Shown here: piece after piece, positions 1 through 64,000 of the stretch | How positions within the stretch are numbered: position 1 is the stretch's first letter | How the letters are laid out: each line of letters starts with the position of its first letter | Origin: Hymenobacter chitinivorans DSM 11115 | GTDB taxonomy: Bacteria > Bacteroidota > Bacteroidia > Cytophagales > Hymenobacteraceae | Length of the DNA stretch: 64,000 nucleotides | Assembly: GCF_002797555.1 (NCBI RefSeq) | Contig: NZ_PGFA01000001.1 | Span: 2,170,001 to 2,234,000 of the forward strand | Direction of reading: 5' to 3' | The notes under the pieces: generated by a model | Database searches by the model: none | What the model saw: the letters and a program-made list of their open reading frames with translations, nothing else | Told to the model about the DNA's origin: nothing | Program-made: the position numbers and the translations under genes

Positions 1-386
1 TCGTGGTGGCCGCCGATGCCCGCTATACCGCCGAGGCCGGCTGGCAGATCTACACCCGGGCCGGGACGCAGAACACCGAGCGGGATGCCGTGGCCTGGTG
101 CCGGGAGGCCGCCGACCGGGGCGCCGGGGAGTTGCTGCTCACATCCATGAGCAACGACGGTACCAAGGACGGCTTTGCCCTGGATGTTACCGGGGCCGTG
201 GCCCGGGCCGTATCGATTCCGGTAGTGGCCTCGGGAGGCGCCGGTAAGCTGGAACACTTCACCCAGGTATTCCAGCAGGCCCAGGCCCACGCCGGCTTAG
301 CGGCCAGCATTTTTCATTTCGGGGAAATTGGCATCCGGGAGCTCAAGGAGCACCTGCAGGCCGAGGGTATTCCCATGCGCCTGTAA
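1..386 (+). CDS. hisF: Imidazole glycerol phosphate synthase subunit HisF (3' part)
   Basis: Cyclase subunit of IGP synthase: with HisH it turns PRFAR and ammonia into imidazole glycerol phosphate and AICAR in histidine biosynthesis (cytoplasm). The visible 127 residues are the C-terminal half of a TIM barrel. They contain the GAGELLLTSMSNDGTKDG stretch that carries the second catalytic Asp, and the phosphate-binding VVASGGAG loop. The gene is cut by the window start; the first whole codon is at base 3. hisIE follows 79 bp downstream on the same strand, so this is the end of a his operon. The family assignment is very secure. Confidence 0.96.
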   Translation, partial: VVAADARYTAEAGWQIYTRAGTQNTERDAVAWCREAADRGAGELLLTSMSNDGTKDGFALDVTGAVARAVSIPVVASGGAGKLEHFTQVFQQAQAHAGLAASIFHFGEIGIRELKEHLQAEGIPMRL

Positions 387-465
387 GTATCGTAGGTAGT
401 GCTTGGTGCTTAGGATTGATGGGAGTTGTCCTGTTACCAAGCATCAAGCACCAAGCATCAACAAC

Positions 466-1098
466 ATGGAACTCGACTTTAATAAAATGCCCGACGGGCT
501 CATCCCCGCCGTGGTGCAGGACTCGGCCACCGGGCAGGTGCTCATGCTGGGCTACGTCAACCAGGAAGCCTGGGTTAAAACGCAGGTCGAAGGCCGGGTG
601 ACGTTTTTCTCCCGCTCCAAAAACCGGCTCTGGACCAAGGGCGAAACCTCCGGCAACTTCCTGCGGGTGGTGAGCCTGCACCCCGACTGCGACAACGACG
701 CACTGCTCATCCGCGCCATTCCCGACGGGCCTACCTGCCACCGGGGTACCGTCAGCTGCTTCGAGCAGCCCGAGCAAACGGCCCCGGTGGGGTTCCTGGC
801 CGAGCTCGAGCGGCTGGTGCAGCGCCGCTACCAGCACCCCGAGGAAGACCCCAAGTCGTACACGGCTTCGCTCTTTGCCAAGGGCATGCCCAAAATAGCC
901 CAGAAAGTGGGAGAGGAGGCCGTCGAAACCGTCATTGATGCCGTGGCTGGCAACCGCGCCGGCTTGAGCGGCGAAGCCGCCGATTTGCTCTACCACCTGC
1001 TGGTGTTGCTCACGGCCTCGGGCCTGACGTTGGAAGACGTGGTAGCCGTGCTGCGCCAGCGCCACAGTACTATTTCGGCCGGCACCCGCCGGGAGTAG
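466..1098 (+). CDS. hisIE: Bifunctional phosphoribosyl-AMP cyclohydrolase / phosphoribosyl-ATP pyrophosphatase HisIE
   Basis: Catalyses steps 2 and 3 of histidine synthesis. The HisI domain fills roughly residues 1-115, with zinc/magnesium motifs [10 protein letters not shown] and [10 protein letters not shown] and the [10 protein letters not shown] substrate loop. The HisE domain fills residues 120-205, with the [13 protein letters not shown] metal-binding helix. The ATG at 466 was chosen although the frame stays open upstream to 403: residue 1 there matches the usual HisI N-terminus, and the extra 21 residues lie in a repeat-like spacer built of TGCTTGGTGCTT-type words. Length is 210 aa, normal for fused HisIE. 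It sits downstream of hisF and is followed by a hairpin terminator. Confidence 0.95.
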
Positions 1099-1143
1099 CA
1101 CTTTCGTCGGTAAGGGGGGTTGTGGCCGCCTCGTTTTAAAGAC

Positions 1144-1177
1144 AACCGCCGTGGGAAAGTCCCAGGGCGGTTTTTTT
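1144..1177 (+). terminator. Rho-independent terminator after hisIE
   Basis: AACCGCC (1144-1150) pairs with GGCGGTT (1166-1172), with an inner TGGGA/TCCCA stem, followed by a run of seven T. It closes the his operon. It also argues that the next gene starts at 1210 rather than at an earlier in-frame start that would translate through this hairpin. Confidence 0.8.
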
Positions 1178-1209
1178 GTTGCTACTTTACAACTTCTCTT
1201 TGCTGTTGT

Positions 1210-1986
1210 ATGTCCGTGCCCTCTACGCCGTATCTGGCCACCCAAACGCTGACCGTGCTGGTTCCCGTCTATAACGAGGAGGAAAGCCTGACGCAGTTCG
1301 TGGTCGAGATGAACCAGTTTCTCGCCCAAACGCCGCTGCCCACCACCGTGCTCTTCGTCAACGACGGCAGTACTGATGGGTCCCTGGCCTTATTGCGCAG
1401 CATCTGCGGCCAGGATACGCGCTACGAGTTGATTTCCCTTTCGCGCAATCAGGGGCTGAGCACGGCCATCAAGGCCGGCATCGACCACTGCCGCAGTACC
1501 CTGGTGGGCTACATCGACTCCGACATCCAGACCACCCCGCTGGATTTCCTGCGCTTTCTGGAGTTTTTCCCCGCCTACGATATGGTCAACGGCATTCGGG
1601 CCAAGCGCCAGGATACGCTGGTCAAGAAGCTGTCCTCGAAGCTGGCCAACACCGTGCGCCGCACCTTAATCAACGACGGAATTCAGGATACGGGCTGCCC
1701 GCTGAAGATTATCAAGATAGAATACGCCCGCCGGCTGCCGCTTTTTCACGGTATGCACCGTTTCCTGGGCGCATTGGTGCAGCTGCAGGGCGGCCAAGTC
1801 AAGCAGCTGCCGGTGCAGCATTTCCCGCGCTTTGCCGGCACGGCCAAGTACACGCTCTGGAACCGGGCCTGGAAGCCGCTGGTCGATACCTTTGGGTTCC
1901 GCTGGATCCGCAGCCGCTGGAAAAACTACGAAATCGGGGAGGTGCTGCGCGCCGAATCCCGCCCGGCCGACGGCGGGGGGCGGTAG
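1210..1986 (+). CDS. Family 2 glycosyltransferase (polyprenyl-phosphate sugar transferase type)
   Basis: GT-A fold glycosyltransferase of 258 aa, similar in layout to ArnC/DPM1-type enzymes that move a sugar from a nucleotide donor to a polyprenyl phosphate on the inner membrane. Motifs seen: LTVLVPVYNEEESL near the N-terminus, VNDGSTDGS nucleotide loop, and GYIDSDIQTTP carrying the DxD metal site. No C-terminal membrane helices are evident, so it is probably a soluble or peripheral form. ATG at 1210 was chosen because the longer frame would run through the upstream terminator. The next gene starts 11 bases after the stop and encodes a six-helix membrane protein of the LpxB N-terminal-like family, a common partner in lipid A or envelope glycan modification loci. 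Confidence 0.85.
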   Translation: MSVPSTPYLATQTLTVLVPVYNEEESLTQFVVEMNQFLAQTPLPTTVLFVNDGSTDGSLALLRSICGQDTRYELISLSRNQGLSTAIKAGIDHCRSTLVGYIDSDIQTTPLDFLRFLEFFPAYDMVNGIRAKRQDTLVKKLSSKLANTVRRTLINDGIQDTGCPLKIIKIEYARRLPLFHGMHRFLGALVQLQGGQVKQLPVQHFPRFAGTAKYTLWNRAWKPLVDTFGFRWIRSRWKNYEIGEVLRAESRPADGGGR

Positions 1987-1997
1987 TGGGAGGCGGG

Positions 1998-2633
1998 ATG
2001 AGTACGCAAACCCTGGCGCTGGTTATTGGGCTGGTGTCGCAGCTGCTCTTTTCCAGCCGCATCGTGCTGCAGTGGGTGCAGAGTGAGCGGGCCCGGCGGG
2101 TGCTGGTGCCCGTACTATTTTGGAAAGTCAGCCTGCTGTCCTCGTTTCTGATGATTCTCTACGGCATGCTGCGCCACGACCCGGTAATCTTGGGAGCCCA
2201 GCTGCTGAGCTACGGTATCTACATCCGCAACCTGCAGCTGCTGGGTGAGTGGCGGAAGCTGAGCCGCTGGTTTCGGGGGGCGGCCTACGGGTTTCCGCTC
2301 GCGCTGCTCAGCTGGTTTGCCAGCGGCACGTCCCACGTGAATCTAGGGCGTCTGCTGCACCCGGCCATTCCCGGTGGCTGGCTGCTGCTGGGGGCGGTAG
2401 GGCAGGCCGTGTTTTTGCTCCGCTTCGTTTATCAATGGCTGTACTCCGAGCGCCGGGGGACCTCCGTACTGCCTCTGGGCTTCTGGGTGGTGAGCTTAGC
2501 CGGGTCCCTGCTTATTCTGTTCTACGCCGTGCTGCGCCTCGATTACGTTCTGCTGCTGGGCAATGTCTTCGGCACCGTGGTGTACGCCCGTAATATTCTG
2601 CTGTTGCGCCGGGAGCAGCAGCAGGCCGCCTAA
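1998..2633 (+). CDS. Membrane protein with two lipid-A-disaccharide-synthase N-terminal-like domains
   Basis: Integral membrane protein of 211 aa made of two tandem copies of the small three-helix LAB_N-type domain, roughly residues 1-80 and 125-205. Each copy shows the family pattern of a helix ending in R.(V/Y)LQW..SER, then VLFWKVS or LGFWVVS, then a helix ending in Y.RN. Such proteins are found next to GT2 enzymes and are thought to help flip or handle polyprenyl-linked sugars; the exact role is not established. An in-frame GTG lies 12 bases upstream overlapping the previous stop, but ATG at 1998 with the purine-rich GGAGGCGGG before it is preferred. It forms an operon with the preceding glycosyltransferase. 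Confidence 0.8.
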   Translation: MSTQTLALVIGLVSQLLFSSRIVLQWVQSERARRVLVPVLFWKVSLLSSFLMILYGMLRHDPVILGAQLLSYGIYIRNLQLLGEWRKLSRWFRGAAYGFPLALLSWFASGTSHVNLGRLLHPAIPGGWLLLGAVGQAVFLLRFVYQWLYSERRGTSVLPLGFWVVSLAGSLLILFYAVLRLDYVLLLGNVFGTVVYARNILLLRREQQQAA

Positions 2634-2665
2634 GCCGCCGGGGATTTTCCCGGTGGTACCTAACC

Positions 2666-2715
2666 AAACCCACTAATCCAGCCGGGCCGGGCGCGCCGGT
2701 TGGATTAGTGGGTTT
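2666..2715. terminator. Long inverted repeat, probable terminator
   Basis: Perfect 15-bp arms (2666-2680 and 2701-2715, reading AAACCCACTAATCCA on the left) with a GC-rich loop containing CCGG twice. It lies 32 bp after the membrane protein gene. T runs outside the arms are short (TTT), so termination in either direction is likely but not certain. Confidence 0.55.
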
Positions 2716-2873
2716 GCGTGCAGCCGTCAAAGGTTATATCCCATCAGCATTCCCTAAGAAAAGCTTGAATCCTGCGCTGGGAAGGTGTTTAGCCAATGTT
2801 TTAGGTTAACATAAAATATAAACAGCTTGGAAACACCGGTGGTAAGCAAGTAGGAGTGGAGCCCGCCAAAGTG

Positions 2874-3902
2874 TCAGCGGCTTAGCTGTTTTCGCACCTT
2901 CTCTAGCAGAATGCTCACGATTTGCAGGTCATCCACGTCCTGGATGTTCAACTGCGTATCAATTCCCGGCCCGCTGATGTGAATAAAGTACCCTTCAGCC
3001 CCGCCCGCTGCCGCCCCCGTTGCGGCGGCTTGCGTCGTGAGTTCAGTACCACGCCCTGGGTGGTGTACCGATTCCCCACCGGCGGGCACCTCCGGAAGTG
3101 GAGCTATGGCGGCAGACGAAGCTGCACTGGCCGGAAACACGGTTTGGGGCCCCGCGTACGCTTCGGCTGGATACGATGTATCCGGAGAATGGTGTTCACT
3201 CTCTAAGTCGTCTGTATCGAGCCCAAACAGACTTGATACGGCGTCTTGTGTTCGGGCCGGCGCAGCGGGTGGTACAAAGCCCGTGTTGGGTTTAATACCA
3301 GCAGCAGAACCAGTAGTAATAGAAGACGTAGCCGCGGACGCCGTCGTTGCGGTCGTTGGAGCCCGGAATAAGTTTTGGGGAAGCTCCGTGCTGGCTAGTT
3401 CTCGCCGGGGTGTTTGCTGCGCGGCCAGTTGGTCTATATCGGCCACTACGTTGCGTTCATCCATCACGCCCACCATGCGGGCCCCGTCCACAAAGGCTTT
3501 GGCCACCACCTGAGCATTGATTTCCTCCACGCCAAACTCACGGATCAGCATCACGTCGAACATGTGTACTGGTAGTTCCCGGTTGCGGAACTTGCGGCAT
3601 ATCTGCGTGAATAAAGGAGGGTGCAGAAAGGCTTCCCGATGGAATACTTTCTCTTCCTGCTTATCGTAAGCGTGCTTAATGCGTCGAAACAGATTCGTAG
3701 TAGTCAGTAGCTCCCGTTTACTGGTAACTAGCCCAAACTTAACGGCCGAGCCAATAATGGCTTTGAAAGAGCCACTAACCTTTCTATTGAGCTTACGAGC
3801 ACATGTTTCAATGGCACATTTACCGCCAGTGTCATCTACTACTTCAGCAATTTCCCAGGCACTGAGGTAACTAGTACGGGGGTAGTCTATAGTCTTAGGC
3901 AT
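2874..3902 (-). CDS. Unknown protein, probable winged-helix DNA-binding N-terminus
   Basis: 342 aa, not recognised with certainty. Residues about 1-150 are charged and alpha/beta in character (W-E-I-A-E-V-V, then R-K-V-S-G-S-F-K-A-I-I-G-S-A-V-K-F-G-L-V), a pattern typical of winged-helix modules with a recognition helix and a G-L-V wing start. Residues 165-300 are a low-complexity Ala/Pro/Thr/Ser linker. The last 40 residues (ISGPGIDTQLNIQDVDDLQI) form a short amphipathic end module. Codon use is less GC-rich than in the neighbours, and it sits at the edge of the AT-rich block 3900-4960. The upstream region is full of AGTATA words, suggesting self-regulation. A regulator is the best guess; a replication-type protein is an alternative. 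Confidence 0.6.
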   Translation of the reverse strand: MPKTIDYPRTSYLSAWEIAEVVDDTGGKCAIETCARKLNRKVSGSFKAIIGSAVKFGLVTSKRELLTTTNLFRRIKHAYDKQEEKVFHREAFLHPPLFTQICRKFRNRELPVHMFDVMLIREFGVEEINAQVVAKAFVDGARMVGVMDERNVVADIDQLAAQQTPRRELASTELPQNLFRAPTTATTASAATSSITTGSAAGIKPNTGFVPPAAPARTQDAVSSLFGLDTDDLESEHHSPDTSYPAEAYAGPQTVFPASAASSAAIAPLPEVPAGGESVHHPGRGTELTTQAAATGAAAGGAEGYFIHISGPGIDTQLNIQDVDDLQIVSILLEKVRKQLSR

Positions 3903-3971
3903 AAAAGAGGGTGAGCGTTATGTGCAGTGAATAAACAAGTATAACAACAAACAGTATATAAAGGTAGTATA

Positions 3972-4020
3972 AAGTATAAAAAAGTACACAATTATATTAC
4001 TTTTTTATACTTTTTTGTAC
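3972..4020 (-). promoter_or_regulatory. AT-rich inverted repeat operator upstream of the 2874-3902 gene
   Basis: AAGTATAAAAAAGTA (3972-3986) is matched by a perfect 15-bp inverted copy (3998-4012) after 11 bp; a third overlapping copy with one change (AGTACAAAAAAGTA on the minus strand) ends near 4020. More AGTATA words lie at 3940-3975 and 4077-4085. The centre is about 90 bp upstream of the ATG at 3902, a position suited to an autoregulatory operator or promoter block. Inference only. Confidence 0.45.
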
Positions 4021-4914
4021 TCACAAATACTACTTTAGCTGTATATTATCTATTTTCACGAATCTACTCAGCATAACAGTATAAAAATACCACTCATACC
4101 TAAGGGCGGCCACGGGCGATAGGGGGGGCTAAAGCCTAGTGTGCTTGCTTTTTTAAAGGGCATAGTGACTTCAAAAGAAAAAAGAACTCCCGACAGTCTG
4201 ATGTGTAAAGGCAGCTGTAAAGCCGGAAAACCAGCAGGAGAGAGGCTTCGCGCGAATTGCTCTTGTTAGTGGGATGCGAACTAGTTGGACCCATTGGCTA
4301 TACTGACTCCAGCGTCAGGACCTCAAACTGCAGCCTAAACAGCGTGGCGCCCGGCCGTGCCAAAAACAGCAAGACCCGATTATTAAGGGCAGCGTCAGAT
4401 TTTACGCCTCAGTAGTTTCTCATATATATTACAAGGCTTGAAGCTGGGGCAACCAAGATGCCTAAGGCTCAACTTGCTCACAACGATGGCAGCCAACTCA
4501 AACATCAAAAGCGGCTTACAGATTTCTTCTAGACTGATTACTGATGGACAGGCTATAACCTATGAATGGAGCACGTGACCTTAGCAGCAGCATAGCAGCA
4601 TAGCAGCATAGCAGCATAGCAGCATAGCAGCATAGCAGCATAGAAAAGGCCGCTGGCCTAAATGGGGAACGTGGTAACCACTGGATTTGGCATGGACTCG
4701 AGACAACCGGATAGCTTACCGACTCAACCGCACACTCGCCGAACGCAACCCACTGAAATATCCGACGCGGCTTGCATTGCACAATCATCCACCAGGCAGA
4801 TTACCCAAGTATATAAGTGTAAGTTGTAAGTAACTCAACTAATGGATATATGAGCTGCCTAAAACAAAAACATATATTGTCTTATAATTTATATTATGTT
4901 AAGTAATGTATTTC
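4021..4914. other. Gene-poor AT-rich spacer
   Basis: About 900 bp with clearly lower GC than the rest of the window. No convincing reading frame: the only longer frame, on the minus strand at 4516-4788, is produced by the 8-bp tandem repeat. The segment holds that repeat at 4586-4643 and nothing else that could be identified. The base composition together with the neighbouring unknown gene suggests an acquired or decayed segment. Confidence 0.5.
4586..4643. repeat. 8-bp tandem repeat, unit AGCAGCAT, seven copies
   Basis: Seven exact copies of AGCAGCAT run from 4586 to 4641 with two more bases of an eighth. A perfect microsatellite of this size is prone to slippage. It lies in the gene-poor spacer and has no gene start close to it. 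Confidence 0.9.
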
Positions 4915-4947
4915 AAAATACGCCCGGGATGAATCCGGGCGTATTTT
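4915..4947 (-). terminator. Hairpin terminator of the TPR gene
   Basis: Perfect 13-bp arms (4915-4927 and 4935-4947; AAAATACGCCCGG on the left) around a 7-nt loop. On the minus strand the stem ends in a TTTT run 17 bp after the TPR stop codon, fitting an intrinsic terminator; the A/T ends make it usable in both directions. Confidence 0.8.
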
Positions 4948-4963
4948 CTATCCCCTGCTTCGC

Positions 4964-6103
4964 TTACTTGAGCGATTCCAGACGGGTGTTCATTTTCTCG
5001 GCATCCGCCGTGCGACCCAAACGCACGTATACTTTCTGCAGCGACGAAATCACAGCCCGGTCGTTGGGCTGCAACTGCAGGGCCTTCTCGAAGTACGGCA
5101 GCGAATCCTGGAAGTATTTCTTGCCGTCAGCTTCAAACTTCTTCCCCGATTTCTGGTACGTGGCCAAGTCCATCTTGCTGGCCTTGGTAAACAGGTCCGC
5201 GGCCTTGTTGTAGTTGTAGACGCCCAGGTTGAACTGCGCGTCAAAATTGTTCGGATCTACTTCAACGGCTTTCTTGTAGGCCGCCGACGCTTTTTCCGGC
5301 TGCTTGCTTTGATCGTAGAGCGAGCCGAGTACGGCGTACAGGTTGCCATTGGTAGGATCTGCGGCAATGGCCTTTTCTACTTTACCGATAGCCTCAGCGC
5401 CCCGCCCCGAGCTCAGGTACATATTCAGCTCTTCGAGCATGAAGGCCTTATTGTTGGGGTACGCGGCCAGCGCCTGCTGAATTACTTTCTGCGCTTCAGC
5501 TTCGTTTTTCTCCTGCCGGGCAATCTGCAGCATGCGGCCGTACACGGCCGGCGACTTGTAGTTCATAGCCAGCAGCTTGCCGTACGTGTCTTTTGCCGTG
5601 GCAAAATCCTGCTTGGCTTCGGCCGCGTAAGCCGCATACAGGAAAGCCGTCGTGTCCTGGGGCCGGATTTGCTGGGCCATGCGGTACGACTCCAGGGCGG
5701 CATCGTAGTTTTTGGCATTGTAGCCCTCCACGCCGGCGTTCAGAGCCACTCCGTAGAGGTTGTCGAGTTTGGCCACGGCCAGCTTACCGAATTCGCCGGT
5801 TTTGCCGTCCAGCTCCACAGCCTTGCTGTACGATTCGAAAGCTACCTTGGTGCCCTCGCCGGGTTTCAGGTTTTTACCGAAAATTGGGCTGGCCGTGAGT
5901 TGCTCGTAGATTTCGCCCCGGGTGTACCACGTTTTGGCTTTGCCGGAAGTTTTCTCATTTACAATGGCCTTGTCAATATCGGCCTGAGCCTTATCAAGCA
6001 AGCCGCTGCGCTGGTTCAGAATAGCATTGGTCACGGCCGAGTTTTGGGCCGAGGCCGTGTGCAGCGCCGCCGCCGCTACAAGCGTCAGAAAAATCTTCTT
6101 CAT
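4964..6103 (-). CDS. Secreted tetratricopeptide repeat protein
   Basis: 379 aa. Residues 1-19 are a Sec signal peptide (MKKIFLTLVAAAALHTASAQ, cleavage after A-S-A). The rest is helical, with repeated TPR signatures: A-L-E-S-Y-R-M-A around residue 130-165, N-L-Y-A-V-L-G-S-L-Y followed by A-S-A-A-Y-K-K-A-V-E-V-D-P-N-N near 255-290, and a C-terminal unit ending A-L-Q-L-Q-P-N-D. TPR arrays act as protein-binding scaffolds; the partner is unknown. Such exported TPR proteins are frequent in Bacteroidota and usually periplasmic. It is a single gene flanked by hairpins and by gyrA upstream on the same strand. Confidence 0.88.
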   Translation of the reverse strand: MKKIFLTLVAAAALHTASAQNSAVTNAILNQRSGLLDKAQADIDKAIVNEKTSGKAKTWYTRGEIYEQLTASPIFGKNLKPGEGTKVAFESYSKAVELDGKTGEFGKLAVAKLDNLYGVALNAGVEGYNAKNYDAALESYRMAQQIRPQDTTAFLYAAYAAEAKQDFATAKDTYGKLLAMNYKSPAVYGRMLQIARQEKNEAEAQKVIQQALAAYPNNKAFMLEELNMYLSSGRGAEAIGKVEKAIAADPTNGNLYAVLGSLYDQSKQPEKASAAYKKAVEVDPNNFDAQFNLGVYNYNKAADLFTKASKMDLATYQKSGKKFEADGKKYFQDSLPYFEKALQLQPNDRAVISSLQKVYVRLGRTADAEKMNTRLESLK

Positions 6104-6194
6104 GGTTTTTGCCGAAGAATAATGGTGGATGAGTGGAAGGAATTAGGAAAGAAACCACCGGCCGGAACACTTGGTTCAGCTAGCCGGCAGGAAA

Positions 6195-6266
6195 GAAAAA
6201 AGGCCTGAATACTCCCAGGTCGGCTCCGCTCAAAACGAATACCGTGCCCGAAAGTACTCAAGCCTT
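6195..6266 (-). terminator. Terminator of gyrA
   Basis: On the minus strand AAGGCTTGAGTACT (6266-6253) can pair over 14 bp, with two G-U pairs, with AGTATTCAGGCCTT (6213-6200), and is followed by a T run (6200-6195). It lies just after the gyrA stop codon. The loop is long (about 39 nt) and contains no other feature. Confidence 0.6.
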
Positions 6267-6274
6267 GGAGAATC

Positions 6275-8845
6275 TTAGCTGGCGCTCAGCGTGTCGGGCG
6301 CCACGTCGTCGGTGGCCAGGGTCGAGTCCAGGACTACATCCCCCGCCCCTTCCGGCGTACCGTTTTCCCCGGCTTCGCCCTCCAGCACCTCGGTTTCCTT
6401 GTCGTCGGAAGCCACTTTGGCCACCGAGGAAATTTCGTCGCCGGCGCTGATTTTCAGCAGCCGCACGCCCTGGGTAGCCCGACCGATGGTGCGCAAGTCG
6501 CTCATCCGCAGACGAATGGTAATGCCGGACTTGTTGATAATCATCAGATCATCCGAGTCCTGCACGTCCTTGATGGCCACCAGCGCCCCGGTTTTGTCGG
6601 TAATCTTCATGGCCCGGACGCCCTTGCCCCCGCGGTTGGTGACGCGGTACTCATCCAGGGAGCTGCGCTTGCCATAGCCGTTTTCCGAAACCACGAGCAG
6701 TTCCTGCGAGGTGGGGTCCGTGATGCAGACCATGCCCACTACCCGGTCGTTTTCGTCGGCCAGGCTGATACCGCGCACCCCGGCGGCGTTGCGGCCCATG
6801 GAGCGAACTTTCTCCTCGGGGAAACGCACCGCCCGACCCGAACGCAGGGCCACGACAATCTCGCTGCTGCCGGTGGTGAGTTGCACGTCGAGCAGCCGGT
6901 CGCCCTCGTTGATGGTAATGGCGTTGATACCGGCCGTGCGGGGCCGCGAGTAGGCCTCCAGCGGAGTCTTCTTCACGGTGCCCTGCTCGGTGCAGAACAT
7001 CAGGAAAGTATTTTCCAGGTAGTCCGGATCGCGCAGACCGCGCACGTTCAGCACGGAGCGTACCGAGTCTTCGCGGGGAATCTCGATAAGGTTCTGAATC
7101 GGCCGGCCTTTGGCGTTCTTCCCTCCTTCCGGCACTTCGTACACCTTGAGCCAGAACACCCGGCCCAGCTCGGTGAAGAAGAGCAGGTACTCGTGGGTGG
7201 TGGCCACAAACAGATGCTCGGTGAAGTCGTCCTGCTTGGAAGCCGCGCCCCGGGCTCCTACGCCGCCCCGGCCCTGAGTCCGGTATTCGTCGAGGGCGGT
7301 GCGCTTGATGTAGCCTTCGCGGGAAATGGTAATAACCATGCTCTCGTCGGCAATCATGTCCTCCATCGAGAAGTCGCCGCCGGCGTATTCGATGGCCGTG
7401 CGACGCTTGTCGCCGTAGCGCTCCCGAATATCGATCAGCTCGTCTTTGATGATCTGGCGCTGCAACACATCAGAGGCCAAAACAGCCTTAAGGTGGTCGA
7501 TCAGGCGCATCAGCTCCTCATACTCGGCCACGATCTTGTCGCGCTCCAGGCCGGTGAGGCGCTGCAGACGCATGTCCAGAATGGCGCGGGCCTGAATTTC
7601 GCTCAGCGCGAAACGCTCGATGAGCTGGGCCCGGGCCACGTCGCCGTCGCGGGAGGCGCGGATCAGGGCAATAACCTCATCGAGATGGTCGAGGGCAATG
7701 AGCAGGCCTTCCAGGATGTGGGCCCGCTTCTGGGCTTCGGCCAGCTCGTAGCGGGTGCGGCGCACGACCACGTCGGCGCGGTGCTCGACGAAGTAGTGAA
7801 TCAGCTCCTTGAGGTTGAGCGTCATCGGGCGGCCTTTGACCAGGCACACGTTGTTGACGCCGAACGAGGACTGCAGCTGGGTGTAGCGGTAGAGCTGGTT
7901 GAGCACCACGTTGGGCATGGCGTCGCGCTTCAGATCATAGACGATGCGCATACCGTCGCGGTCGGACTCGTCGCGCAAGTCCGAAATACCTTCGATCTTC
8001 TTCTCGTTGATGAGGGCCGCCGTTTTCTCGATCATCGAGGCCTTATTCACCATGTAGGGAATTTCGGTGATGATGATCTGCTCCTTGCCGCTGGGCAGGG
8101 TTTCGAATTGGGCTTTGGCGCGCATCACGATGCGGCCCCGGCCGGTTTCGAAAGCCTGCTTCACCCCTTCGTAGCCGTAGATGGTACCACCCGTCGGGAA
8201 GTCGGGAGCAATAACGTGCTCCATCAGCTCGGGAATGGTAATCTCGGGGTTATCGAGGTAGGCAATGATGCCGCTGACGGTTTCGGTCAGGTTGTGGGGC
8301 GGCATGTTGGTGGCCATACCCACGGCAATACCCGTCGTGCCGTTGACCAGCAGGTTGGGAAACTTCGAGGGCATGACGCTGGGCTCTTCCAGCGAGTCGT
8401 CGAAGTTGGGCTGGAAATCGACGGTGTCCTTGTCCAGGTCGCCCAGCATTTCGTCGGAAAGGCGCTTGAGGCGGGCTTCCGTGTAACGCATGGCCGCCGG
8501 CGAGTCGCCGTCGATGGAGCCGAAGTTACCCTGGCCGTCGACGAGCGGGTAGCGCAGGCTCCAGTCCTGGGCCATGCGCACCATCGTGTCGTAGACCGAG
8601 GAGTCGCCGTGCGGGTGGTACTTACCCAGCACTTCGCCCACGATACGGGCACTCTTTTTATAGGCTTTGTTGTAGGATACGCCCAGCTCCGACATACCGT
8701 AGAGCACGCGGCGGTGCACGGGCTTCAGGCCGTCGCGCACGTCGGGCAGGGCCCGGGAGATGATGACCGACATCGAGTAATCGATGTAGGCGCCACGCAT
8801 CTCGTCTTCAATGTTAATCGGAATGATCTTTTCGCCTTCCGCCAT
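6275..8845 (-). CDS. gyrA: DNA gyrase subunit A
   Basis: 856 aa. Breakage-reunion subunit of gyrase (A2B2), which introduces negative supercoils with ATP. The N-terminal winged-helix/tower region has the catalytic Tyr at residue 121 ([10 protein letters not shown]) and the quinolone-pocket sequence [10 protein letters not shown] at about 77-86; the Ser and Asp associated with quinolone sensitivity are both present. Residues about 500-800 form the six-blade C-terminal beta-pinwheel, with a GyrA-box-like Q-G-R-G-G-V-G near 530. The tail after 815 is acidic and low complexity, as is usual. gyrA stands alone here, without gyrB, as in many Bacteroidota. The length and motifs separate it from ParC. 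Confidence 0.97.
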
Positions 8846-8959
8846 AGGGAAATCTAAGTCGGCCTAGGCCCCCTCGAAAGCGGGGCTGTCGGCACCAGTG
8901 AATGAGTACTGCGAGAAGCCCGCAAGATACGAAAAAAGGCCCGTTTTGCCTAATCCAGC

Positions 8960-9202
8960 CTATTCTTTCGTCTTGCTCTTATCGGCCTTGTGGGTGCCGG
9001 CCTTGGGCGTGTAAGTCTTGATTTTTTCCCCCACGGCCGGGTTCTGTTTTTTCCACAGCGGCTGGCCCCGGTATTTGTTGCCATTATGGAAATGCACCTT
9101 GCGCGTGTGGCAGGAGGCCATGGGGCAGGTACGGCAGGAGGCGGCGCTGAGCAGAAGCAAAAGCGGCCCGAGAAACCGCAGGGTAAGCAGGCGAAAGTTC
9201 AT
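8960..9202 (-). CDS. Small putative lipoprotein, cysteine-rich start
   Basis: 80 aa, not assigned to a known family. Residues 1-23 form a signal peptide with lipobox LSAASC, so a lipidated Cys at 23 is expected. Directly after it comes C-R-T-C-P-M-A-S-C-H, giving three cysteines within eight residues. The C-terminal half is basic (WKKQNPAVGEKIKTYTPKAG, then K-A-D-K-S-K-T-K-E). The clustered Cys/His could bind a metal, but that is inference. It lies downstream of the HD hydrolase gene with a 16-bp gap, so the two may be co-transcribed. Confidence 0.6.
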   Translation of the reverse strand: MNFRLLTLRFLGPLLLLLSAASCRTCPMASCHTRKVHFHNGNKYRGQPLWKKQNPAVGEKIKTYTPKAGTHKADKSKTKE

Positions 9203-9218
9203 GCAAGTAAAGGTAATG

Positions 9219-9926
9219 CTAGGCCGGGGTATTGGGAGCAGCGGGCAGGTCCTGCCCTTCCCATTCGCGCAGAAACTGCTGCAGGAAGGTTTCCAGAAAC
9301 TGGTGGCGCTCCTGGGCCACCCGGCGGGCGGCGGGCGTGTGCAGCCGCTCGCGCAAGTGGAGCAGCTTCTCGTAAAAGTGATTCAGCGTGGGCGCCGTGT
9401 TCTTTTTATAACTCTCGAAAGAGTCGTGGCTGATGGGCGCCACGGCCGGGTCGTGCAGGGGGCGGCCCTTGTGGCCGCCGTAGGCAAAGGCCCGGGCCAC
9501 GCCGATGGCGCCGATGGCGTCGAGGCGGTCGGCATCCTGGACCACCTCCCCTTCCGGCGTGCTCATGGGCGTGGGTACGCCCAGGCCCTTGAAGGAAATC
9601 TCGCGGATAATGGTCTCCACGCGCTGAATGACGGCTTCCTCGACCTGCAACCCGCTGAGCCAGGCCCGGGCCGCGCGGGGGCCGGCCTCTTCGTCGCCGT
9701 CGTGGAATTTCCAGTCGGCCACGTCGTGCAGCAGGGCGCCCAGCTCCGTGACGAGCTGGTCGGCGGTGGGCACGGTGGCGGCCAGGGCCCGGCTGGTGTG
9801 CCACACCCGGCGGATGTGCTCCCAGTCGTGGCCCGAGCCTTCGCCCAGGAATTTGTCGCGCACGAAGTCGGCGGTATGAGCAATGATTTGTTCGGCCTGG
9901 GCGGCGCTAAGGACGGTAGTAGACAT
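9219..9926 (-). CDS. HD-domain phosphohydrolase
   Basis: 235 aa soluble protein of the YpgQ/YedJ type HD family (metal-dependent phosphohydrolases, some of which act on nucleotides). The metal ligands are visible in order: S-G-H-D-W-E-H-I near residue 31-38, L-L-H-D-V-A with the HD doublet at 67-68, and Q-D-A-D-R-L-D-A-I-G near 130-140. The middle contains the K-F-H-D-G-D-E-E insert common to this subgroup. Substrate cannot be told from sequence. Start at 9926 is the only ATG giving the conserved N-terminal helix. A cupin gene lies 9 bp upstream on the same strand, so they likely form an operon. Confidence 0.87.
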   Translation of the reverse strand: MSTTVLSAAQAEQIIAHTADFVRDKFLGEGSGHDWEHIRRVWHTSRALAATVPTADQLVTELGALLHDVADWKFHDGDEEAGPRAARAWLSGLQVEEAVIQRVETIIREISFKGLGVPTPMSTPEGEVVQDADRLDAIGAIGVARAFAYGGHKGRPLHDPAVAPISHDSFESYKKNTAPTLNHFYEKLLHLRERLHTPAARRVAQERHQFLETFLQQFLREWEGQDLPAAPNTPA

Positions 9927-9935
9927 TGAAAGCGC

Positions 9936-10292
9936 TTAAACTAAGATTCGGTCGCCGTGGCTGGGCGGCTGGGACGTGACGGTGAAGTGCAGTTCCTGGC
10001 CCGACTCGTTGCGCAGCTGGTGCACCACGAGCGGCGGGACGGCCAGGCCCTGCTGGGCCTGCAAACGGTGGGGTACGCCATTTATTTCCAAGGTAGCCTC
10101 CCCGGCCAGCACGAAAAAGAACTGGTAGGCCCGCTCGTGGTAGTGGCTTACTTCCCGGGCCCCGGCGGGCATGCGCTCCTGAATGATACTCAACGCGGCC
10201 GTTTTGACCAGGTGCCAGCCGTCGCAGCCCTCTCCCCAGCGGTAGTGCTCGGCAGTGGCAGTGCTGACGGGAAAAGCCGGGGGCTGATTCAT
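9936..10292 (-). CDS. Single-domain cupin protein
   Basis: 118 aa. A small beta-barrel cupin: motif 1 is seen as S-H-Y-H-E-R-A-Y-Q-F-F-F-V-L-A-G-E-A and motif 2 as V-P-P-L-V-V-H-Q-L-R-N. The histidines (H-Y-H-E, and the later His) are likely metal ligands. Such small cupins act as isomerases, dioxygenases or sugar-binding sensors, and this one gives no specific clue. It lies immediately upstream of the HD hydrolase gene. The gene is divergent from the RES-Xre antitoxin gene. Confidence 0.8.
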   Translation of the reverse strand: MNQPPAFPVSTATAEHYRWGEGCDGWHLVKTAALSIIQERMPAGAREVSHYHERAYQFFFVLAGEATLEINGVPHRLQAQQGLAVPPLVVHQLRNESGQELHFTVTSQPPSHGDRILV

Positions 10293-10407
10293 GCGCGACG
10301 GGTGGGTTTTGGCAGGAATGAAGGCGGCAAATTAGCAAGTTCAGCCCAGCTTGGCGGCCGGGCCGGCGGAGAAATTGAATTTTTGGGCCGCTTGGGAAGT
10401 TATTGCG

Positions 10408-10415
10408 TATATTGC
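10408..10415 (+). promoter_or_regulatory. Possible -7 element of the toxin-antitoxin operon
   Basis: TATATTGC resembles the Bacteroidota -7 consensus TAnnTTTG (one change) and lies 28 bp before the antitoxin ATG. A weak TTG lies about 15 bp further upstream. Position fits; sequence match is only moderate. Confidence 0.35.
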
Positions 10416-10443
10416 CGTCAAATGACGACTAAAGAATAAGCAA

Positions 10444-10896
10444 ATGACTGTCATGCGTAAAACTCCGGTGGCCACCATGGTTGATTTGATGGGTGGTGGC
10501 GCCGTCATCCCGCAGCTGGTACACAACGAGCTGGACCTACTGGCCGTGGCCCTGAAAGGCTTGTCGGTGCAGGCGCTGCGGGCGTTGCAGCAGCGGCTGG
10601 GCTTTTCCAATAAGGAAATCAGCGTGGTGCTGGGCGTCTCGGAAAGCACCCTGGCCCGACGCGAGCAGGCCAAGCGCGCCCTGACCCTGGACGAAGCTGA
10701 GAAAACCATTCAGCTCTCGGCCGTGCTGGCCAAGGGCCTCGACGTATTCGAGGACCAGGACGACTTTCACCACTGGCTGGACACGCCCAACCCGGCTCTG
10801 GGTCAGGTGCGGCCCAAGGAGCTGCTCTCCTCGGCCATCGGGCGGGAACAGGTGCGCGAAATCCTGGGCCGCATTGAGCACGGTATTTATTCGTAG
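10444..10896 (+). CDS. Xre/ParS-type antitoxin of a RES-Xre toxin-antitoxin pair
   Basis: 150 aa. The N-terminal part up to about residue 85 includes a helix-turn-helix (L-G-F-S-N-K-E-I-S-V-V-L-G-V-S-E-S-T-L-A-R-R-E). The C-terminal 60 residues match the DUF2384 (MbcA/ParS) toxin-binding domain (W-L-D-T-P-N-P-A-L-G, then P-K-E-L-L-S-S-A-I-G-R-E-Q-V-R-E-I-L-G-R-I-E-H-G). In this family the C-terminus plugs the RES active site and the HTH represses the operon. The order antitoxin then toxin is the usual one. Unusually, 111 bp with a perfect 21-bp inverted repeat separate it from the toxin gene. Confidence 0.9.
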   Translation: MTVMRKTPVATMVDLMGGGAVIPQLVHNELDLLAVALKGLSVQALRALQQRLGFSNKEISVVLGVSESTLARREQAKRALTLDEAEKTIQLSAVLAKGLDVFEDQDDFHHWLDTPNPALGQVRPKELLSSAIGREQVREILGRIEHGIYS

Positions 10897-10970
10897 TTGC
10901 TGATTGCTGATTGTTAACGTTGTTTCATCGAACAATTAACAATCAGCAATCAGCAATCAGCAATCAGCAC
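10897..10970. repeat. Heptamer-word inverted repeat between antitoxin and toxin genes
   Basis: The left arm 10897-10917 starts directly after the antitoxin stop codon and is the perfect 21-bp reverse complement of 10936-10956; the 18-nt loop has a further TTGTT/AACAA stem. The right side continues as tandem copies of the heptamer AATCAGC (four copies in 10941-10968). No T run follows. As RNA it would make a long stem between the two cistrons. Confidence 0.9.
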
Positions 10971-11007
10971 CTACGAACAACTATCAACTATCAACGACAC
11001 CTCCCGC

Positions 11008-11475
11008 ATGCGCCTGTACCGGCTGGGCAAGTTTCCCTATATTCAAGATACCACCGGCCAGGGCGGCCTGTATTACTCGGGGCGCTGGCACGAAAAGGGC
11101 GTCCAGATTCTGTATACCTCCGAGCATTTGTCGTTAGCCAAGCTGGAAGTGCTGGCCAATTCGCCCTCGTTGCCGCGCAACTACTTTGCCCTGACCCTGG
11201 AAATTCCTGACGACACGCCGTTCCAGAAAGTAGCCGTGGACGAGCTGCCGGCCAACTGGCAGGAAATGCCCTACCCGCTGGAGCTGGCCCAGCTGGCCCG
11301 CACCTGGCTGGAGGAAGGCAAGTTCTGGATCCTGCGGGTGCCCTCGGCCCACGCGCCCACGGAGTGGAACTACCTGCTCAACCCCCTGCACCCCGACCAT
11401 CGGCAGCTGCGCGTCGTGTCAGTGGAGCCCCACCCCTTCGACGCCCGCCTCAAGTCGGAGCCCGGCGGCAACTAG
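11008..11475 (+). CDS. RES-domain toxin
   Basis: 155 aa RES-domain protein. Members of this family degrade or transfer from NAD+ (MbcT-type phosphorylase, ParT-type ADP-ribosylation of Prs), so free activity would drain NAD+ and stop growth. The name-giving residues can be placed: Arg in Y-S-G-R-W-H-E-K-G (R26), Glu in S-L-A-K-L-E (E47) and Ser in R-V-P-S-A-H-A-P (S113), followed by N-Y-L-L-N-P-L-H-P-D-H. Length is typical. The cognate antitoxin is the upstream gene. The convergent kptA ends 6 bp away. Which NAD-consuming reaction this toxin performs cannot be told. Confidence 0.9.
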   Translation: MRLYRLGKFPYIQDTTGQGGLYYSGRWHEKGVQILYTSEHLSLAKLEVLANSPSLPRNYFALTLEIPDDTPFQKVAVDELPANWQEMPYPLELAQLARTWLEEGKFWILRVPSAHAPTEWNYLLNPLHPDHRQLRVVSVEPHPFDARLKSEPGGN

Positions 11476-11481
11476 GCCGGC

Positions 11482-12027
11482 TTACAGCTCCCGCAGGTAC
11501 TGGGGCGGCACATGGTCGGTGAGCCAGACCCCGTTGCCGGACTCGTAGAACACGAAGCCGGCCTGCTGCATGGCCCCGGCCTCAATAGCCAGAATCAGGG
11601 GCTGCCCCCGGCGCTGGCCCACGCGGCGGGCCGTGGCCTCGTCGGGCGAGAGGTGCACGTGGTGGCGCTGCCGTTTTTGCAGCCCTTCTTGGCGAATGGC
11701 GGGCAGCGCGGCGGGCACCGTACCGTGAAAGAGCACCGCGGGCGGCGTGGCCGGCAGCAGCTGCAGGTCGACTTCGACGCTGTGGCCCTGCTGGGCCCGG
11801 ATGCGGGTACCGGACTCGTCGAAGGCAAAGCGCTGCTTGTCGTTGCTGGTTACCACTTCCTCCAGCTGGGCGCGGGTAATAGGCTGGCCGTGGCGGGCGC
11901 AGCCGGCCAGCAGCTCGGCCACGCTCACCCAGCCGCCCTCGGCCAGGGTGAGGCCCAGGGCCTGGGGCTGGTGGCGCAGGTGCAGGCTCAAGAATTTGCT
12001 GAGGCGGGTAAGCTGGGCTTTGTCCAT
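11482..12027 (-). CDS. kptA: RNA 2'-phosphotransferase Tpt1/KptA
   Basis: 181 aa. Removes an internal RNA 2'-phosphate by transferring it to NAD+, giving ADP-ribose 1'',2''-cyclic phosphate. The N-terminal winged-helix part shows L-S-K-F-L-S-L-H-L-R-H-Q-P and the E-G-G-W-V turn. The C-terminal ADP-ribosyltransferase-like part shows L-F-H-G-T-V, E-G-L-Q-K-R-Q-R-H-H-V-H-L-S and F-Y-E-S-G-N-G-V-W-L-T, matching the Arg-His-Arg catalytic set. The ATG at 12027 is chosen over an in-frame start 26 codons earlier because the M-D-K-A-Q-L-T-R-L-S-K-F start is where family members begin. The bacterial substrate is unknown. Confidence 0.9.
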   Translation of the reverse strand: MDKAQLTRLSKFLSLHLRHQPQALGLTLAEGGWVSVAELLAGCARHGQPITRAQLEEVVTSNDKQRFAFDESGTRIRAQQGHSVEVDLQLLPATPPAVLFHGTVPAALPAIRQEGLQKRQRHHVHLSPDEATARRVGQRRGQPLILAIEAGAMQQAGFVFYESGNGVWLTDHVPPQYLREL

Positions 12028-12277
12028 AACCAAAGGTAGTAACCGAGCCCTAACGCCGGGGCTTGGGGCGGAAACCGGCTGGTACGGCCCCCCTAGGAAG
12101 CTCACTTCTTCTAGGGACGCGGCGGTGGTAAAGTCAAGTATTTTTCTAACTTCGGAATCCGAACCCTCGCAAAAGCGTTATTTAACGCGGCCGGCCCGGT
12201 TTTGTACGTAGTTGGTTTTTCCGCGGCGCCCGGCCGTTTTTTCCATCGAACCCTGCCCGGTTCCTACTCTTTGTCTT

Positions 12278-12550
12278 ATGTCGCACGAAGTTGCTAACCT
12301 GACCCTGGCCGAAGCTACCACCCACGCCCCGTTCGTGGACTACGCCCGCTGCATCGACGCCGGCAACCGGCCCTTCAACCACGTGGGCGACTGGCCCGAG
12401 GAAGGCCAGCTCTACCCCGTGCGCGTGGTGGAGTCGCACCTGGAAGGCATGCCTCTGGTGCACGTGCTCGGCTTTCAGGCCGAAGCCCCCTACTACAACG
12501 CCTATGCCCCGCACCGCTTCGAGCTGCTGCACACCGTGTGGCTGAACTAG
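12278..12550 (+). CDS. Small conserved-looking protein of unknown function
   Basis: 90 aa, soluble and without signal peptide. Not recognised. The middle part, F-N-H-V-G-D-W-P-E-E-G-Q-L-Y-P-V-R-V-V, looks like a small beta-rich fold with a G-x-x-Y-x-V-x strand pattern, ending in H-R-F-E-L-L-H-T-V-W-L-N. The ATG at 12278 was chosen because upstream codons cover a low-quality frame; a TACTCTTTG word that may be part of the promoter lies just before it. A strong terminator follows, so it is a single-gene unit. Confidence 0.65.
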   Translation: MSHEVANLTLAEATTHAPFVDYARCIDAGNRPFNHVGDWPEEGQLYPVRVVESHLEGMPLVHVLGFQAEAPYYNAYAPHRFELLHTVWLN

Positions 12551-12605
12551 CCAGCCGCGGCCATTTTCGGGCTTATTTCAAACCTTTTTTCATCCAGCAG
12601 CTTAC

Positions 12606-12639
12606 AAAGGGCGCCTCCGGACCGGACGCGCCCTTTTTT
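12606..12639 (+). terminator. Rho-independent terminator
   Basis: AAAGGGCGC (12606-12614) pairs with GCGCCCTTT (12628-12636), with inner TCCGG/CCGGA pairing, and runs into TTTTTT. It ends the 12278-12550 gene. Confidence 0.85.
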
Positions 12640-12749
12640 GTTGCCTTCCAGGCAGGGGATTGGTAAAAGCAGTGGCCCCAGCGGGCTGCGCAGCACCTGT
12701 TTACCGGCTCAGCGCAGGCTTTACGGCCCGGTGGGCAACCGTTGGCTAC

Positions 12750-12757
12750 TACCTTTG
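12750..12757 (+). promoter_or_regulatory. Bacteroidota -7 promoter element of the porin gene
   Basis: TACCTTTG is an exact match to TAnnTTTG and lies 29 bp before the ATG at 12787. Confidence 0.55.
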
Positions 12758-12786
12758 CTCCTCTTTTATTCACTCAACCAGTACGC

Positions 12787-14136
12787 ATGAATCCATTACG
12801 GTGGCGCAGCGGGCTGCTGCTGCCAGCCTTCCTGCTGGCCGGCGCCCTGCACACGCAGGCCCAATCCTTCAAGGATGGCAAATTGACGCTTAACCCCGAC
12901 GGCAGCCGCTACATCAAGTTTACGCTGCTCAACCAGGTCTGGATCCGCTACAACCAAAGCAACCCCGGCACCCAGGTCAACGGCTTCAACAAGCCCGAAA
13001 CCTACGATATCGGCATCCGGCGCTTCCGCATGCAGTTTATGGGCCAGCTCACCGACCGGGTCTTTATCTACTCCCAGATTGGTATCAACAACTTCAGCTA
13101 CCTCTCCGACCGCAAAGCCCTGTTTTTCCTACACGACGCGGTGGGCGAGTACGCCGTGGTCAAGGACAAGCTTTCTTTGGGTACCGGTTTGGGGGCCTGG
13201 AACGGGTTGTCGCGCTTCACGGCCTCGGCCACGGGCAGCATCATGGGCATTGATTTGCCGCTGGTAGCCGAAACCACCAACGACGTCAACGACCAGTTCG
13301 GCCGCAAGCTCAGCCTCTACGCCAAGGGCAAGCTCGGCAAGCTCGACTACCGCGTGGCCCTCTCCGACCCGCTGGACATCACCAAGGGCTCGGCCGGCGC
13401 GGCCCCGCTCACGCGCAACGCCAACTTCTCCCGCCGGCCCGGTCAGCCCCAGTACCAGGCCTACCTGATGTGGCAGTTCAAAGACCAGGAAAGCAACCTG
13501 ACGGCCTACAACACGGGCACGTATTTGGGCAAAAAGAGCGTGTTCAACGTAGGGGCCGGCGCCATCGTACAGCCCAAGGCCATGTGGTATTTGGCCGACA
13601 ACGGCCGCGACACGCTCACCCAGGCCATGAAGCAGGTGGCCGTGGACGTGTACTACGACGCCCCGCTGGATACGGCCAAGGGCGCACCCAGCGTGCACTT
13701 CTACGCCGTGGGCATGCACCTGGACTACGGCCCGGGCTATCTGCGCACCAACGGCCCGATGAACCCGGCTACCAACACCCGGCCCGGCACGAGCACCAAT
13801 CCCAACAACGCGTTGCTGGGCGAATTCGGCAACCAGTTTCCGCAGTACGGCACCGGTAACGTGCTCTACACCCAGCTGGGCTACAAGCTGCGCGACAACC
13901 TGGTGGGCGAAACCACCTTCATGCCCTACGTGAGCTACCAGTACTCGCACTACAAGCGCCTGGCCGACGATATCCACTACTACGACGCGGGCGTGAACTG
14001 GCTGCTGGCCGGCCACACTTCCAAGCTCACGCTGAGCTACCAGAACCGCCCCTTCTACCTCACCAACAGCAGCGGACAAAACGTGGTGGACCGCCGCCGC
14101 AGCGCCGTAGTAGCCCAGTATCAGGTGTCGTTTTAG
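12787..14136 (+). CDS. Outer membrane porin (phosphate-selective porin-like)
   Basis: 449 aa with a signal peptide (residues 1-27, cut after T-Q-A-Q). The mature protein is made of alternating strands rich in aromatic residues and ends in an outer membrane sorting signal (A-Q-Y-Q-V-S-F, terminal Phe). The sequence K-F-T-L-L-N-Q-V-W-I-R-Y-N-Q near the start and R-R-F-R-M-Q-F-M-G-Q-L-T-D-R-V-F resemble the OprO/OprP-like porin family. The specificity is not known. ATG at 12787 gives the signal peptide directly; an earlier in-frame start would add 15 residues and overlap the promoter word. A bidirectional terminator follows. Confidence 0.8.
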   Translation: MNPLRWRSGLLLPAFLLAGALHTQAQSFKDGKLTLNPDGSRYIKFTLLNQVWIRYNQSNPGTQVNGFNKPETYDIGIRRFRMQFMGQLTDRVFIYSQIGINNFSYLSDRKALFFLHDAVGEYAVVKDKLSLGTGLGAWNGLSRFTASATGSIMGIDLPLVAETTNDVNDQFGRKLSLYAKGKLGKLDYRVALSDPLDITKGSAGAAPLTRNANFSRRPGQPQYQAYLMWQFKDQESNLTAYNTGTYLGKKSVFNVGAGAIVQPKAMWYLADNGRDTLTQAMKQVAVDVYYDAPLDTAKGAPSVHFYAVGMHLDYGPGYLRTNGPMNPATNTRPGTSTNPNNALLGEFGNQFPQYGTGNVLYTQLGYKLRDNLVGETTFMPYVSYQYSHYKRLADDIHYYDAGVNWLLAGHTSKLTLSYQNRPFYLTNSSGQNVVDRRRSAVVAQYQVSF

Positions 14137-14137
14137 G

Positions 14138-14252
14138 CTGATTGCTGATTGCTAGTTGTTGATTGTTGTTAGTTGATTGTCAAAAAGCCCCGTAGCGTAC
14201 AGTTACGGGGCTTTTTTTTAACAATCAACTGACAACAATCAACTAACAACTA
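14138..14252. repeat. Heptamer-word inverted repeat enclosing a terminator
   Basis: The left side (14138-14180) reads as consecutive 7-bp words (TGATTGC, TGATTGC, TAGTTGT, TGATTGT, TGTTAGT, TGATTGT). The right side (14220-14252) reads AACAATC, AACTGAC, AACAATC, AACTAAC. The two sides are imperfect reverse complements around the terminator. It fills the gap between convergent porin and kinase genes. Confidence 0.8.
14182..14218. terminator. Bidirectional terminator between porin and kinase genes
   Basis: AAAAAGCCCCGTA (14182-14194) pairs perfectly with 14204-14216 (9-nt loop), with A and T runs on both sides, serving the convergent genes. Confidence 0.85.
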
Positions 14253-16019
14253 CTACCCCATCACCGGCAGGGTGAAGTGAAATACGCTGCCGCAGCCGGG
14301 CTGGCTTTCCACCCACAGCTCGCCGCCCTGGGAGGTGATGAACTCCCGGCTGATGCTCAACCCCAGGCCCGAGCCGCCCTTGACGCCGGCCTTATTGGGA
14401 ATGTGGGCGAAACGCTGGAAAATCCGGTCGTGGTACTCGGCCGGGATGCCGGGGCCGCAGTCCCGTACGCTCACCTGCACCAGCTCGCCGCGCTGCTCGG
14501 CGCTGATGTGGATTTGCTCACCCGGCGGGGAGTAGCGGATGGCGTTGGCCATGAGGTTGATGACGACCCAGGTGGTTTTTTCCAGGTCGGCGCGCACGGC
14601 GGGCAGGTCCTCGGGCAGGGCATAACGGAGCTCGAGCTGCTTGTCTTCGAGCTGGGCCATGATGGTGTCGTCGGCGTAGTCCATGACCAGGGCCAGGGCC
14701 ACGGGCTCGGGGTTGAGCTTGATGCCCACGCCCGCGTCGAGGCGGCTCACGTCGATGAGCTCCCCCACCATGCGCAGCAGGCGCTGGGTTTCGAGGCGGA
14801 TGCCGCCGGCAATGCGCTGGCGCTCGGCCGTGTCGGTGCGCTCATCCTGGAGCAGCTTCAGGCTGAGGTTGATGCTGGCCAGCGGGGTTTTGAGCTCGTG
14901 CGAGACGGTGGCCAGGAAGTTGGACTTGACCTGATCCAGCTTCTTAAAATCGGTGATGTTGCGCAGGGACAGAATGTGACCCACAAACTCAGTCTGGGCC
15001 GTCAGCTCGTTGTAGGACAGAATTGGCTGCACCGCCAGCCGGTAGTACGCTTCCTGGCCGTGGCGCATGACGGTGTACTCGGGGGGCTGGGCCGGTTCGT
15101 GCGGAGCGGCCTGGGCCTCGGCAGTGAGTAGGGTTTGCAGAAACTCGTTGTGGCGGGCCACGTCGGCGGCCAGCTGGCCGATAAGGGCCTCGGCGGGCTG
15201 GCCCAGCAACTCACTGGCCACGGGGTTGACCAGAATAATGCGGCGGTTCTGGTCGATAAGCAGCAGGCCTTCGTCGAGGCCCTGCACGATGCTTTCCATG
15301 CGGTTGCGCTGCATCAGCAGCTCGGCCCGGCTGGCCGTGCGCAGGTCCTGCATCTGGCCCAGCACCCGGTTAAAGGCCTGAGCCACGTTGCCGACTTCGT
15401 CGTGCCGCTCGATGGGCAGGGCTACTCCCGTGGCCGGATCGGTGGCCAGCTCGATGTCGGCGCTGAGGCGGCGCAACGGGCGCACCACGATGCGGGGCAG
15501 GCGCAGCACCAGGCTGGCCCCGAGCACCGTGCTAAGCACCAGAATCACGAGCAGGGTGGTTTTGGCGGCCCGCACGGTGCGGGCGGCTTCCTCGCCCTGC
15601 CGGCCCGAGGCGGCCAGGTTCATCGTCAGCAGGCGGTTGGTTTGGGCCTGGAGCTGGAGCAGCTCGGCCTGGCGCTGCGCCAGCGGGGCCTGGTTATCGA
15701 GCAGGCGCTGGTAGTCGGCCAGGTTCTGGGTCAGGCTGTCGACCAGCTCAGCCTCGCCGGGCTCGGTGATGTTGGCGCCTTCCCGGGTCAGGGCCCGGCG
15801 AAACTCCTGGAGGGCCGTGGGGCGGGAAGGCTGCTGGGTCAGGCCGCTCAGGGCCCAGAGCATCTGCCGGCCCAGCTCCACCGAGTGCAGGTTGGCCCGC
15901 TGCACGTGCTGGGCCCGGCGGTCCAGGCCGTGGAGCACGCTGTAGCTGTACACGCCCACCAGCAGTAGCAAGAGCAGCATGGTGAGCACGCTCAGCCGGA
16001 TTCGGTTTTTCAAGGTCAT
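14253..16019 (-). CDS. Membrane sensor histidine kinase (HAMP-PAS-HisKA-HATPase)
   Basis: 588 aa inner-membrane kinase. TM1 about residues 8-29 and TM2 about 153-173 enclose a helical periplasmic input region; HAMP follows at 174-228, PAS at about 240-350 (I-V-Q-G-L-D-E-G-L-L-L-I-D), then HisKA with the phospho-accepting His374 in T-V-S-H-E-L-K-T-P-L. ATP-binding motifs: N-L-M-A-N-A-I-R-Y-S (N box), D-C-G-P-G-I-P (G1), F-Q-R-F-A-H (F) and G-G-S-G-L-G-L-S-I (G2). It is closely similar to the kinase at 27196-28977 in the kdp locus. Here it is the last gene after an NtrC-type regulator (17210) and a porin (16032), only 12 bp after the latter, so it very likely phosphorylates that regulator. Confidence 0.93.
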   Translation of the reverse strand: MTLKNRIRLSVLTMLLLLLLVGVYSYSVLHGLDRRAQHVQRANLHSVELGRQMLWALSGLTQQPSRPTALQEFRRALTREGANITEPGEAELVDSLTQNLADYQRLLDNQAPLAQRQAELLQLQAQTNRLLTMNLAASGRQGEEAARTVRAAKTTLLVILVLSTVLGASLVLRLPRIVVRPLRRLSADIELATDPATGVALPIERHDEVGNVAQAFNRVLGQMQDLRTASRAELLMQRNRMESIVQGLDEGLLLIDQNRRIILVNPVASELLGQPAEALIGQLAADVARHNEFLQTLLTAEAQAAPHEPAQPPEYTVMRHGQEAYYRLAVQPILSYNELTAQTEFVGHILSLRNITDFKKLDQVKSNFLATVSHELKTPLASINLSLKLLQDERTDTAERQRIAGGIRLETQRLLRMVGELIDVSRLDAGVGIKLNPEPVALALVMDYADDTIMAQLEDKQLELRYALPEDLPAVRADLEKTTWVVINLMANAIRYSPPGEQIHISAEQRGELVQVSVRDCGPGIPAEYHDRIFQRFAHIPNKAGVKGGSGLGLSISREFITSQGGELWVESQPGCGSVFHFTLPVMG

Positions 16020-16031
16020 AGCGGGTGAGCG

Positions 16032-17138
16032 TTAAAAGCTCAGGGCAATACTGGTCGTCACGTTGCCGTAGGTTTTGGCCGGCAAATTATCGGAATCAGG
16101 AAACAAACCCGTGTTGCTGCGCAGCACCCGCCCTTCCACCCGGGCCGTGAGGTGGCGACTGGGCGCGTAGTCCAGGTTGAGCGAAGCGCCCTGCAGCTCG
16201 GTGTTGGGGTCGGTGCCGGCCGGCCGGCCGGCGCTAATCTGCACGCCGTGCTCGGCCGAGTAGTACTCGGCCCGCCCCGCTACGGCCCACTGCGGCGTGG
16301 CCTGGTAGCGCACGAAGGCCGAGGCGGCGTGCCACACGTCCTGGTTGCTGCGGTTTTCACCCTGCTGGGTGCCGATGTCGAGCACTCCGGCCACGGAAAG
16401 CTTGTCGGTAGCAGTGTAGGTCAGGTAAAAATCGTGGAAGAAGCGGCGACGCCGGGAGTTGCCCGGGGTCTGGTCGTTGCCGTAGTAGGTGCTGGAGTTG
16501 AGCAGCCATTTGGCCGTGGGCTTCCACTGCAGCTGGGTGCCCAGGCTCTTGGCCCGGTTTACGTCCCGAATCTGCTGCCAGCCGTTGAGCACCAGGAACG
16601 TGGCCGTAAGCGTGGGCGACACCTCGTAGGTAAAGCGGGCCCCGGCTTCGTAATAAGGCGAGTTTTCGGCCATTAAGGAGCGGGTCAGCGTCCAGTTGTC
16701 CTTGCTCAGGGCCGACTCAAACCCGATGTGGGAAGTGAAAATGCCCACGTCGAGCCAGCTTTTGGCCGTGGGCCGGAAGCCGGCGTAGGCCTCGTAGATG
16801 TTGCGCAAGACCGTCGGCTCGTTGGCGTAATTGGCCTCCACGTAAGTGCCGGTATGCAGGGCCAGGGCCCCGCGCACCCGGGCTTCTTCGTAGCGCACTC
16901 CCAGCACGGCATTGTTGAGGGCAAACTCATTGGCCCGGTTGTGCGCGTACAGAAAGCCGGGCCGCTGCGGAGCCTTGCCGGTAAAGTCGTAGCCGTAGTA
17001 GGCGTCGGCAAAGCCGTAGACGGTCAGCCCCGCCGGTAAGACCGTAGCCGGCGCGGCCGAGTCGGGCAAAGCGGGCTGCTGGGCACTGGCGGAACCGGTT
17101 AGCAACAAAGCGGCAACGAAAACAAGGGCGAATTTCAT
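16032..17138 (-). CDS. Outer membrane beta-barrel porin (paralogue of the kdp-locus porin)
   Basis: 368 aa with signal peptide M-K-F-A-L-V-F-V-A-A-L-L-L-T-G-S-A-S-A. The mature chain begins with Y-G-F-A-D-A-Y-Y-G-Y-D-F and is a beta-barrel of the BBP2/OmpL-like porin type, ending V-T-T-S-I-A-L-S-F with a terminal Phe. It shares long stretches with the protein at 30465-31577, e.g. S-K-D-N-W-T-L-T-R-S-L-M-A-E-N-S-P-Y-Y-E and R-R-R-R-F-F-H-D-F-Y-L-T-Y. ATG at 17138 is chosen because the frame upstream lacks a signal peptide and overlaps the regulator gene. It lies between the regulator and kinase genes on the same strand. The solute is unknown; ions are plausible from the kdp link. Confidence 0.85.
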   Translation of the reverse strand: MKFALVFVAALLLTGSASAQQPALPDSAAPATVLPAGLTVYGFADAYYGYDFTGKAPQRPGFLYAHNRANEFALNNAVLGVRYEEARVRGALALHTGTYVEANYANEPTVLRNIYEAYAGFRPTAKSWLDVGIFTSHIGFESALSKDNWTLTRSLMAENSPYYEAGARFTYEVSPTLTATFLVLNGWQQIRDVNRAKSLGTQLQWKPTAKWLLNSSTYYGNDQTPGNSRRRRFFHDFYLTYTATDKLSVAGVLDIGTQQGENRSNQDVWHAASAFVRYQATPQWAVAGRAEYYSAEHGVQISAGRPAGTDPNTELQGASLNLDYAPSRHLTARVEGRVLRSNTGLFPDSDNLPAKTYGNVTTSIALSF

Positions 17139-17209
17139 GGGTGTAGGGTGCCGGCTGCGCCGCGCGAAAGGCTGCGGGCAGGGCGTTGAGAAGGTAGAGA
17201 AAAAGGAAA

Positions 17210-18574
17210 TCAGGCCGTCAGGCCGTACTCCTGCAGCTTGCGGTAGAGCGTGGTCAGACCGATGCCGAGCTGGCGGGCGGCCTCGGTTTTGTTGCCGTCC
17301 ACGTCGGCCAGCACTTCCCGGATGTGGCGGGCTTCCACGGCCCGCAGGCTCCGGTCGTGGGGGTCGTCGGTGGCCCGGATGGCGTCGGGCAGGGTGTAAA
17401 ACTCGGTGGGCAGCAGGCCGGGGGCCACCCGCTCGTTGTCGGGCGTGAGGATGGCGGCCCGCTCCAGCACGTTCTTGAGCTCCCGCACGTTGCCCGGCCA
17501 GTCGTAGGCCTGCAGCAGGCGCAAACATTCGGGTTCCAGGCCCGGCAGGCGCTTTTTGAGGCGGGCGGCGAAGTGCTGCAGGAAGTATTCGGCCAGCACC
17601 GGCACGTCGGTGGCCCGGGCTTTGAGCGGGGGCACGTCGATGGTGAAGACCGAGAGGCGGTAGTACAAATCGGGGCGGAAGCGGCTTTCCTGGGCTTCGA
17701 GCTTGAGGTTGCGGTTGGTGGCGGCCACGATGCGCACCTGCACGGCCGTGGGCGTAGTGGCGCCCAGCTTAGTAAAGGTCTGGGTTTCGAGCACCCGCAG
17801 GAATTTGGCCTGCACATTCAGCTCCAGCTCGCCTATTTCGTCCAGGAACAGCGTGCCGCCGTTGGCTTCTTCGAGCAGTCCTTTCTTGTCGGTCAGGGCC
17901 CCGGTGAAGGCGCCTTTCTTGTAGCCAAACAGCTCCGATTCGAGCAAATCTTTGGGGAAGGCCGAGCAGTTGACGGCCACGAAGGGCTTGAGCCGGCGCG
18001 GACTGGCCTGATGAATGGCCTGGGCAAAAAGCTCCTTGCCGGCGCCCGTGGGCCCTTCGAGCAGCACGGTGCTGTCCGTCACGGCTACCTGCCGGGCCAA
18101 ATTCTGGGCCGCCCGCAGCGCCGCCGACTCCCCTATCATCGTCTCGAAGCTGTGCTGGGCCCCGACTTTCTTTTCCAGCTCGGCCACCCGGCGCTGCAGT
18201 CGGGCCTTGTCGGCGGCCCGGTCCACGATGACGACCAGCTGGTCGTCGGAGTCGCCCTTGGTCAGGTAGTCGAAAGCGCCCTGCTTCATGGCCTGCACCC
18301 CGTCGGGAATCGTACCGAAGGCCGTCATGAGCACGATTTCGGCCTCGGGGCAGCGGGCCCGCAGCTTGGGAATCAGCTCCACGCCGTGGGCATCGGGCAG
18401 CTTCACGTCGGAGAGGATGACCAGCACTTCCTCGGCGTGCTGCTGCAGGGTTTCCAGGCCGCGGCGGGCATCGGCGGCCTGCAGCACGGTGTAGCCTTCC
18501 AGCTCCAGGACCCGGCTTAGCAGCTGGCGCAGGCGGGTTTCGTCGTCGATGATGAGCAGGGTACCGGTGGGCAT
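17210..18574 (-). CDS. NtrC-family sigma-54 response regulator
   Basis: 454 aa. Receiver domain 1-120 with D10/D11 and phospho-acceptor D56 (I-L-S-D-V-K-L-P-D). AAA+ domain about 145-380: Walker A is G-P-T-G-A-G-K-E (family consensus G-E-S-G-T-G-K-E), the sigma-54 contact loop G-A-F-T-G-A is intact, Walker B is G-G-T-L-F-L-D-E-I-G-E, and the arginine-finger region R-P-D-L-Y-Y-R-L follows. The C-terminal Fis-type helix-turn-helix is N-K-T-E-A-A-R-Q-L-G-I-G-L-T-T-L-Y-R-K-L. It should activate a sigma-54 promoter when phosphorylated. It is same-length and strongly similar to the regulator at 37227-38591. It heads an operon with porin and kinase. Confidence 0.94.
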   Translation of the reverse strand: MPTGTLLIIDDETRLRQLLSRVLELEGYTVLQAADARRGLETLQQHAEEVLVILSDVKLPDAHGVELIPKLRARCPEAEIVLMTAFGTIPDGVQAMKQGAFDYLTKGDSDDQLVVIVDRAADKARLQRRVAELEKKVGAQHSFETMIGESAALRAAQNLARQVAVTDSTVLLEGPTGAGKELFAQAIHQASPRRLKPFVAVNCSAFPKDLLESELFGYKKGAFTGALTDKKGLLEEANGGTLFLDEIGELELNVQAKFLRVLETQTFTKLGATTPTAVQVRIVAATNRNLKLEAQESRFRPDLYYRLSVFTIDVPPLKARATDVPVLAEYFLQHFAARLKKRLPGLEPECLRLLQAYDWPGNVRELKNVLERAAILTPDNERVAPGLLPTEFYTLPDAIRATDDPHDRSLRAVEARHIREVLADVDGNKTEAARQLGIGLTTLYRKLQEYGLTA

Positions 18575-18693
18575 GGAGGGGAATTGGGAATGTTAAATTT
18601 TAAGTGTTGAATTGGGCGAACTAGCTGTTCAACGCCTAAAAGTATCGGCTTGCAAAAGAAGTATCATTGTTGAATCACGTTTACCTTGCCACT

Positions 18694-19416
18694 ATGCCTG
18701 ATAAACAGAGTCGCGAATTGTTTCTGCTAGAAAAATTCCTTCCTACTCTGTTCGCAGAAACACCTTTCTCCTTGTCTCAACCAAAACCACCGCTACCAGA
18801 TTTTATAATTCAGGTAGAGGGGAAGAAGATTGGGATTGAAATGACTGCTCTTATTTTGAATGAGGAATCTAGAGAAAGAGAAGCAAAACAAGACGCTATT
18901 TTAGATGAAGCCCAAAGGCTATTTGAAGCGAGGAGCCACCTGCCGCTCCAAGTAACAGTAGGTTTTTCAGAAGCAGTAGATTGGAGCGCTTTAAATCGAA
19001 AGCCAATCGCAGCATTTTTAGCGGGCATAATAGAAAGCAGTGTCTTAGCAGTAAAAGATCTGCCCCAGAATCAGGCTCAATTCGATATACGAATTGAATC
19101 CTTTATACACTCGCATATTCACAGTGTCGGAATATTCTATTTGGATCGACTTACAACTCCTTGCTGGTCACCAATAACTTCCTTTTGGGTCCCTGACGCT
19201 CCAGTTGCTAAGATTCAAGAGATAATTACCCGGAAGAGCAATAATATAAGTGGCTACCTAACTGGCTGCGATGAAGTCTGGTTGCTCATCCTGGAAACCG
19301 GAAGCCCATCATCCTACTTTGACCGATTTGAAAAACTGCAAGACACAATCTTTGAAAGTGGTTTTGCACGGACGGTAATTGGCCGGATTTCAAAAGGGGA
19401 CCTGATAGAATTATAA
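18694..19416 (+). CDS. Low-GC orphan protein, possible PD-(D/E)xK-like fold
   Basis: 240 aa from ATG 18694 (a TTG 9 codons earlier is also in frame). Codon use is AT-rich, at about 40-45% GC by eye against more than 63% around it, so recent acquisition is likely. Not recognised. Residues 34-51 read L-P-D-F-I-I-Q-V-E-G-K-K-I-G-I-E-M-T, a pattern like the core of restriction-like nucleases (Asp, then Glu on the next strand), but the final Lys position is Met/Thr, so catalytic ability is doubtful. The C-terminal part has E-V-W-L-L-I-L-E-T, another core strand pattern seen in this fold. No partner gene is next to it. Confidence 0.7.
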   Translation: MPDKQSRELFLLEKFLPTLFAETPFSLSQPKPPLPDFIIQVEGKKIGIEMTALILNEESREREAKQDAILDEAQRLFEARSHLPLQVTVGFSEAVDWSALNRKPIAAFLAGIIESSVLAVKDLPQNQAQFDIRIESFIHSHIHSVGIFYLDRLTTPCWSPITSFWVPDAPVAKIQEIITRKSNNISGYLTGCDEVWLLILETGSPSSYFDRFEKLQDTIFESGFARTVIGRISKGDLIEL

Positions 19417-19434
19417 ACGAAGCCGGTAGAATAA

Positions 19435-20259
19435 TCAGGCCGCCCGGATTTCATCCTTCAATTGCTCCACAAACCGGTTAAACTCCGGCTCGGCTTCCAC
19501 GTTGGGGTGCCAGGCCAGGCCCATGCCGGCCAAATCGTACTGGTGGTCTTGGCTGATGGTGGCCCCGGGCAGGAGCTGGCCGGCGGCGTCCCGCTCGTAG
19601 CCCATGAGCCAGAGCGTGTCCGACAGGGCCGTGGTGGTGGCAATGTCGTGGGAGACGATGACGACCGTGTTGAGCTCATCCATGGTGGTGACTTCGAGGA
19701 TGATTTTCTTCACTTCGTCAATCATGGCCACGTCGAGGCCAGAGAAGGGCTCGTCGAGCAGAATCAGGTGGTCGGAGCAGAGCAGCTGCTGGGCAATGGC
19801 GGCCCGCTGGCGCTGCCCGCCCGAGAGCTGGGCGGGAAACTTCTTGCCGTGCTGGTCGAGCCGGAACCGCTCCAGGTAGGCGGCTACTTCCCGCTTGGCG
19901 GCTTCGGGCTCGTGCTTGCGGGCGGCGGCCAGCAGCAGGTTGTCGGAGAGGGTGCGGTGGTTGAAGAGCGGGTAGCGCTGCTGCACCAGGCCCACGTCGC
20001 CGGCCTGCACGGGGTGCTGCTCCTCCCCGACCCGCACCGAGCCGGCGGCTGGCGGGGTGAGCCCGGCAATGATGCGGCAGAGCACCGACTTACCGATGCC
20101 CGAGCGGCCGTAGAAGCCCACGACCTGGCCCTGGGTCATGTTGGGCCGCACCACGTTCAAGACCTGGGCACTGATGTCGCGCAGCACGACTTCGCCCTGG
20201 TAGCTCATCGACACGTTGTCGAGGGTCAGTACGGGTTCCTGGTGAAAGTAAGGAGTCAT
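19435..20259 (-). CDS. ABC transporter ATP-binding protein
   Basis: 274 aa ATPase of the nitrate/sulfonate/taurine-type importers. Walker A G-R-S-G-I-G-K-S, Q-loop near Q-Q-R-Y-P-L-F, signature L-S-G-G-Q-R-Q-R-A-A-I-A, Walker B L-I-L-L-D-E-P-F-S-G-L-D and switch His in V-S-H-D. The frame is open for another 90 codons upstream, but that stretch is a translation of the 21-bp repeat array, so ATG at 20259 (M-T-P-Y-F-H-Q-E-P-V-L-T-L-D) is chosen. It is the last gene of a five-gene minus-strand cluster with permease, binding protein-OmpA fusion, PspA-like and coiled-coil proteins, and energises that permease. Confidence 0.88.
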   Translation of the reverse strand: MTPYFHQEPVLTLDNVSMSYQGEVVLRDISAQVLNVVRPNMTQGQVVGFYGRSGIGKSVLCRIIAGLTPPAAGSVRVGEEQHPVQAGDVGLVQQRYPLFNHRTLSDNLLLAAARKHEPEAAKREVAAYLERFRLDQHGKKFPAQLSGGQRQRAAIAQQLLCSDHLILLDEPFSGLDVAMIDEVKKIILEVTTMDELNTVVIVSHDIATTTALSDTLWLMGYERDAAGQLLPGATISQDHQYDLAGMGLAWHPNVEAEPEFNRFVEQLKDEIRAA

Positions 20260-20319
20260 CTGGGATATGGGTGTAGAAGCGTAATCGTTTAGAAAGTTGG
20301 GGCGGGTCGCCGGAGACGA

Positions 20320-20571
20320 GCTTTGGACGGCTGGGGCCAGGCTTTGGAGGCTTGGAGCTACGCTTTGGAAGCCGTGGACCACGCTTTGGGTCGTTGGGGC
20401 TGGGCTTTGGACGACTGCATCCGGGCTTTGGAGGCTTGGGGCTGGGCTTTGGACCACTGTGTCCGGGCTTTGGGTGACTGTGACTAGGCTTTGAATGACT
20501 GTGACCAGGCTTTGGGTGACTGTGACCAAGCTTTGGATGGCTGGAGCCAGGCTTTGGCTTTTCGGCGCAAA
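20320..20571. repeat. 21-bp phased array, 12 GCTTTGG cores
   Basis: GCTTTGG occurs at 20320, 20341, 20362, 20383, 20404, 20425, 20446, 20467, 20488 (last base A), 20509, 20530 and 20551: exactly 21 bp apart every time. The 14 bases between cores vary, with a weaker pattern around G-A-C-T-G-T-G. The array lies 60 bp upstream of the ATPase start (20259), between permease and ATPase genes. All frames are open because 21 is a multiple of three, so translation cannot be excluded on that ground alone. No similarity between the spacer bases and any gene in the window was seen. Confidence 0.95.
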
Positions 20572-20606
20572 AACACCGCATGGGTCCCTTGCTTCCCTCC
20601 TGCTGT

Positions 20607-21386
20607 TTAGCCCTGCGCCGCAGCCAACGCCGAGTGGGGAAAGAATACCCGGCGCAGGAGCACGAAGACGTAGTCCTGCAGGGCGCCGGTGGCCAGAATG
20701 ACCAGCTGAATGGCCAGCACCCCGTCGAGGTGCAGGTAGCGGTTTTGCTTGTAGAGCAGCAGGCCGATGCCGCCTTCCGACTGGTAGAGGGTTTCGACCA
20801 GCGTAATCATGGTCCAGATGATGGCGAAGTTCTGGCGCACGACTTCCAGCATCAGATCCAGCTTACCCAGCACCACGACTTCCAGAAAGCTGCGCCACTC
20901 GCCCAACCCCAGGGTCCGGGCGTGGTCCATTTCCTCCTGGGTGGTGGTCAGAATCACGCTCGTCATGCCCGTTACGAGGTACACGGTGGTGGCAAAAACC
21001 AGCACCGAGAGCTTGACCTCGTGGCCCGAGCTCAGCATCAGGGCCATGAAAAACGTGAGGCCGGTGAGAGTGAGGTAGCGCATTTTGGTGGCGGCGTAGG
21101 CAATGGGCCGGAAAAACGGCAGGGCCGTCAAGTACGAAATAACCAGGGCCAGCACCGTGCCGATGGCCAGGGCCTGCAAGGCCGTCGTCATGCTGGCCCA
21201 CAGCTCCTGCAACAGCCCCTGGGTCGTGATTAAGTCGCCCAACGCCCGCAGCACCTGGCCCAGACTGGGGAAGATTTGCAGGGGGTAAAACGCCCAAAGC
21301 AGCACCAGCACCAGCAGCTGGGCGCCCACCATGGTGGCAAACACCGGCCGGCTGGGCCGGGCATTGGGGGCAAATAGCTCTTTCAT
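20607..21386 (-). CDS. ABC transporter permease (SsuC/TauC type)
   Basis: 259 aa inner-membrane protein with about six helices (for example residues 17-36, 65-85, 100-125, 130-152 and 222-245). The EAA coupling loop is seen at T-L-G-L-G-E-W-R-S-F-L-E-V-V-V-L-G-K, which docks on the ATPase. This resembles the nitrate/sulfonate/taurine import permeases. It lies between the substrate-binding/OmpA fusion gene (upstream, 21722) and the ATPase (downstream). The gap to the binding-protein gene is 335 bp of inverted repeats, unusually long for an operon. The transported compound cannot be deduced. Confidence 0.85.
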   Translation of the reverse strand: MKELFAPNARPSRPVFATMVGAQLLVLVLLWAFYPLQIFPSLGQVLRALGDLITTQGLLQELWASMTTALQALAIGTVLALVISYLTALPFFRPIAYAATKMRYLTLTGLTFFMALMLSSGHEVKLSVLVFATTVYLVTGMTSVILTTTQEEMDHARTLGLGEWRSFLEVVVLGKLDLMLEVVRQNFAIIWTMITLVETLYQSEGGIGLLLYKQNRYLHLDGVLAIQLVILATGALQDYVFVLLRRVFFPHSALAAAQG

Positions 21387-21721
21387 GGAGGTGAAATTGT
21401 GAAGAGTGAATTTGTGAGTTGTTCTGGCGGCGCACTAGGCATTGATGAAGCGCCAGGCGCGGCACTCACTTGGCTTGCGAGGAGGAGTGGTGGTCCAAGC
21501 ATTGACTCACAGCCCGAAGAAGCCCCGGCTCCGGGCGGGACTTCTTCTTTGCTATGGATGAGAAATAGGACACGAGGAATAAAAAAGCTAGGATAAAGCA
21601 CAAGCAATAGGGCGGAAATGGTGAAGTGGTGAGTTGTTGATTTGGAGGGGCAGCTTGCGCCATTCGCGCAGATCGAACGTCAAACTCACCATTTCACAAC
21701 TTCACCATTTCACAACTTCAC
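21387..21721. repeat. GTGAA-word inverted repeat filling an operon gap
   Basis: The left end (21390-21420) reads GGTGAAATTGTGAAG and GTGAATTTGTGAGTT; the right end (21684-21721) carries two copies of the 16-bp word CATTTCACAACTTCAC and is its approximate reverse complement. A further GGTGAAGTGGTGAGTTG lies at 21618-21636. There is no gene in this 335-bp gap between permease and binding protein. Confidence 0.75.
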
Positions 21722-23500
21722 CTAATTCCCCAGCACGATTTCCACGCGGCGGTTTTTGGCGCGGCCGTCGGGGGCGGTGTTGGGGGCCAGGGGCTCGGTG
21801 GCGCCGTGGGCGTAGATCTGGACCCGGCCCTCGGGGAAGGCGCTGGAGCTTTTGCGGCTCAGCCACTGCTGCACGGCCAGGGCCCGGTCTTCACTGAGCT
21901 GCTGGTTTTTCTGGGGGTCGCCCTGGTTATCGGTGTGGCCGTGGACGGCTACTTTGAGGCGGCCAGCTACCACCAGGTCGTCGAAGAGCTGGTTCAAATC
22001 CCGCTCGGCGGCCGGCGTGAAGGTGCTCTTGCCGGTTTCGAATTCGATGTTCCAGGCCCGCTTGCTCACGCTGCGGCGGATTTCATCGTCGGCGGCAAAC
22101 TGCTGCTTGTCGGCCGGGGCAATGGCTTTGCCCTTGTACTGAGCTTGCAATTTCTTGAGCAGGGTCAGGTCCAGCATCTGGTCGAGGGGCACGTAGCTGG
22201 GCAATTCCTTGGGGTAAAGCTTGCGCTGCACGTCGCCGAAAGTCTTGTAGACCGAGGCGTAGACGTTGGTGCCGCCTTCCTCCAGACCAAACAGCGCCAG
22301 GTTATCGGCGAAGTTGAAGGCCTTGCTCCCACCGAGTTCTACCACTTCCCCGGTGCGGTCGGCTTCACTTACTCCTTTATAGTAGCGCAGCCAGTAGCCG
22401 CCGTTCTTGTCCTTGTCGCCGTACACTTCGGCCGAAATATCGGCGGCGCGGCTCAGGGCCTCGGGGTGGGTTTTCACCTGGTCACCGGCCACGGCCAGGG
22501 CCGTCATAATGCCTTCCACTTCCTTGGGGTGGGCGTCGTACCAGAGCTTGGTGGTCACCATGATATTGGGCATCTGGTTCGAGTATTCCTTGGTCGAGAC
22601 GATGTTGACCAGGCCGCCTTTCTGCTTGGCAATGTTCACGTCGCCGGGCGTCCAGGTGGCTACGGCGTCGGCGGGCACGTCCACTTTGACGCCGGTATCC
22701 TTGCCTTTGACCACCTTGGTGCGCTGCTCGGGCTTGCCGGTAATGTACTTTTCGGCGGCGGCCAGGAAGTCGGGGGCGGCCATGAAGTTCACGGCTTCGG
22801 GGTCGTAGGTGGTTTCGTCGGGGTTCACCTTCAGGCTGTTGTCGGCGCACCACTTCAGGGCAATGTTCTGGTCGCCGTCGCGCAGGTAGCAGGCAATGGT
22901 CTTGCCCAGGGCCGCCTTGGGGTTGTCGAGCCACTCCTTGGGGCCCATGAGCTTGTCCTCGCCGTACGACTTACCGCAGCTGTAGGGCAGAATCTGCAAA
23001 CCCGTGCCGGCTTTTTCCAGCTGACTCTGCACCGCCGAGAAGGCCGGCAGCCCGTCGCCCATGATGCTCACGATGAGGCCCGGCGTTGCGGGGTTCTGCT
23101 GCATGTCCAGGGCATTTTTGACCAGGTCGGCCTGCATTTTGGCCACGTCGTCCTGGCGTACGATCTGCAGATTGATGCCGTTGGCGGCCATGCTGGAGTT
23201 TTCCGTGGTGCGGGGGCCGCCGTTGGCCAGCATGCCGGCCATCTGCGAGTTCCAGGCCATTACTTCCCAGGTCACGGCCGCGCCTTTTTCAGTGGGCGTG
23301 CTGCCCGGCAGCGGGGCCAGCGGCACGGCAATGTTGGTGCGGCTGCCGGCCGTCTGGGTCGGCAGCTCAATGGAGTTGAGCAGCACCGACTCGGTAGCCG
23401 CCTTTTTAAACAGCATCCCGCTGCCAATAAGCTTGTTGATGCCGAAGTAGAGCAGCGCCACTAGCAGGGCGCCAATCACGATTTTACCGCGCGTTGTCAT
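21722..23500 (-). CDS. ABC substrate-binding protein fused to an OmpA peptidoglycan-binding domain
   Basis: 592 aa. One N-terminal membrane helix (residues 7-26), then a periplasmic type-2 binding-protein fold from about 75 to 430 (phosphate/nitrate/sulfonate class; E-V-M-A-W-N-S-Q near the start, T-T-K-L-W-Y-D-A-H-P-K-E-V near 320). It ends with an OmpA-like domain from about 480 to 592 (H-G-H-T-D-N-Q-G-D-P-Q-K-N, then N-R-R-V-E-I-V). The OmpA part should bind diaminopimelate in peptidoglycan and hold the binding domain between inner membrane and wall. This layout has been annotated in other bacteria as phosphate ABC binding/OmpA family protein, but its role is not established. It sits in a five-gene cluster with permease, ATPase, PspA-like and coiled-coil proteins. 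Confidence 0.88.
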   Translation of the reverse strand: MTTRGKIVIGALLVALLYFGINKLIGSGMLFKKAATESVLLNSIELPTQTAGSRTNIAVPLAPLPGSTPTEKGAAVTWEVMAWNSQMAGMLANGGPRTTENSSMAANGINLQIVRQDDVAKMQADLVKNALDMQQNPATPGLIVSIMGDGLPAFSAVQSQLEKAGTGLQILPYSCGKSYGEDKLMGPKEWLDNPKAALGKTIACYLRDGDQNIALKWCADNSLKVNPDETTYDPEAVNFMAAPDFLAAAEKYITGKPEQRTKVVKGKDTGVKVDVPADAVATWTPGDVNIAKQKGGLVNIVSTKEYSNQMPNIMVTTKLWYDAHPKEVEGIMTALAVAGDQVKTHPEALSRAADISAEVYGDKDKNGGYWLRYYKGVSEADRTGEVVELGGSKAFNFADNLALFGLEEGGTNVYASVYKTFGDVQRKLYPKELPSYVPLDQMLDLTLLKKLQAQYKGKAIAPADKQQFAADDEIRRSVSKRAWNIEFETGKSTFTPAAERDLNQLFDDLVVAGRLKVAVHGHTDNQGDPQKNQQLSEDRALAVQQWLSRKSSSAFPEGRVQIYAHGATEPLAPNTAPDGRAKNRRVEIVLGN

Positions 23501-23503
23501 GGT

Positions 23504-23533
23504 AGTTGTCAGTTGTTAGTTGTCAGTTGTTGG
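23504..23533. repeat. Heptamer tandem repeat AGTTGTC/AGTTGTT
   Basis: Four alternating 7-bp words (AGTTGTC, AGTTGTT, AGTTGTC, AGTTGTT) directly before the start codon of the binding-protein fusion (23500, minus strand). Confidence 0.8.
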
Positions 23534-23544
23534 GGTGGGCGAGT

Positions 23545-23740
23545 TCCCCTCCTTTTTTCAAATTCCGCGCATCAAGCGGCGTGGGTGGCCGAAGGCTGGG
23601 GTGGTTGGTCGGCCGCGCCGGTAGAGCAGGTACTTCCAGGTAGCAGGCATATTGCAGCCGTCAGCAACCATCGTCCTGACGTTTCAACCACCCCGCCCTT
23701 TGGGCACCCCTCCTCATCTGAGGAGGGGAATTTTCGTTCT
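23545..23740. repeat. MITE-like inverted-repeat element, copy A
   Basis: Shares with 34876-35060 the start T-C-C-C-C-T-C-C-T-T-T-T-T-T-C-A-A, an internal GGTGGCCGAAGGC...GGGGTGGTT arm with GTCGGCCGCGCCG after it, and the end AACCACCCCGCCCTT..GGGCACCCCTCCT...GAGGAGGGGAATT. Left and right ends are inverted. The left arm of this copy is degraded. It lies between two genes of the ABC/PspA-like cluster, 23 bp after the PspA-like stop codon. Confidence 0.8.
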
Positions 23741-23762
23741 GAATTGCCGTGCTATTGACGTT

Positions 23763-24752
23763 CTAGTCCAGCAGGTTGGAATAGGCGTCGTTGGTGGCTT
23801 TGGCCGTGGTGGCGGGGCTACTCAGGGTGCTGGGCTGCTCGTTGAGCAGGGTGTTGAAGTCGCCCTTCTGGTATTTTTCCAGCAGACGCTGGCCCTTCTC
23901 GCTCATCACCCCGTTCTGGATGTCCATTTCCTTCACGAATTCCTGGCTGTAGCGCATGGCCTGCTTGATCTGACCCAGCTGCTGGGCCATGTCCTGGGCT
24001 ACCCGGTCGGTGGCCATATCGAAGAAGTACTTCTTGTCGGGGTCGCCGCGCAGGATGTTCATGGCGGCCCGCATGCCCGAGGAAGTGCGCTTCACCAGCT
24101 CGTACTCGTCCTTGAGCAGGTTGACCTTGAACTTGGAATTGTCGATCTGGCGCAGGGCGGCCTTCAGAATCTGGCGCATCACCAGCGTCACGTTGGCCGT
24201 GGTGGTCAGCATGGGCTGCAGGCGGGAGTTGTAGTCTTCGAGCTGAGCGGCCCGGGAAGCGTACGACTCGGCGAAGTCCTTCTCGCCCTTGCGGGCGGCC
24301 GAGTCGGCCAGGCGCAGGTACTCCTGGAGCTGCTGCTTGTTGGCGTCCATCTTGCGCTTCACCAGCTCGTGGGCCCCTTCGATGTGGCCTACCTCCGACT
24401 CCATGTTCTGGGCTTCCTTCTCGGTATTGCGGATGTAGTCCTGCATAATCCCGATGGGGTCCGTCTCGACGAAGATGCCGGCCGCGGTGCGGAAGATGCG
24501 CTGCCCGGCGTACCAGAGCCCCGCCTTGATCCGCTTGCTGGTCACAATCAGGAAGAGCACGAACAGCGCCCCGAGCCCGAAGCCGAGCTTGACCGTGTCG
24601 AAGACGATGTCGACCAGGTAGGGCACGATCTGGCCCCAGAAGTAGATGCCGGCCCCGGCCGCGGCGGCCAGAAAAACCCAGCCCGCGGCCTTTTCGGGCT
24701 TTTGCCATTTGGGTAAATCAGTGGAAGTACCACCGGGAAGCAATGTGTTCAT
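23763..24752 (-). CDS. PspA/IM30-like coiled-coil membrane protein
   Basis: 329 aa. Two predicted membrane helices at about 24-46 and 52-72 precede a long helical region (residues 95-290). That region has the PspA-type layout: D-P-I-G-I-M-Q-D-Y-I-R-N-T-E-K-E start, heptad-rich middle, and A-R-K-G-E-K-D-F-A-E-S-Y-A-S-R-A, like the A-L-x-x-G-x-E-x-L-A motif of PspA. A T/S/A-rich tail follows. PspA family proteins coat and stabilise the inner membrane; membrane helices ahead of the helical part are not in classic PspA, so this is a relative at best. It is gene two of the cluster, between the coiled-coil protein (24875) and the binding-protein/OmpA fusion. Confidence 0.6.
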   Translation of the reverse strand: MNTLLPGGTSTDLPKWQKPEKAAGWVFLAAAAGAGIYFWGQIVPYLVDIVFDTVKLGFGLGALFVLFLIVTSKRIKAGLWYAGQRIFRTAAGIFVETDPIGIMQDYIRNTEKEAQNMESEVGHIEGAHELVKRKMDANKQQLQEYLRLADSAARKGEKDFAESYASRAAQLEDYNSRLQPMLTTTANVTLVMRQILKAALRQIDNSKFKVNLLKDEYELVKRTSSGMRAAMNILRGDPDKKYFFDMATDRVAQDMAQQLGQIKQAMRYSQEFVKEMDIQNGVMSEKGQRLLEKYQKGDFNTLLNEQPSTLSSPATTAKATNDAYSNLLD

Positions 24753-24758
24753 ATGTAA

Positions 24759-24877
24759 AGTGAATGAGTAAGGGAGTGAATGAGTGAGTTGTTGAGGTGC
24801 GTAGCAGAGTAGTGAGGAATAAGATGGGTGAGTTGCAAAGCCTGACTTCGCTCATTCACTCACTTACTCATTCACTA
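24759..24877. repeat. Inverted repeat of GTGAATGA words
   Basis: AGTGAATGAGTAAG..AGTGAATGAG on the left (24759-24784) is the near-perfect reverse complement of 24850-24876 on the right (octamers CATTCACT, CACTTACT, CATTCACT). The right arm runs into the stop codon of the 24875-25591 gene. Predicted to form a stem of about 26 bp with one or two mismatches. Confidence 0.85.
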
Positions 24878-25591
24878 TTTCACCCCTAGCAAAAAGGACT
24901 GGGCGGCCTGGCGGTGGGCTTTCAGGTCGGCGGCGGCGCTGGCGTTGGCCAGCTCGTAGGAAGCCAGGGAAGCCTGGGCTTTCTGGCGCTCGGCCACCAG
25001 CTGCTGCTGAGTGGCCTGGAGCTGCTGGCTTTTGGCTTCGAGCTGCTTGGTGAGCTCGGCCAGTTCGGCCTGCAGGCGCTGCTCCTGGCCCGTGAGCTGC
25101 ACGATGGTGCTGGGCTGGGCATTGGCAATCTTGAGCTCCCCCATCTTTTCCTGGTGGCGCTCCAGCACCTTGTTGCGGTCGGCCACCAGCTTTTGCTCCA
25201 GCTGCTCGCCCGTGGTTAGCAGCGTGGCCGCGTCGAGGCCGGTGACGGCGGCAAAGGCGTGAAAGGCCGTCTGATAGAGCACCGGACCGGCCAGGCCGCT
25301 GGCGGCCATGCTCTTCACCATTTTGGTGTAGGCCACGAAATCCTTGCCGTCGCCGGCCAGCAGGGTGGCAATGTGGTCGAGGTGGCGCTGCTCGGGCTGG
25401 GTTACCGCCGCGGGCTGGTTCAGGGCGAAAGTGCCGGGACCGGGCGCCACGGGGAGTTGCTGCGGGGCCTGGGCTGGCAGCGGCTGCAGGGGCTGGGCGG
25501 GGCCTTTACTAGCCTTAGCCGGGGCACTGGGGTCGTCGCCTTCGACGAAGAAGTCTTTGGCGGCTTTGGCGAGGTTGTCGAAAAGGTCCAT
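24875..25591 (-). CDS. Coiled-coil protein of unknown function, first gene of the ABC/PspA-like cluster
   Basis: 238 aa, no signal peptide or membrane helix. Residues 1-75 have an amphipathic start (M-D-L-F-D-N-L-A-K-A-A-K-D-F-F) and a Pro/Gln/Ala linker. Residues 80-140 form a small helical module (L-L-A-G-D-G-K-D-F-V-A-Y-T-K-M-V-K-S-M). Residues 145-225 are a continuous coiled coil (Q-R-L-Q-A-E-L-A-E-L-T-K-Q-L-E-A-K). No family recognised. The coiled coil and its place ahead of the PspA-like gene suggest a cytosolic partner of that protein; this is inference from context. Confidence 0.65.
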   Translation of the reverse strand: MDLFDNLAKAAKDFFVEGDDPSAPAKASKGPAQPLQPLPAQAPQQLPVAPGPGTFALNQPAAVTQPEQRHLDHIATLLAGDGKDFVAYTKMVKSMAASGLAGPVLYQTAFHAFAAVTGLDAATLLTTGEQLEQKLVADRNKVLERHQEKMGELKIANAQPSTIVQLTGQEQRLQAELAELTKQLEAKSQQLQATQQQLVAERQKAQASLASYELANASAAADLKAHRQAAQSFLLGVK

Positions 25592-26204
25592 GGGAGCGGC
25601 AGGTTAGATGCTTGGTGATATGGCCTCTTTGCCAAGACCAGTGCCGCCGCCGGATTTAATTCCAAGTCATATTCACAATTAATTGATTATCAAACTATAA
25701 AAATATTATCAGGCTAACTTTACCCACCAGCCGCGCGGCCACCCCTTCCATTTTGGTAGGATCATTTGCCAAAACAGCACGCTGCACCGGCCCCGCAGCA
25801 GCAAGCCCGGCCGTGAGCAGAAGTCGCCGGGGCCGCCAATGGCGGCTCTCATTTTTGCCAAATGGCAAGTACCGTCCGGTAGCTTATGGGGCAGCAGTAA
25901 CGGGTACGGGGCTACACGGTGTTTGCCGAGCTGACCAAATTCGGGGAGTATGCTGAGCAGCTGCGGGGCTGCTTACGGGCCGGGAAGCGGCAGCTCCCCG
26001 TGCAGGCCTACCCGATTACGGCAGTCCACGCCGCTGCTATTGGAGTAGCGCCTACCGGGAAGCCCCGCCGGCCGCGTAAAAGGCGAAGGGCGGTTAACCG
26101 GTCCAGGGTGGTCAATAGTCCGGCTCGGGCCCGCGCGCAGCTTTGCGACTAACTCCCGTTATTTGTCTTTCTGCCTGCTCCTACTCTCACCTCCTGTTGC
26201 TTTC
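25592..26204. other. Intergenic region with TTGCCA palindrome, no gene seen
   Basis: About 610 bp between the divergent coiled-coil and nuclease genes. It holds an AT-rich patch (25665-25715) likely to contain the promoter of the minus-strand cluster. At 25855-25868 there is a perfect palindrome TTGCCA-AA-TGGCAA with a half site TTGCCA at 25766-25771, which could be an operator. Short frames here show no family signature. Confidence 0.45.
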
Positions 26205-27077
26205 ATGAATACCAGTAAATTCTCTGCCACCGCCCTGCTGGCGCTGGGCCTGCTTGCGGGCGCCTGCTCCAAGGAAACCGAAGAAGTAAAGCCCGTCGTC
26301 CCGGAAGTACCACTGCCCCCGCTGCCCGAGCACATTACCCTGGGCAACCCCAGCGGCGCCGTTACGGACGCCGCCCAGCCCTCCAATTACCTGCTGCTGA
26401 AAACCCAGTACGCCCTGTCTTACCACCGTGACCGGGGCATTCCCAATTGGGTAAGCTGGCACCTGAGCCCAGAGTGGCTGGGCACCGCCGCCCGCCAGGA
26501 CGACTTCCGCGCCGATGCTACTTTGCCCGCCGGCTGGTACCAGGTCCAAACCGGCAGCTATACTGTCTCGGGCTTCGACCGGGGCCACAACTGCCCTTCC
26601 GCCGACCGCACCACAACGGTGGCCGACAACTCAGCGACGTTCCTGATGACCAACATGGTGCCCCAGGCCCCGCGCAACAACCAGCAAACCTGGGCCAACC
26701 TGGAAGGCTACTGCCGTACGCTGGTGGATCAGGGCAACGAGTTGTATATCGTAATGGGTAACTACGGCAAAGGCGGCACCGGCTCCAGCGGCTACAAGGA
26801 AACCCTCGACAACGGCCGCGTGACGGTGCCCCAGCGCATCTGGAAAGTTATTGTGGTGCTCCCCCAGGGCAACGACGATGTGAGCCGGGTCAGCAGCAGC
26901 ACCCGGGTTATTGCCGTGGATACGCCTAACGACAACTCCCTCAGCACCACCTGGGGCACCTACCGTACTACCGTCGACGCCATCGAAACGGCTACCGGCT
27001 ACGATATCATGGCGCGGGTGCCCACGGCAATTCAGGCGACGCTGGAAGCCAAGGTGGACAGCGGGCCAACGCAGTGA
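26205..27077 (+). CDS. DNA/RNA non-specific endonuclease (NUC family), lipoprotein
   Basis: 290 aa. Residues 1-20 are a lipoprotein signal with lipobox L-A-G-A-C. The mature enzyme has the NUC signature G-F-D-R-G-H-N-C-P-S-A-D-R-T with the catalytic His in D-R-G-H, and the Mg-binding Asn region T-N-M-V-P-Q-A-P-R-N-N-Q-Q-T-W-A-N-L-E. It is a sugar-non-specific nuclease likely exposed at the cell surface, where it could degrade external DNA for phosphate or nutrients. ATG at 26205 gives the lipobox signal directly. It is transcribed away from the coiled-coil gene and ends at a strong hairpin. Confidence 0.9.
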   Translation: MNTSKFSATALLALGLLAGACSKETEEVKPVVPEVPLPPLPEHITLGNPSGAVTDAAQPSNYLLLKTQYALSYHRDRGIPNWVSWHLSPEWLGTAARQDDFRADATLPAGWYQVQTGSYTVSGFDRGHNCPSADRTTTVADNSATFLMTNMVPQAPRNNQQTWANLEGYCRTLVDQGNELYIVMGNYGKGGTGSSGYKETLDNGRVTVPQRIWKVIVVLPQGNDDVSRVSSSTRVIAVDTPNDNSLSTTWGTYRTTVDAIETATGYDIMARVPTAIQATLEAKVDSGPTQ

Positions 27078-27118
27078 GTTGAAGTTGTTTCAACTTTTGG
27101 GTATATCCTTTTGTATAA

Positions 27119-27162
27119 ACAGCACAACGGCCATCGGAATACTCTGGTGGCCGTTGTGCTGT
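27119..27162. terminator. Hairpin terminator between convergent genes
   Basis: Perfect 15-bp arms (27119-27133 and 27148-27162; ACAGCACAACGGCCA on the left), loop 14 nt, T-rich on both sides. It serves the nuclease and perhaps the convergent kinase gene. Confidence 0.75.
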
Positions 27163-27195
27163 CTGCTTTAACGCAACAGCGGCTAGCGGTTGACG

Positions 27196-28977
27196 TTAGC
27201 CGACGGCGGGCAGCGTGAAATGAAACGTGCTGCCCGCGCCCAGCTCACTTTCCACCCACAGCCGCCCGCCCTGGGAGGTGATGAATTCCCGGGCAATGCT
27301 CAGGCCCAGGCCAGAGCCGCCGCGGTAGCCGGTTTTGTCGGGAATCTGGGCGAAGCGCTGGAAGATCCGCTCGTGGTGGTCGGCGGCAATGCCCGGGCCG
27401 TGGTCCTGCACGCTGACCTGCACCAAGCTGCCGGCCGGCGCGGCCCGCACGGTTAGGGCCTCCCCGACCGGGGAATAGCGGGTAGCGTTGGCCAGCAGAT
27501 TGATAAGCACCCAGGTGGTTTTTTCCACGTCGGCACGCACGGCGGGTAGATTCTCCGGCAACTGCACTTCCAGGCGCAGCTGCTTGTCGCGAAGCTGGGC
27601 CTGCACGGTAGCGGTGGCATAGCCCACGATATCGGCCAGACTGGTGGGGCGCACGTCAAGCTGGATGCCGGCCCCGGCGTCGAGGCGGGACACGTCGAGC
27701 AGCTCGGCCACCATGCGCTGCAGGCGCTGGGTTTCCTGGCGCACGTCGCCGGTGATACGCAGACGCTCCTCGGCCGGCAGACGCTCGTCGAGCAGCAGGC
27801 GCAGGTTGATGTTCATGCTGGAAAGCGGGGTTTTGAGCTCGTGCGAGACGGTGGCCAGGAAGTTGGACTTGACCTGATCCAGCTTCTTGAAATCCGACAC
27901 GTTGCGCAAAGTCAGGATCTGACCCACAAACTCGGTCTTCTCGGTAGCCGCGTTGAAGGACACCAGCTCCTGCACGGCCAAGCGGTAAAAGGCTTCCTCC
28001 CCGCGCTGACTGATGTGCAGCAGCGGGGCTTCGGCCACGGCGGCGGCCCGGTTGGGCGCGTCGAGCGGGCGGAGCATGGTTTGCAGCAGGTCGTTGTGCA
28101 AGCGCAAAACCGGCGCCGACTGGCCCACCACTTGCTCCGGGGGCAGGCCCAGCAGCTCGCACATCACGGGGTTGGCCAGCAGAATGCGGCGGTGCTCATC
28201 GAGCAGCAGCAGGCCCTCATCCAGGGTATTGACGATGCTGGCGGCCCGGTTGCGCTCGGTTATCAGCTCGGCAGCGGTGGAGGTGCGGTACTCACGCAGC
28301 TGGCTCAGCATGCGGTTGAAGGCCCGGGCCACCTGCCCAAACTCGTCGGTGCTTTCCTGGGGGATGCTGCCCGAAAAGTCGCGCTCGGTGGCGTGGTTCA
28401 GGGCCGCGGTGAGCTTGCGCAGGGGCTGCACGGCGGCCTCGGGCACGCTGCCCACCAGGCCCAGGGCTAATAGCGTGGCCAGGGTCAGGAAGACGAGCAG
28501 GTTGCGGTTGGCCGCGTCGGCGCGGCGGTTGGCCTGCTCGGTTTTGCGGGTCAGGGCCGCCGTATTCACTTCCACCATCTGGTAGGTCAGGCGGCGCAGC
28601 TCGGCCACGGCCGGCCCGCCGGCCGCCAGGGCCGCGGTGGTTGGCGCGGTGCGCTGCAGCTGCTGGAGCAGCCCCAGGCGCTGCCCGAGTTCCTCGACCA
28701 CCTCCTGCTCCCCGGCCTCGGTGATGTTGCGGCTTTCCTTGCGCAGGGCGGCGGCAAAGCGGGCCGTGGCCGCCGTATCGGTCAGGGGCTGCCGGGCCAG
28801 CTCATCCAGGCCGCGCAGCATCTGCTGGCCCAGCGTGACGGAGTAGAGGTTGGCCACCAGTACGTCGCGGGAGCTGCGGTCGAGCTGCCGCAGGGAGTAG
28901 TAGCCGTAGCCGCCGATGCTAAGCAGCAGCAGCAGCATGGCCAGAAACCCCAGGTTGATTTTGGTTTTCAGATTCAT
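27196..28977 (-). CDS. Membrane sensor histidine kinase of the kdp locus
   Basis: 593 aa. TM1 about 9-29, TM2 about 158-176, HAMP 177-232, PAS 240-350, HisKA with His379 in T-V-S-H-E-L-K-T-P-L, then N box N-L-L-A-N-A-T-R-Y-S, D-H-G-P-G-I-A, F-Q-R-F-A-Q and G-G-S-G-L-G-L-S-I. It is a close paralogue of the kinase at 14253 (same domain order, shared N-F-L-A-T-V-S-H-E-L-K-T-P-L and D-F-K-K-L-D-Q-V-K-S). ATG 28977 starts the first membrane helix; an open stretch upstream lies in a repeat element. It follows the kdpD input gene and probably supplies the kinase part that this short KdpD lacks, acting on the NtrC-type regulator at 37227. Confidence 0.92.
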   Translation of the reverse strand: MNLKTKINLGFLAMLLLLLSIGGYGYYSLRQLDRSSRDVLVANLYSVTLGQQMLRGLDELARQPLTDTAATARFAAALRKESRNITEAGEQEVVEELGQRLGLLQQLQRTAPTTAALAAGGPAVAELRRLTYQMVEVNTAALTRKTEQANRRADAANRNLLVFLTLATLLALGLVGSVPEAAVQPLRKLTAALNHATERDFSGSIPQESTDEFGQVARAFNRMLSQLREYRTSTAAELITERNRAASIVNTLDEGLLLLDEHRRILLANPVMCELLGLPPEQVVGQSAPVLRLHNDLLQTMLRPLDAPNRAAAVAEAPLLHISQRGEEAFYRLAVQELVSFNAATEKTEFVGQILTLRNVSDFKKLDQVKSNFLATVSHELKTPLSSMNINLRLLLDERLPAEERLRITGDVRQETQRLQRMVAELLDVSRLDAGAGIQLDVRPTSLADIVGYATATVQAQLRDKQLRLEVQLPENLPAVRADVEKTTWVLINLLANATRYSPVGEALTVRAAPAGSLVQVSVQDHGPGIAADHHERIFQRFAQIPDKTGYRGGSGLGLSIAREFITSQGGRLWVESELGAGSTFHFTLPAVG

Positions 28978-29015
28978 TCGAAGCGGGAAAGCAGAAGGTG
29001 AGTGGGCGCAGCGCC

Positions 29016-29237
29016 GTCCTGTCGAGCAGCGGGAGACATCTCGCCTGCAATGGTACTCAATGATCGTGGCAAAGAAGTGGCCGAGCTGCTTGATCTGGCG
29101 GCCGGCCGAACGGAAGCATTCCTGCCGTTGATAATGAATGGGCATGGCGTTACAGCCGTAGAGAAGCTCCGGCTGCGCGCAACGCTAGGTCAAGCACTAC
29201 GACGGCACGCGAAATGCCTCGCGCCGCTGGACAGGAC
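29016..29237. repeat. Inverted-repeat element of about 220 bp between kdpD and kinase genes
   Basis: GTCCTGTCGAGCAGCGGGAG near the left end (29016) is an imperfect reverse complement of the right end (29200-29237, CTCGCGCCGCTGGACAGGAC). The arms extend for about 35 bp. It shows no similarity to elements A and B. The inner part has no gene. Confidence 0.6.
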
Positions 29238-29265
29238 GTTCTATTTCAGCGCCCGGAGTTGTCGG

Positions 29266-30450
29266 CTAGTACGTTACCAGGTACACGTCCAGGTCCTGAC
29301 CGGTGCGGGCCACGGCACGCAGCAGGTCCTGGGTCACGCCGCGGCGGACTTGCTCCCACCAGCTTTTCTCCCGGGTAATACCGCAGACGAGCAGCGTGGC
29401 GTTTTTCTCGGCGGCCACCCGGCCGATAGTCCCCACGATGTCGTCGGACTTGACGCGCAAAATCTGGGCGCCCAGCTCGATGGCCAGCTGCAGGTTGCTG
29501 AGCAGGCGGCGCTGGGTGGCCAGGTTGATCCGGTCGGCGGCTTCACGGCTGGTCTGCACGTAGAGCACGTACCAGGCGGCGGCCGAAAACCGGTCGGCGA
29601 GGCGGGAAGTTTTGCGGATGATTTCCCGGGCCGCCCGGTCGTTGGCGTTGATGCAAGCCAGCAGCCGGTCGTCGTTGCGGCGCTGGGGAGCCACGGCCAG
29701 GGCCCCGCCGGCGTCGGTTTCGACCTGGTGGCTGAGCAGCTGGGCCACTTCGCGCACGGCCAGGCGGCGCAGCTGGAGCAGGTTTTCGGCCTGAAAGAAG
29801 TTCATTAGGGCCGTGGGCACCTTGGCCGGGTCGTAGATTTTGCCTTCCTCCAGGCGGGTACGCAGCTCCCCCACCGTCAAATCCACATTTACGACTTCAT
29901 CAGCCTGCTTGAGGAGCTGGTCCGGAACCCGCTCGGTGACGTCGGTGCCGGTGATTTTGAAAACCTGGTCGTGCAGGCTTTCCAGATGCTGCACATTGAC
30001 GGCCGTAATAACCGAAATGCCGCTTTTCACCAGAAACTCCACGTCCTGCCAGCGCTTTTCGTGGCGGGAGCCGGGCACGTTGGAGTGGGCCAGCTCGTCG
30101 ACAACAACTACCTGGGGGCGGCGCTGCACGATGCTTTCCAGGTCCATTTCCTCCAGGGCCCGGCCCTTGTAGAAGAGCTGCTTGCGGGGCAGCAGCGGCA
30201 GGCCCGGCAGCTGGGCCACGGTGCCGGCCCGACCGTGGGTTTCGACGTAGCCCAGCAGCACGTCCACGCCGTGCTAGTGCAACTCCCGGGCTTCCTGGAG
30301 CAGGCGGTAGGTTTTGCCCACGCCGGCGGCCAGGCCCAGATACACCTTGAGCGTACCGCGCCGCTTGCCCTGCACCAGGCGCAGAAACCGCTCGGCCGAC
30401 TGGTCGCGCTGGTCTTGCTCGGGGGAAGTGGATGGATTGATGGCGGACAC
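29266..30450 (-). pseudogene. kdpD: kdpD input-domain gene interrupted by an in-frame TAG
   Basis: Reading from GTG 30450, 14 bp after the porin stop, the frame gives the KdpD N-terminal ATP-binding domain: V-Y-L-G-L-A-A-G-V-G-K-T (Walker A) at about residues 36-47, then R-E-L-H and a TAG at 30276-30274 (codon 59). Then H-G-V-D-V-L-L-G-Y-V-E-T-H-G-R, D-E-L-A-H-S-N-V-P-G-S-R-H and a universal-stress-like domain from about 250 on. Without the stop the product would be 394 residues: the KdpD/USP input part without membrane helices or kinase, a short form known in this phylum. A C-to-T change from CAG (Gln) would explain the stop. A restart at GTG 30267 would lose Walker A. Sequencing error remains possible. 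Confidence 0.85.
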
Positions 30451-30464
30451 GGGAAAGAAGCGGG

Positions 30465-31577
30465 TTAGAACGACAAGGCCACGCTGGTCGTCAGGTTGCC
30501 GTACTGGTTAGTGGCGCGGCCGTCATGCTGCTGAAAAATGGCGTTTTCAGCATTGAGGTAACGGCCCTCTACGCGCACCAGCACGTGGTCGGTGGGCGCG
30601 TAATCCAGGTTGAAGGAGCCGCCGCGGGCCCGAAAATCCGCATCGGTAGCGGCCGGCTGCAGGCTGCTGATAACTACCCCGCGCTGGGCATAGTAGTATT
30701 CGCCGCGCAGCGTGCCGGAGAGCTTGTCGGCCAGCTTGAGCCGGGCAAAAGCCGCGGCCGTGTGCCAAGTGTCGGAGCCCTGGCGGCCGGCGCTTTGCTG
30801 GGTACCGATATCAAACACGGCGGCCAGGCTCAGCCGGTCGGTGGCGGCGTAGGTCAGGTAGAAGTCGTGGAAGAAGCGGCGGCGGCGCAGCGAATCCTGG
30901 GGCTGCTCGTTGCCCAGAAAGGTGCTGGAGTTGAGCAGCAGCTGGGCCGTGGGCTTCCACTGCAGCTGGGTGCCGAGGGCCTTGGCCTGGTTGGTTTCCC
31001 GGATATTCTGCCAGCCGTTGAGCACCAGGGCCGTGGCCGTGAATTGGGGACTGACTTCGTAGCTAAAGCGGGCCCCGGCCTCGTAGTAGGGCGAGTTTTC
31101 GGCCATCAACGAGCGGGTCAGCGTCCAGTTGTCCTTGCTGATGGCCGATTCGAAGCCAATGTGGGAGCCGAAAATGCCCACGTCGAGCCAGGCTTTCTGG
31201 AAGGGCCGGAAACCGGCGTAGGCCTCGTAGATGTGCTTGAATACCGGGTCTTCGGCGGCGTAGTTGGCCGCCACGTAGGAGCCGGCGTGCAGGCCCACAG
31301 CCCCGCGCACCCGCCCGTCGTCGTAGCGCAGGCCCACCAGGCCCTGGTTGACGGTAAACTCGTTTTGGCGGTTGTGGGAATACAGGAAGCCCGGGCGGGT
31401 GTTGGTGGCCGGGTGCTTGAAATCGAAGCCGTAATAGGCGTCCACGAAGCCGTAGTAGGTGAGCGGATTGACCGGGGCGGCCGGTGTGGCAGTAACCGTA
31501 TCGGCTACTGCGGGAGCCTGGGCCAGCGCGGCGCCGGTAGCGGTGAGCAGCAGGCCCAGGGTTAGGAAGTGTTTCAT
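30465..31577 (-). CDS. Outer membrane beta-barrel porin of the kdp locus
   Basis: 370 aa. Signal peptide at residues 1-20 (ending A-A-L-A-Q). The barrel begins at Y-Y-G-F-V-D-A-Y-Y-G-F-D-F and ends N-L-T-T-S-V-A-L-S-F. It belongs to the BBP2/OmpL-like porin group and is a clear paralogue of the protein at 16032 (shared S-K-D-N-W-T-L-T-R-S-L-M-A-E-N-S-P-Y-Y-E, L-G-T-Q-L-Q-W-K-P-T-A). Its place between kdpC and kdpD, with short gaps, suggests it lets K+ (or other cations) through the outer membrane when potassium is scarce; this is inference from position. Confidence 0.85.
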   Translation of the reverse strand: MKHFLTLGLLLTATGAALAQAPAVADTVTATPAAPVNPLTYYGFVDAYYGFDFKHPATNTRPGFLYSHNRQNEFTVNQGLVGLRYDDGRVRGAVGLHAGSYVAANYAAEDPVFKHIYEAYAGFRPFQKAWLDVGIFGSHIGFESAISKDNWTLTRSLMAENSPYYEAGARFSYEVSPQFTATALVLNGWQNIRETNQAKALGTQLQWKPTAQLLLNSSTFLGNEQPQDSLRRRRFFHDFYLTYAATDRLSLAAVFDIGTQQSAGRQGSDTWHTAAAFARLKLADKLSGTLRGEYYYAQRGVVISSLQPAATDADFRARGGSFNLDYAPTDHVLVRVEGRYLNAENAIFQQHDGRATNQYGNLTTSVALSF

Positions 31578-31663
31578 ACAGAGTCGCCAGCGGGGCGAAG
31601 GAGAGGTTCCGGGCTGTTTAAGGTTCAGGCCAGCCCTGGTGAAGAGGAAAAAGAAAGGTGCTA

Positions 31664-32236
31664 TTAGCGCAGCGGGGCCAGCTCGTCGAGGGCCAGGTTC
31701 AACGCCAGCACGTTGACCTTGGCCGGGCCGAAAAAGGCGAAGATGGGCTCCTCCACGTGGGCCGCTACCAGCTCCCGGACGCGGGCCTCGGGCAAGCGGC
31801 GCAGGCGGGCCACCCGCGCCACCTGAGCGTAGGCACCCTCCGGCGACAGGTGCGGGTCGAGGCCCGAGCCGCTGGCCGTGACCAGCTCGGCGGGCACTTC
31901 CCCGGCCTTCACCGTGGGATTCTGCTGCAAAAAGGCCTCCACCCGGGTGTGGACTTCGGCCAGGTACACCGGGTTCGATGGGCCCTTGTTGGAGCCGCTG
32001 GAGGCATCGGCGTGGTAGTCGGCCGCCGAGGGGCGGGAGGTGAAGTACTCGGGCCGGTCGAACTTCTGGCCCACGTTGGCAAAGCCCACGACCCGACCTT
32101 TATGGTTGACTTGCACGCCTTCCCCGCGGCCGGGTGCCACCTGGGCGGCGGCCCACACCAGGGCCGGATACAGTCCGCAGCACAGCACGAGCATGACCAG
32201 CGTGAGGCGTAGAGCGGGAATGAGTTGAGTTTTCAT
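31664..32236 (-). CDS. kdpC: Potassium-transporting ATPase subunit KdpC
   Basis: 190 aa. KdpC helps assemble the KdpFABC pump and increases its ATP affinity. One N-terminal membrane helix (residues 8-30, A-L-R-L-T-L-V-M-L-V-L-C-C-G-L-Y-P). The periplasmic part has the family motifs G-Q-K-F-D-R-P-E-Y-F-T-S-R-P-S-A, N-K-G-P-S-N-P-V-Y, T-A-S-G-S-G-L-D-P-H-L-S-P-E-G-A and A-R-L-R-R-L-P-E-A-R-V. ATG 32236 is chosen because the longer frame adds residues unlike any KdpC. It is separated from kdpB by a gene on the opposite strand. Confidence 0.95.
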   Translation of the reverse strand: MKTQLIPALRLTLVMLVLCCGLYPALVWAAAQVAPGRGEGVQVNHKGRVVGFANVGQKFDRPEYFTSRPSAADYHADASSGSNKGPSNPVYLAEVHTRVEAFLQQNPTVKAGEVPAELVTASGSGLDPHLSPEGAYAQVARVARLRRLPEARVRELVAAHVEEPIFAFFGPAKVNVLALNLALDELAPLR

Positions 32237-32255
32237 GGTTGATTGTATCAATTGG

Positions 32256-32263
32256 TACATTTG
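32256..32263 (+). promoter_or_regulatory. Bacteroidota -7 promoter element of the 32298 gene
   Basis: TACATTTG exactly fits TAnnTTTG, with a TTG near 32239-32241. It is 34 bp before ATG 32298 and only 4 bp before an earlier in-frame ATG (32268), which favours the later start. Confidence 0.5.
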
Positions 32264-32297
32264 AGGTATGCCCGGCAGCCCGATTCCCGACAATCAG

Positions 32298-32804
32298 ATG
32301 GTCACAGTGATGGTGGCCGAAACCACTTTCGCGGTTCTGACCATGCCGGGCAAGAAGTATCGGGTTGACTTTGTAGAAAAAGCGGAAGCGCTTCTCAAGC
32401 CGGGAATGCGGGGAAAATTCTTCAGTTGCTCAGAGCATCCGCTGCTGCTGCGCTACAACAGCGGCTCGGTGTCGGTCTACATTAATTCGCTTCCACAAGA
32501 CCCACAAAGCCTGTTTGGCGAGATTCAAGCGCGAATCCAAGCTTTATTGCAAAGCTGGCGGGATTGGCGGGAGGAGTACAGCGCAAAGCAACTTCTGCGA
32601 AACCTGGCGGAGGGCACTGGGCTGCTTCTGGATGCACCTGTCCCGGTAGCCAAAGCCGTTATTGCAGCCTGCACTGCGCATGGCGTAGCAACCTGGGTTG
32701 CTGACCCTCTGGAGCTTGAGACCGAAGCCACTCCTGCGTTTCACTTGCTGCTAGTTGGTGACGGCTACGTCATTGCGGAGGACTTCCGTTTCGTGCCGCT
32801 TTAG
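32298..32804 (+). CDS. Unknown protein encoded inside the kdp operon on the opposite strand
   Basis: 168 aa from ATG 32298 (a start at 32268 would add 10 residues but sits on the promoter word). Not recognised. Soluble, no signal peptide; an alpha/beta start (M-V-T-V-M-V-A-E-T-T-F-A-V-L), a helical middle (Q-A-L-L-Q-S-W-R-D-W-R-E-E-Y) and a final V-I-A-E-D-F-R-F-V-P-L. Base use is slightly less GC-rich than in kdpB. It is divergent from kdpC and ends 2 bp before the convergent kdpB end, so it splits the kdp operon. Whether it is kdp-related or a recent insertion is unclear. Confidence 0.65.
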   Translation: MVTVMVAETTFAVLTMPGKKYRVDFVEKAEALLKPGMRGKFFSCSEHPLLLRYNSGSVSVYINSLPQDPQSLFGEIQARIQALLQSWRDWREEYSAKQLLRNLAEGTGLLLDAPVPVAKAVIAACTAHGVATWVADPLELETEATPAFHLLLVGDGYVIAEDFRFVPL

Positions 32805-32806
32805 CC

Positions 32807-34852
32807 TTACAAAAAGAGCCCGACCACCAGATCAATGACCTTGATGCCGACGAAGGGCACGACTACCCCGCCCAGGCCGTAGATGAGCAGGTTGCGGCGC
32901 AGCAGGGCCGAGGCACCCAAGGGCTGGTAGGCCACGCCCTTGAGGGCCAGCGGCACCAGGGCCGGAATGATCAGGGCGTTGAAGATGACGGCCGAGAGAA
33001 TGGCCGACTGCGGCGACTTGAGCCCCATGATGTTCAGCGCACCCAGGGCCGGGATGCCCACCATAAACAGCGCCGGCACGATGGCAAAGTACTTGGCCAC
33101 GTCGTTGGCAATGCTGAAGGTGGTGAGCGTGCCGCGGGTCATGAGTAGCTGCTTGCCGATTTCGACCACCTCGATGAGCTTGGTCGGGTCGTTGTCGAGG
33201 TCGACCATGTTGCCGGCTTCCTTGGCGGCCTGGGTGCCCGAGTTCATGGCCACCCCCACGTCGGCCTGGGCCAGGGCCGGGGCGTCGTTGGTGCCGTCGC
33301 CCATCATGGCCACGAGCTTGCCCTGCTCCTGCTCGCGGCGGATGTAGAGCATCTTGTCCTCGGGCTTGGCCTCGGCAATGAAGTCGTCGACCCCGGCTTT
33401 TTCGGCAATGAATTTGGCCGTGAGCGGGTTGTCGCCGGTTACCATCACCGTTTTGATGCCCATGTTGCGCAGGCGGGCAAACCGTTCCTGAATGCCGGGC
33501 TTGATGATGTCCTGCAACTCCACGACGCCCAGCACCCGGTCGTTATGACTGAGCACCAAGGGCGTGCCGCCGTTGCTGGCCACGGTTTTCACCCGCTCAG
33601 CGACTTCCGCGGGGTAGGCATTGCCGGTTTTTTCGGCCAGCTGCCGGATGGCGTCGGCCGCGCCCTTGCGTAAGCGGGTGCCGTCGGCCAGGGTCACGCC
33701 GCTGCTGCGGGTTTCGGCGGTGAACTTGATGAGCTCGGCGCCCTGCAACTGGGTCTGGAGCTGCTCGGGGCTGACTTTATTATCCCGGGCCAGCTCCACG
33801 ATGCTCTTGCCCTCGGGCGTTTCGTCGGTGAGCGAGCTGAGCGTGGCGGCCTCGATAAACTGCCCGATGGCCACGCCCGGGGCGGGCCAGAAGTGGGTGG
33901 CCTTGCGGTTGCCGATGGTGATAGTGCCCGTTTTGTCGAGCAGCAGCACGTCGATGTCGCCGGCGGTTTCCACGGCCTTGCCGCTCTTGGTGATGACGTT
34001 GGCGCGCAGGGCCCGGTCCATGCCGGCAATGCCGATGGCCGAGAGCAAGCCGCCGATGGTGGTCGGAATCAAACACACGAAGAGGGCAATGAAGGCGGCA
34101 ATGGCAATGGGCGTGTGGGCGTAAGCAGCAAAAGGCGCCAGCGTGACGCACACAATCACGAAGACCAGCGTAAAGCCCGCCAGCAGGATGGTGAGGGCAA
34201 TTTCGTTGGGCGTTTTCTGCCGCGAAGCGCCTTCCACCAGGGCTATCATCTTGTCGAGAAACGACTCGCCGGGGGCCGTGGTGACCTGCACCACGATGCG
34301 GTCCGACAAGACCTTGGTGCCGCCCGTGACGCTGGATTTATCGCCGCCGGCTTCGCGGATAACCGGGGCCGACTCGCCCGTAATGGCCGACTCGTCGATG
34401 GTGGCCAGGCCCTCGATGATTTCGCCGTCGGTGGCAATGATTTCGCCGGCTTCGACCACGAATACGTCGCCTTTGCCGAGCTGGGCCGAGCTGATTTCCT
34501 CGAAGCTGCCGTCGGCGCGGCGGCGGCGGGCGGGTGTGTCCTGGCGGGTTTTGCGCAGCGAGTCGGCCTGGGCCTTGCCGCGGGCCTCGGCAATGGCCTC
34601 GGCAAAATTGGCGAAGAGCAGGGTCAGCAGCAGCACCACGAACACGGTGCAGTTGTAGCCGAAGCTGCCCTGGGCCGCGTCGGGCCGGAAGAGCAGGCCC
34701 AGCGTGACGCAGAACATGACCGCCGTCCCGACTTCCACGGTAAACATCACCGGGTTGCGGAACATGATGCGCGGGTCGAGTTTGACGAAGGCCTGCTTAA
34801 CGGCCTCCGCGACCAGCGCGGGTTGAAACAAGGATTGGGATGGAGAAGGCAT
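32807..34852 (-). CDS. kdpB: Potassium-transporting P-type ATPase subunit KdpB
   Basis: 681 aa catalytic subunit of the KdpFABC K+ uptake pump. P-type ATPase signs in order: I-T-G-E-S at 157-161 (actuator), phosphorylated Asp306 in D-K-T-G-T-I, K-G-A nucleotide loop (R-L-R-K-G-A-A-D), M-V-T-G-D-N and [10 protein letters not shown] (hinge). About seven membrane helices, with N-terminal K[13 protein letters not shown] as in KdpB. It lies after kdpA with an inverted-repeat element in between (34876-35060), and before kdpC with one opposite-strand gene in between. Identification is certain. Confidence 0.98.
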
Positions 34853-34875
34853 CTTTTTAAGTTGATTGGTCGAAG

Positions 34876-35060
34876 TCCCCTCCTTTTTTCAAGGAGGGGT
34901 GGCCGAAGGCCGGGGTGGTTTGTCGGCCGCGCCGTTAGGGGTAATTCGAGGCGTTAGGAAACTGCTGTTTCGAGCCAATTCCCAACTTTCAGCGGCCGTC
35001 GTTCAACGATTGAACCACCCCGCCCTTCGGGCACCCCTCCTTGAAGGAAGGAGGGGAATT
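34876..35060. repeat. MITE-like inverted-repeat element, copy B (between kdpA and kdpB)
   Basis: The first 45 bp (from T-C-C-C-C-T-C-C at 34876 to GGGGTGGTT at 34920) are the reverse complement of the last 45 bp (AACCACCCCG...GGAGGGGA) with about four mismatches. The central about 95 bp are unique. It starts 23 bp after the kdpB start codon side and ends about 10 bp before the kdpA stop. Related to element A at 23545-23740. No transposase gene is inside, so it is non-autonomous or an immobile palindromic unit. Confidence 0.85.
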
Positions 35061-35070
35061 GACGTTCTCT

Positions 35071-36771
35071 CTAGTACAGGGTGAAATGCTCGGCGAGGGG
35101 GCCCAGGGCCAGGGCCGGGAAGAAGGCCAGGGCGGCAATAATCCAAATCACGAAGAAGACCATGATGCCGAAGGTGGCCGTGTCGACGCGCAGGGTGCCG
35201 GCCGATTCGGGAATGAACTTTTTGCGGGCCAGGATGCCGGCAATGGCCACGGGGCCGATGATGGGCAGGTAGCGGGCCAGCAGCATGACGAGGCCGGTGC
35301 TGATGTTCCAGAACGGGGTATTGTCGCCCAGGCCCTCGAAGCCCGAGCCGTTGTTGGCGGCCGAGGAGGTGAATTCGTAGAGCATTTCCGAGAAGCCGTG
35401 GTAGCCGGGATTAGCCAGCCAGGCGGCATACTCGGTGGGGTTGTTGGTGTAGAGGTGGGCCGAAAGGGCGGTACCGGCCAGGATTAGCAGCGGGTGGAGC
35501 AGGGCCACGAGGATGGCAATTTTCATTTCCCGGGCCTCAATTTTTCGGCCCAGCAGCTCCGGGGTGCGGCCCACCATCAGGCCCGAGATGAAGACGGCCA
35601 CGATGATGAAGACGAAGAAGTTGAGAAAACCCACGCCTACGCCCCCGTAAAAGGCGTTGGTCATCATGCCCAGCAGCGCGTTCATGCCCGAAATAGGCGT
35701 GAGCGAGTCGTGCATGGCATTGACCGAGCCGTTGCTGGTCACGGTGGTTTGAATTACCCAGAGCGCCGAAGCCGCCGCCCCCACCCGCATTTCCTTGCCC
35801 TCCAAAGAGCCCAGGTGCTGGTCGACGCCCATACTGGTCAGGGCCGGGTTGCCGCGCAGCTCGAAGTACACGGTGGGCACTTGCAGCAGCAGGTAGCCGG
35901 CCGTCATTACCCCGAACACCATCCAGCCCAGGCGGGGCCGGCGCAGGTAGAAGCCGAAGGCCAGGGCCATAGCCATGGGAATGAGCACGATGGCGCCGTT
36001 TTCGAGGGCGTTGGTCAGATACGTCGGGTTTTCGAGCGGGTGGGCCGAGTTGACGCCGAAGAAGCCGCCGCCGTTGGTACCCAGCTGCTTAATGCCAATC
36101 ATGGCTGCGGCCGGGCCGCGGCTCACGCTCACCGAGTCGCCCTGCACGGTTACGAGCGGCATTTTACCCTGCCAGGTCATGGGCGTGCCCTGAAATACCA
36201 GGGCCAGGGCCAGTACCAGCGACAAGGGCAGCAGCACCCGGGTCAGGCTGCGCACGAAGTAGTGGTAGAAGTTGCCCAGCTTGTCGGCGGTGCCCGCGCG
36301 CAGGGCGTTGAACACGACCACGCAGGCGGCCAGGCCGGTAGCGGCCGTGACGAACTGCAGGAACATCAGGCAGAAAACCTGGGAGAAGTACGTCACGCCC
36401 GACTCGCCGGAGTAGTGCTGCAGGTTGCAGTTGACCAGAAAGGAAATGGCCGTGTTAAAGGCCTGGTCGGGCGTCATGGAGGGGTTGTGGTCGGGGTTGA
36501 GCGGCAGGCTGCCCTGGGTGCAGAGAATCAGCATGGCCCAGACAAACCAGGCCAGGTTGATGGTGAGCAACGCCACCAGGTGCTGCTGCCAGCGCATTTC
36601 CCGGTTCGGGTCGACGCCGCCGAGGCGGAAGATCAGGCGCTCGAGCGGGGCCAGAAAGTCGCTCCAGCTAGGGTCGCCGCGGTAGATGGTGGCCAGGTAG
36701 CGGCCCAGGGGAATAGCCAGCAGCACCGTGGCGCCGAAAATGACGAGGATGCTGAGAAGTTCGTGGTTCAT
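35071..36771 (-). CDS. kdpA: Potassium-transporting ATPase subunit KdpA
   Basis: 566 aa, about ten membrane helices. KdpA binds and conducts K+; it descends from a K+ channel with four P-loops. Visible filter regions: N-T-A-I-S-F-L-V-N-C-N-L-Q-H-Y near 110-120, G-T-N-G-G-G-F-F-G-V-N-S-A-H-P near 230, S-N-G-S-V-N-A-M near 345 and A-N-N-G-S-G-F-E-G-L-G near 465. Typical first signature P-L-G-R-Y-L-A at 25-31. Starts 2 bp after the kdpF stop codon, so the two are co-translated. The identification is certain. Confidence 0.98.
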   Translation of the reverse strand: MNHELLSILVIFGATVLLAIPLGRYLATIYRGDPSWSDFLAPLERLIFRLGGVDPNREMRWQQHLVALLTINLAWFVWAMLILCTQGSLPLNPDHNPSMTPDQAFNTAISFLVNCNLQHYSGESGVTYFSQVFCLMFLQFVTAATGLAACVVVFNALRAGTADKLGNFYHYFVRSLTRVLLPLSLVLALALVFQGTPMTWQGKMPLVTVQGDSVSVSRGPAAAMIGIKQLGTNGGGFFGVNSAHPLENPTYLTNALENGAIVLIPMAMALAFGFYLRRPRLGWMVFGVMTAGYLLLQVPTVYFELRGNPALTSMGVDQHLGSLEGKEMRVGAAASALWVIQTTVTSNGSVNAMHDSLTPISGMNALLGMMTNAFYGGVGVGFLNFFVFIIVAVFISGLMVGRTPELLGRKIEAREMKIAILVALLHPLLILAGTALSAHLYTNNPTEYAAWLANPGYHGFSEMLYEFTSSAANNGSGFEGLGDNTPFWNISTGLVMLLARYLPIIGPVAIAGILARKKFIPESAGTLRVDTATFGIMVFFVIWIIAALAFFPALALGPLAEHFTLY

Positions 36772-36773
36772 GA

Positions 36774-36854
36774 TTAGAATTTTTCCGGGCGCAGCAGCAC
36801 GTAGCTCAGGTAGCCAAACGTGGCCAAAGACAGCAGAAACAGGGCGGGCATCAT
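36774..36854 (-). CDS. kdpF: KdpF, 26-residue small membrane subunit
   Basis: 26 aa: one membrane helix ending in V-L-L-R-P-E-K-F, the known KdpF tail (L-L-x-P-E-x-F). KdpF stabilises the KdpFABC complex in the inner membrane. It lies directly before kdpA with a 2-bp gap, exactly where kdpF is found in other bacteria. Two adjacent ATGs (36854, 36851) are possible starts. Confidence 0.88.
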   Translation of the reverse strand: MMPALFLLSLATFGYLSYVLLRPEKF

Positions 36855-36867
36855 CACGGGGGCCGGG

Positions 36868-36963
36868 TTAGAGGTGGTCGAAGAAGTCCACGGACTTGTA
36901 AAAAAGCCAGAAACCGGCCAGGCCGGCGGCGGTGAGCACAGGAATCAGAAGGGCAGCAGGCAT
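36868..36963 (-). CDS. 31-residue small membrane protein upstream of kdpF
   Basis: 31 aa. Reads M-P-A-A-L-L-I-P-V-L-T-A-A-G-L, then A-G-F-W-L-F-Y-K-S-V-D-F-F-D-H-L: one hydrophobic helix of about 20 residues with a charged C-terminus. It is the first reading frame of the kdp operon after the regulatory gap, and ends 13 bp before kdpF. Not recognised; an extra pump subunit or leader peptide are both possible. Confidence 0.6.
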   Translation of the reverse strand: MPAALLIPVLTAAGLAGFWLFYKSVDFFDHL

Positions 36964-37118
36964 ACGCAGCAAGGTGAAGTGGTAAACTCGTGTGCCGCCG
37001 CTGTTACAAGCCTGGGCCCCAAGCGCCCCTCCCCGACCGTTCTTTCACACAACCCGCTAATTATCAAAGGCAATAATTTTCAGCCTCCCGCTTCCGGCCG
37101 CCAGAACCCAGGAACCAA

Positions 37119-37157
37119 CCCTAGCGAAACGCTAGGGTGTTTCGCAAAACACTAGGG
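37119..37157. promoter_or_regulatory. Compound dyad upstream of the kdp operon, likely enhancer for the NtrC-type regulator
   Basis: CCCTAGCG-AAA-CGCTAGGG (37119-37137) is a perfect 19-bp dyad. Immediately after it GTGTTT-CGCA-AAACAC (37137-37152) is a second one, and a further CTAGGG follows at 37152-37157. It is about 160 bp upstream of the first small gene of the operon, the usual distance for sigma-54 enhancers. The regulator gene (37227-38591) lies directly upstream. No convincing -24/-12 sequence was found; a weak C-GGCAC-N5-TTTAC lies near 36984-36999. Confidence 0.55.
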
Positions 37158-37167
37158 CCCAGAAACG

Positions 37168-37200
37168 CCGACGACCCCGCCGGAAGGGCGGGGTCGTCGG
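37168..37200 (-). terminator. Strong hairpin after the kdp response regulator gene
   Basis: Perfect 14-bp arms (37168-37181 and 37187-37200, CCGACGACCCCGCC on the left) with a 5-nt loop, 27 bp after the stop codon. Only a short T run (TTT) follows on the minus strand. It would separate the regulator transcript from the kdp operon. Confidence 0.6.
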
Positions 37201-37226
37201 GTAGAAAGCCAAGAGTTGGGGGCCGG

Positions 37227-38591
37227 CTAGAGGCCGTAGTCCTGGATTTTGCGGTAGAGCGTGGTCAGGGCAATGCCGAGCACCCGGGCGGTTTCGGTTT
37301 TGTTGCCGTGCTCTTCGAGCAAGACGCGCTGAATGTGCTGCTTTTCGGCGCTGCGTAGGTTGCGCTCATCCGGCGGGGGCGCGTCGGGCCGCGGATTGTT
37401 CAGGGCGGCCAGCTGCAGCTCCACGGGCAGGTCGTCGACGGTCAGGGGCTGGTCGGGCGGGGTCAGGATGGAGGCCCGCTCCAGCACGTTCTTCAGCTCG
37501 CGCACGTTGCCGGGCCAGGGGTAGTTTTCCAGGGCCTGCAGGGCTTCGGGCGTGAGCTCCAGGGGCCGGCGGCGCAGCTTGGCGGCAAAGTGCAGCAGGA
37601 AAAACCGGGTCAGCAGGGGCACGTCACTGCGGCGGGCACTGAGCGGGGGCACGGCCACGACCACCACCGAGAGACGGTAGTACAAGTCGGCCCGGAAATG
37701 GCCCTGCTCGGCTTCCTGGCGCAGGTTGCGGTTGGTGGCCGCCACCACCCGCACGTTGACCCGGGTAGGCCGGGTATCCCCGATTTTGGTGAACTCCTGG
37801 GTTTCGAGCACCCGCAGCAGCTTGGCCTGCAGCATCACGTCGAGCTCCCCGATTTCGTCCAGAAACAGCGTGCCGCCCGAGGCTTCTTCGAGCAGGCCTT
37901 TCTTGTCGGCCTGGGCTCCGGTGAAGGCGCCTTTCTTGTAGCCAAACAGCTCGGATTCGAGCAAATCCTTGGGAAAGGCCGAGCAGTTCAGGGCCACGAA
38001 GGGCTTGCTGCGGCGGGGGCTGCCGTAGTGAATGGCCTGGGCAAAGAGCTCCTTACCGGCCCCTGTGGGGCCTTCGAGCAGCACCGTGGCATCGGTTTGG
38101 GCAACCTGCCGGGCCGTGCGCTTGGCCTGCTCCAGGGCCGGGGCGTGGCCAATCATGCTCTCGAAGCTGTACTGGGTTCCGACTTTCTTTTCCAGCTCGG
38201 CCACCCGGCGCTGCAGCTGGGCTTTTTCCACGGCCCGGTCCACGACGACGACCAGCTGGTCGTCGGAGTCGCCCTTGGTCAGGTAGTCGAAAGCGCCCTG
38301 CTTCATGGCCTGCACCCCGTCGGTGATGGTGCCAAAGGCGGTAAGCAGGATGACTTCGGCCAGCGGAGCTTTGGCCTGGTAGCGGGGCAGCAAATCGAGG
38401 CCGAAGCCGTCGGGCAGCTTCACGTCGGAGAGAATGACCAGGACTTCGTCGGCGTGCTGCTGCAACGTTTCCAGGCCGCGGCGGGCGTCCGGGGCCTGCA
38501 AAACCGTGTAGCCTTCCAGCTCCAGCATGCGGGCAATAGCCTGGCGCAGCGGGCCTTCGTCGTCGATGAGCAGCAGGGTACCGGTCGGCAT
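37227..38591 (-). CDS. NtrC-family sigma-54 response regulator of the kdp locus
   Basis: 454 aa. Receiver with D10/D11 and D56 (I-L-S-D-V-K-L-P-D), AAA+ with Walker A G-P-T-G-A-G-K-E, G-A-F-T-G-A loop, Walker B G-G-T-L-F-L-D-E-I-G-E and R-A-D-L-Y-Y-R-L, and a Fis-type HTH at the end (N-K-T-E-T-A-R-V-L-G-I-A-L-T-T-L-Y). Same length and M-P-T-G-T-L-L start as the protein at 17210; the two are recent-looking paralogues. It precedes the kdp operon on the same strand and is thus the likely activator of kdpFABC, in place of an OmpR-type KdpE. That would make kdp sigma-54 dependent here. Confidence 0.94.
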   Translation of the reverse strand: MPTGTLLLIDDEGPLRQAIARMLELEGYTVLQAPDARRGLETLQQHADEVLVILSDVKLPDGFGLDLLPRYQAKAPLAEVILLTAFGTITDGVQAMKQGAFDYLTKGDSDDQLVVVVDRAVEKAQLQRRVAELEKKVGTQYSFESMIGHAPALEQAKRTARQVAQTDATVLLEGPTGAGKELFAQAIHYGSPRRSKPFVALNCSAFPKDLLESELFGYKKGAFTGAQADKKGLLEEASGGTLFLDEIGELDVMLQAKLLRVLETQEFTKIGDTRPTRVNVRVVAATNRNLRQEAEQGHFRADLYYRLSVVVVAVPPLSARRSDVPLLTRFFLLHFAAKLRRRPLELTPEALQALENYPWPGNVRELKNVLERASILTPPDQPLTVDDLPVELQLAALNNPRPDAPPPDERNLRSAEKQHIQRVLLEEHGNKTETARVLGIALTTLYRKIQDYGL

Positions 38592-38828
38592 GGATTCAAT
38601 TAAGAATTAAGAATTGCTCAACTCCACTGTAGGCCGGGAAGTAAGCCGAGGCGCGAAGGTAAACGGTTCCGGCTTGCCAGGGGCGCCGCAAGGCCGGGGC
38701 TCTGGGCCCCGAAGAGTGCGCAACTCCCCCATTCTGTCCAAGCAGCCCGGAATTTTGCAGAAGTCCGTGTGGAATCAGCTGCCCGGTAGCATCCAGCTAG
38801 TATACTGCGCCTCTTATTCCAGCTGCTT

Positions 38829-41800
38829 ATGCCTCGTTTGCTACTGTTCACGCTTTATCTGTTGCTGCTCCCTATTGCTGCCCCGGCCCAGCAGCGCCTG
38901 GCCACCGCCCGGCAGCGCAGCTACCTGACCAAGGTATTCCGGCTGAGTGAGGAGCAAACCCGCCACCTCTATGAGCACGACCTAGGGGCGGCCCGGCCCG
39001 AGTTTTTCACCCAGCCCGTCGACTCCTTTCCCTCCGACTCGGCCCGGCAGATGCGCCCCCTGCCCCCGGGCTATTACCTGGTGGCCCACACCGAAGGCCC
39101 GCAGCTGGTGTACTGGCTGCGCTGCGTAACCGACCGGGAAGTGGTGGTCGTCGACAACCAGGTGGACCTGACCCTGGTGGTGCGCGACTCCCTGGGCCGC
39201 CCGCTGGAAGATGCCCGCGTGGCCCTGGCCCGCCGCCCGGTGCCGTTTGACGCGGCCACGCGGGCCTACCGGCTGCCCAACCGCGGCCGGAGTGGGCTGC
39301 TGGCCGTCACCCAGGCCGGGCGCACCACCTTTCACGTGGTGGAAAAGCAGGCAGACCCGAGCACCTACTGGCAGCAGCAGCCTTTGGGCCGCAAGATTCT
39401 GTGGGTTGGGCGCCGCCTCGTGTTCGGCTTTCCGCTGGGCTACCTCACCAAGCCCGTCTGGAACCTGGGCCACGACCTGAAACACGTTTCCTACGTGTCG
39501 ACGGGACCCGTGGGCTTGCTGCGCTCGGCCTTTAGCGAAGACGTGCGCGCGGAGCGCCGCAACCGGCGCGCCTACCAGGAAGGGCAGCAATGGACAAGCT
39601 ACGTGGCCCTGAGCAAGCCCAAATACCGCCCCGCCGGCGACACGCTGCACCTGAAGGTGCGCCTGCTGCGTCGCCCCTCCGGTCGGCCCGGCCGCCAGCC
39701 GCTGACCCTGTGGCTGGGCGGGGGCTACGGCCAGCCGGAAAAGAAACTGGCGGTGCTGCGGCCCGTGCGGCCCGGCTCCTACGAGTACACCCTGCCCCTG
39801 ACCGATACGCTGGGTTTGCGGGCCGATACGCGGGTGGGCTTCCGGCTGGAAAACCGCCGGGGGCAGCCCTTAGTCCGGGGCAATTTTCAACTGGAAGACT
39901 ACGAGCTTAAAAGTACCCGCTACACCCTGCGCGTGGCCGAGAAAGAGCACCGCCGGGGCCAGCCCCAGGCCGTGTTTCTGCGCGGCACCGACTCCAACGA
40001 CCTCAACCTGCTCGATGCCCGGGTGCGGCTGAGCGTGACGCCCCGCTCCCCGCTCGGCCCTTTCAGCCAGCGCCAGCTGTTTCTGCCCGACACGCTCTGG
40101 ACCCGCAGCCAGGCCCTGGACCCCACCGGGGAAACCCGCCTGAACCTGCCGGCCGGCATTTTCCCCGAAGCCGAATTCTCCTACGCCGTCGGAGCCGTGT
40201 TCCTGAATGCCGATAATGAGCGGCGCACTGAAACGACGACCGTGCCCTACGGCCTGGATCCGGGCAAGCTGCAAGTGGAGCTGGCCGGCGACTCGGTGCG
40301 CCTGCGCTACCTGGTGCAGGGCCAGTCGGTGCCCCATGCGGCCCGGCTGGAAGTCAGCAATGGCCGGGAGCTGGGTTCCGGCACCTTGCAAGCCGGCCCC
40401 GTGCAGCTGCCGCTCACCCTGCCCGTCGACCCGCGGGCGGCTTCCTACGAGCTGAGTGATGCCGACCACCGCTCGGTGGAGTTGGAATTGACCGAGGCCA
40501 ACGCCGGCCTGAGTGTGCGCTCCGACCGGACCCACGACTCGATTTTTATCAGCGTCGACAACCCGCGGCGGCTGCCGTTCTGGTATTTCGTGTACCGCGC
40601 CAACACCCTGGTGCAGCGCGGCTACGGCTCAGAGTTGCAGCTGCAAACCACGGCGCCCGGCCCGGAAACCTGGTCGGTGTCGGTGCACTACCTCTGGGGC
40701 GAGGAGCTGCGCAAGGCGGAGTATAGTATTCCCCTGCCCCAGCGCCAGCTCATCGTGCGCGCCGAGCAGCCCGAGGTGGCTTATCCGGGCCAGAAAATCC
40801 GGCTGCAGTACACCGTCACCGACGGCGGCGGGCGGCCCGTGCCCGGCGTCGACTTGACTTCCTACGCCTACACCAGCAAGTTTGGGCAGGCCAAGCTGGA
40901 GCAGAACTTGCCCAGCTTTGAGCCCCGGGTAGTGGGCCGCCGGTCCAAGCGCCGGTTTGCCCTGAAAGAGGGCTTCGACAACTCCCCCGCCGACGCCGGC
41001 CGGCAGCTCTTGCCCTGGGCCCAGTGGCGCCACCAGCTGGGCCTCGACTCGCTGCGGTTTTACCAGTTTCTCTATCCCGAGTCGGGCGCGTTTTACCAGT
41101 ACGAGCCCGCGCCCGGCGGCCTGACTCAGCTGGCGCCATTCGTGGTGGATTCGGGCCGGGTGGAGCCGCCCGTGGCCGTGTACCTGGACGGCGTGCCGGT
41201 GTACGTGTACGAAGTCAACCAGCACGAGCCCTACGCCCTGGTGGCCGAGCCGGGCCGGCACACGCTCAGCATCCGGACCGCCACCCGCCTCGTGACCCTG
41301 CACGACGTGTATCTGCGCCACCTGCACAAGCTCACGCTCAGCATCGACGTTAACCAGCCCTGCGCCGAGCTGACCGTGGAAAAGCGCCGCCCGCTGCTGA
41401 CGCCCGAGGAAAAGCTGACCCTGACCCGCTCGTTGCTGGTAACGGAAACCGACTACACCTACAGCAGCCTGCGCCAGGGCAACGTGCTGCGGCCCGTCAG
41501 TCGCCTGGGCTACCACGGCGTGGATTCCTACAGCCTCGCGGGCCCGTTCCGGCCCGACTCGGTGCTGCTGCGGCGCTCCGACGGGCTGCGGCGCAGCTTC
41601 CTGTTTGAGCCCCTGTACCGCTACTATTTCGCGCCCGGCCTGGTGAAACTGACCAGCCTGGACCCGACGACCCACGCCCAATTGTTTGGGAGCCTGCACC
41701 GCGCCGGTTTTCCCGGCGCCCTGCCCCTGGGCGACTTTGCCCTGACCGAAGCCGCCTTCCAAGCCCGCTACCTGCCCGGTAACGCCACCTGGGCGCCCGC

Positions 41801-44800
41801 CCCGCCCCGGCCCGGCTACAACTTTAAAACCCCGCTGCAGACGCCCGCCGGGCAGGGCCGCCTGGAAGTGCGCCTGCCCCCGCGCCCGGCCGACGCCGGG
41901 CCCGGCTACCGATTTCCGAACGTAGCATACCTGCTGCTCACCCAGCCCGGCAACGCTAAATTTCACCGTCTGCAGCCTCACCTGAACCTGGTGCACGCCC
42001 TGCCCGCGGGCCGCTACCGGGTGGCCGTGCTGCTTGCGGACAGCACCAGTCTGCTCCCCACCGAGGAAGTGGTGGTGGCTCCCGATGGGGTGACCTATTT
42101 CCAGCTGCGCCTCCCCGACCGGCAGCCCGGCGCGGCCCTGCGGCGGCGCATCGGCCAGCTGCTGCCCGGCTACGAGGCCAAAGACCTGAGTTTGGTGACG
42201 CCGGCCGAGGAGCTCAAAAGGGCCCAGCGCACCATTAACATTACCCAGTACGGCCAGCCGCAGCCGGGCTGGCGCACCATCCGCGGGCAGGTCACCGACC
42301 GCCAATCGGGGGAAGGCCTGCCCGGGGTGACGGTGCTGGTGGAGGGCACCACGATTGGGGCTGCTACCAACGCCGACGGCACCTACGCGCTGCAGGTTCC
42401 CAACGAAAACGTGACGCTGACTTTTAGCTCCATTGGCTACGTGCAGGAGCAAAGGCCCGCCGACCAGTACGAAATAAACGTGGCCTTGAAAGTAGATACC
42501 AAGCAGCTTTCGGAAGTGGTAGTGGTAGCATACGGCACCGAAACCAGCCGCCGAAGCGTGAGCTACGCCACGGCCACGGTATCAAACCAACTGGCGGGCA
42601 AAGTAGCCGGGGTGCAGATTCGCGGGGCGGCGACGCTGGGTTCGGGCGTGCCGGGCGGGGCCACCAACATCTTCATCCGGGGCGTGGCCTCTCTGCCCGC
42701 CGCGGCCCAACCCCTGATTATCCTCGACGGCCTGCCCTTCAACGGCCGGCTGGAAGACGTGAGCCCCAGTGATATTGCCTCCGTCAAGCTGCTGAAAGAT
42801 GCGGCGGCCACGGCCACCTACGGGGCCCGGGCGGCCAATGGGGTGCTTTTTATTACCACCAAAGCCAGCGGCACCAGCAACGACCCCGCCGGCCGGGACC
42901 CGCGCCTGGCCCTGCGCCGCAACTTCCGCGACTACGCCTGGTGGCGGCCCACGCTCATTACCGACGCCCAGGGCCGGGCCAGCACCGACGTAACCCTGCC
43001 CGACGACGTGACCGGCTGGGACACCTTCGTGCTGGGCTCCGACGACCACGGCCGCGTGGGCTCAGCCACCCAACTGCTGCGCTCCTTTAAAGCCTTGCTG
43101 GCCGAGCTGGCCGTGCCCCGCTTCCTCATCGAGGGCGACCAGACTCAGGTGCTGGGCAAAACCCTGAACTACACGCCCGACTCGGCCCAGGTCAGCACGG
43201 GCTTCGCGGTGGCCGGAGTGGCCGGCCCGCGCCACAGCCGCACGGTGCGCAGCTCGGTGCTGGACACGCTCAGCCTCACGGCCCCCACCGGCCAGGATTC
43301 GGTGCTGGTGAGCTACGACCTGCGCCAGGCCAGCGGCTACGCCGACGGGGAGCAGCGCCCGATTCCGGTGCTGCGGGCCGGCACCCGGGAGAATATCGGC
43401 ACCTTCGCCATTCTCGCGGCCCCCGACACGACCCTGACCCTGCCCTTCGACCCGCAACTGGGGCCCGTGACGGTGCGCCTGGAAAGTGACGCGCTGCCGG
43501 TGCTGCTGTCCGAAATTCAGCACCTGCAGCAGTACGCCTACCTCTGCAACGAGCAGGCCGCCTCCAAGCTCAAGGCCCTGCTGCTCGAAAAGCAGATCCG
43601 GGCCGTGCGCCAGGAGCCCTTCAACGGTGACCGGAGCATCAACTTTCTCATTCGTAAGCTGCTGGCCGGCCGCCACCAGCCCGAAAACCTGCTCTGGGGC
43701 ACCTGGGCCGCCTCCGAGGTTAGTCCCTGGGCCACCACCCACGTGCTGGAAGCGTTGCTGGCCGCCGAAAAAGCCGGCTACAAGGTGCGCCTCGACCGGG
43801 ACAAGCTCCAGCCCTACCTCTTGCAGGAGCTGGATTACCACCTGGCCGCCAAGCCCAACCCCGCCCAGCTTCAGCTGCGGCGCACCTGGTACTACCAGTC
43901 GGACGACGACCTGATCCGGCTGCTGCGGGTACTGCACCAGCTGGGCACGGCCACCGATTACCGCACCTACGTGGCGCGCCTGGAACGCTCCTACAAGGGC
44001 CGCCAGCCCTTGGACCGCTACCTGGCCCTGACCGAGTTGCGCCAGCAGCTGGGCCTGCCCTACCAGCTCGACTCGCTGCGGCGCTACCGCCTGAGCACCC
44101 AGCTGGGCGGGGTGTTCTACGCCGATACCCTGCGCCCGGGCTCCTACTACCGCTATTTGCTGCGCGGCAGCGTGGGCTCTACGCTGCTGGCCTACCGCCT
44201 GCTGCGCGCCCAGGGCGGCCACGAGCCGGAGCTGACCCGCATCCGCTTTTACCTGCTCAACCTGCGCCGCACCGACTACTGGACCAGCACCTACGAGGCG
44301 GCCCAGATTCTGGAAACCATCGGGCCCGACCTGCTGGCCGCCGGCCAACCGACTATTGCAGCGAAGGTGCAGCTCAGTGGGACCACCACTCAGCAAGTCA
44401 GCACCTTTCCCCAGCAGCTCACCTTGCCCGCCACCGCCGCCCCGCTGACCCTGCGCAAGACCGGCCTGCTGCCGGTGTACGCCACGGCCTACCAGACGCG
44501 CTGGAACCCCACGCCCGAGGCCACGGCCGCCCCCTTCACGGTGAAAACCGAGTTGGCCGGCCAAACCGGGCAGCAAGTGAGTTTGCGCGCCGGGCAGCCC
44601 GCCGAGCTGGTTGTGACGGTAAATGTGACGGCCGAGGCCCGCTACGTGCTGCTGGAAGTGCCCATTCCGGCCGGCTGCTCCTACGGCGACAACAAGGCGG
44701 GCAACTACTTCGAGGTGCACCGCGAATATCTGCGCCACCAGACCGGTATTTTCATCGACCGGCTGCCCGTGGGGGTGCACACCTTTCGCATTGCCCTGCA

Positions 44801-44906
44801 GCCCCGCTACCGGGGCCGCTACACCCTGAATCCGGCCAAAGCCGAGCTCATGTACTTTCCCACCCGCTTCGGCCGCAGCGCCAGCAAGCAGGTGCGGGTG
44901 CAGTAG
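38829..44906 (+). CDS. Giant alpha-2-macroglobulin family protein with an inserted SusC-type regulatory and plug segment
   Basis: 2025 aa. Signal peptide 1-21. Residues 50-1150 are a string of macroglobulin-type beta domains. Residues about 1150-1230 are a carboxypeptidase-regulatory-like domain (R-G-Q-V-T-D-R-Q-S-G-E-G-L-P-G-V-T-V). About 1235-1345 are a TonB-receptor plug-like domain with E-V-V-V-V-A-Y-G-T and K-D-A-A-A-T-A-T-Y-G-A-R-A-A-N-G. Then A2M-type domains resume (Y-A-W-W-R-P-T-L-I-T-D-A-Q-G-R), with a thioester-like C-N-E-Q at Cys1573, an alpha-helical toroid and a receptor-binding-like end. Bacterial A2Ms trap proteases in the periplasm. The SusC part lacks a barrel, so it is not a transporter. 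A plug next to a protease trap is an unusual combination. Confidence 0.9.
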   Translation: MPRLLLFTLYLLLLPIAAPAQQRLATARQRSYLTKVFRLSEEQTRHLYEHDLGAARPEFFTQPVDSFPSDSARQMRPLPPGYYLVAHTEGPQLVYWLRCVTDREVVVVDNQVDLTLVVRDSLGRPLEDARVALARRPVPFDAATRAYRLPNRGRSGLLAVTQAGRTTFHVVEKQADPSTYWQQQPLGRKILWVGRRLVFGFPLGYLTKPVWNLGHDLKHVSYVSTGPVGLLRSAFSEDVRAERRNRRAYQEGQQWTSYVALSKPKYRPAGDTLHLKVRLLRRPSGRPGRQPLTLWLGGGYGQPEKKLAVLRPVRPGSYEYTLPLTDTLGLRADTRVGFRLENRRGQPLVRGNFQLEDYELKSTRYTLRVAEKEHRRGQPQAVFLRGTDSNDLNLLDARVRLSVTPRSPLGPFSQRQLFLPDTLWTRSQALDPTGETRLNLPAGIFPEAEFSYAVGAVFLNADNERRTETTTVPYGLDPGKLQVELAGDSVRLRYLVQGQSVPHAARLEVSNGRELGSGTLQAGPVQLPLTLPVDPRAASYELSDADHRSVELELTEANAGLSVRSDRTHDSIFISVDNPRRLPFWYFVYRANTLVQRGYGSELQLQTTAPGPETWSVSVHYLWGEELRKAEYSIPLPQRQLIVRAEQPEVAYPGQKIRLQYTVTDGGGRPVPGVDLTSYAYTSKFGQAKLEQNLPSFEPRVVGRRSKRRFALKEGFDNSPADAGRQLLPWAQWRHQLGLDSLRFYQFLYPESGAFYQYEPAPGGLTQLAPFVVDSGRVEPPVAVYLDGVPVYVYEVNQHEPYALVAEPGRHTLSIRTATRLVTLHDVYLRHLHKLTLSIDVNQPCAELTVEKRRPLLTPEEKLTLTRSLLVTETDYTYSSLRQGNVLRPVSRLGYHGVDSYSLAGPFRPDSVLLRRSDGLRRSFLFEPLYRYYFAPGLVKLTSLDPTTHAQLFGSLHRAGFPGALPLGDFALTEAAFQARYLPGNATWAPAPPRPGYNFKTPLQTPAGQGRLEVRLPPRPADAGPGYRFPNVAYLLLTQPGNAKFHRLQPHLNLVHALPAGRYRVAVLLADSTSLLPTEEVVVAPDGVTYFQLRLPDRQPGAALRRRIGQLLPGYEAKDLSLVTPAEELKRAQRTINITQYGQPQPGWRTIRGQVTDRQSGEGLPGVTVLVEGTTIGAATNADGTYALQVPNENVTLTFSSIGYVQEQRPADQYEINVALKVDTKQLSEVVVVAYGTETSRRSVSYATATVSNQLAGKVAGVQIRGAATLGSGVPGGATNIFIRGVASLPAAAQPLIILDGLPFNGRLEDVSPSDIASVKLLKDAAATATYGARAANGVLFITTKASGTSNDPAGRDPRLALRRNFRDYAWWRPTLITDAQGRASTDVTLPDDVTGWDTFVLGSDDHGRVGSATQLLRSFKALLAELAVPRFLIEGDQTQVLGKTLNYTPDSAQVSTGFAVAGVAGPRHSRTVRSSVLDTLSLTAPTGQDSVLVSYDLRQASGYADGEQRPIPVLRAGTRENIGTFAILAAPDTTLTLPFDPQLGPVTVRLESDALPVLLSEIQHLQQYAYLCNEQAASKLKALLLEKQIRAVRQEPFNGDRSINFLIRKLLAGRHQPENLLWGTWAASEVSPWATTHVLEALLAAEKAGYKVRLDRDKLQPYLLQELDYHLAAKPNPAQLQLRRTWYYQSDDDLIRLLRVLHQLGTATDYRTYVARLERSYKGRQPLDRYLALTELRQQLGLPYQLDSLRRYRLSTQLGGVFYADTLRPGSYYRYLLRGSVGSTLLAYRLLRAQGGHEPELTRIRFYLLNLRRTDYWTSTYEAAQILETIGPDLLAAGQPTIAAKVQLSGTTTQQVSTFPQQLTLPATAAPLTLRKTGLLPVYATAYQTRWNPTPEATAAPFTVKTELAGQTGQQVSLRAGQPAELVVTVNVTAEARYVLLEVPIPAGCSYGDNKAGNYFEVHREYLRHQTGIFIDRLPVGVHTFRIALQPRYRGRYTLNPAKAELMYFPTRFGRSASKQVRVQ

Positions 44907-45082
44907 GCTGGCCGGGCAGGGCAAAATGCCGCTAAACATAGAAAATAGCGCATAACCGGTACGGCGGCCAACCACACCCGGCCGTTTCGCGGGCTCGGTT
45001 GGCCGTCGTACTTTTACCGTTGGGGTTACGCGGCCACGCAGGTGCAGTGGCCCGAATCAGTTCCGTAGCCCGCTTTTTCCGC

Positions 45083-45790
45083 ATGCCCCAGTTGCTCATC
45101 GACGACCTCCGGATTGACGTCGTCCGCAAAAATATCCGCAGTCTGCGCCTGACCGTGTACGCCCCCGACGGGCGGGTGCGGGTGGCCGCCCCCCTGCGCA
45201 CGGCTGATGCCGCCATTCACGCCTTCGTCACCACCCGCCGCGCCTGGATTCGCAAGCACCAGGAGCAGTTTGCCGCCCGTGAGCAGCCCGTGGCCCTGGA
45301 ATACGTGGCGGGAGAAACCCACTTCTACCAGGGCCGGCCGCACGAATTGCGGGTGCACGAGGCCGCCGGCACGCCGCGGGTGCAGCTACTGGAAGAAGGC
45401 TTTCTAGACTTGTTTGCCCCGGCCGGCAGCCTGCCGGAGCAGCGCGAAAAGGCCCTGAATGCCTGGTACCGGGCCCGCCTGAAAGAGCAGCTGCCGGCCC
45501 TGGCGGCCCGCTGGGAGCCGGTGGTGGGCCAGCGGGCCCACGAGTGGGGCATCAAGCTGATGCGCACCCGCTGGGGCACCTGCAGCATTCGGGCCCGGCG
45601 CATCTGGCTGAACCTGGAGCTCATCAAGCAGCCGGTACATTGCCTGGAGTACGTGGTGGTCCACGAGCTGGTCCACCTGCACGAGCGGCTCCACAACGCC
45701 CGCTTCTGGGGGCTGATGGACCAGTTTATGCCCGACTGGCGCGCCGCCAAGCAGGCCCTGCGCTCGGTGCACCTGAAGCCCTGCGGCTAA
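45083..45790 (+). CDS. YgjP-like M48-type metallopeptidase domain protein
   Basis: 235 aa, soluble. The C-terminal part carries V-V-H-E-L-V-H-L-H-E-R-L-H-N-A-R-F-W: the zinc motif HExxH with a third His, as in YgjP/DUF45 proteins (SprT-like fold). The preceding R-W-G-T-C-S-I-R-A-R-R-I-W-L-N and N-terminal beta domain (V-R-V-A-A-P-L-R-T) also fit the family. Substrates are unknown; some members associate with restriction or repair loci, but no such genes are adjacent here. ATG 45083 (M-P-Q-L-L-I-D-D) is chosen; an earlier frame start adds a non-conserved leader. A -7-like word TACTTTTA lies at 45009-45016. Confidence 0.87.
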   Translation: MPQLLIDDLRIDVVRKNIRSLRLTVYAPDGRVRVAAPLRTADAAIHAFVTTRRAWIRKHQEQFAAREQPVALEYVAGETHFYQGRPHELRVHEAAGTPRVQLLEEGFLDLFAPAGSLPEQREKALNAWYRARLKEQLPALAARWEPVVGQRAHEWGIKLMRTRWGTCSIRARRIWLNLELIKQPVHCLEYVVVHELVHLHERLHNARFWGLMDQFMPDWRAAKQALRSVHLKPCG

Positions 45791-45873
45791 AGCTTCCGGG
45801 GACGCGAAGTAGAGTTTGGCGGTACGGCCCCGTACCGGCTGCTCGCCCTCTCGAAATTGCAAAAATGCCTCTG

Positions 45874-46398
45874 GGCAAGGCAACAGTCCCTTTTGCAACT
45901 CCCGTAGGCCCTCCGGGCAAGGCCACACCCGCTACTGCATCTGCAAAAGCCACTCTGGGCGAGACGACAGGGCCTTCCGTAGTTGCAAAAGCTCGTCTTG
46001 TCAAGGCGACAGGGCCTTCCGCAGTTGCAAAAGCCCTTCTTGTCAAGGCCGCCCGGCTTTGTGGCCCTGGATAAGGCCCAGCTGCCTCGGCTGCTTCTGG
46101 CTTCTCCCATTTCCGAAAGCCCGCCGGGACGTGGCATGAAGGCCTTTTCATGCCCCAAAACCTAGTCGGGACAAGTCCCGGACGTGTTTCGGGATTCTAA
46201 AAACCCACCGGGACAAGTCCCGGACCTATTCAATAACTCCAGAAACCAGCCGGGACTTGTCCCGGGGCATTTTTGCAGTTGCGGAAGCCCATCGGGACTT
46301 GTCCCGGACGGGTTTTGCAACTCTAAAAACCGGTCGGCACAAGTCCCGAGGCGTTTCTTTGGTTGCGGAAGCTTCCCGGGACTTGTCCCGGGCCCCGC
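45874..46398. repeat. 42-bp (2 x 21) phased array with palindromic cores upstream of the ABC-F gene
   Basis: Unit starts fall at 45874, 45916, 45958, 46000, 46042, 46084, 46126, 46168, 46210, 46252, 46294, 46336 and 46378: exactly 42 bp apart. Early units start with GGCAAGG/GTCAAGG; the last six begin with GGGACAAGTCCC or its inverse GGGACTTGTCCC (46336 has one mismatch). The second 21-bp half keeps a TTGCAGTTGCAAAAGCCC-like core throughout (for example 45979, 46021, 46273, 46315), which ties both parts into one array. In-frame stops occur in every frame over the whole array. It sits between the peptidase and ABC-F genes. Confidence 0.95.
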
Positions 46399-46417
46399 GT
46401 GGTTTTCGGGAAAAAGC

Positions 46418-46425
46418 TACCTTTG
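46418..46425 (+). promoter_or_regulatory. Bacteroidota -7 promoter element of the ABC-F gene
   Basis: TACCTTTG exactly matches TAnnTTTG, with a TTTTCG at 46402-46407 as a possible -33. It begins 29 bp after the last palindrome of the phased array and 114 bp before the GTG start at 46539. Confidence 0.6.
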
Positions 46426-46538
46426 CCCCGCTCACCGCTTCCGATTCGCACTTGTAATAGCCCTTTTCTTCCGCAGCATTCCCGAGTAGTCCCCGCCCCG
46501 CGGCGAGGCCATATCCGTGTACTCTTCCGAAGAAAACC

Positions 46539-48131
46539 GTGCTAGTCATTCAGAATCTCAGCTACTGCCATCCCAATCAGGATGTGCTCTTCGACGGCCT
46601 GCAGCTGGCCCTCGAACTCCACCAGAAAAGTGCCTTGGTCGGCCATAACGGCGCTGGCAAATCGACCCTGCTTCAGCTTATTGCTGGTTTGCGGCCACCC
46701 GCGGCCGGGCGCATCAGCACCAGTAGCACGTCGTATTACGTCCCCCAGCACTTCGGGCAGTACAACCACCTGACCCTGGCCCAGGCCCTGGGCGTGGCCG
46801 ACAAGCTCACGGCCCTGCACCAGATTCTGGCCGGGGAGGCCACCGAGGCCAATATGGCGGTGCTCGACGACGACTGGACCCTGGAGGAGCGCTGCCACGA
46901 GGCCCTGGCTCACTGGCAACTCGGGCCCCTGCCGCTCAGCCAGCCTTTGGCCGAGCTCAGCGGCGGCCAGAAAACCAAGGTCTTTCTGGCCGGCCTGCTG
47001 CTGCACCGTCCCGGCCTGGTCTTGCTCGATGAGCCCAGCAACCACCTCGACGCCGCCGGCCGCCAGGGGCTCTACGACTACCTCCAAACCACGACCAGCA
47101 CCCTGCTCGTGGTCAGCCACGACCGGCAGCTGCTCAACCTGCTCGGCTCGGTCTATGAGCTCGGTCCGCGCGGCCTGACGCACTACGGGGGCAACTACGA
47201 CTTTTACGCCGCGCAAAAGCAGCTGGCGCACGCCGCCCTGACCCAGGAAGTGCACAGCAAGGAAAAGCAGCTGCGCAAGGCCCGGGAAGTGGCCCGCCAG
47301 GCGCTGGAGCGCAAGCAGAAGCAGGACGCGCGAGGGCGCAAAAACCAGGACAAAGCCGGCCTGCCGACTATTGTGCTCAACACTATGCGCCACAACGCGG
47401 AAAACAGCGCGGCCCGCCTGCAGGGCCAGCACGCCGAGAAAACCGGCAACCTGGCCCAGGAGCTCACCGACCTGCGCCGGGAGCTGCCCGCCGCCGACCA
47501 GATGAAGTTCGGCTTCGAGCACTCGGCCCGGCCCCCGGGCAAGGTAGTGCTCACGGCCGAGCAGGTCAACGTCGGCTTTGGGGGCGGCCCGCTGCTGTGG
47601 CCCCAGCCCCTGAGCCTGCAGATTCGCAGCGGGGAGCGACTAGCGCTGCGCGGCTCCAACGGCACGGGCAAAACCACCCTGATCCGGCTGCTGCTGGGCC
47701 TGCAAGCGCCCACCCGCGGCACCGTGCGCCGGGCGGCCGGCCGGGCCGTGTACATCGACCAGGACTATTCCCTGCTGCCCGCCCACGGTACGGTCTACGA
47801 GCTGGCCCAGCACTTCAACCGGGAAGCCGCCCGGCCCGAGCACGAAGTCAAGATTCGCCTGGCCCGCTTCCTGTTCGGGCCCGACACCTGGGACCAGCCC
47901 GCGCCCAGCCTGAGCGGGGGCGAGAAATTGCGCCTGGCCCTGTGCGGCCTCACGCTGGGCCGGCCGGCCCCCGATTTGCTGGTCCTCGACGAGCCCACCA
48001 ACAACCTCGACCTGCAGAACCTGGCCATTCTCACCGCCGCCCTGCGCGAGTACGCCGGCACCGTGCTGGTCGTCAGCCACGACGCGGCCTTTCTGGCGGA
48101 TATCCGCGTGGAGCGCACTATTAATCTGTAG
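46539..48131 (+). CDS. ABC-F family ATPase (two nucleotide-binding domains)
   Basis: 530 aa soluble protein with two ABC domains and no membrane part. ABC1: G-H-N-G-A-G-K-S-T, L-S-G-G-Q-K-T-K-V-F, L-V-L-L-D-E-P-S-N-H-L-D. Linker about 235-330, charged and coiled-coil (Q-A-L-E-R-K-Q-K-Q-D-A-R-G-R-K). ABC2: G-S-N-G-T-G-K-T-T, L-S-G-G-E-K-L-R-L-A, L-L-V-L-D-E-P-T-N-N-L-D. ABC-F proteins act on the ribosome, as translation factors or as antibiotic protection proteins; which is not clear here. GTG 46539 is used, giving V(M)-L-V-I-Q-N-L-S-Y, the expected first strand. The upstream phased array and long 5' region suggest regulated expression. Ends 11 bp inside the next convergent gene. Confidence 0.9.
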   Translation: MLVIQNLSYCHPNQDVLFDGLQLALELHQKSALVGHNGAGKSTLLQLIAGLRPPAAGRISTSSTSYYVPQHFGQYNHLTLAQALGVADKLTALHQILAGEATEANMAVLDDDWTLEERCHEALAHWQLGPLPLSQPLAELSGGQKTKVFLAGLLLHRPGLVLLDEPSNHLDAAGRQGLYDYLQTTTSTLLVVSHDRQLLNLLGSVYELGPRGLTHYGGNYDFYAAQKQLAHAALTQEVHSKEKQLRKAREVARQALERKQKQDARGRKNQDKAGLPTIVLNTMRHNAENSAARLQGQHAEKTGNLAQELTDLRRELPAADQMKFGFEHSARPPGKVVLTAEQVNVGFGGGPLLWPQPLSLQIRSGERLALRGSNGTGKTTLIRLLLGLQAPTRGTVRRAAGRAVYIDQDYSLLPAHGTVYELAQHFNREAARPEHEVKIRLARFLFGPDTWDQPAPSLSGGEKLRLALCGLTLGRPAPDLLVLDEPTNNLDLQNLAILTAALREYAGTVLVVSHDAAFLADIRVERTINL

Positions 48132-48924
48132 AGTGAGGACTTTTCGGCGGGGCGGCCCGGCGCTTTACCTGGGCCACTTCGTCATCGAGCCGGCCAATGA
48201 TGCTCACCGGCTGGGGCAGGTCTTCGCGAAAGGCCACGCCGTGAAACCCGCCGTAGATGCGCTGGTTGACTTCCCTCGTCAGGCTGGAATCCAGGCGCAG
48301 GCCCTGGCGGGTGTGCTCGTAAAACACCAGCGGGTTGTAGCTGGTCAGGGGCGGCCCGTCGGGCTGCTCGTCCCAGGTTTCGAAAAAGCGCCAGTAGCCG
48401 GCGTATTCCAGGGCCGGGTCCTGGTCGAGGTTGGCGGCCGGGGCCACAAACACGGGCACGTTTTCCCGGCCCGCCACCCGGCCCTGGCGGATGCGGAACA
48501 CCCGGCCGTGGTTCATGCCCGGTCGGCCGGTTACTTCCAGCACCAGGTCGTGGCCCCCGGCCGGGTTGCGCAGCAGCAGCGGGTAGAGCGGCTCGTTCAA
48601 CTCGTAGCTAGTCTTGGTATCCCGGAGCACTACCTGGCCATCCTGAAGGAGCTGCAGGGAGGAGAACAGGATAAAATCCTCGAAGTCTCGCCCATTCTTC
48701 AGCTGCAGCCGAAAGCCGTCCGCCAGGGGCAGTTCCCGCACCTTGGCTTCCCGGCCCCTACTTCCGGTAGTGGCGGGCCGTGGCTGAGCGCCGCTGGCCC
48801 TGCCCCTGGCGGGAGTCCCGGGCGCCGACGATGGCGCGCTGGCCGCCGCTCGGCGGTTACCAGACTCGCAGCTGGTCAAACCAGCAACAGCGGCCAGGAC
48901 AACAAGAACTCGGAGTGGGCGCAT
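48121..48924 (-). CDS. Putative lipoprotein of unknown function
   Basis: 267 aa from ATG 48924 (an ATG 4 codons earlier also fits). Signal with lipobox G-L-T-S-C, then a Ser/Ala/Pro-rich linker to about residue 60. The folded part is beta-rich (L-P-L-A-D-G-F-R-L-Q-L-K-N-G; F-I-L-F-S-S-L-Q-L-L-Q-D-G-Q-V-V-L) with W-R-F-F-E-T-W-D-E-Q near 185. No family recognised. Its 3' end overlaps the ABC-F 3' end by 11 bp (convergent). Confidence 0.75.
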   Translation of the reverse strand: MRPLRVLVVLAAVAGLTSCESGNRRAAASAPSSAPGTPARGRASGAQPRPATTGSRGREAKVRELPLADGFRLQLKNGRDFEDFILFSSLQLLQDGQVVLRDTKTSYELNEPLYPLLLRNPAGGHDLVLEVTGRPGMNHGRVFRIRQGRVAGRENVPVFVAPAANLDQDPALEYAGYWRFFETWDEQPDGPPLTSYNPLVFYEHTRQGLRLDSSLTREVNQRIYGGFHGVAFREDLPQPVSIIGRLDDEVAQVKRRAAPPKSPHSTD

Positions 48925-49022
48925 AGGGGCTGACAAGGCCGCAAACTTAGCAAAAGATGCCCCCGCCCGGTACTGGCCGGCAATATCCGCCGCGCTTACC
49001 CCAGAGTGCCGCCCGGCCTGGG

Positions 49023-49394
49023 CTAGGCGGCCACCGGGGCCACCGGCAGAAACGCCGACCGGTCGCGCACGAAGGCGGCCACCCAGACCAGGGCCAGGAT
49101 AAAGGCGGCCGGCACAGCGGTGTGGGCGTGCGAGAGGTCGACGGCAATGGCCCCGGCGAAGTAGCTGGTCAGCAGCAGCAGGCCCAGCTTCATGGTTTTG
49201 GGGTAGACAAACAGGGCCGTGAAGACGAGCTCCATCATCCCCAGCGCCGGCATGTACTCGACCATGTGGGCAGCAGTGAGGGCTTTACGCACTTCCTCGG
49301 CGCCGAGCAGCTTCATGATGCCGCTGGCCGTAATCATCAGGGCGGGTACGGCCGTAACCAGGCCGGTAAGGAGGGGTTTCTTGTGGAGTGCCAT
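49023..49394 (-). CDS. DoxX-like membrane protein
   Basis: 123 aa with four predicted membrane helices (about 10-30, 48-68, 74-92, 98-116). The pattern M-I-T-A-S-G-I-M-K-L-L-G at 19-30 and Y-M-P-A-L-G-M-M-E-L-V-F after it is that of the DoxX/DoxD-like family, small quinone- or redox-linked membrane proteins. ATG 49394 is selected because the open frame upstream would overlap the operator region. It is divergent from an HxlR-type regulator gene (49539), a common pairing in which the regulator controls its neighbour. Confidence 0.78.
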   Translation of the reverse strand: MALHKKPLLTGLVTAVPALMITASGIMKLLGAEEVRKALTAAHMVEYMPALGMMELVFTALFVYPKTMKLGLLLLTSYFAGAIAVDLSHAHTAVPAAFILALVWVAAFVRDRSAFLPVAPVAA

Positions 49395-49455
49395 GGCAAA
49401 AGTTGGTAAAAAACGTTCCGACCCTTGCTGGCCGGGGCCGTAAAGATGAGCCCCA

Positions 49456-49500
49456 ACCGGTATAATCCGGATAGTGGTTTCCCAAAGGATACCGGTATCC
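49456..49500. promoter_or_regulatory. Operator between doxX-like and hxlR-type genes
   Basis: Perfect 14-bp palindrome GGATACCGGTATCC at 49487-49500, plus an extra half site ACCGGTAT at 49456-49463. It lies in the divergent promoter gap of a regulator and its probable target, where HxlR-type proteins usually bind. Inference from position and symmetry. Confidence 0.55.
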
Positions 49501-49538
49501 TGAAAGCTACTCGCCTGATTTATAACGACCTTTACACC

Positions 49539-49961
49539 ATGTCTAGTCTTGCTCCCCACCAACCCTCGCCCCAGGAATGCTCCACGGCCATGCGCTCCGT
49601 CCGCGACGCCCTCGACTTAATCGGGGGGAAGTGGAAACTGCCCATTATCGTTGCCCTGAGCAACGGGCCCCGGCGCTTTAAGCAGTTGCAGCGCGAGGTG
49701 CTGGGCATCACCGCCAAGATGCTCAGCAAAGAACTCAAAGAGCTCGAAATGAACAACCTGCTCACCCGCCAGGTGCAGGCCGACGCCGCGCCCGTGGCCG
49801 TTATCTACACCCTGGCGCCCTACGGCGAAACGCTCTTTCCCGTCATCGGGGCCCTGCACAACTGGGGCCAGCTGCACCGCCGCCACATTATGCATCCCGG
49901 GCAGGCCGAGACAGTTGCGGAGCCCACTCCCACGGCCCGGCCCGAACCGGTTTTCTCGTAG
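49539..49961 (+). CDS. HxlR-family winged-helix regulator
   Basis: 140 aa. Winged helix of the HxlR group: D-A-L-D-L-I-G-G-K-W-K-L-P-I-I-V-A-L at 26-43, then G-P-R-R-F-K-Q-L-Q-R-E-V-L-G-I-T-A-K-M-L-S-K-E-L-K-E-L-E. The conserved Cys near the N-terminus (Q-E-C-S-T-A-M) may sense thiol-reactive compounds, as in related regulators. Usually a dimeric regulator responding to aldehydes, quinones or oxidants. It is divergently placed to the DoxX-like gene with a clear palindrome between. ATG 49539 is the start that fits family length. Confidence 0.9.
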   Translation: MSSLAPHQPSPQECSTAMRSVRDALDLIGGKWKLPIIVALSNGPRRFKQLQREVLGITAKMLSKELKELEMNNLLTRQVQADAAPVAVIYTLAPYGETLFPVIGALHNWGQLHRRHIMHPGQAETVAEPTPTARPEPVFS

Positions 49962-50087
49962 CGAACGGGCTCAAACCCGGGTTTTGGATTGCAATAATTC
50001 AGGACTAGCATCGTATAAAAACAACAATAACGACCCTGAAAGAGGATTATAGCCGGAGGGCAGCGGTCAACATCCGGTAAGCTTGCG

Positions 50088-50095
50088 TACTTTTG
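50088..50095 (+). promoter_or_regulatory. Bacteroidota -7 element of the OmpA protein gene
   Basis: TACTTTTG matches TAnnTTTG exactly and is 51 bp before ATG 50147. Confidence 0.45.
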
Positions 50096-50146
50096 GGGTT
50101 TCCCTTGATTTCCATCGGTTTTCTGGATTCTCCCGCCGCCTCGCCT

Positions 50147-52129
50147 ATGAAGTTTTTGCTGACGCTGGTACTGACCGTATGCTGGCTGAAGCTTTCCGCG
50201 CAGGAAGCCCTGGCGCCCCGCCAGGTGTACACCGATTCGAAGGCCCGCTTCCGGGTCAGCTACCCCCAGGCCTGGCAGCGGCAGCGCAGCGAGGACCGCA
50301 GCCAAGTGGCTTTTTTTGCCGGCAGCGCCCGGCAGCACCCCGTCGTGACGCTAACCGTCCGGCCCGCCGGCCCGGGCGCAGCTTCCCTGCTGGGCCGCCA
50401 GGACTCCCTCTGGCGCCGGATTCAGCAGCTTTCCCGGGCCCAGATTCTGCGCCTCGAGCAGCACGAGGCCACGGGCTACGCCGAGGTTAGCTACCACTAC
50501 ACCTTCGCCCCCGACCTGGCCTCGGCCGACCGCACCCGGGTACTAGGCCGCCGGCTCTGGCGCAATGGCACCGAGTTTGACCTCGAGTACCGGGCCGCCG
50601 ACGAAGACGGGCGCTACCTGAGTGAGGCCGAGCAGCTGGTGGAGTCCTTCGACTTTGCGGAGCCCGCCACGCCCGCGCCCCCCTTGCCCACCGCGGCCCG
50701 GTGCGACAATAAGATGTACGGCATTGCGGCCCTGCGCCTGCGCAACGACTTGTGGGAGGACGACTGCCGCACGATTCACGAGTTTGCCGCCGACGACCTG
50801 AGCGCCCCGCCCCGGATTCACCGCAACGCCCTGCCGTTTCAATCCTACGCCCTGGCCAAGGGTTTCGACAACTGCCTCTACTCCGTTACCAAGGCCCCCA
50901 CCGACGCGCCCGAGTACGTGTACCGCTACAACCCGGCCACCCACCAGGGCGAGTATACCAGCTGGCAACTGCCGGCCCAGGGCCCCGAAACAGTCTGGAT
51001 TTCGGGGGCTACCGACGAGCAGGGCAACCTCTACTTCAGCACCGCCGACGCCAATAAGCTGGTGAAGATAGACCCCGCCGACGGCACCGTGACCGAACTC
51101 TGGGACTCGGACCCGCTGCGTAAGGCCGCCTACTTTCCCCGCATCGGGTTTGCCGGCGCCGGCTCCCACGGCAACTTCTGCCTCGACGATACGGGCACCC
51201 TGTTTCAGGTCTACAGCACCGACGGCAGCCTGCTCAACGTGGACCTGAAAACCCGGCAGCCCGGCCCCGAGCCCATTGCCCTGCAGGGCCTGCCCAAGCG
51301 CGGCGGCTACAGTGACCTGCTGCTGCAGAAAGACGAGCAGGGCAACCGCCGTCTTTACCTGGCCGGCCCCAAAGCCTTGTACGAGGTAGATATGGTCCGC
51401 CGCCGGGTGCGCCTGGTGCGCCGCGGCACCTACACCGACCTGGCCGGCTGCAACCTGTTTGGGCCCGTGCCGGCCAAGTCGGCCCCGGCCGCCGCGGTGG
51501 CTCCGGCCGCCGCCCCAACGCTAGCCATCTGGCGGGGGCGGGTGCTCAACGGCGTCACGTTTCAGCCCCTGCCCCAGGCCCAGCTGCGCCTGCGCCGCCC
51601 CGACGGCGGGGAAATCAAGGTACCGCTCACGCCCCAGGGCACGTTTACCATTACGGCCGAGCCCGGCCTGGCCTACGCCACCACCATTCAGCTGCCCGGC
51701 TACCTGGCCCTCGACAGCACCTACACGCCCCCGGCCGGCCCCTACGTGCAGGATTTGCTGCTCTATCCGCTGGCCGTGGGCTCCACCCTGCCGCTCGACA
51801 ACGTGCAGTTTACCCAGGGCCAGGCCGTGCTGCTGCCGTCCTCCTTTCCCACCCTCGACCAATTGGTGGGCATGCTGACCAAGAATCCGACGATGACCAT
51901 CGAGCTGCGCGGCCACACCGACAACCAGGGCGACCCGCAAAAAAACGTGGTGCTCAGCCAGGAGCGGGTAGCGGCCGTGAAGGCCTACCTGGTAGAGCAC
52001 GGCGTGGGGGCCCCGCGCATCACGGGTATCGGGCTGGGCGGGGCCCAGCCCCGGGCCAGCAATGCCCGCGAAGCCACCCGCCGCCTCAACCGCCGCGTGG
52101 AAGTGCGCGTGACGGGAGGCACGCGCTAA
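50147..52129 (+). CDS. Secreted multi-domain protein with C-terminal OmpA domain
   Basis: 660 aa. Signal peptide 1-19. Residues 25-180 are a PsbP/lipoprotein-like beta domain (S-Y-P-Q-A-W-Q-R). About 190-440 look like a beta-propeller (repeated Y-R-Y-N-P-A-T-H, I-S-G-A-T-D-E-Q-G-N-L-Y-F and L-Y-L-A-G-P-K-A-L-Y). About 465-540 are a carboxypeptidase-regulatory-like domain. About 545-655 are the OmpA peptidoglycan-binding domain with L-R-G-H-T-D-N-Q-G-D-P-Q-K-N and N-R-R-V-E-V-R. It probably sits in the periplasm or outer membrane anchored to the wall. The OmpA motif is identical in part to that of the binding-protein fusion at 21722. ATG 50147 gives the signal peptide. Confidence 0.87.
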   Translation: MKFLLTLVLTVCWLKLSAQEALAPRQVYTDSKARFRVSYPQAWQRQRSEDRSQVAFFAGSARQHPVVTLTVRPAGPGAASLLGRQDSLWRRIQQLSRAQILRLEQHEATGYAEVSYHYTFAPDLASADRTRVLGRRLWRNGTEFDLEYRAADEDGRYLSEAEQLVESFDFAEPATPAPPLPTAARCDNKMYGIAALRLRNDLWEDDCRTIHEFAADDLSAPPRIHRNALPFQSYALAKGFDNCLYSVTKAPTDAPEYVYRYNPATHQGEYTSWQLPAQGPETVWISGATDEQGNLYFSTADANKLVKIDPADGTVTELWDSDPLRKAAYFPRIGFAGAGSHGNFCLDDTGTLFQVYSTDGSLLNVDLKTRQPGPEPIALQGLPKRGGYSDLLLQKDEQGNRRLYLAGPKALYEVDMVRRRVRLVRRGTYTDLAGCNLFGPVPAKSAPAAAVAPAAAPTLAIWRGRVLNGVTFQPLPQAQLRLRRPDGGEIKVPLTPQGTFTITAEPGLAYATTIQLPGYLALDSTYTPPAGPYVQDLLLYPLAVGSTLPLDNVQFTQGQAVLLPSSFPTLDQLVGMLTKNPTMTIELRGHTDNQGDPQKNVVLSQERVAAVKAYLVEHGVGAPRITGIGLGGAQPRASNAREATRRLNRRVEVRVTGGTR

Positions 52130-52269
52130 GCCCCGCCCCTTGGCGTTAGGCCCCCGGAAACCAACCAGAATCAAGGGCTGCCCGGCTTTTCTGCGGGGTT
52201 GAGAGGACTGCCGCCGACCAATTGGGCGGTTTTCCCGTTTGAGGGAGCTCCACCTTACCTGCTCCGCTT

Positions 52270-52725
52270 ATGCTACCCTTGCTGCTGCGCCTGGTTATCT
52301 GGCTTCCCTTCCCGATGTTACCTCCTACTGCCGGCGGACTGACGGGCTGGGCCGGCACTTACCGCTACGAAGAAGCCCCGGTGAAAGCCCTGGCCGGCTA
52401 CAGCATGGGCATGAGCTGGCAGCTGCAGCTGCAGGCGCAGCCGGCGGGCAGCCCGGGCGGCACGCTGAGCGTGGAAGGCCAGCAGACCTTTATGAAGCTG
52501 CAGGTGCGGGCCGTCGGCACGCCCCAGGATGCCCAGGTGGTGTTTGTGCGCGGCCTCGAGGGCAATGGCTACCAGCAGCTCCAGCCCGGCGACGTGCTCT
52601 TCCGCCTGCACCAGGCTCCCAAAGCTAAGTTGCTCACCTATTGGGGCAAGCTCCAGCCCCGCCTGAGCGAAACTTACCGAGACGGGCAGCCGTGCTTCAG
52701 GCGTACTGCGACAGCACGCCCGTAG
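52270..52725 (+). CDS. Secreted small protein of unknown function
   Basis: 151 aa with a probable signal peptide (residues 1-21). The mature part starts L-T-G-W-A-G-T-Y-R-Y-E-E-A-P, then beta-strand patterns (S-W-Q-L-Q-L-Q-A-Q, T-F-M-K-L-Q-V-R-A-V-G-T) and D-V-L-F-R-L near 108-113: a small beta-barrel or lipocalin-like layout. No family could be named. Divergent or convergent partners: the OmpA gene lies 140 bp upstream, and an unrelated secreted protein ends 33 bp downstream. Confidence 0.6.
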   Translation: MLPLLLRLVIWLPFPMLPPTAGGLTGWAGTYRYEEAPVKALAGYSMGMSWQLQLQAQPAGSPGGTLSVEGQQTFMKLQVRAVGTPQDAQVVFVRGLEGNGYQQLQPGDVLFRLHQAPKAKLLTYWGKLQPRLSETYRDGQPCFRRTATARP

Positions 52726-52757
52726 CACGCGCGGGACCGACTCATTCAGCTAGTCGT

Positions 52758-53651
52758 TTATGGTTGCTTCACTTGAAACAGCTTCTCCAACGTAGGCTGG
52801 TACACGGAATACTTATACAAAGCCCGCTCCTTCAACACCGAAGACAACAGCAATTCCTGCCGCTCGGCCTCCTTGGCACCTTCTTGGTGCAGGCAGACGA
52901 GGTGGGACAGCAGCAACTCGTAGTATTTGTTCAGATAATACGACTTGTAGCTTTGCAGGCCTTTGTCCTTGATAATTACCATCTGAAAGTCTGGGAAGTA
53001 CAAGTCGGTATACTGATAATACTTGTTGCCGTTAACCTTCGGATACCGCTTGATATAGGAATAGGCTTCCTTGGTGTTGGCGGGCTTCACAATATTCATG
53101 TAGCCCCAGATATGGGTTCCGCAGGCTTGCATACACTGCAGGAAAAGAATACCCTTTTCGGTGTCGTCCTGCAGGCCGTACTCGTTCAGAGTCAGGTCAG
53201 TTTTTGACCAGTTGAAGGGCTGGTTCTTGTTGCCTACTCCAGCAAACAGCATTTCGTAGTAGCAGTCAATCAGCTCGTAGCGGGAAGTAGGAGCCGTGCG
53301 CAGACTATCCAGGAGCGTGTGGTGGTCGGGCGCATTTTCCTTGCGCAGGTTATAGTTGATCTGACGGACTGCGTACACGTTGCGCAGGGTTTGATCATCG
53401 GGAATCGTCAGGTATTCCTTGGTTAGCAGCTGGTTGTTCTTCGTAATCGTCTGCCCCACAAACCGCGTTGTAGCCTGGAGCGTCCCGGGAGCGGCAGCCG
53501 TCATTTTTTGCACAAACTCCTTGGGCGGGTCGGTCCGGAACATATAGCTCCGGTAGGTTTTACCCAAGGCGATAAGGTTATCTTGGTCAGTGTTTTGTCC
53601 GAAAGTAACACTGGCAACTAGCAGTAGCAGGGCGGTGTAGAGTAGTTTCAT
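52758..53651 (-). CDS. Secreted protein of unknown function
   Basis: 297 aa from ATG 53651 with signal peptide M-K-L-L-Y-T-A-L-L-L-L-V-A-S-V-T-F-G-Q. The rest is mainly helical and polar (S-Y-M-F-R-T-D-P-P-K-E-F-V-Q-K-M; Y-Y-L-N-K-Y-Y-E-L-L-L-S-H-L), rich in Tyr and Lys. Codons are noticeably less GC-rich than in the neighbours (GC about 50% by eye), which could mean later acquisition. Not recognised. It lies convergent to the 52270 gene and divergent to the esterase gene. Confidence 0.75.
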   Translation of the reverse strand: MKLLYTALLLLVASVTFGQNTDQDNLIALGKTYRSYMFRTDPPKEFVQKMTAAAPGTLQATTRFVGQTITKNNQLLTKEYLTIPDDQTLRNVYAVRQINYNLRKENAPDHHTLLDSLRTAPTSRYELIDCYYEMLFAGVGNKNQPFNWSKTDLTLNEYGLQDDTEKGILFLQCMQACGTHIWGYMNIVKPANTKEAYSYIKRYPKVNGNKYYQYTDLYFPDFQMVIIKDKGLQSYKSYYLNKYYELLLSHLVCLHQEGAKEAERQELLLSSVLKERALYKYSVYQPTLEKLFQVKQP

Positions 53652-53878
53652 TCCTGAAAGATACTGAAGCCCACGCACACCCGGGCGGTGGGGCAGGCCC
53701 CGGGCCGCGCCATTCGCTCGTCGGTACGCTTACTACCGACTTCTGTTTTCCGCGACTTTGCGTAAGAAAGTGGCCGGAGCTGCCCGAAGTGGCCTGGGGT
53801 AGCTCCGGCCGGCGCCGGCTCTTCCTGTTTATCTGGGCCGGGCCCCAGCCTTCTACTCATCTTATTCATCTTATTCTG

Positions 53879-54895
53879 ATGCAAAAGACAACTGCTGCCC
53901 TTCTGCTGAGCCCACTTCTAGCCGCTGGCCTGCTTACCTGGGCCTGGCGCAGCAAACCCTACTCCATTCAGGCCGACGGCTGCGCTACCATCACCTTCGC
54001 CGGTCGAATTCGCCTGGCCGTGCTGCGCCAGCTGCTCCAGCGCTTCGGGGGCCAAACGGCCCGGCGGCTGGGTTTGCCGAAGCTGCCCGTGCGTCTCGTC
54101 GAGCAGTACGTGGTGCCGACCAGCCAGGGGCCCACGCCCGTCACGCTGTACTGGCCCGACCTCCCGCCCCAGGGGCCGCTGCCGGTGTACGTGAACCTGC
54201 ACGGGGGCGGCTTCGTGCTGGGCCACCCGCTGCAGGACGACCGGCTGTGCCGCTATATTGCCCAGCAGGCCCGGTGTCTGGTCGTCAACGTGGACTACGC
54301 CCTGGCTCCGGAATACCCGTTTCCGGCCCCGGTGCAGCAAAGCTACGAGGTGGTACGGTGGGTGCACGAGCAGGCCGCGACCCTCGGCTACGATGCCGGC
54401 CGTCTGGCCATCGGTGGGCGCAGCGCGGGCGGCAGCCTGGCGGCGGCCGTGGCGCTGCTGGCCCGGGAGCGGCAGGAGTTTACCCTGGCGTTGCAAGTGC
54501 TGGATTACCCGTCGCTGAACCTGGCCGACCGCACCGACCACAAGCACGTGAGGCCCCGCCGCAAGCAGGTTTTGTCGGTCGAGCTGGCCTCGTTCTTCAA
54601 GCACCTGTACGTGCCCTGCCCCGCCGACCGGCTCAATCCGCTGGCCTCGCCCCTGCTGGCCCCCGACCTGCGCGGCCTGGCCCCGGCCCTGATTATCACG
54701 GCCGAGTACGACCTGCTCCGCGACGACGGCCTCGCCTACGCCCGGCGCCTGCAAGAGCAGGGCGTAGCGGTTATGCACGAGGAGTTTGCCGGTGTCGACC
54801 ACGGCTTTACCCTGCTGGGCCCCCGGGAGCCGGCCCGGCGGGCCTGGGAGCTGATGGCAACTTCCCTGCGCAAGGCCCTGCATTCCTTCTCCTGA
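53879..54895 (+). CDS. Alpha/beta hydrolase (HSL-type esterase/lipase)
   Basis: 338 aa. N-terminal hydrophobic segment (about 8-24), then the hormone-sensitive-lipase signature V-N-L-H-G-G-G-F-V-L-G-H for the oxyanion hole, nucleophile Ser in I-G-G-R-S-A-G-G-S-L, acid Asp in T-A-E-Y-D-L-L-R-D-D-G and His in G-V-D-H-G-F. The catalytic triad is thus complete. Acts on short acyl esters; exact substrate unknown. ATG 53879 gives the hydrophobic start, which is either a signal anchor or a lipid-facing helix. The gene upstream is divergent, the next is convergent. Confidence 0.9.
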   Translation: MQKTTAALLLSPLLAAGLLTWAWRSKPYSIQADGCATITFAGRIRLAVLRQLLQRFGGQTARRLGLPKLPVRLVEQYVVPTSQGPTPVTLYWPDLPPQGPLPVYVNLHGGGFVLGHPLQDDRLCRYIAQQARCLVVNVDYALAPEYPFPAPVQQSYEVVRWVHEQAATLGYDAGRLAIGGRSAGGSLAAAVALLARERQEFTLALQVLDYPSLNLADRTDHKHVRPRRKQVLSVELASFFKHLYVPCPADRLNPLASPLLAPDLRGLAPALIITAEYDLLRDDGLAYARRLQEQGVAVMHEEFAGVDHGFTLLGPREPARRAWELMATSLRKALHSFS

Positions 54896-54945
54896 CCCGG
54901 CGCCCCGCCCTTGCGCCCCCACACTCTTAAGCCGACAGCGGGGCC

Positions 54946-56403
54946 CTACTTCACCTGCAGGGCCTGTTCGAGCTCGGCGTAGGGAATGATGGTCTTGACC
55001 CCGTAATCGGCGACGGGCCAGGACTGCACTACCGTGTCGATGGGCAGCTTCAGGGCTTGCACCGCCTGGGTGAGGCCGGCCTGCCGGGCACTGGCTTTTC
55101 TAGGCCCGCCTTCCCGCTTGATCCACACCAGGTCGTCCTCGAAGAGCAGCTTTTCCGTGGGAAAATAGTAGATCAAATAGTCGTTGGTATGGGCCGACTG
55201 CGCCCCGATGCAGTGAATCTGCATCGTAAAGGTGCCGTCGGTAATGGTTTTGATCTGCGCAACCTCCTCGAAAGCCAGGGACCGGGGGTGGCGCTGCAGG
55301 CTGTCGGGCTGCAGGGTGTGCGGGGCCTGGGCCAGGTAACGGACGTAGTCGGCCGTGCCCGGGCCGCCCAGGATGGTGGCACCCGCGGCTACGAAGGCGC
55401 GCAGCCCGCCGAGGTAGTGCGGGTGGTAGTGTCCGAAGACGAAGTACTTGATGGGCTTGTTAGGCGCAATTTTGCGGGCCTCCCGGATGATGTACTCTCC
55501 ATTTTCGCTGCTCAGGGGCGCTTCGGCCACCACCAGAAAGTCCCGGAACTCCACGACTAGCACCCGGTCGTCGGTGTGCGGGAGGTTGAGCAGGTGCAGA
55601 TTGGGCCGGAAATGCTCCACGCTGCTAGCGGGTACCTCCGGCTTGGCGGCGGCCAGCTGGTAACCGGCCGGCCGCGCCAGCAGCGCCGGGGCCGTGGCTA
55701 CGGCCGCCACCGCGCCCACCGTCACCGTATCGAGCACCCGGCCGTTGATTTTGGCCACGGCCACGGTGCGGGCAAAGCGCAACGGGCCCTGCCGGACATA
55801 ATCCTGGTAGGTAAAGGTGGTTTGCACGTCGCCAAAAAGCTCATCGTGGCTCAGAACCGTGACGCGCTCCACCAGCTGGTCGGCCTTGCGGATAAGGACC
55901 GTGACCCTAGCGTTGGGCAACTCCGCGCCGTAGGCCACCAGGCCGGCGGGGGCCGTAGCGGCGGGCCGAACGTGGTGCTCGCGCAAATAGCCCAGCAGCA
56001 GCACCGGCGAGTAGCGGGCCGAGCCGACGAGCTGGGCCGCCAGCCGCTCGGGCGTGGCCGCAGCCACGGCCTTTTCTCCGTAATCCTGAAACAGCACTTC
56101 CCCGGGCCCCAGCTGAGTCTGGGAGTAGTAGGTTTTGGCACCCTGGGTGAGGGTGTCCTGGCGCAGAAAGCGTTGGCCGCTCAGCCAGGCCGTGCCCTTC
56201 TTATCGTAAGTCGTGGCTTGCCAGGGGTACTGGCTGTGCTCCAGCTCCCGGGTTGTTTCGCGGTAGGAAAACGCGGCGTACCCCGGCCCTATCCCGGCCC
56301 CTTGGTGCTGCCAGCACTTTGCCAGGTAGTCGGGGGGCAAGGCCGCCAGCCCGGGCAAGGGCAGCACGAGCAGACTCAGGCGCAGCAGGACGGAAAAATA
56401 CAT
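54946..56403 (-). CDS. Secreted metallo-beta-lactamase-fold protein with altered metal motif
   Basis: 485 aa with signal peptide 1-21. Residues 30-260 form an N-terminal domain of unknown type. The MBL domain covers about 265-480. Strand and loop signs are present (V-L-V-V-E-F-R-D-F-L-V-V; F-E-D-D-L-V-W), but the zinc motif reads G-H-Y-H-P-H-Y-L-G-G where H-x-H-x-D-H is usual: the Asp is His and the third His is Tyr. A later S-A-H-T-N-D keeps one His. The protein may use a different metal set or be catalytically inactive. It stands alone, convergent to the esterase gene. Confidence 0.8.
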   Translation of the reverse strand: MYFSVLLRLSLLVLPLPGLAALPPDYLAKCWQHQGAGIGPGYAAFSYRETTRELEHSQYPWQATTYDKKGTAWLSGQRFLRQDTLTQGAKTYYSQTQLGPGEVLFQDYGEKAVAAATPERLAAQLVGSARYSPVLLLGYLREHHVRPAATAPAGLVAYGAELPNARVTVLIRKADQLVERVTVLSHDELFGDVQTTFTYQDYVRQGPLRFARTVAVAKINGRVLDTVTVGAVAAVATAPALLARPAGYQLAAAKPEVPASSVEHFRPNLHLLNLPHTDDRVLVVEFRDFLVVAEAPLSSENGEYIIREARKIAPNKPIKYFVFGHYHPHYLGGLRAFVAAGATILGGPGTADYVRYLAQAPHTLQPDSLQRHPRSLAFEEVAQIKTITDGTFTMQIHCIGAQSAHTNDYLIYYFPTEKLLFEDDLVWIKREGGPRKASARQAGLTQAVQALKLPIDTVVQSWPVADYGVKTIIPYAELEQALQVK

Positions 56404-56530
56404 TCGGCTAGGATAGCGGGGAGTAGAATAGCAGACCGGAGGAACCTGCGCGGCAGCAAGGTGCAGAAAAGTACCATCCTACTGTTGCGGCCCCCTCGCT
56501 CGGCCTGCTTCTGCTAGCGGCCAAAAACAA

Positions 56531-56568
56531 CTCGGGCCGCCCGCGAAGTACTTCGCGGGCGGCCCGAG
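56531..56568. terminator. 38-bp perfect palindrome, terminator of the pectate lyase gene
   Basis: 19-bp arms with no loop bases, starting CTCGGGCCGCCC, so a cruciform or a hairpin with a small opened loop. On the minus strand it is followed by TTGTTTTT, 66 bp after the pectate lyase stop. This fits intrinsic termination. Confidence 0.75.
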
Positions 56569-56634
56569 GGCTTTTACACTCACCATGTAACCCAACAGAT
56601 GCCGGGAGGCCGCCAGAGCCTTCCCGGCCAGCCG

Positions 56635-57744
56635 TTAGATGCCGCTATTCACGCAGGTATTGCCGCCCACGGTGGCCCCGGCCCCGTTGGAAGCCGTGAC
56701 GGTAGCCTTCACGCTCGAGGCCGCCAGCACCGACAGGGTGTAGGGCGGAGTGAAGGCCGTTTTGCCGTTGCCGGCGGTGTTGCCGGTCGTGCTGGTGAAG
56801 AGGTTGCCGGTGACCTGCACCGCCGTCGAGTTGTTGGCCATCAAGTCGATGGGGCGGTTTACGCCTTCAAACACGTTGTTCTGCACCAGCAGGTTGGCCT
56901 CAAAGCCCGCCATGACGGCGGAGGTGCTGTTCGAGCTGTTAAACAGGCTGTTGACCACCTGCACCTTGCCGAAGCGGACCCGGGGCATGCGGGCCACGCA
57001 GCCGGGCGCCCACCAGCAGCGGGCAAAGGTGATATTGAGCTTGCCCCGGTCGCCGGTGGAGGTGTCGGAAGAGCCGATCAGGTTGCTGAAGCGGTGGTCG
57101 TTGGAGCCGCCGGACCCACCGGCGCGGGGTGCTTTGAGGTAGGCAAACTTGGTCCAGGACACGGTAATGTAGTTCGACGTGTTCTTGACGTCGAGGTTGC
57201 CGTCGAGGCCGTCGCGAAACTCGCAATGGTCGACCCACACGTTGGTGCAGGCGTCAATTGTGCAGTTGTCCTGCCCGTCCACGTCGTAGGCGCCGGGCCC
57301 GTCGAAGATCAGGTTGCGAATCACCAGGTTGGAGCAGCGCTTCACGTACATGATGCCCGAGCCGGCCTGGGTCTGGTCCGTGGACACCAGCCGGGCCCCG
57401 GCCGAGCCGAAGAGGGTTTTGCCGCTCTGGTCCTGGAAGGAAATCCGCCCGCCCGAGGGGATGGTAATAACGCCGTTGACCTGCACCACTTTCACGGCCG
57501 AGTTGGTAATGGCGGCCTTGAGCTGGTCGTAAGTTGTTACGATGGTGGGCGTGGCCGTGCCCCCGCCGTTGGTGCCGCCGTTCTGGGAGGCCCAGCCCTG
57601 CGCGGTGCAGGTGGCTTCTACGTCGGCAGTGGAGGTGGCAGCGGAGGCCGCGGGGGCGGCGGGCGTGGGGCTGCTCGTGTCGCAGCCGGCCAGCAGGCCC
57701 GCCAACGAGAATAGCGCGGACGCCAGGAATGGGTTCGTTTTCAT
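56635..57744 (-). CDS. Pectate lyase (PL1-type), lipoprotein
   Basis: 369 aa. Lipoprotein signal with lipobox L-L-A-G-C (Cys21), short Ser/Pro/Ala linker, then a right-handed parallel beta-helix. PL1 motifs: V-W-V-D-H-C-E-F (Ca/structural), D-G-N-L-D-V-K-N and the catalytic loop A-R-M-P-R-V-R-F-G (R-x-P-x-x-R). It cleaves polygalacturonate by beta-elimination, probably at the cell surface. It stands alone: no SusC/D pair is near. A LacI-type operator-like site lies upstream (57967-57992). ATG 57744 gives the lipobox start; an upstream in-frame ATG adds 11 residues without reason. Confidence 0.9.
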   Translation of the reverse strand: MKTNPFLASALFSLAGLLAGCDTSSPTPAAPAASAATSTADVEATCTAQGWASQNGGTNGGGTATPTIVTTYDQLKAAITNSAVKVVQVNGVITIPSGGRISFQDQSGKTLFGSAGARLVSTDQTQAGSGIMYVKRCSNLVIRNLIFDGPGAYDVDGQDNCTIDACTNVWVDHCEFRDGLDGNLDVKNTSNYITVSWTKFAYLKAPRAGGSGGSNDHRFSNLIGSSDTSTGDRGKLNITFARCWWAPGCVARMPRVRFGKVQVVNSLFNSSNSTSAVMAGFEANLLVQNNVFEGVNRPIDLMANNSTAVQVTGNLFTSTTGNTAGNGKTAFTPPYTLSVLAASSVKATVTASNGAGATVGGNTCVNSGI

Positions 57745-57966
57745 GGGGAATTTTGGTGGATGGTGGAAGCCCGGCACAGTCGTGGCGGGTACTCAGGGCG
57801 GGGCAATAGGTAGTTCACGGCGGGAGCCCGCGGGGGCGGCGGCACCGTTCCGTCCGGCCGGAAACCAGAGCGGTAGCCGCAGGCGCAGAGCCCGTTGGCC
57901 GTGAAATCTGTCGTCAACGTACGCCATTCCTGCCATACCAAACCGTCATAATCCTATATAAATCAT

Positions 57967-57992
57967 TGCAAACGTTCCCGGCAACGTTGCCA
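57967..57992. promoter_or_regulatory. LacI-type operator-like site upstream of pectate lyase
   Basis: TGCAAACGTTCCCG and then the perfect 12-bp palindrome GGCAACGTTGCC (57980-57991). Both have the AACGTT centre typical of LacI/GalR-family operators. About 225-245 bp upstream of the pectate lyase ATG. No LacI gene is in the window. Confidence 0.45.
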
Positions 57993-58076
57993 GCGCCAAC
58001 TTCCAGAGGCCGAGCCGGGTACCGCCCGTCACAATCGTTTGGGAGGCGGGCCGGGGCGGTGGGCCCGGGCAAACGC

Positions 58077-58115
58077 AAACCGCCGGGCCCCCTCTGCGGA
58101 AGGACCCGGCGGTTT
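58077..58115 (-). terminator. Terminator after the 58168 gene
   Basis: AAACCGCCGGG (58077-58087) and its exact inverse (58105-58115) with a 17-nt loop, 52 bp after the stop codon of the minus-strand gene. T-rich flank on the far side is short. The rest of 57745-58167 carries no gene. Confidence 0.6.
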
Positions 58116-58167
58116 GGTCAGGAATAGGCCGGCCCGGCTTGGGGCCGGGCCGTGGCGCGGAAGGCGC

Positions 58168-58545
58168 TTAGGAAGCCGCGGGCTTGGGCGTCGTGCGGGG
58201 CTTGGTCATGCGCTTGAGCCGCTCACTTTCACGCACGCCCCCGGCCTGCTCATACTGGGTGCTGTTCTTGGTAAACTTCTGCCCGACGGCCGTCAGCACG
58301 CCCGAGGAAAACTTATTCAGGCGCTTCTCGGCGGCATCCACCTCGTTTTTGAGGCCGACCACGGCTTTCAGGGCCTCATTATATACCGTCAGGTGCTGGG
58401 TAGCGGTGAGAATTTCGGCCTGAAAGGTTTCAATGCCGAAGCCGTTGCCCAGATCGAGCTTGCCGGTGGGGTCAATAGCCCGCAGGCCGTTCAGGCGCTG
58501 CGTAGCCTTGGTAATCGAATTGGATTCACGCTGTTTGTAAGACAT
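58168..58545 (-). CDS. Small helical protein of unknown function
   Basis: 125 aa, no signal peptide. Basic C-terminal tail (R-L-K-R-M-T-K-P-R-T-T-P-K-P-A-A-S). The core is a pair of long amphipathic helices (F-Q-A-E-I-L-T-A-T-Q-H-L-T-V-Y-N-E-A-L; L-K-N-E-V-D-A-A-E-K-R-L-N-K-F). Not recognised. ATG 58545 is chosen for the short N-terminus (M-S-Y-K-Q-R-E-S-N-S). The 21-bp phased array 58682-58870 lies upstream, and a -7-like TAGCTTGG word on the minus strand at 58602-58609 lies between. Confidence 0.65.
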   Translation of the reverse strand: MSYKQRESNSITKATQRLNGLRAIDPTGKLDLGNGFGIETFQAEILTATQHLTVYNEALKAVVGLKNEVDAAEKRLNKFSSGVLTAVGQKFTKNSTQYEQAGGVRESERLKRMTKPRTTPKPAAS

Positions 58546-58681
58546 AATACCAGGAAAAATAGTGGAAGAACGAACCTCCCACCCGCAGCGTGGAAGCCGT
58601 CCCAAGCTATACTACTTTCCGGGAACGGCCCAGCTCCCAGCCCCTGAATTTCAGGACACTACGCTTGCAATTGTGACACGC

Positions 58682-58870
58682 TGAAAGTTTTCTACCGCGT
58701 CAGGCAAAGTCCCTGCCGCGGTAGGCAAAGTGCCCAAGGCGCAAGGCAAAGTCCCTAACGCGCAAGGCAAATGGACTTTAGCGCAAGCGGAAGTCACTTT
58801 CCGGCTACCCCAAGTGACTAAGATGGCAGCGGAAGTGACTTCCGCGCGTGAGGTAGTGGCTTCGGCCTGC
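58682..58870. repeat. 21-bp phased array (GGCAAAGT to GGAAGTGACTT cores)
   Basis: Cores begin at 58682, 58703, 58724, 58745, 58766, 58787, 58808, 58829 and 58850, always 21 bp apart. The 58703-58766 units are GGCAAAG(T)..., the later ones read GCGGAAGTCAC, CCCCAAGTGAC and GCGGAAGTGAC. It lies about 137 bp upstream of the start of the 58168-58545 gene. No gene or frame is supported in this gap (58546-58993). Confidence 0.9.
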
Positions 58871-58993
58871 TTGTGGCAGCCTTCGCAGCCGCCGGCCCGG
58901 GCTCCGGAAAGCTCACCGGCCCCTGTAACGCGCCAAACCCACCCGGCCGCAGGGGTCAGGTGGGTTTGGGTGGGTTGGGCCGCGGCCAGACCG

Positions 58994-59545
58994 CTAGAAG
59001 TACTTCTCCAGCTGCTCGTAGATGTGCTCGGGAATGCCCTCGATGTAGACGACCTCGCTGCTGGGCTGAATGCCGGGCACGGCCTGCTCCATCACGGCCG
59101 GCAGCGGGGCCTTGAGCGGGTATTCCTGGTAGCCCTGGGTCCAGTCGTGGCCGCTGGGGCTGGCGTAGGTGTCGCGGCGGGGGTCGAAGCCGACGGTGGC
59201 CGCGGTGTAGAAGCCGGCCAGGTAGCGGGCTTCAATATCGTGGATGAACTCCCACCAGACGCCCTCGGAATTGGCCCGGGCGCGGGCTTCTTCCAAGGAG
59301 CCGTACTGCTTGTAGAAGCGGGCCCCGGCCATCCAGTAGATCATCAGGGCCGTGGCTTTTTCGGTGCGGGGGTTGGCCAACAGCCAGCGCAGGATGTCCT
59401 TGGAGTTGTCGTAGCTCCACTCCTGGGCCAGCACGTGCCACTCGGTGGGCGGCACGGTTTCGAGCCACTCGATGAGCAGCTTCAGCTCCAGGGCATCAAG
59501 CTCTTCTTCGTCGAGGTAGTCTTCTTCGGGCTCTTCGTCGGTCAT
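58994..59545 (-). CDS. DUF4274-like protein
   Basis: 183 aa. Acidic N-terminus (D-E-E-P-E-E-D-Y-L-D-E-E-E-L), then the pattern W-H-V-L-A-Q-E-W-S-Y-D-N and L-R-W-L-L-A-N-P-R-T-E-K-A-T-A-L-M-I-Y-W, which I associate with the DUF4274 family; function unknown. Members are sometimes immunity-like or cytosolic accessory proteins. A short gap separates it from the M28 peptidase gene upstream on the same strand (47 bp), so co-transcription is likely. Confidence 0.78.
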   Translation of the reverse strand: MTDEEPEEDYLDEEELDALELKLLIEWLETVPPTEWHVLAQEWSYDNSKDILRWLLANPRTEKATALMIYWMAGARFYKQYGSLEEARARANSEGVWWEFIHDIEARYLAGFYTAATVGFDPRRDTYASPSGHDWTQGYQEYPLKAPLPAVMEQAVPGIQPSSEVVYIEGIPEHIYEQLEKYF

Positions 59546-59592
59546 GATGGGGTAAGAAAGGAGATACTACTAGAAAGGTCTGCGTTAAAACT

Positions 59593-61326
59593 CTACTGGC
59601 CCAGGCTCTTATCCCTAGCGGCCTTGAACTCGGAATCCTTGCGCCACTGCGGGAAGGTCGTTTCGGCGGCCAGGCGCTGGCCCACGCGCAGGTAGAGCTC
59701 CGCGTCCTGGGCAATGCCGGTCAGGTCCCAGCTGGGGTCGTACTGGTCGGCGGGCTTGTGGTACATGTTGGTGGTGTAGTTCTGGCGCTGCCGGGCAATG
59801 GCCTCCTTGCCGCCACTGCGGCTCTCGAAGCCGCCGCTGGCGTAGAGGGAGGGCACGCCCACGTGGGCAAAGTTGAAGTGGTCGGAGCGGTAGAACATGC
59901 CGGTTTCGGGCGTCTGGTCGGGCAATACGTAGCGGTCCTGCTCCTTGGCCGCGGCCCGGGCGTAGTCCTCCAGCTCCGACTGCCCGTAGCCGATGACGGT
60001 CAAATCCTTCATCGGGCCATAGGGCCAGAGCATGTCCATGTTCAGGTCGGCCACGGTTTTGTTGAGCGGGTAAGGCGGGTGCTGGGCGTAGTAGGCCGAG
60101 CCCAGCAGGCCCTGCTCCTCCCCGGTCACGGCCAGAAACACGATGCTGCGGGCGGGCTTGGCGGGCGCCTGCCGGAAAGCCTGGGCAATGCTGAGCAAGG
60201 CGGCCAGGCCCGTGCCGTCGTCCACGGCCCCGTTGTAGATGGAGTCGCCGGCAATGGCTTTGCCCACTCCGAAATGGTCCCAGTGGGCCGAGTAGATGAT
60301 GTACTCCGAAGCCCGGGTGGTGCCGGGCAGCAGGGCCAGCACGTTCTTGCTGGTCTGGCGGCGCAGCTTGTTCTGGATGCTGACCGAGAGGGTCAAGCCG
60401 CCCAGGGCCCGGGGTTTAAAGCCCTTCTGGTTGGCGGCGGCGTAGAGCTGGTCGTAGTTCTGGCCGGCGGCGGCGAAGAGCTTCTGGGCCGCGTCCATCG
60501 TCAGCCAGCCTTCCAGGGCGCACTTGTCGGCGCCTTTGTTGGCAGTCTGGGCGCGCAGCTTGGGGCTGGTGGCCCCGCTCAATACCACGCTCCAGGGGTA
60601 GGCAGCGGGCTTGGTATCGTGCACAATGAGGACCCCGGCGGCCCCGTGGCGGGCGGCTTCCTCGTATTTGTAGGTCCAGCGCCCGTAGTAGGTCATGGCC
60701 TTGCCCTTAAACATGGTCGTGTCGTTGCCCGCGTTGCCGGGGTCGTTGACGAGGATAACCACGGTTTTGCCTTTCACGTCGAGGCCGGCGTAGTCGTTCC
60801 AGCCGTACTCGGGGGCCACCACGCCGTAGCCGGCAAAGACCAGCGGGGAGTTCGTGACGGTGACTTTTTCCTTCTCCTGCTGGGTGAAGGCCACGAAATC
60901 GGTCTTGTACTGCAAGCTCAGGCTCTGGCCTTTGCCCTTGACGCTCATCGTGCTCGAAGGCGTGCCCGTGACTTCGACCATGGGCACGGCCTGGAAGTAG
61001 CTGCCGTCGGGGCCGGGCTGCAGGCCGAGCTTCTTGAACTCCTGGGCCAGGTAGCTGGTAATGCGCTCCTCCCCGACCGTAAACGGCTTGCGCCCCTGCA
61101 TCTCATCGGAGGACACGGCCTGCAGGTACTGACCGAGGGTGGCGGCCGAAATGCTTGGGGCCGCGGTACCGGGCGTAGCGCCGGCCTCGGCGGGCAGCTG
61201 GGCGCCGGCCGTGGAGGCCGGCAGCATGGACGTGGCGGCTGGGCGGGTCTGGCAGCCGGCCAGGGTCCAGGCCAGCAGGGCGGCCGGCAGCAGCGGCCGG
61301 AAGGACAGGAAAGCGGAAATGGGCAT
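59593..61326 (-). CDS. M28-family zinc aminopeptidase with PA domain, lipoprotein
   Basis: 577 aa. Lipobox L-A-G-C after a signal peptide (ATG 61326). Residues about 160-300 contain a protease-associated insert (L-V-F-A-G-Y-G-V-V). The M28 catalytic set is complete: H-W-D-H (zinc His/Asp), A-V-D-D-G-T-G (bridging Asp), T-G-E-E-Q-G-L-L-G (Glu pair), L-N-M-D-M-L (zinc Asp) and R-S-D-H-F-N-F (zinc His). A likely outer membrane or periplasmic exopeptidase. It lies downstream of a TMEM175-like gene and a terminator, so it forms its own unit with the DUF4274-like gene. Confidence 0.92.
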   Translation of the reverse strand: MPISAFLSFRPLLPAALLAWTLAGCQTRPAATSMLPASTAGAQLPAEAGATPGTAAPSISAATLGQYLQAVSSDEMQGRKPFTVGEERITSYLAQEFKKLGLQPGPDGSYFQAVPMVEVTGTPSSTMSVKGKGQSLSLQYKTDFVAFTQQEKEKVTVTNSPLVFAGYGVVAPEYGWNDYAGLDVKGKTVVILVNDPGNAGNDTTMFKGKAMTYYGRWTYKYEEAARHGAAGVLIVHDTKPAAYPWSVVLSGATSPKLRAQTANKGADKCALEGWLTMDAAQKLFAAAGQNYDQLYAAANQKGFKPRALGGLTLSVSIQNKLRRQTSKNVLALLPGTTRASEYIIYSAHWDHFGVGKAIAGDSIYNGAVDDGTGLAALLSIAQAFRQAPAKPARSIVFLAVTGEEQGLLGSAYYAQHPPYPLNKTVADLNMDMLWPYGPMKDLTVIGYGQSELEDYARAAAKEQDRYVLPDQTPETGMFYRSDHFNFAHVGVPSLYASGGFESRSGGKEAIARQRQNYTTNMYHKPADQYDPSWDLTGIAQDAELYLRVGQRLAAETTFPQWRKDSEFKAARDKSLGQ

Positions 61327-61412
61327 AGAACAGCAGCTAAGAAACAATCAGGACCCGCGCACCGGCGCGGCCGGCGGGCAACTTACGACATCGAACCCAC
61401 AATGAAAACGCG

Positions 61413-61453
61413 AAGCCCGGCCTGGGGTTCGGCCCGAACCCCAGGCCGGGCTT
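61413..61453 (-). terminator. Terminator of the TMEM175-like gene
   Basis: Perfect 19-bp arms (61413-61431, 61435-61453; AAGCCCGGCC... on the left) with a 3-nt loop, 19 bp after the stop codon. On the minus strand a short TTTTC follows. Confidence 0.75.
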
Positions 61454-61472
61454 GCTCGCCCCGGCTGGTTAC

Positions 61473-62072
61473 CTACTTCGTGGCCCCCGGGCCGGCCTGC
61501 TTGCGCAGGGTGCGCTCAATGCGGCGGTCGGGCACGAGCCACATCAGGGCCACGAAGACGTAGATGCCGCCCGCCACCCACGGGTTCCAGAAGCTGCTGG
61601 CAATACCCAGGCAGTAGAGCCCGGGAGAGGATTTGCCCTTCAGGTCGCGGCCAATGGCGTAGGCCAGCACCGAGTCGGGCCCGTCCTGGCGAATCAGGCA
61701 GCGCTGCAATACCCAGTAGGCCACCCCGGCCATGAGCAGGATCAGGCCGTAGAGGGCCAGGGTTTCGGGGGCAAAGTGATTCTCGCCCATCCAGCCCGTG
61801 GCGAAGGGTACCAGGGAAAGCCAGAACAGCAGGTGCAGGTTGGCCCAGAGCACCGCCCCGCTGATGCGGGTGGCGCTGCTGAGCATGTGGTGGTGGTTGT
61901 TCCAGTAGATGCCGATGTAGATAAAGCTAAGCACGTAGCTCAGGAATACCGGCAGCAGAGGCCGCAGGGCAGCAAACCCGGCCCCGTGCGGCACCTTGAT
62001 TTCCAGCACCATAATGGTCAGAATGATGGCCAGTACTCCATCACTGAAAGCTTCGAGTCGTCCTTTATGCAT
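61473..62072 (-). CDS. TMEM175-type potassium channel-like membrane protein
   Basis: 199 aa with six predicted helices. The first one carries F-S-D-G-V-L-A-I-I-L-T-I-M-V-L-E, the hallmark F-S-D-G-V..T..(V/L)-E pattern of TMEM175 (formerly DUF1211) K+ channels. The bacterial form is a tetramer. The later N-H-H-H-M-L and L-F-W-L-S-L-V-P-F-A pattern also fits. ATG 62072 is used. Potassium permeability could connect it to the kdp locus 25 kb away, but only in general physiology. Confidence 0.88.
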   Translation of the reverse strand: MHKGRLEAFSDGVLAIILTIMVLEIKVPHGAGFAALRPLLPVFLSYVLSFIYIGIYWNNHHHMLSSATRISGAVLWANLHLLFWLSLVPFATGWMGENHFAPETLALYGLILLMAGVAYWVLQRCLIRQDGPDSVLAYAIGRDLKGKSSPGLYCLGIASSFWNPWVAGGIYVFVALMWLVPDRRIERTLRKQAGPGATK

Positions 62073-62095
62073 GCGGGAGTTGGGAAAAACCAAAA

Positions 62096-62127
62096 CAAAG
62101 AAGCCCGGCTCCGTACCCGGGCCGGGC
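62096..62127 (-). terminator. Terminator after the 62140 lipoprotein gene
   Basis: GCCCGGC (62103-62109) pairs with GCCGGGC (62121-62127); on the minus strand a T-rich run (TTCTTTGTTTT) follows. Located 12 bp after the stop codon. Confidence 0.55.
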
Positions 62128-62139
62128 CCAGGAACCAGG

Positions 62140-62967
62140 CTACTCCGTGTCGTCGCACTCGGAGCTGATGCGCACGAAAAGCTGCTCGAACTCCCGCCGC
62201 TGCCGCTCGGTAATTTCGACCCGGGGCACGGCCTCGTTGGCGCAGTTCGACCAGCCGAAGGTCAACAGGTCAATCGTGGCGTAGGTGCGCCAGTCGGCGG
62301 AGGCGGCCTGGTCGAGGTAGGTAGCTTTCATTTCTTCCGGGTCGCCGTTGCGCCGGCTATGCTCGTCGACCAGCCGGTGCCAGTCCTGCCGGATCAGGCT
62401 GTCGTTGTGCGTAGCCAGGCCCCGCACGTACTGAGCGCAGGCCGGCGAGTACGGGGCGCGCAGCAGGCGCTCGGGCTCGGTAAAGCCCAGGATGTAGAGG
62501 CGGGTTTTGCGGTAGTCGGCTTCCAGCTCGCGCAGGCGGGCCTTTTTCAGCTTTTCCCACCCCGGCTGTGGCACTACTGCCAGCCCGAGGTAGTGGCGGT
62601 GCAGCTTGGCATAGTTGGCGTCCAGCGAGTCCAGGCGCAGCCGGTCCAGGCCGGCGGGCCGGAAAACGGTAGCGTAGTACGTAAGCAGGGCGTCGTGATT
62701 GAGCAGCTCCCAGGTGCCCCGCAGCTGGCCGGCCGAGTAGCGGCGCGGGCTATACTGCCCCGTAAACCGGCACACGTCATCTTCCCAGACGTAGGTAGCC
62801 AGGGAATCGGGGGGCGGGACGGGGCGGGACGGGGCCGCGGGCCGCACTACTGCGGGCGGGGCGGGCACGGTAGCCGGCTCGGCCGACTGTGAACAGGACG
62901 CGGCCAGCAGCCCAAGCAGCAGGCTACTACCGGACAAAAAGCGAGAAAACAAAGGAAAGCGAGGCAA
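62140..62967 (-). CDS. Putative lipoprotein of unknown function
   Basis: 275 aa with lipobox L-L-A-A-S-C (Cys25) followed by a Pro/Ala/Val-rich linker (26-55). The folded part is mostly helical, with W-E-D-D-V-C-R-F-T-G-Q-Y near its start and A-C-A-Q-Y, S-N-C-A-N-E, S-E-C-D-D-T-E later; the scattered Cys residues may form disulfides. No family recognised. The gene stands alone with a terminator after it, and its upstream gap (62968-63057) is short. Confidence 0.7.
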   Translation of the reverse strand: MPRFPLFSRFLSGSSLLLGLLAASCSQSAEPATVPAPPAVVRPAAPSRPVPPPDSLATYVWEDDVCRFTGQYSPRRYSAGQLRGTWELLNHDALLTYYATVFRPAGLDRLRLDSLDANYAKLHRHYLGLAVVPQPGWEKLKKARLRELEADYRKTRLYILGFTEPERLLRAPYSPACAQYVRGLATHNDSLIRQDWHRLVDEHSRRNGDPEEMKATYLDQAASADWRTYATIDLLTFGWSNCANEAVPRVEITERQRREFEQLFVRISSECDDTE

Positions 62968-63057
62968 GACGGCGCGGCAGCTGAAGTGAGCAGAATATAA
63001 TTTCCGCCAAATGTAGCCGCCCGGCGCACAGACGCCGCCTTGCCTGGCTGGGGGCCG

Positions 63058-63285
63058 CTAGAAGCGGCTCCGGCTCCCGCCGGCCTTGCGGCTCAGGCCG
63101 GGCAGGTGGAATACTTTCTTGCTGCGGTGGCGCTTGGCCCCGCGGTAGAGCTTGTAGTTGGGCCGGTGTACAAACACCCGGCCCCGGGCTTTGGCCCGGG
63201 CGTAGGCACTGGGTCGGGCGGCCTCGGCGGGCCCGCCCGTGAGCAGAAATAACACAACGCCAATCAGCAGCAGCACTTTATTCAT
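63058..63285 (-). CDS. Small secreted basic protein
   Basis: 75 aa from ATG 63285: signal peptide M-N-K-V-L-L-L-I-G-V-V-L-F-L-L-T-G-G-P-A-E-A, then a very basic segment (A-R-A-K-A-R-G-R-V-F-V-H-R-P-N-Y-K-L-Y-R, then K-R-H-R-S-K-K-V-F). Not recognised. Similar short basic exported proteins occur in this phylum. It is divergent from the PAS sensor gene. Confidence 0.6.
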   Translation of the reverse strand: MNKVLLLIGVVLFLLTGGPAEAARPSAYARAKARGRVFVHRPNYKLYRGAKRHRSKKVFHLPGLSRKAGGSRSRF

Positions 63286-63431
63286 CACAGAAAAGGTTGG
63301 TGTAAAAGCTAAACTGCTTTTGCCGGCAAAATATTGTCCGGCCGGGGTAAAGCGCCGGAAGTTGGCCCCCACATTTGTTGCCTTGTATATTTACCTTTTC
63401 TTGCTCCTTTCTTCCTTCCGCTCCGCCGCCC

Positions 63432-64000
63432 ATGTCCGCCTTTTCTGCCCCACCCGATCCGCTTGCCGCTGAATTAGACCAGGAACGAGTCCGCCGCCAG
63501 CGGGCCGAAGCCCGCGTGGCCGAATTGGAGCGGCAGCTGGCCGAAAGCCAGACCACGGCCCACCGCTCCCAGACCCGGCTGGCCGCCCTGGTGCAGAATA
63601 TGCGCCTGGGCTTTATGCTCGTCGACGACGGCGGGCGGGTGGAGCTCGTCAACCAGCGCTACTGCGAGCTGTTTGGCCTGAGCGAAGTGCCCGGCGACCT
63701 GCACCAGACCACGGGCATGACCGTAGCGGCCCTTATTCAGCACAATTTTCAGGACCCGGAGCGCTACCTGGCCCAGGCCGGCGCCATCCGGGAGCGGGGT
63801 GAGTCGGTGCTCAACGAGGAGCTGGTGCTGGCCGATGGCCGGGTGCTGGAGCGCGACTACCTGGTGCTCGACAACGTGATGGCCGGGCGCCTGGTGTGCT
63901 ACCGCGACGTGACCGAGCGCTACCAGCGCGAGGCCCAGCTGCGCACCGTCTCGTTGATTGCCGAGCAGAATCCCAACCCCGTGCTGCGCCTCAGTGCCGC
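63432..64000 (+). CDS. PAS-domain sensor protein, cut by the window end
   Basis: At least 189 residues, open to the window end. Residues 12-45 are a coiled coil (E-R-V-R-R-Q-R-A-E-A-R-V-A-E-L-E). Then a PAS domain: L-V-Q-N-M-R-L-G-F-M-L-V-D-D-G-G-R-V-E-L-V-N-Q-R-Y, ending R-D-V-T-E-R-Y-Q-R-E-A-Q. A second PAS seems to begin at I-A-E-Q-N-P-N-P-V-L-R-L-S. Probably a cytosolic multi-PAS histidine kinase or diguanylate-type sensor; the output domain is outside the window. ATG 63432 is the first in frame after the divergent promoter gap. Confidence 0.8.
   Translation, partial: MSAFSAPPDPLAAELDQERVRRQRAEARVAELERQLAESQTTAHRSQTRLAALVQNMRLGFMLVDDGGRVELVNQRYCELFGLSEVPGDLHQTTGMTVAALIQHNFQDPERYLAQAGAIRERGESVLNEELVLADGRVLERDYLVLDNVMAGRLVCYRDVTERYQREAQLRTVSLIAEQNPNPVLRLSA

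Follow-up and report, generated by a model that had tools for sequence, protein, structure and literature searches.

Human alpha-2-macroglobulin (A2M) carries its bait region at residues P690-T728, shortly before an alpha'NT stretch with the conserved residues R732 and F735 (PMC9352918). In A2Ms, stretches of the alpha'NT type follow the bait region and thread the MG2-MG3 channel. The human bait can be fully replaced by GGS repeats, with function once cleavage sites are added (PMC9352918); because such a swap is tolerated, the bait sequence is free to specialise. ECAM is anchored in the inner membrane, and Type I A2M genes often adjoin PBP1c (PMC5764988). A role in ECAM has also been described for the EXMY motif (PMC4498604).

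The locus analysed here encodes an A2M-like protein of Hymenobacter chitinivorans with a segment derived from the N-terminus of SusC receptors. To our knowledge, it has yet to be established which proteases bacterial A2Ms naturally target, and a search of the literature returned no description of this A2M/SusC bait arrangement.

Architecture of the A2M-like protein

The window, i.e. the whole stretch of 64,000 nucleotides from H. chitinivorans DSM 11115 that was analysed, contains an unbroken frame on the + strand that starts with ATG and encodes 2025 residues. The continuous frame, the signature motifs and the CNEQ at residues 1573-1576 lie where a preliminary description had placed them, to the residue. 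The features, with window positions, are:

38829..44906, +: ORF of 2025 aa, A2M-like, with a SusC-derived segment at the putative bait position (Pfam A2M and bMG10, SusC signature, conservation in Hymenobacter)
38829..38888, +: signal peptide, aa 1-20 (cleavage between AAPA and QQ, read from sequence by eye)
38889..42272, +: N-terminal macroglobulin-type region, aa 21-1148, strongly diverged from solved A2Ms
42273..42503, +: SusC-type N-terminal extension (NTE; CarboxypepD-regulatory-like), aa 1149-1225 (profiles, AF2, Foldseek)
42504..42536, +: TonB-box-like motif QLSEVVVVAYG, aa 1226-1236, predicted disordered (AF2)
42537..42668, +: low-confidence or unstructured stretch including the plug fragment LAGKVAGV (aa 1255-1262); low pLDDT, plug start absent
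42669..42869, +: C-terminal half of a SusC plug, aa 1281-1347, signature LLKDAAATATYGARAANGVLFITT (Pfam/NCBIfam, pLDDT about 90 mostly)
42915..42944, +: alpha'NT-like motif RRNFRDYAWW, aa 1363-1372 (alignment to human A2M residue 731 onward)
42939..43196, +: A2M family domain PF00207, aa 1371-1456 (Pfam)
43545..43556, +: thioester motif C-N-E-Q, aa 1573-1576 (read from sequence; kept as CNEQ in Hymenobacter orthologues)
44571..44861, +: bacterial MG10 / C-terminal MG domain, aa 1915-2011 (Pfam bMG10)

A2M-type domains flank the segment, as had been proposed: a macroglobulin-type region precedes it, and PF00207 (7.9e-14, 51.7 bits against a cut-off of 21) and bMG10 (4e-13, 50.1 bits against a cut-off of 26.2) follow. 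The putative N-terminal MG domains have diverged too far for one-by-one mapping, the Pfam match to MG2 scoring 14.9 bits against a cut-off of 32.8. Foldseek matches to an AF2 model of aa 641-1544, built with 13 sequences, were complement and A2M chains (E down to 6e-11, low TM); with a pTM of 0.38, this model was left out for domain packing. An EXMY-type motif lies within AELMY (aa 2005-2009), inside the C-terminal MG domain. Judged from its sequence, the protein is an A2M that retains the trap parts PF00207, bMG10, ELMY and the CNEQ thioester motif, the last as earlier proposed. Its signal peptide has no lipobox cysteine, and soluble, periplasmic export is therefore predicted.

Outside the closest relatives, the A2M gene has no conserved neighbour, and no operon partner was found. 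A downstream M48/YgjP-like gene, its identity read from sequence, lies next to the A2M gene in H. nitidus and H. metallicola alone.

The SusC-derived segment

Residues 1149-1347 match the SusC/RagA family TIGR04056 (NCBIfam, 4.8e-60, 203.9 bits), and the SusC signature TIGR04057 scores 51.5 bits, above its cut-off of 46.2, which confirms that the previously reported regulatory and plug segment is a real SusC-type NTE, TonB-box and plug segment. The TIGR04056 match ends at position 206 of 981, starting from position 1, and falls short of the full-length cut-off of 368.25 bits; the barrel is absent, as had been noticed. Pfam places CarbopepD_reg_2 at aa 1151-1232 (9e-19) and Plug (PF07715) at aa 1248-1339 (2.7e-12), the latter an incomplete domain that covers profile positions 22-107 only and lacks the first 21. 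The motifs EVVVVAYGT and YGARAANGV are found at aa 1229-1237 and 1331-1339, and EVVVVAYG qualifies as a putative TonB box. Identity of the segment to a full-length SusC frame from its own genome reaches 56%, and chance resemblance to SusC is excluded.

In an AF2 model built from a deep alignment, the NTE is folded (pLDDT 97-98), the box is disordered and the plug is half-folded, in its C-terminal half. In Foldseek, the best solved matches of the model are NTE domains of SusC-type transporters, 9hfj (NTE of SusCdex BT3090, TM 0.88 normalised to the target's length) and 6ytc. The segment is thus not an ordinary macroglobulin domain, a finding that would have overturned the preliminary description. 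The likeliest stretch for a cleavage would be 42537..42668 (+).

The segment is maintained by purifying selection. The pattern L.EVVV...G of the box, which ranks among the best-conserved parts of the Hymenobacter segment, is kept at 90% or more across 30 Hymenobacter loci, and 13 A2Ms of several families show no variation at its L, E, V, V, V and G. The dN/dS values in Hymenobacter A2Ms (plug 0.16-0.20, NTE 0.22-0.36) indicate that the segment is constrained.

From aa 1363 (RRNFRDYAWW), the protein aligns with human A2M from residue 731 onward. On this alignment, the SusC segment occupies the position of the A2M bait region, between the MG body and alpha'NT. This replacement of the bait region points to a protease-sensing role. 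The bait position of the segment had gone unremarked in the preliminary description.

Distribution across Bacteroidia

Among the 30 Hymenobacter loci, the NTE is present in all 30 and the plug in 29, one locus having the NTE only. A wider sample of 106 A2Ms comprised two non-classical clades (60 sequences from Bacteroidia and 21 from outside the class) and 25 classical GCxEQ A2Ms. SusC-derived pieces precede PF00207 in 43/60 of the Bacteroidia non-classical sequences, 4/21 of those from outside the class and 0/25 of the classical ones. The arrangement is widespread in the class. Within the ECxEQ-like clade, the proportions are 31/48 in the class and 4/21 outside it (Fisher p 6e-4). No SusC element was detected in the other 17/48 in-class ECxEQ-type A2Ms, and mimicry is therefore not required for an A2M there.

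The pieces at the bait position are NTE, TonB box and plug fragments, at times shuffled; nowhere else in the 106 A2Ms did scores for the TonB-box and plug-start motifs reach the threshold. Fifteen A2Ms hold short SusC motifs without a domain, and in four the order of box and plug start is reversed, as expected if what counts is the peptides and not an intact receptor domain. Within one flavobacterial genus, identity is 81% over the A2M body but 42% over the 200-aa bait position. Some A2Ms without a thioester also bear SusC motifs; the thioester-less MagD traps a protease, non-covalently (PMC5764988). The module is promiscuous, since SusC-like NTE, box and plug pieces also occur in exported non-A2M proteins without a bait, for instance a VWA-domain protein of the same genome.

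Possible functions of the segment

The reading that we favour, if tentatively, is that of a working, soluble periplasmic A2M trap whose bait is taken from the SusC N-terminus (NTE, TonB box and truncated plug) and which is triggered by proteases able to cleave the N-termini of SusC. In the manner of other A2Ms, a protease would cut in the exposed, unstructured region that surrounds the TonB box and the start of the plug (about aa 1226-1295), upon which the alpha'NT strand (aa 1363 on) would retract out of its channel, the A2M body would collapse and the CNEQ thioester would covalently capture the attacker. SusC mimicry would tune the trap to proteases that attack the many SusC receptors of the cell at their periplasmic N-termini. 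What the data show is the architecture, the position, the conservation, the purifying selection and the pattern across Bacteroidia; we infer that the SusC-bearing A2M is cleaved and traps, and which protease it targets. The distribution suggests that the A2Ms with SusC baits across Bacteroidia may be traps sprung by receptor-attacking proteases. That Bacteroidia practise receptor mimicry in protease traps akin to innate immunity, their A2M baits being repeatedly rebuilt from their own SusC N-termini and the traps sprung by whatever protease can attack these dominant nutrient receptors, with the extreme of TonB opening the trap mechanically via the box, is possible though on the unlikely side.

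The segment could also reflect capture at a permissive site: the bait would tolerate almost any sequence, recombination with SusC genes, which rank among the largest gene families of these genomes and share the NTE fold, would have filled it, and the SusC identity would have little specific function. SusC signature matches number 12-75 per genome in 12 genomes of the class and are fewer outside it, where SusC elements in A2Ms are rare. In a careful tree the A2M segments fall in two or more places, those of Hymenobacter amid SusCs of their own genus; a single clade for all A2M segments is not rejected (AU test, p 0.128). Parsimony on the A2M body tree gives at least 15 changes in presence of the SusC element. 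The third-position GC of the segment is the lowest in the ORF (0.779 against a mean of 0.874; SusC N-termini 0.771), and its synonymous divergence is raised (e.g. 0.52 against 0.27 and 0.85 against 0.51), exceeding that of every same-size window in 3/4 pairs. SusC abundance, the tree position of the Hymenobacter segments, the parsimony count, the GC and the synonymous divergence fit capture. Against it, purifying selection preserves the motifs and the frame throughout the Hymenobacter A2Ms sampled. Furthermore, distances in the Hymenobacter segment follow those in the A2M body (correlation 0.78) and a single Hymenobacter clade is not rejected (p 0.45), which argues that it was inherited and maintained there rather than constantly replaced. 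The classical A2Ms of the same class have no SusC pieces, although these number only eight. Capture with little specific function is, on balance, fairly unlikely.

The preliminary description had proposed docking to an outer membrane barrel or to TonB. That the plug docks into a barrel is unlikely: it is truncated, and with its start missing and only the C-terminal half predicted to fold, it could not fill a barrel the way a SusC plug does, and some relatives hold only fragments or shuffled motifs. Alternatively, the TonB box, with the NTE, might bind TonB or a SusC-associated partner and park the soluble A2M at TonB-dependent receptors, TonB pull perhaps opening the trap. The conservation of the box lends weight to this, and the VWA protein bears the same NTE and box. 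A substitute anchor would also be sensible, as the signal peptides of SusC-element A2Ms are of the ordinary kind, while the classical A2Ms of Bacteroidota are mostly lipoprotein-like. However, some relatives have a plug without the box (L078, L121, L126, L296, L301, L302) or the plug-start motif only (L079, L083, L113, L119), and no conserved neighbour ties the A2M gene to TonB or SusCD; such docking is possible but rather unlikely. Nothing was found in favour of an assembly or annotation chimera, or of an ordinary MG domain taken for a plug, and the two together are vanishingly improbable. The same order recurs in independently sequenced Hymenobacter species and in the 30 loci, which also refutes the recent chimeric join considered earlier, and the SusC signature exceeds its curated cut-off in a segment whose model resembles solved structures of SusC NTEs.

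Should the baits of Bacteroidia A2Ms indeed copy SusC, they would name the protected protein and leave fewer candidates for the protease that attacks it. The evolution of a bait in a bacterial immunity-like protein could then be read from sequence, and a natural series of bait variants would be at hand.

Comparison with known systems

The Type I bacterial A2Ms ECAM (YfhM) of E. coli and SaA2M of Salmonella have MG domains, which are putative in the N-terminal part of the H. chitinivorans protein, and share with it the A2M domain, CxEQ, an EXMY-type C-terminal MG domain and a bait position just before alpha'NT and the A2M domain (PMC4498604). Unlike ECAM, the H. chitinivorans A2M has a plain signal peptide, no neighbour conserved genus-wide and, at the bait position, about 200 aa of SusC NTE, TonB box and truncated plug. 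Human A2M and complement C3/C5 follow the trap logic proposed for the Hymenobacter A2M, and their alpha'NT R/F pattern and A2M domain align with the H. chitinivorans protein. In C3/C5, the bait position holds the folded anaphylatoxin (ANA) domain, a small helical domain released upon cleavage, whereas the Hymenobacter insert is SusC-derived and bacterial. SusC/RagA receptors (TIGR04056) have in common with the segment the NTE, TonB box, plug fragments and C-terminal plug signature, but the segment is embedded within an A2M and has neither barrel nor plug start. The exported VWA-domain proteins of Bacteroidota carry the same SusC pieces on a non-receptor protein, near the N-terminus and outside any bait.

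Domain architecture and bait position

The alpha-2-macroglobulin (A2M)-like protein of the window has the following features:

38829-44906: A2M-like ORF, one frame with an ATG start, 2025 aa
aa 1151-1232: CarboxypepD-regulatory-like domain (Pfam)
aa 1248-1339: partial TonB plug (Pfam, profile positions 22-107 of 107)
aa 1371-1456: A2M domain (Pfam)
aa 1915-2011: bacterial MG10 (Pfam)

The preliminary description of an A2M with an internal SusC-type regulatory and plug segment located three motifs, all of which were confirmed to the residue. Residues 1149-1347 match SusC/RagA at 4.8e-60 (NCBIfam), under the full-family cut-off because the segment has no barrel, and the SusC signature lies above its own cut-off in the protein (NCBIfam). 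Among proteins of solved structure, the segment is closest in sequence to the N-termini of RagA and SusC, and the part that follows it to human A2M. A PEGA-type-looking stretch (VAVYLDGVPVYVYEVNQHEPYALVAEPGRHTLSIRT) was seen, by eye only, in the N-terminal half (window about 41130-41300, aa about 768-824). Two tandem repeat arrays, with periods of 42 and 84, lie at window 45942-46391 between M48/YgjP-like and ABC-F-like genes.

In human A2M, the bait runs from P690 to T728 and is followed by the alpha'NT stretch, which contains the conserved residues R732 and F735 and passes through the MG2-MG3 channel; retraction of this stretch once the bait is cleaved is the proposed trap trigger (PMC9352918). 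Window residues from 1363 on (RRNFRDYAWWRPTLITDAQG...) align with human A2M from residue 731 on, and non-classical relatives also show an R-x-x-F/L pattern, read by eye, directly behind the segment. The alignment places the SusC-derived segment in the A2M bait position.

An AF2 model of the segment, based on 64 aligned A2M and SusC segments, gave a pLDDT of 97-98 for the regulatory domain, about 90 for the C-terminal half of the plug and about 40-46 for the TonB box, which is modeled as disordered. Among solved structures, the model is matched best by the isolated NTE of SusCdex BT3090 (9hfj, TM 0.88 by target length) and by the levan SusC NTE (6ytc). A second, larger model, covering aa 641-1544 and built from 13 sequences, is not strong enough to show domain packing; complement and A2M chains, ECAM among them, come closest to it in structure.

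Distribution in Hymenobacter and across the class

A reference-genome scan found the same arrangement in seven further Hymenobacter genomes, and the orthologue is present in 32/61 sampled genomes of the genus. Among the 30 Hymenobacter loci read, including the window's own, the regulatory domain occurs in all 30 and the plug in 29. Beyond the genus, the same A2M subfamily carries both modules in three genomes (G253, G126, G238) and the regulatory domain alone in a fourth (G391). The arrangement is real and inherited.

For the wider survey, a phylum sample supplied 106 long A2Ms, to which the Hymenobacter loci were added. The roughly 300 aa ahead of the A2M domain were scanned using iterated profiles together with position matrices whose training set was restricted to SusC proteins. 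The A2M body tree splits three ways, into the window's clade (LCNEQ-like), a large clade mostly ECxEQ-like or lacking a thioester motif, and the classical GCxEQ A2Ms. SusC elements were found in 12/12 in-class (Bacteroidia) members of the window's clade and, in the ECxEQ-like clade, in 31/48 in class versus 4/21 out of class (Fisher p 6e-4, ignoring relatedness). The bait-zone scan found none in 25 classical A2Ms (p 2e-8 against in-class ECxEQ-like members, again ignoring relatedness). Because these tests ignore relatedness, changes were counted on the body tree (FastTree only): 15 for presence/absence, 9 for the regulatory domain and 7 for the plug. Outside the bait zone of the 106 A2Ms, no TonB-box or plug-start score reached threshold (7 and 11, chosen after the top outside scores of 5.6 and 10.8 were known). 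These scans indicate that SusC elements in bait position are a class-wide phenomenon.

Some of the pieces are short or shuffled. Fifteen A2Ms carry a TonB box or plug-start motif without a recognisable domain; four (L043, L057, L105, L110) have the plug-start motif first and the TonB box second, reversing the SusC order. A clade without CxEQ (L079, L103, L105, L110, L120) still has SusC motifs in bait position, partly in reversed order. Among eleven close relatives in one flavobacterial genus, identity is 81% in the body and 42% in the bait position, which holds the regulatory domain only, the plug only, or both.

In the window protein and its SusC-bearing relatives, the N-terminus is a plain signal peptide, in most cases ending ...AQ. 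Of the 25 classical A2Ms, about 21 have a lipoprotein-like cysteine ending the hydrophobic core (11 recognised by pattern, the others by eye). These GCxEQ A2Ms of the phylum, mostly lipoprotein-like and all without SusC pieces, include L042, L061, L062, L070 and L073.

Evolution of the segment

Within Hymenobacter, the segment changes more quickly than the body (mean distance 0.50 vs 0.35), and the two sets of distances track each other (r 0.78). Residues conserved at ≥90% include core SusC ones, such as the TonB-box L.EVVV...G, and dN/dS is 0.16-0.20 for the plug and 0.22-0.36 for the regulatory domain. Synonymous divergence of the segment between close species is 1.3-1.9 times that of the rest, exceeding every same-size window in 3/4 pairs. 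GC3 within the ORF is also lowest in the segment (42273-42869), where it matches the value for SusC N-termini. Both features fit past exchange with SusC genes, and relaxed codon bias could lie behind both as well. In the segment tree, Hymenobacter A2M segments group with a subgroup of the same genome's SusCs (support 99/86); the number of captures is not fixed by this tree.

SusC pieces in other proteins and the proposed mechanism

The same genome encodes an exported VWA-domain (YfbK-like) protein (L233:985-3234, + strand; contig C3, about 65.0-67.2 kb) with an NTE, the TonB box EVVVTGYG and the plug fragment LEGKVAGV, all ahead of the VWA domain. It has relatives in the class, some with other SusC/TonB-receptor pieces (L236, L237, L245, L249, L253). 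A small, apparently exported protein (181-codon frame, L232:1851-2393, − strand; contig C1, about 2160.4 kb), encoded about 10 kb upstream of the window, has an isolated C-terminal half-plug at its end (LLYVVNGKPF...LHDAAATAIYGTRGATGVVVL).

Parsimony favours an ordinary A2M trap whose bait is unusual. Among functional explanations its main rival is TonB docking, and among non-functional ones recombination into a permissive site; both are kept alive because the VWA protein carries the same pieces without any bait. Under the trap mechanism, a bait built from SusC N-termini would be expected to react to anything that cleaves SusC itself at the N-terminus. The literature searched, with thin coverage of subscription journals, held no description of an A2M with a SusC bait segment, and database entries naming such proteins 'plug domain-containing' may exist.

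In human A2M, the whole bait can be replaced by GGS repeats, with function kept once cleavage sites are added (PMC9352918); bait sequence is therefore free to specialise. The bait of E. coli A2M lies in the same domain region as the segment of the window protein (PMC4498604).
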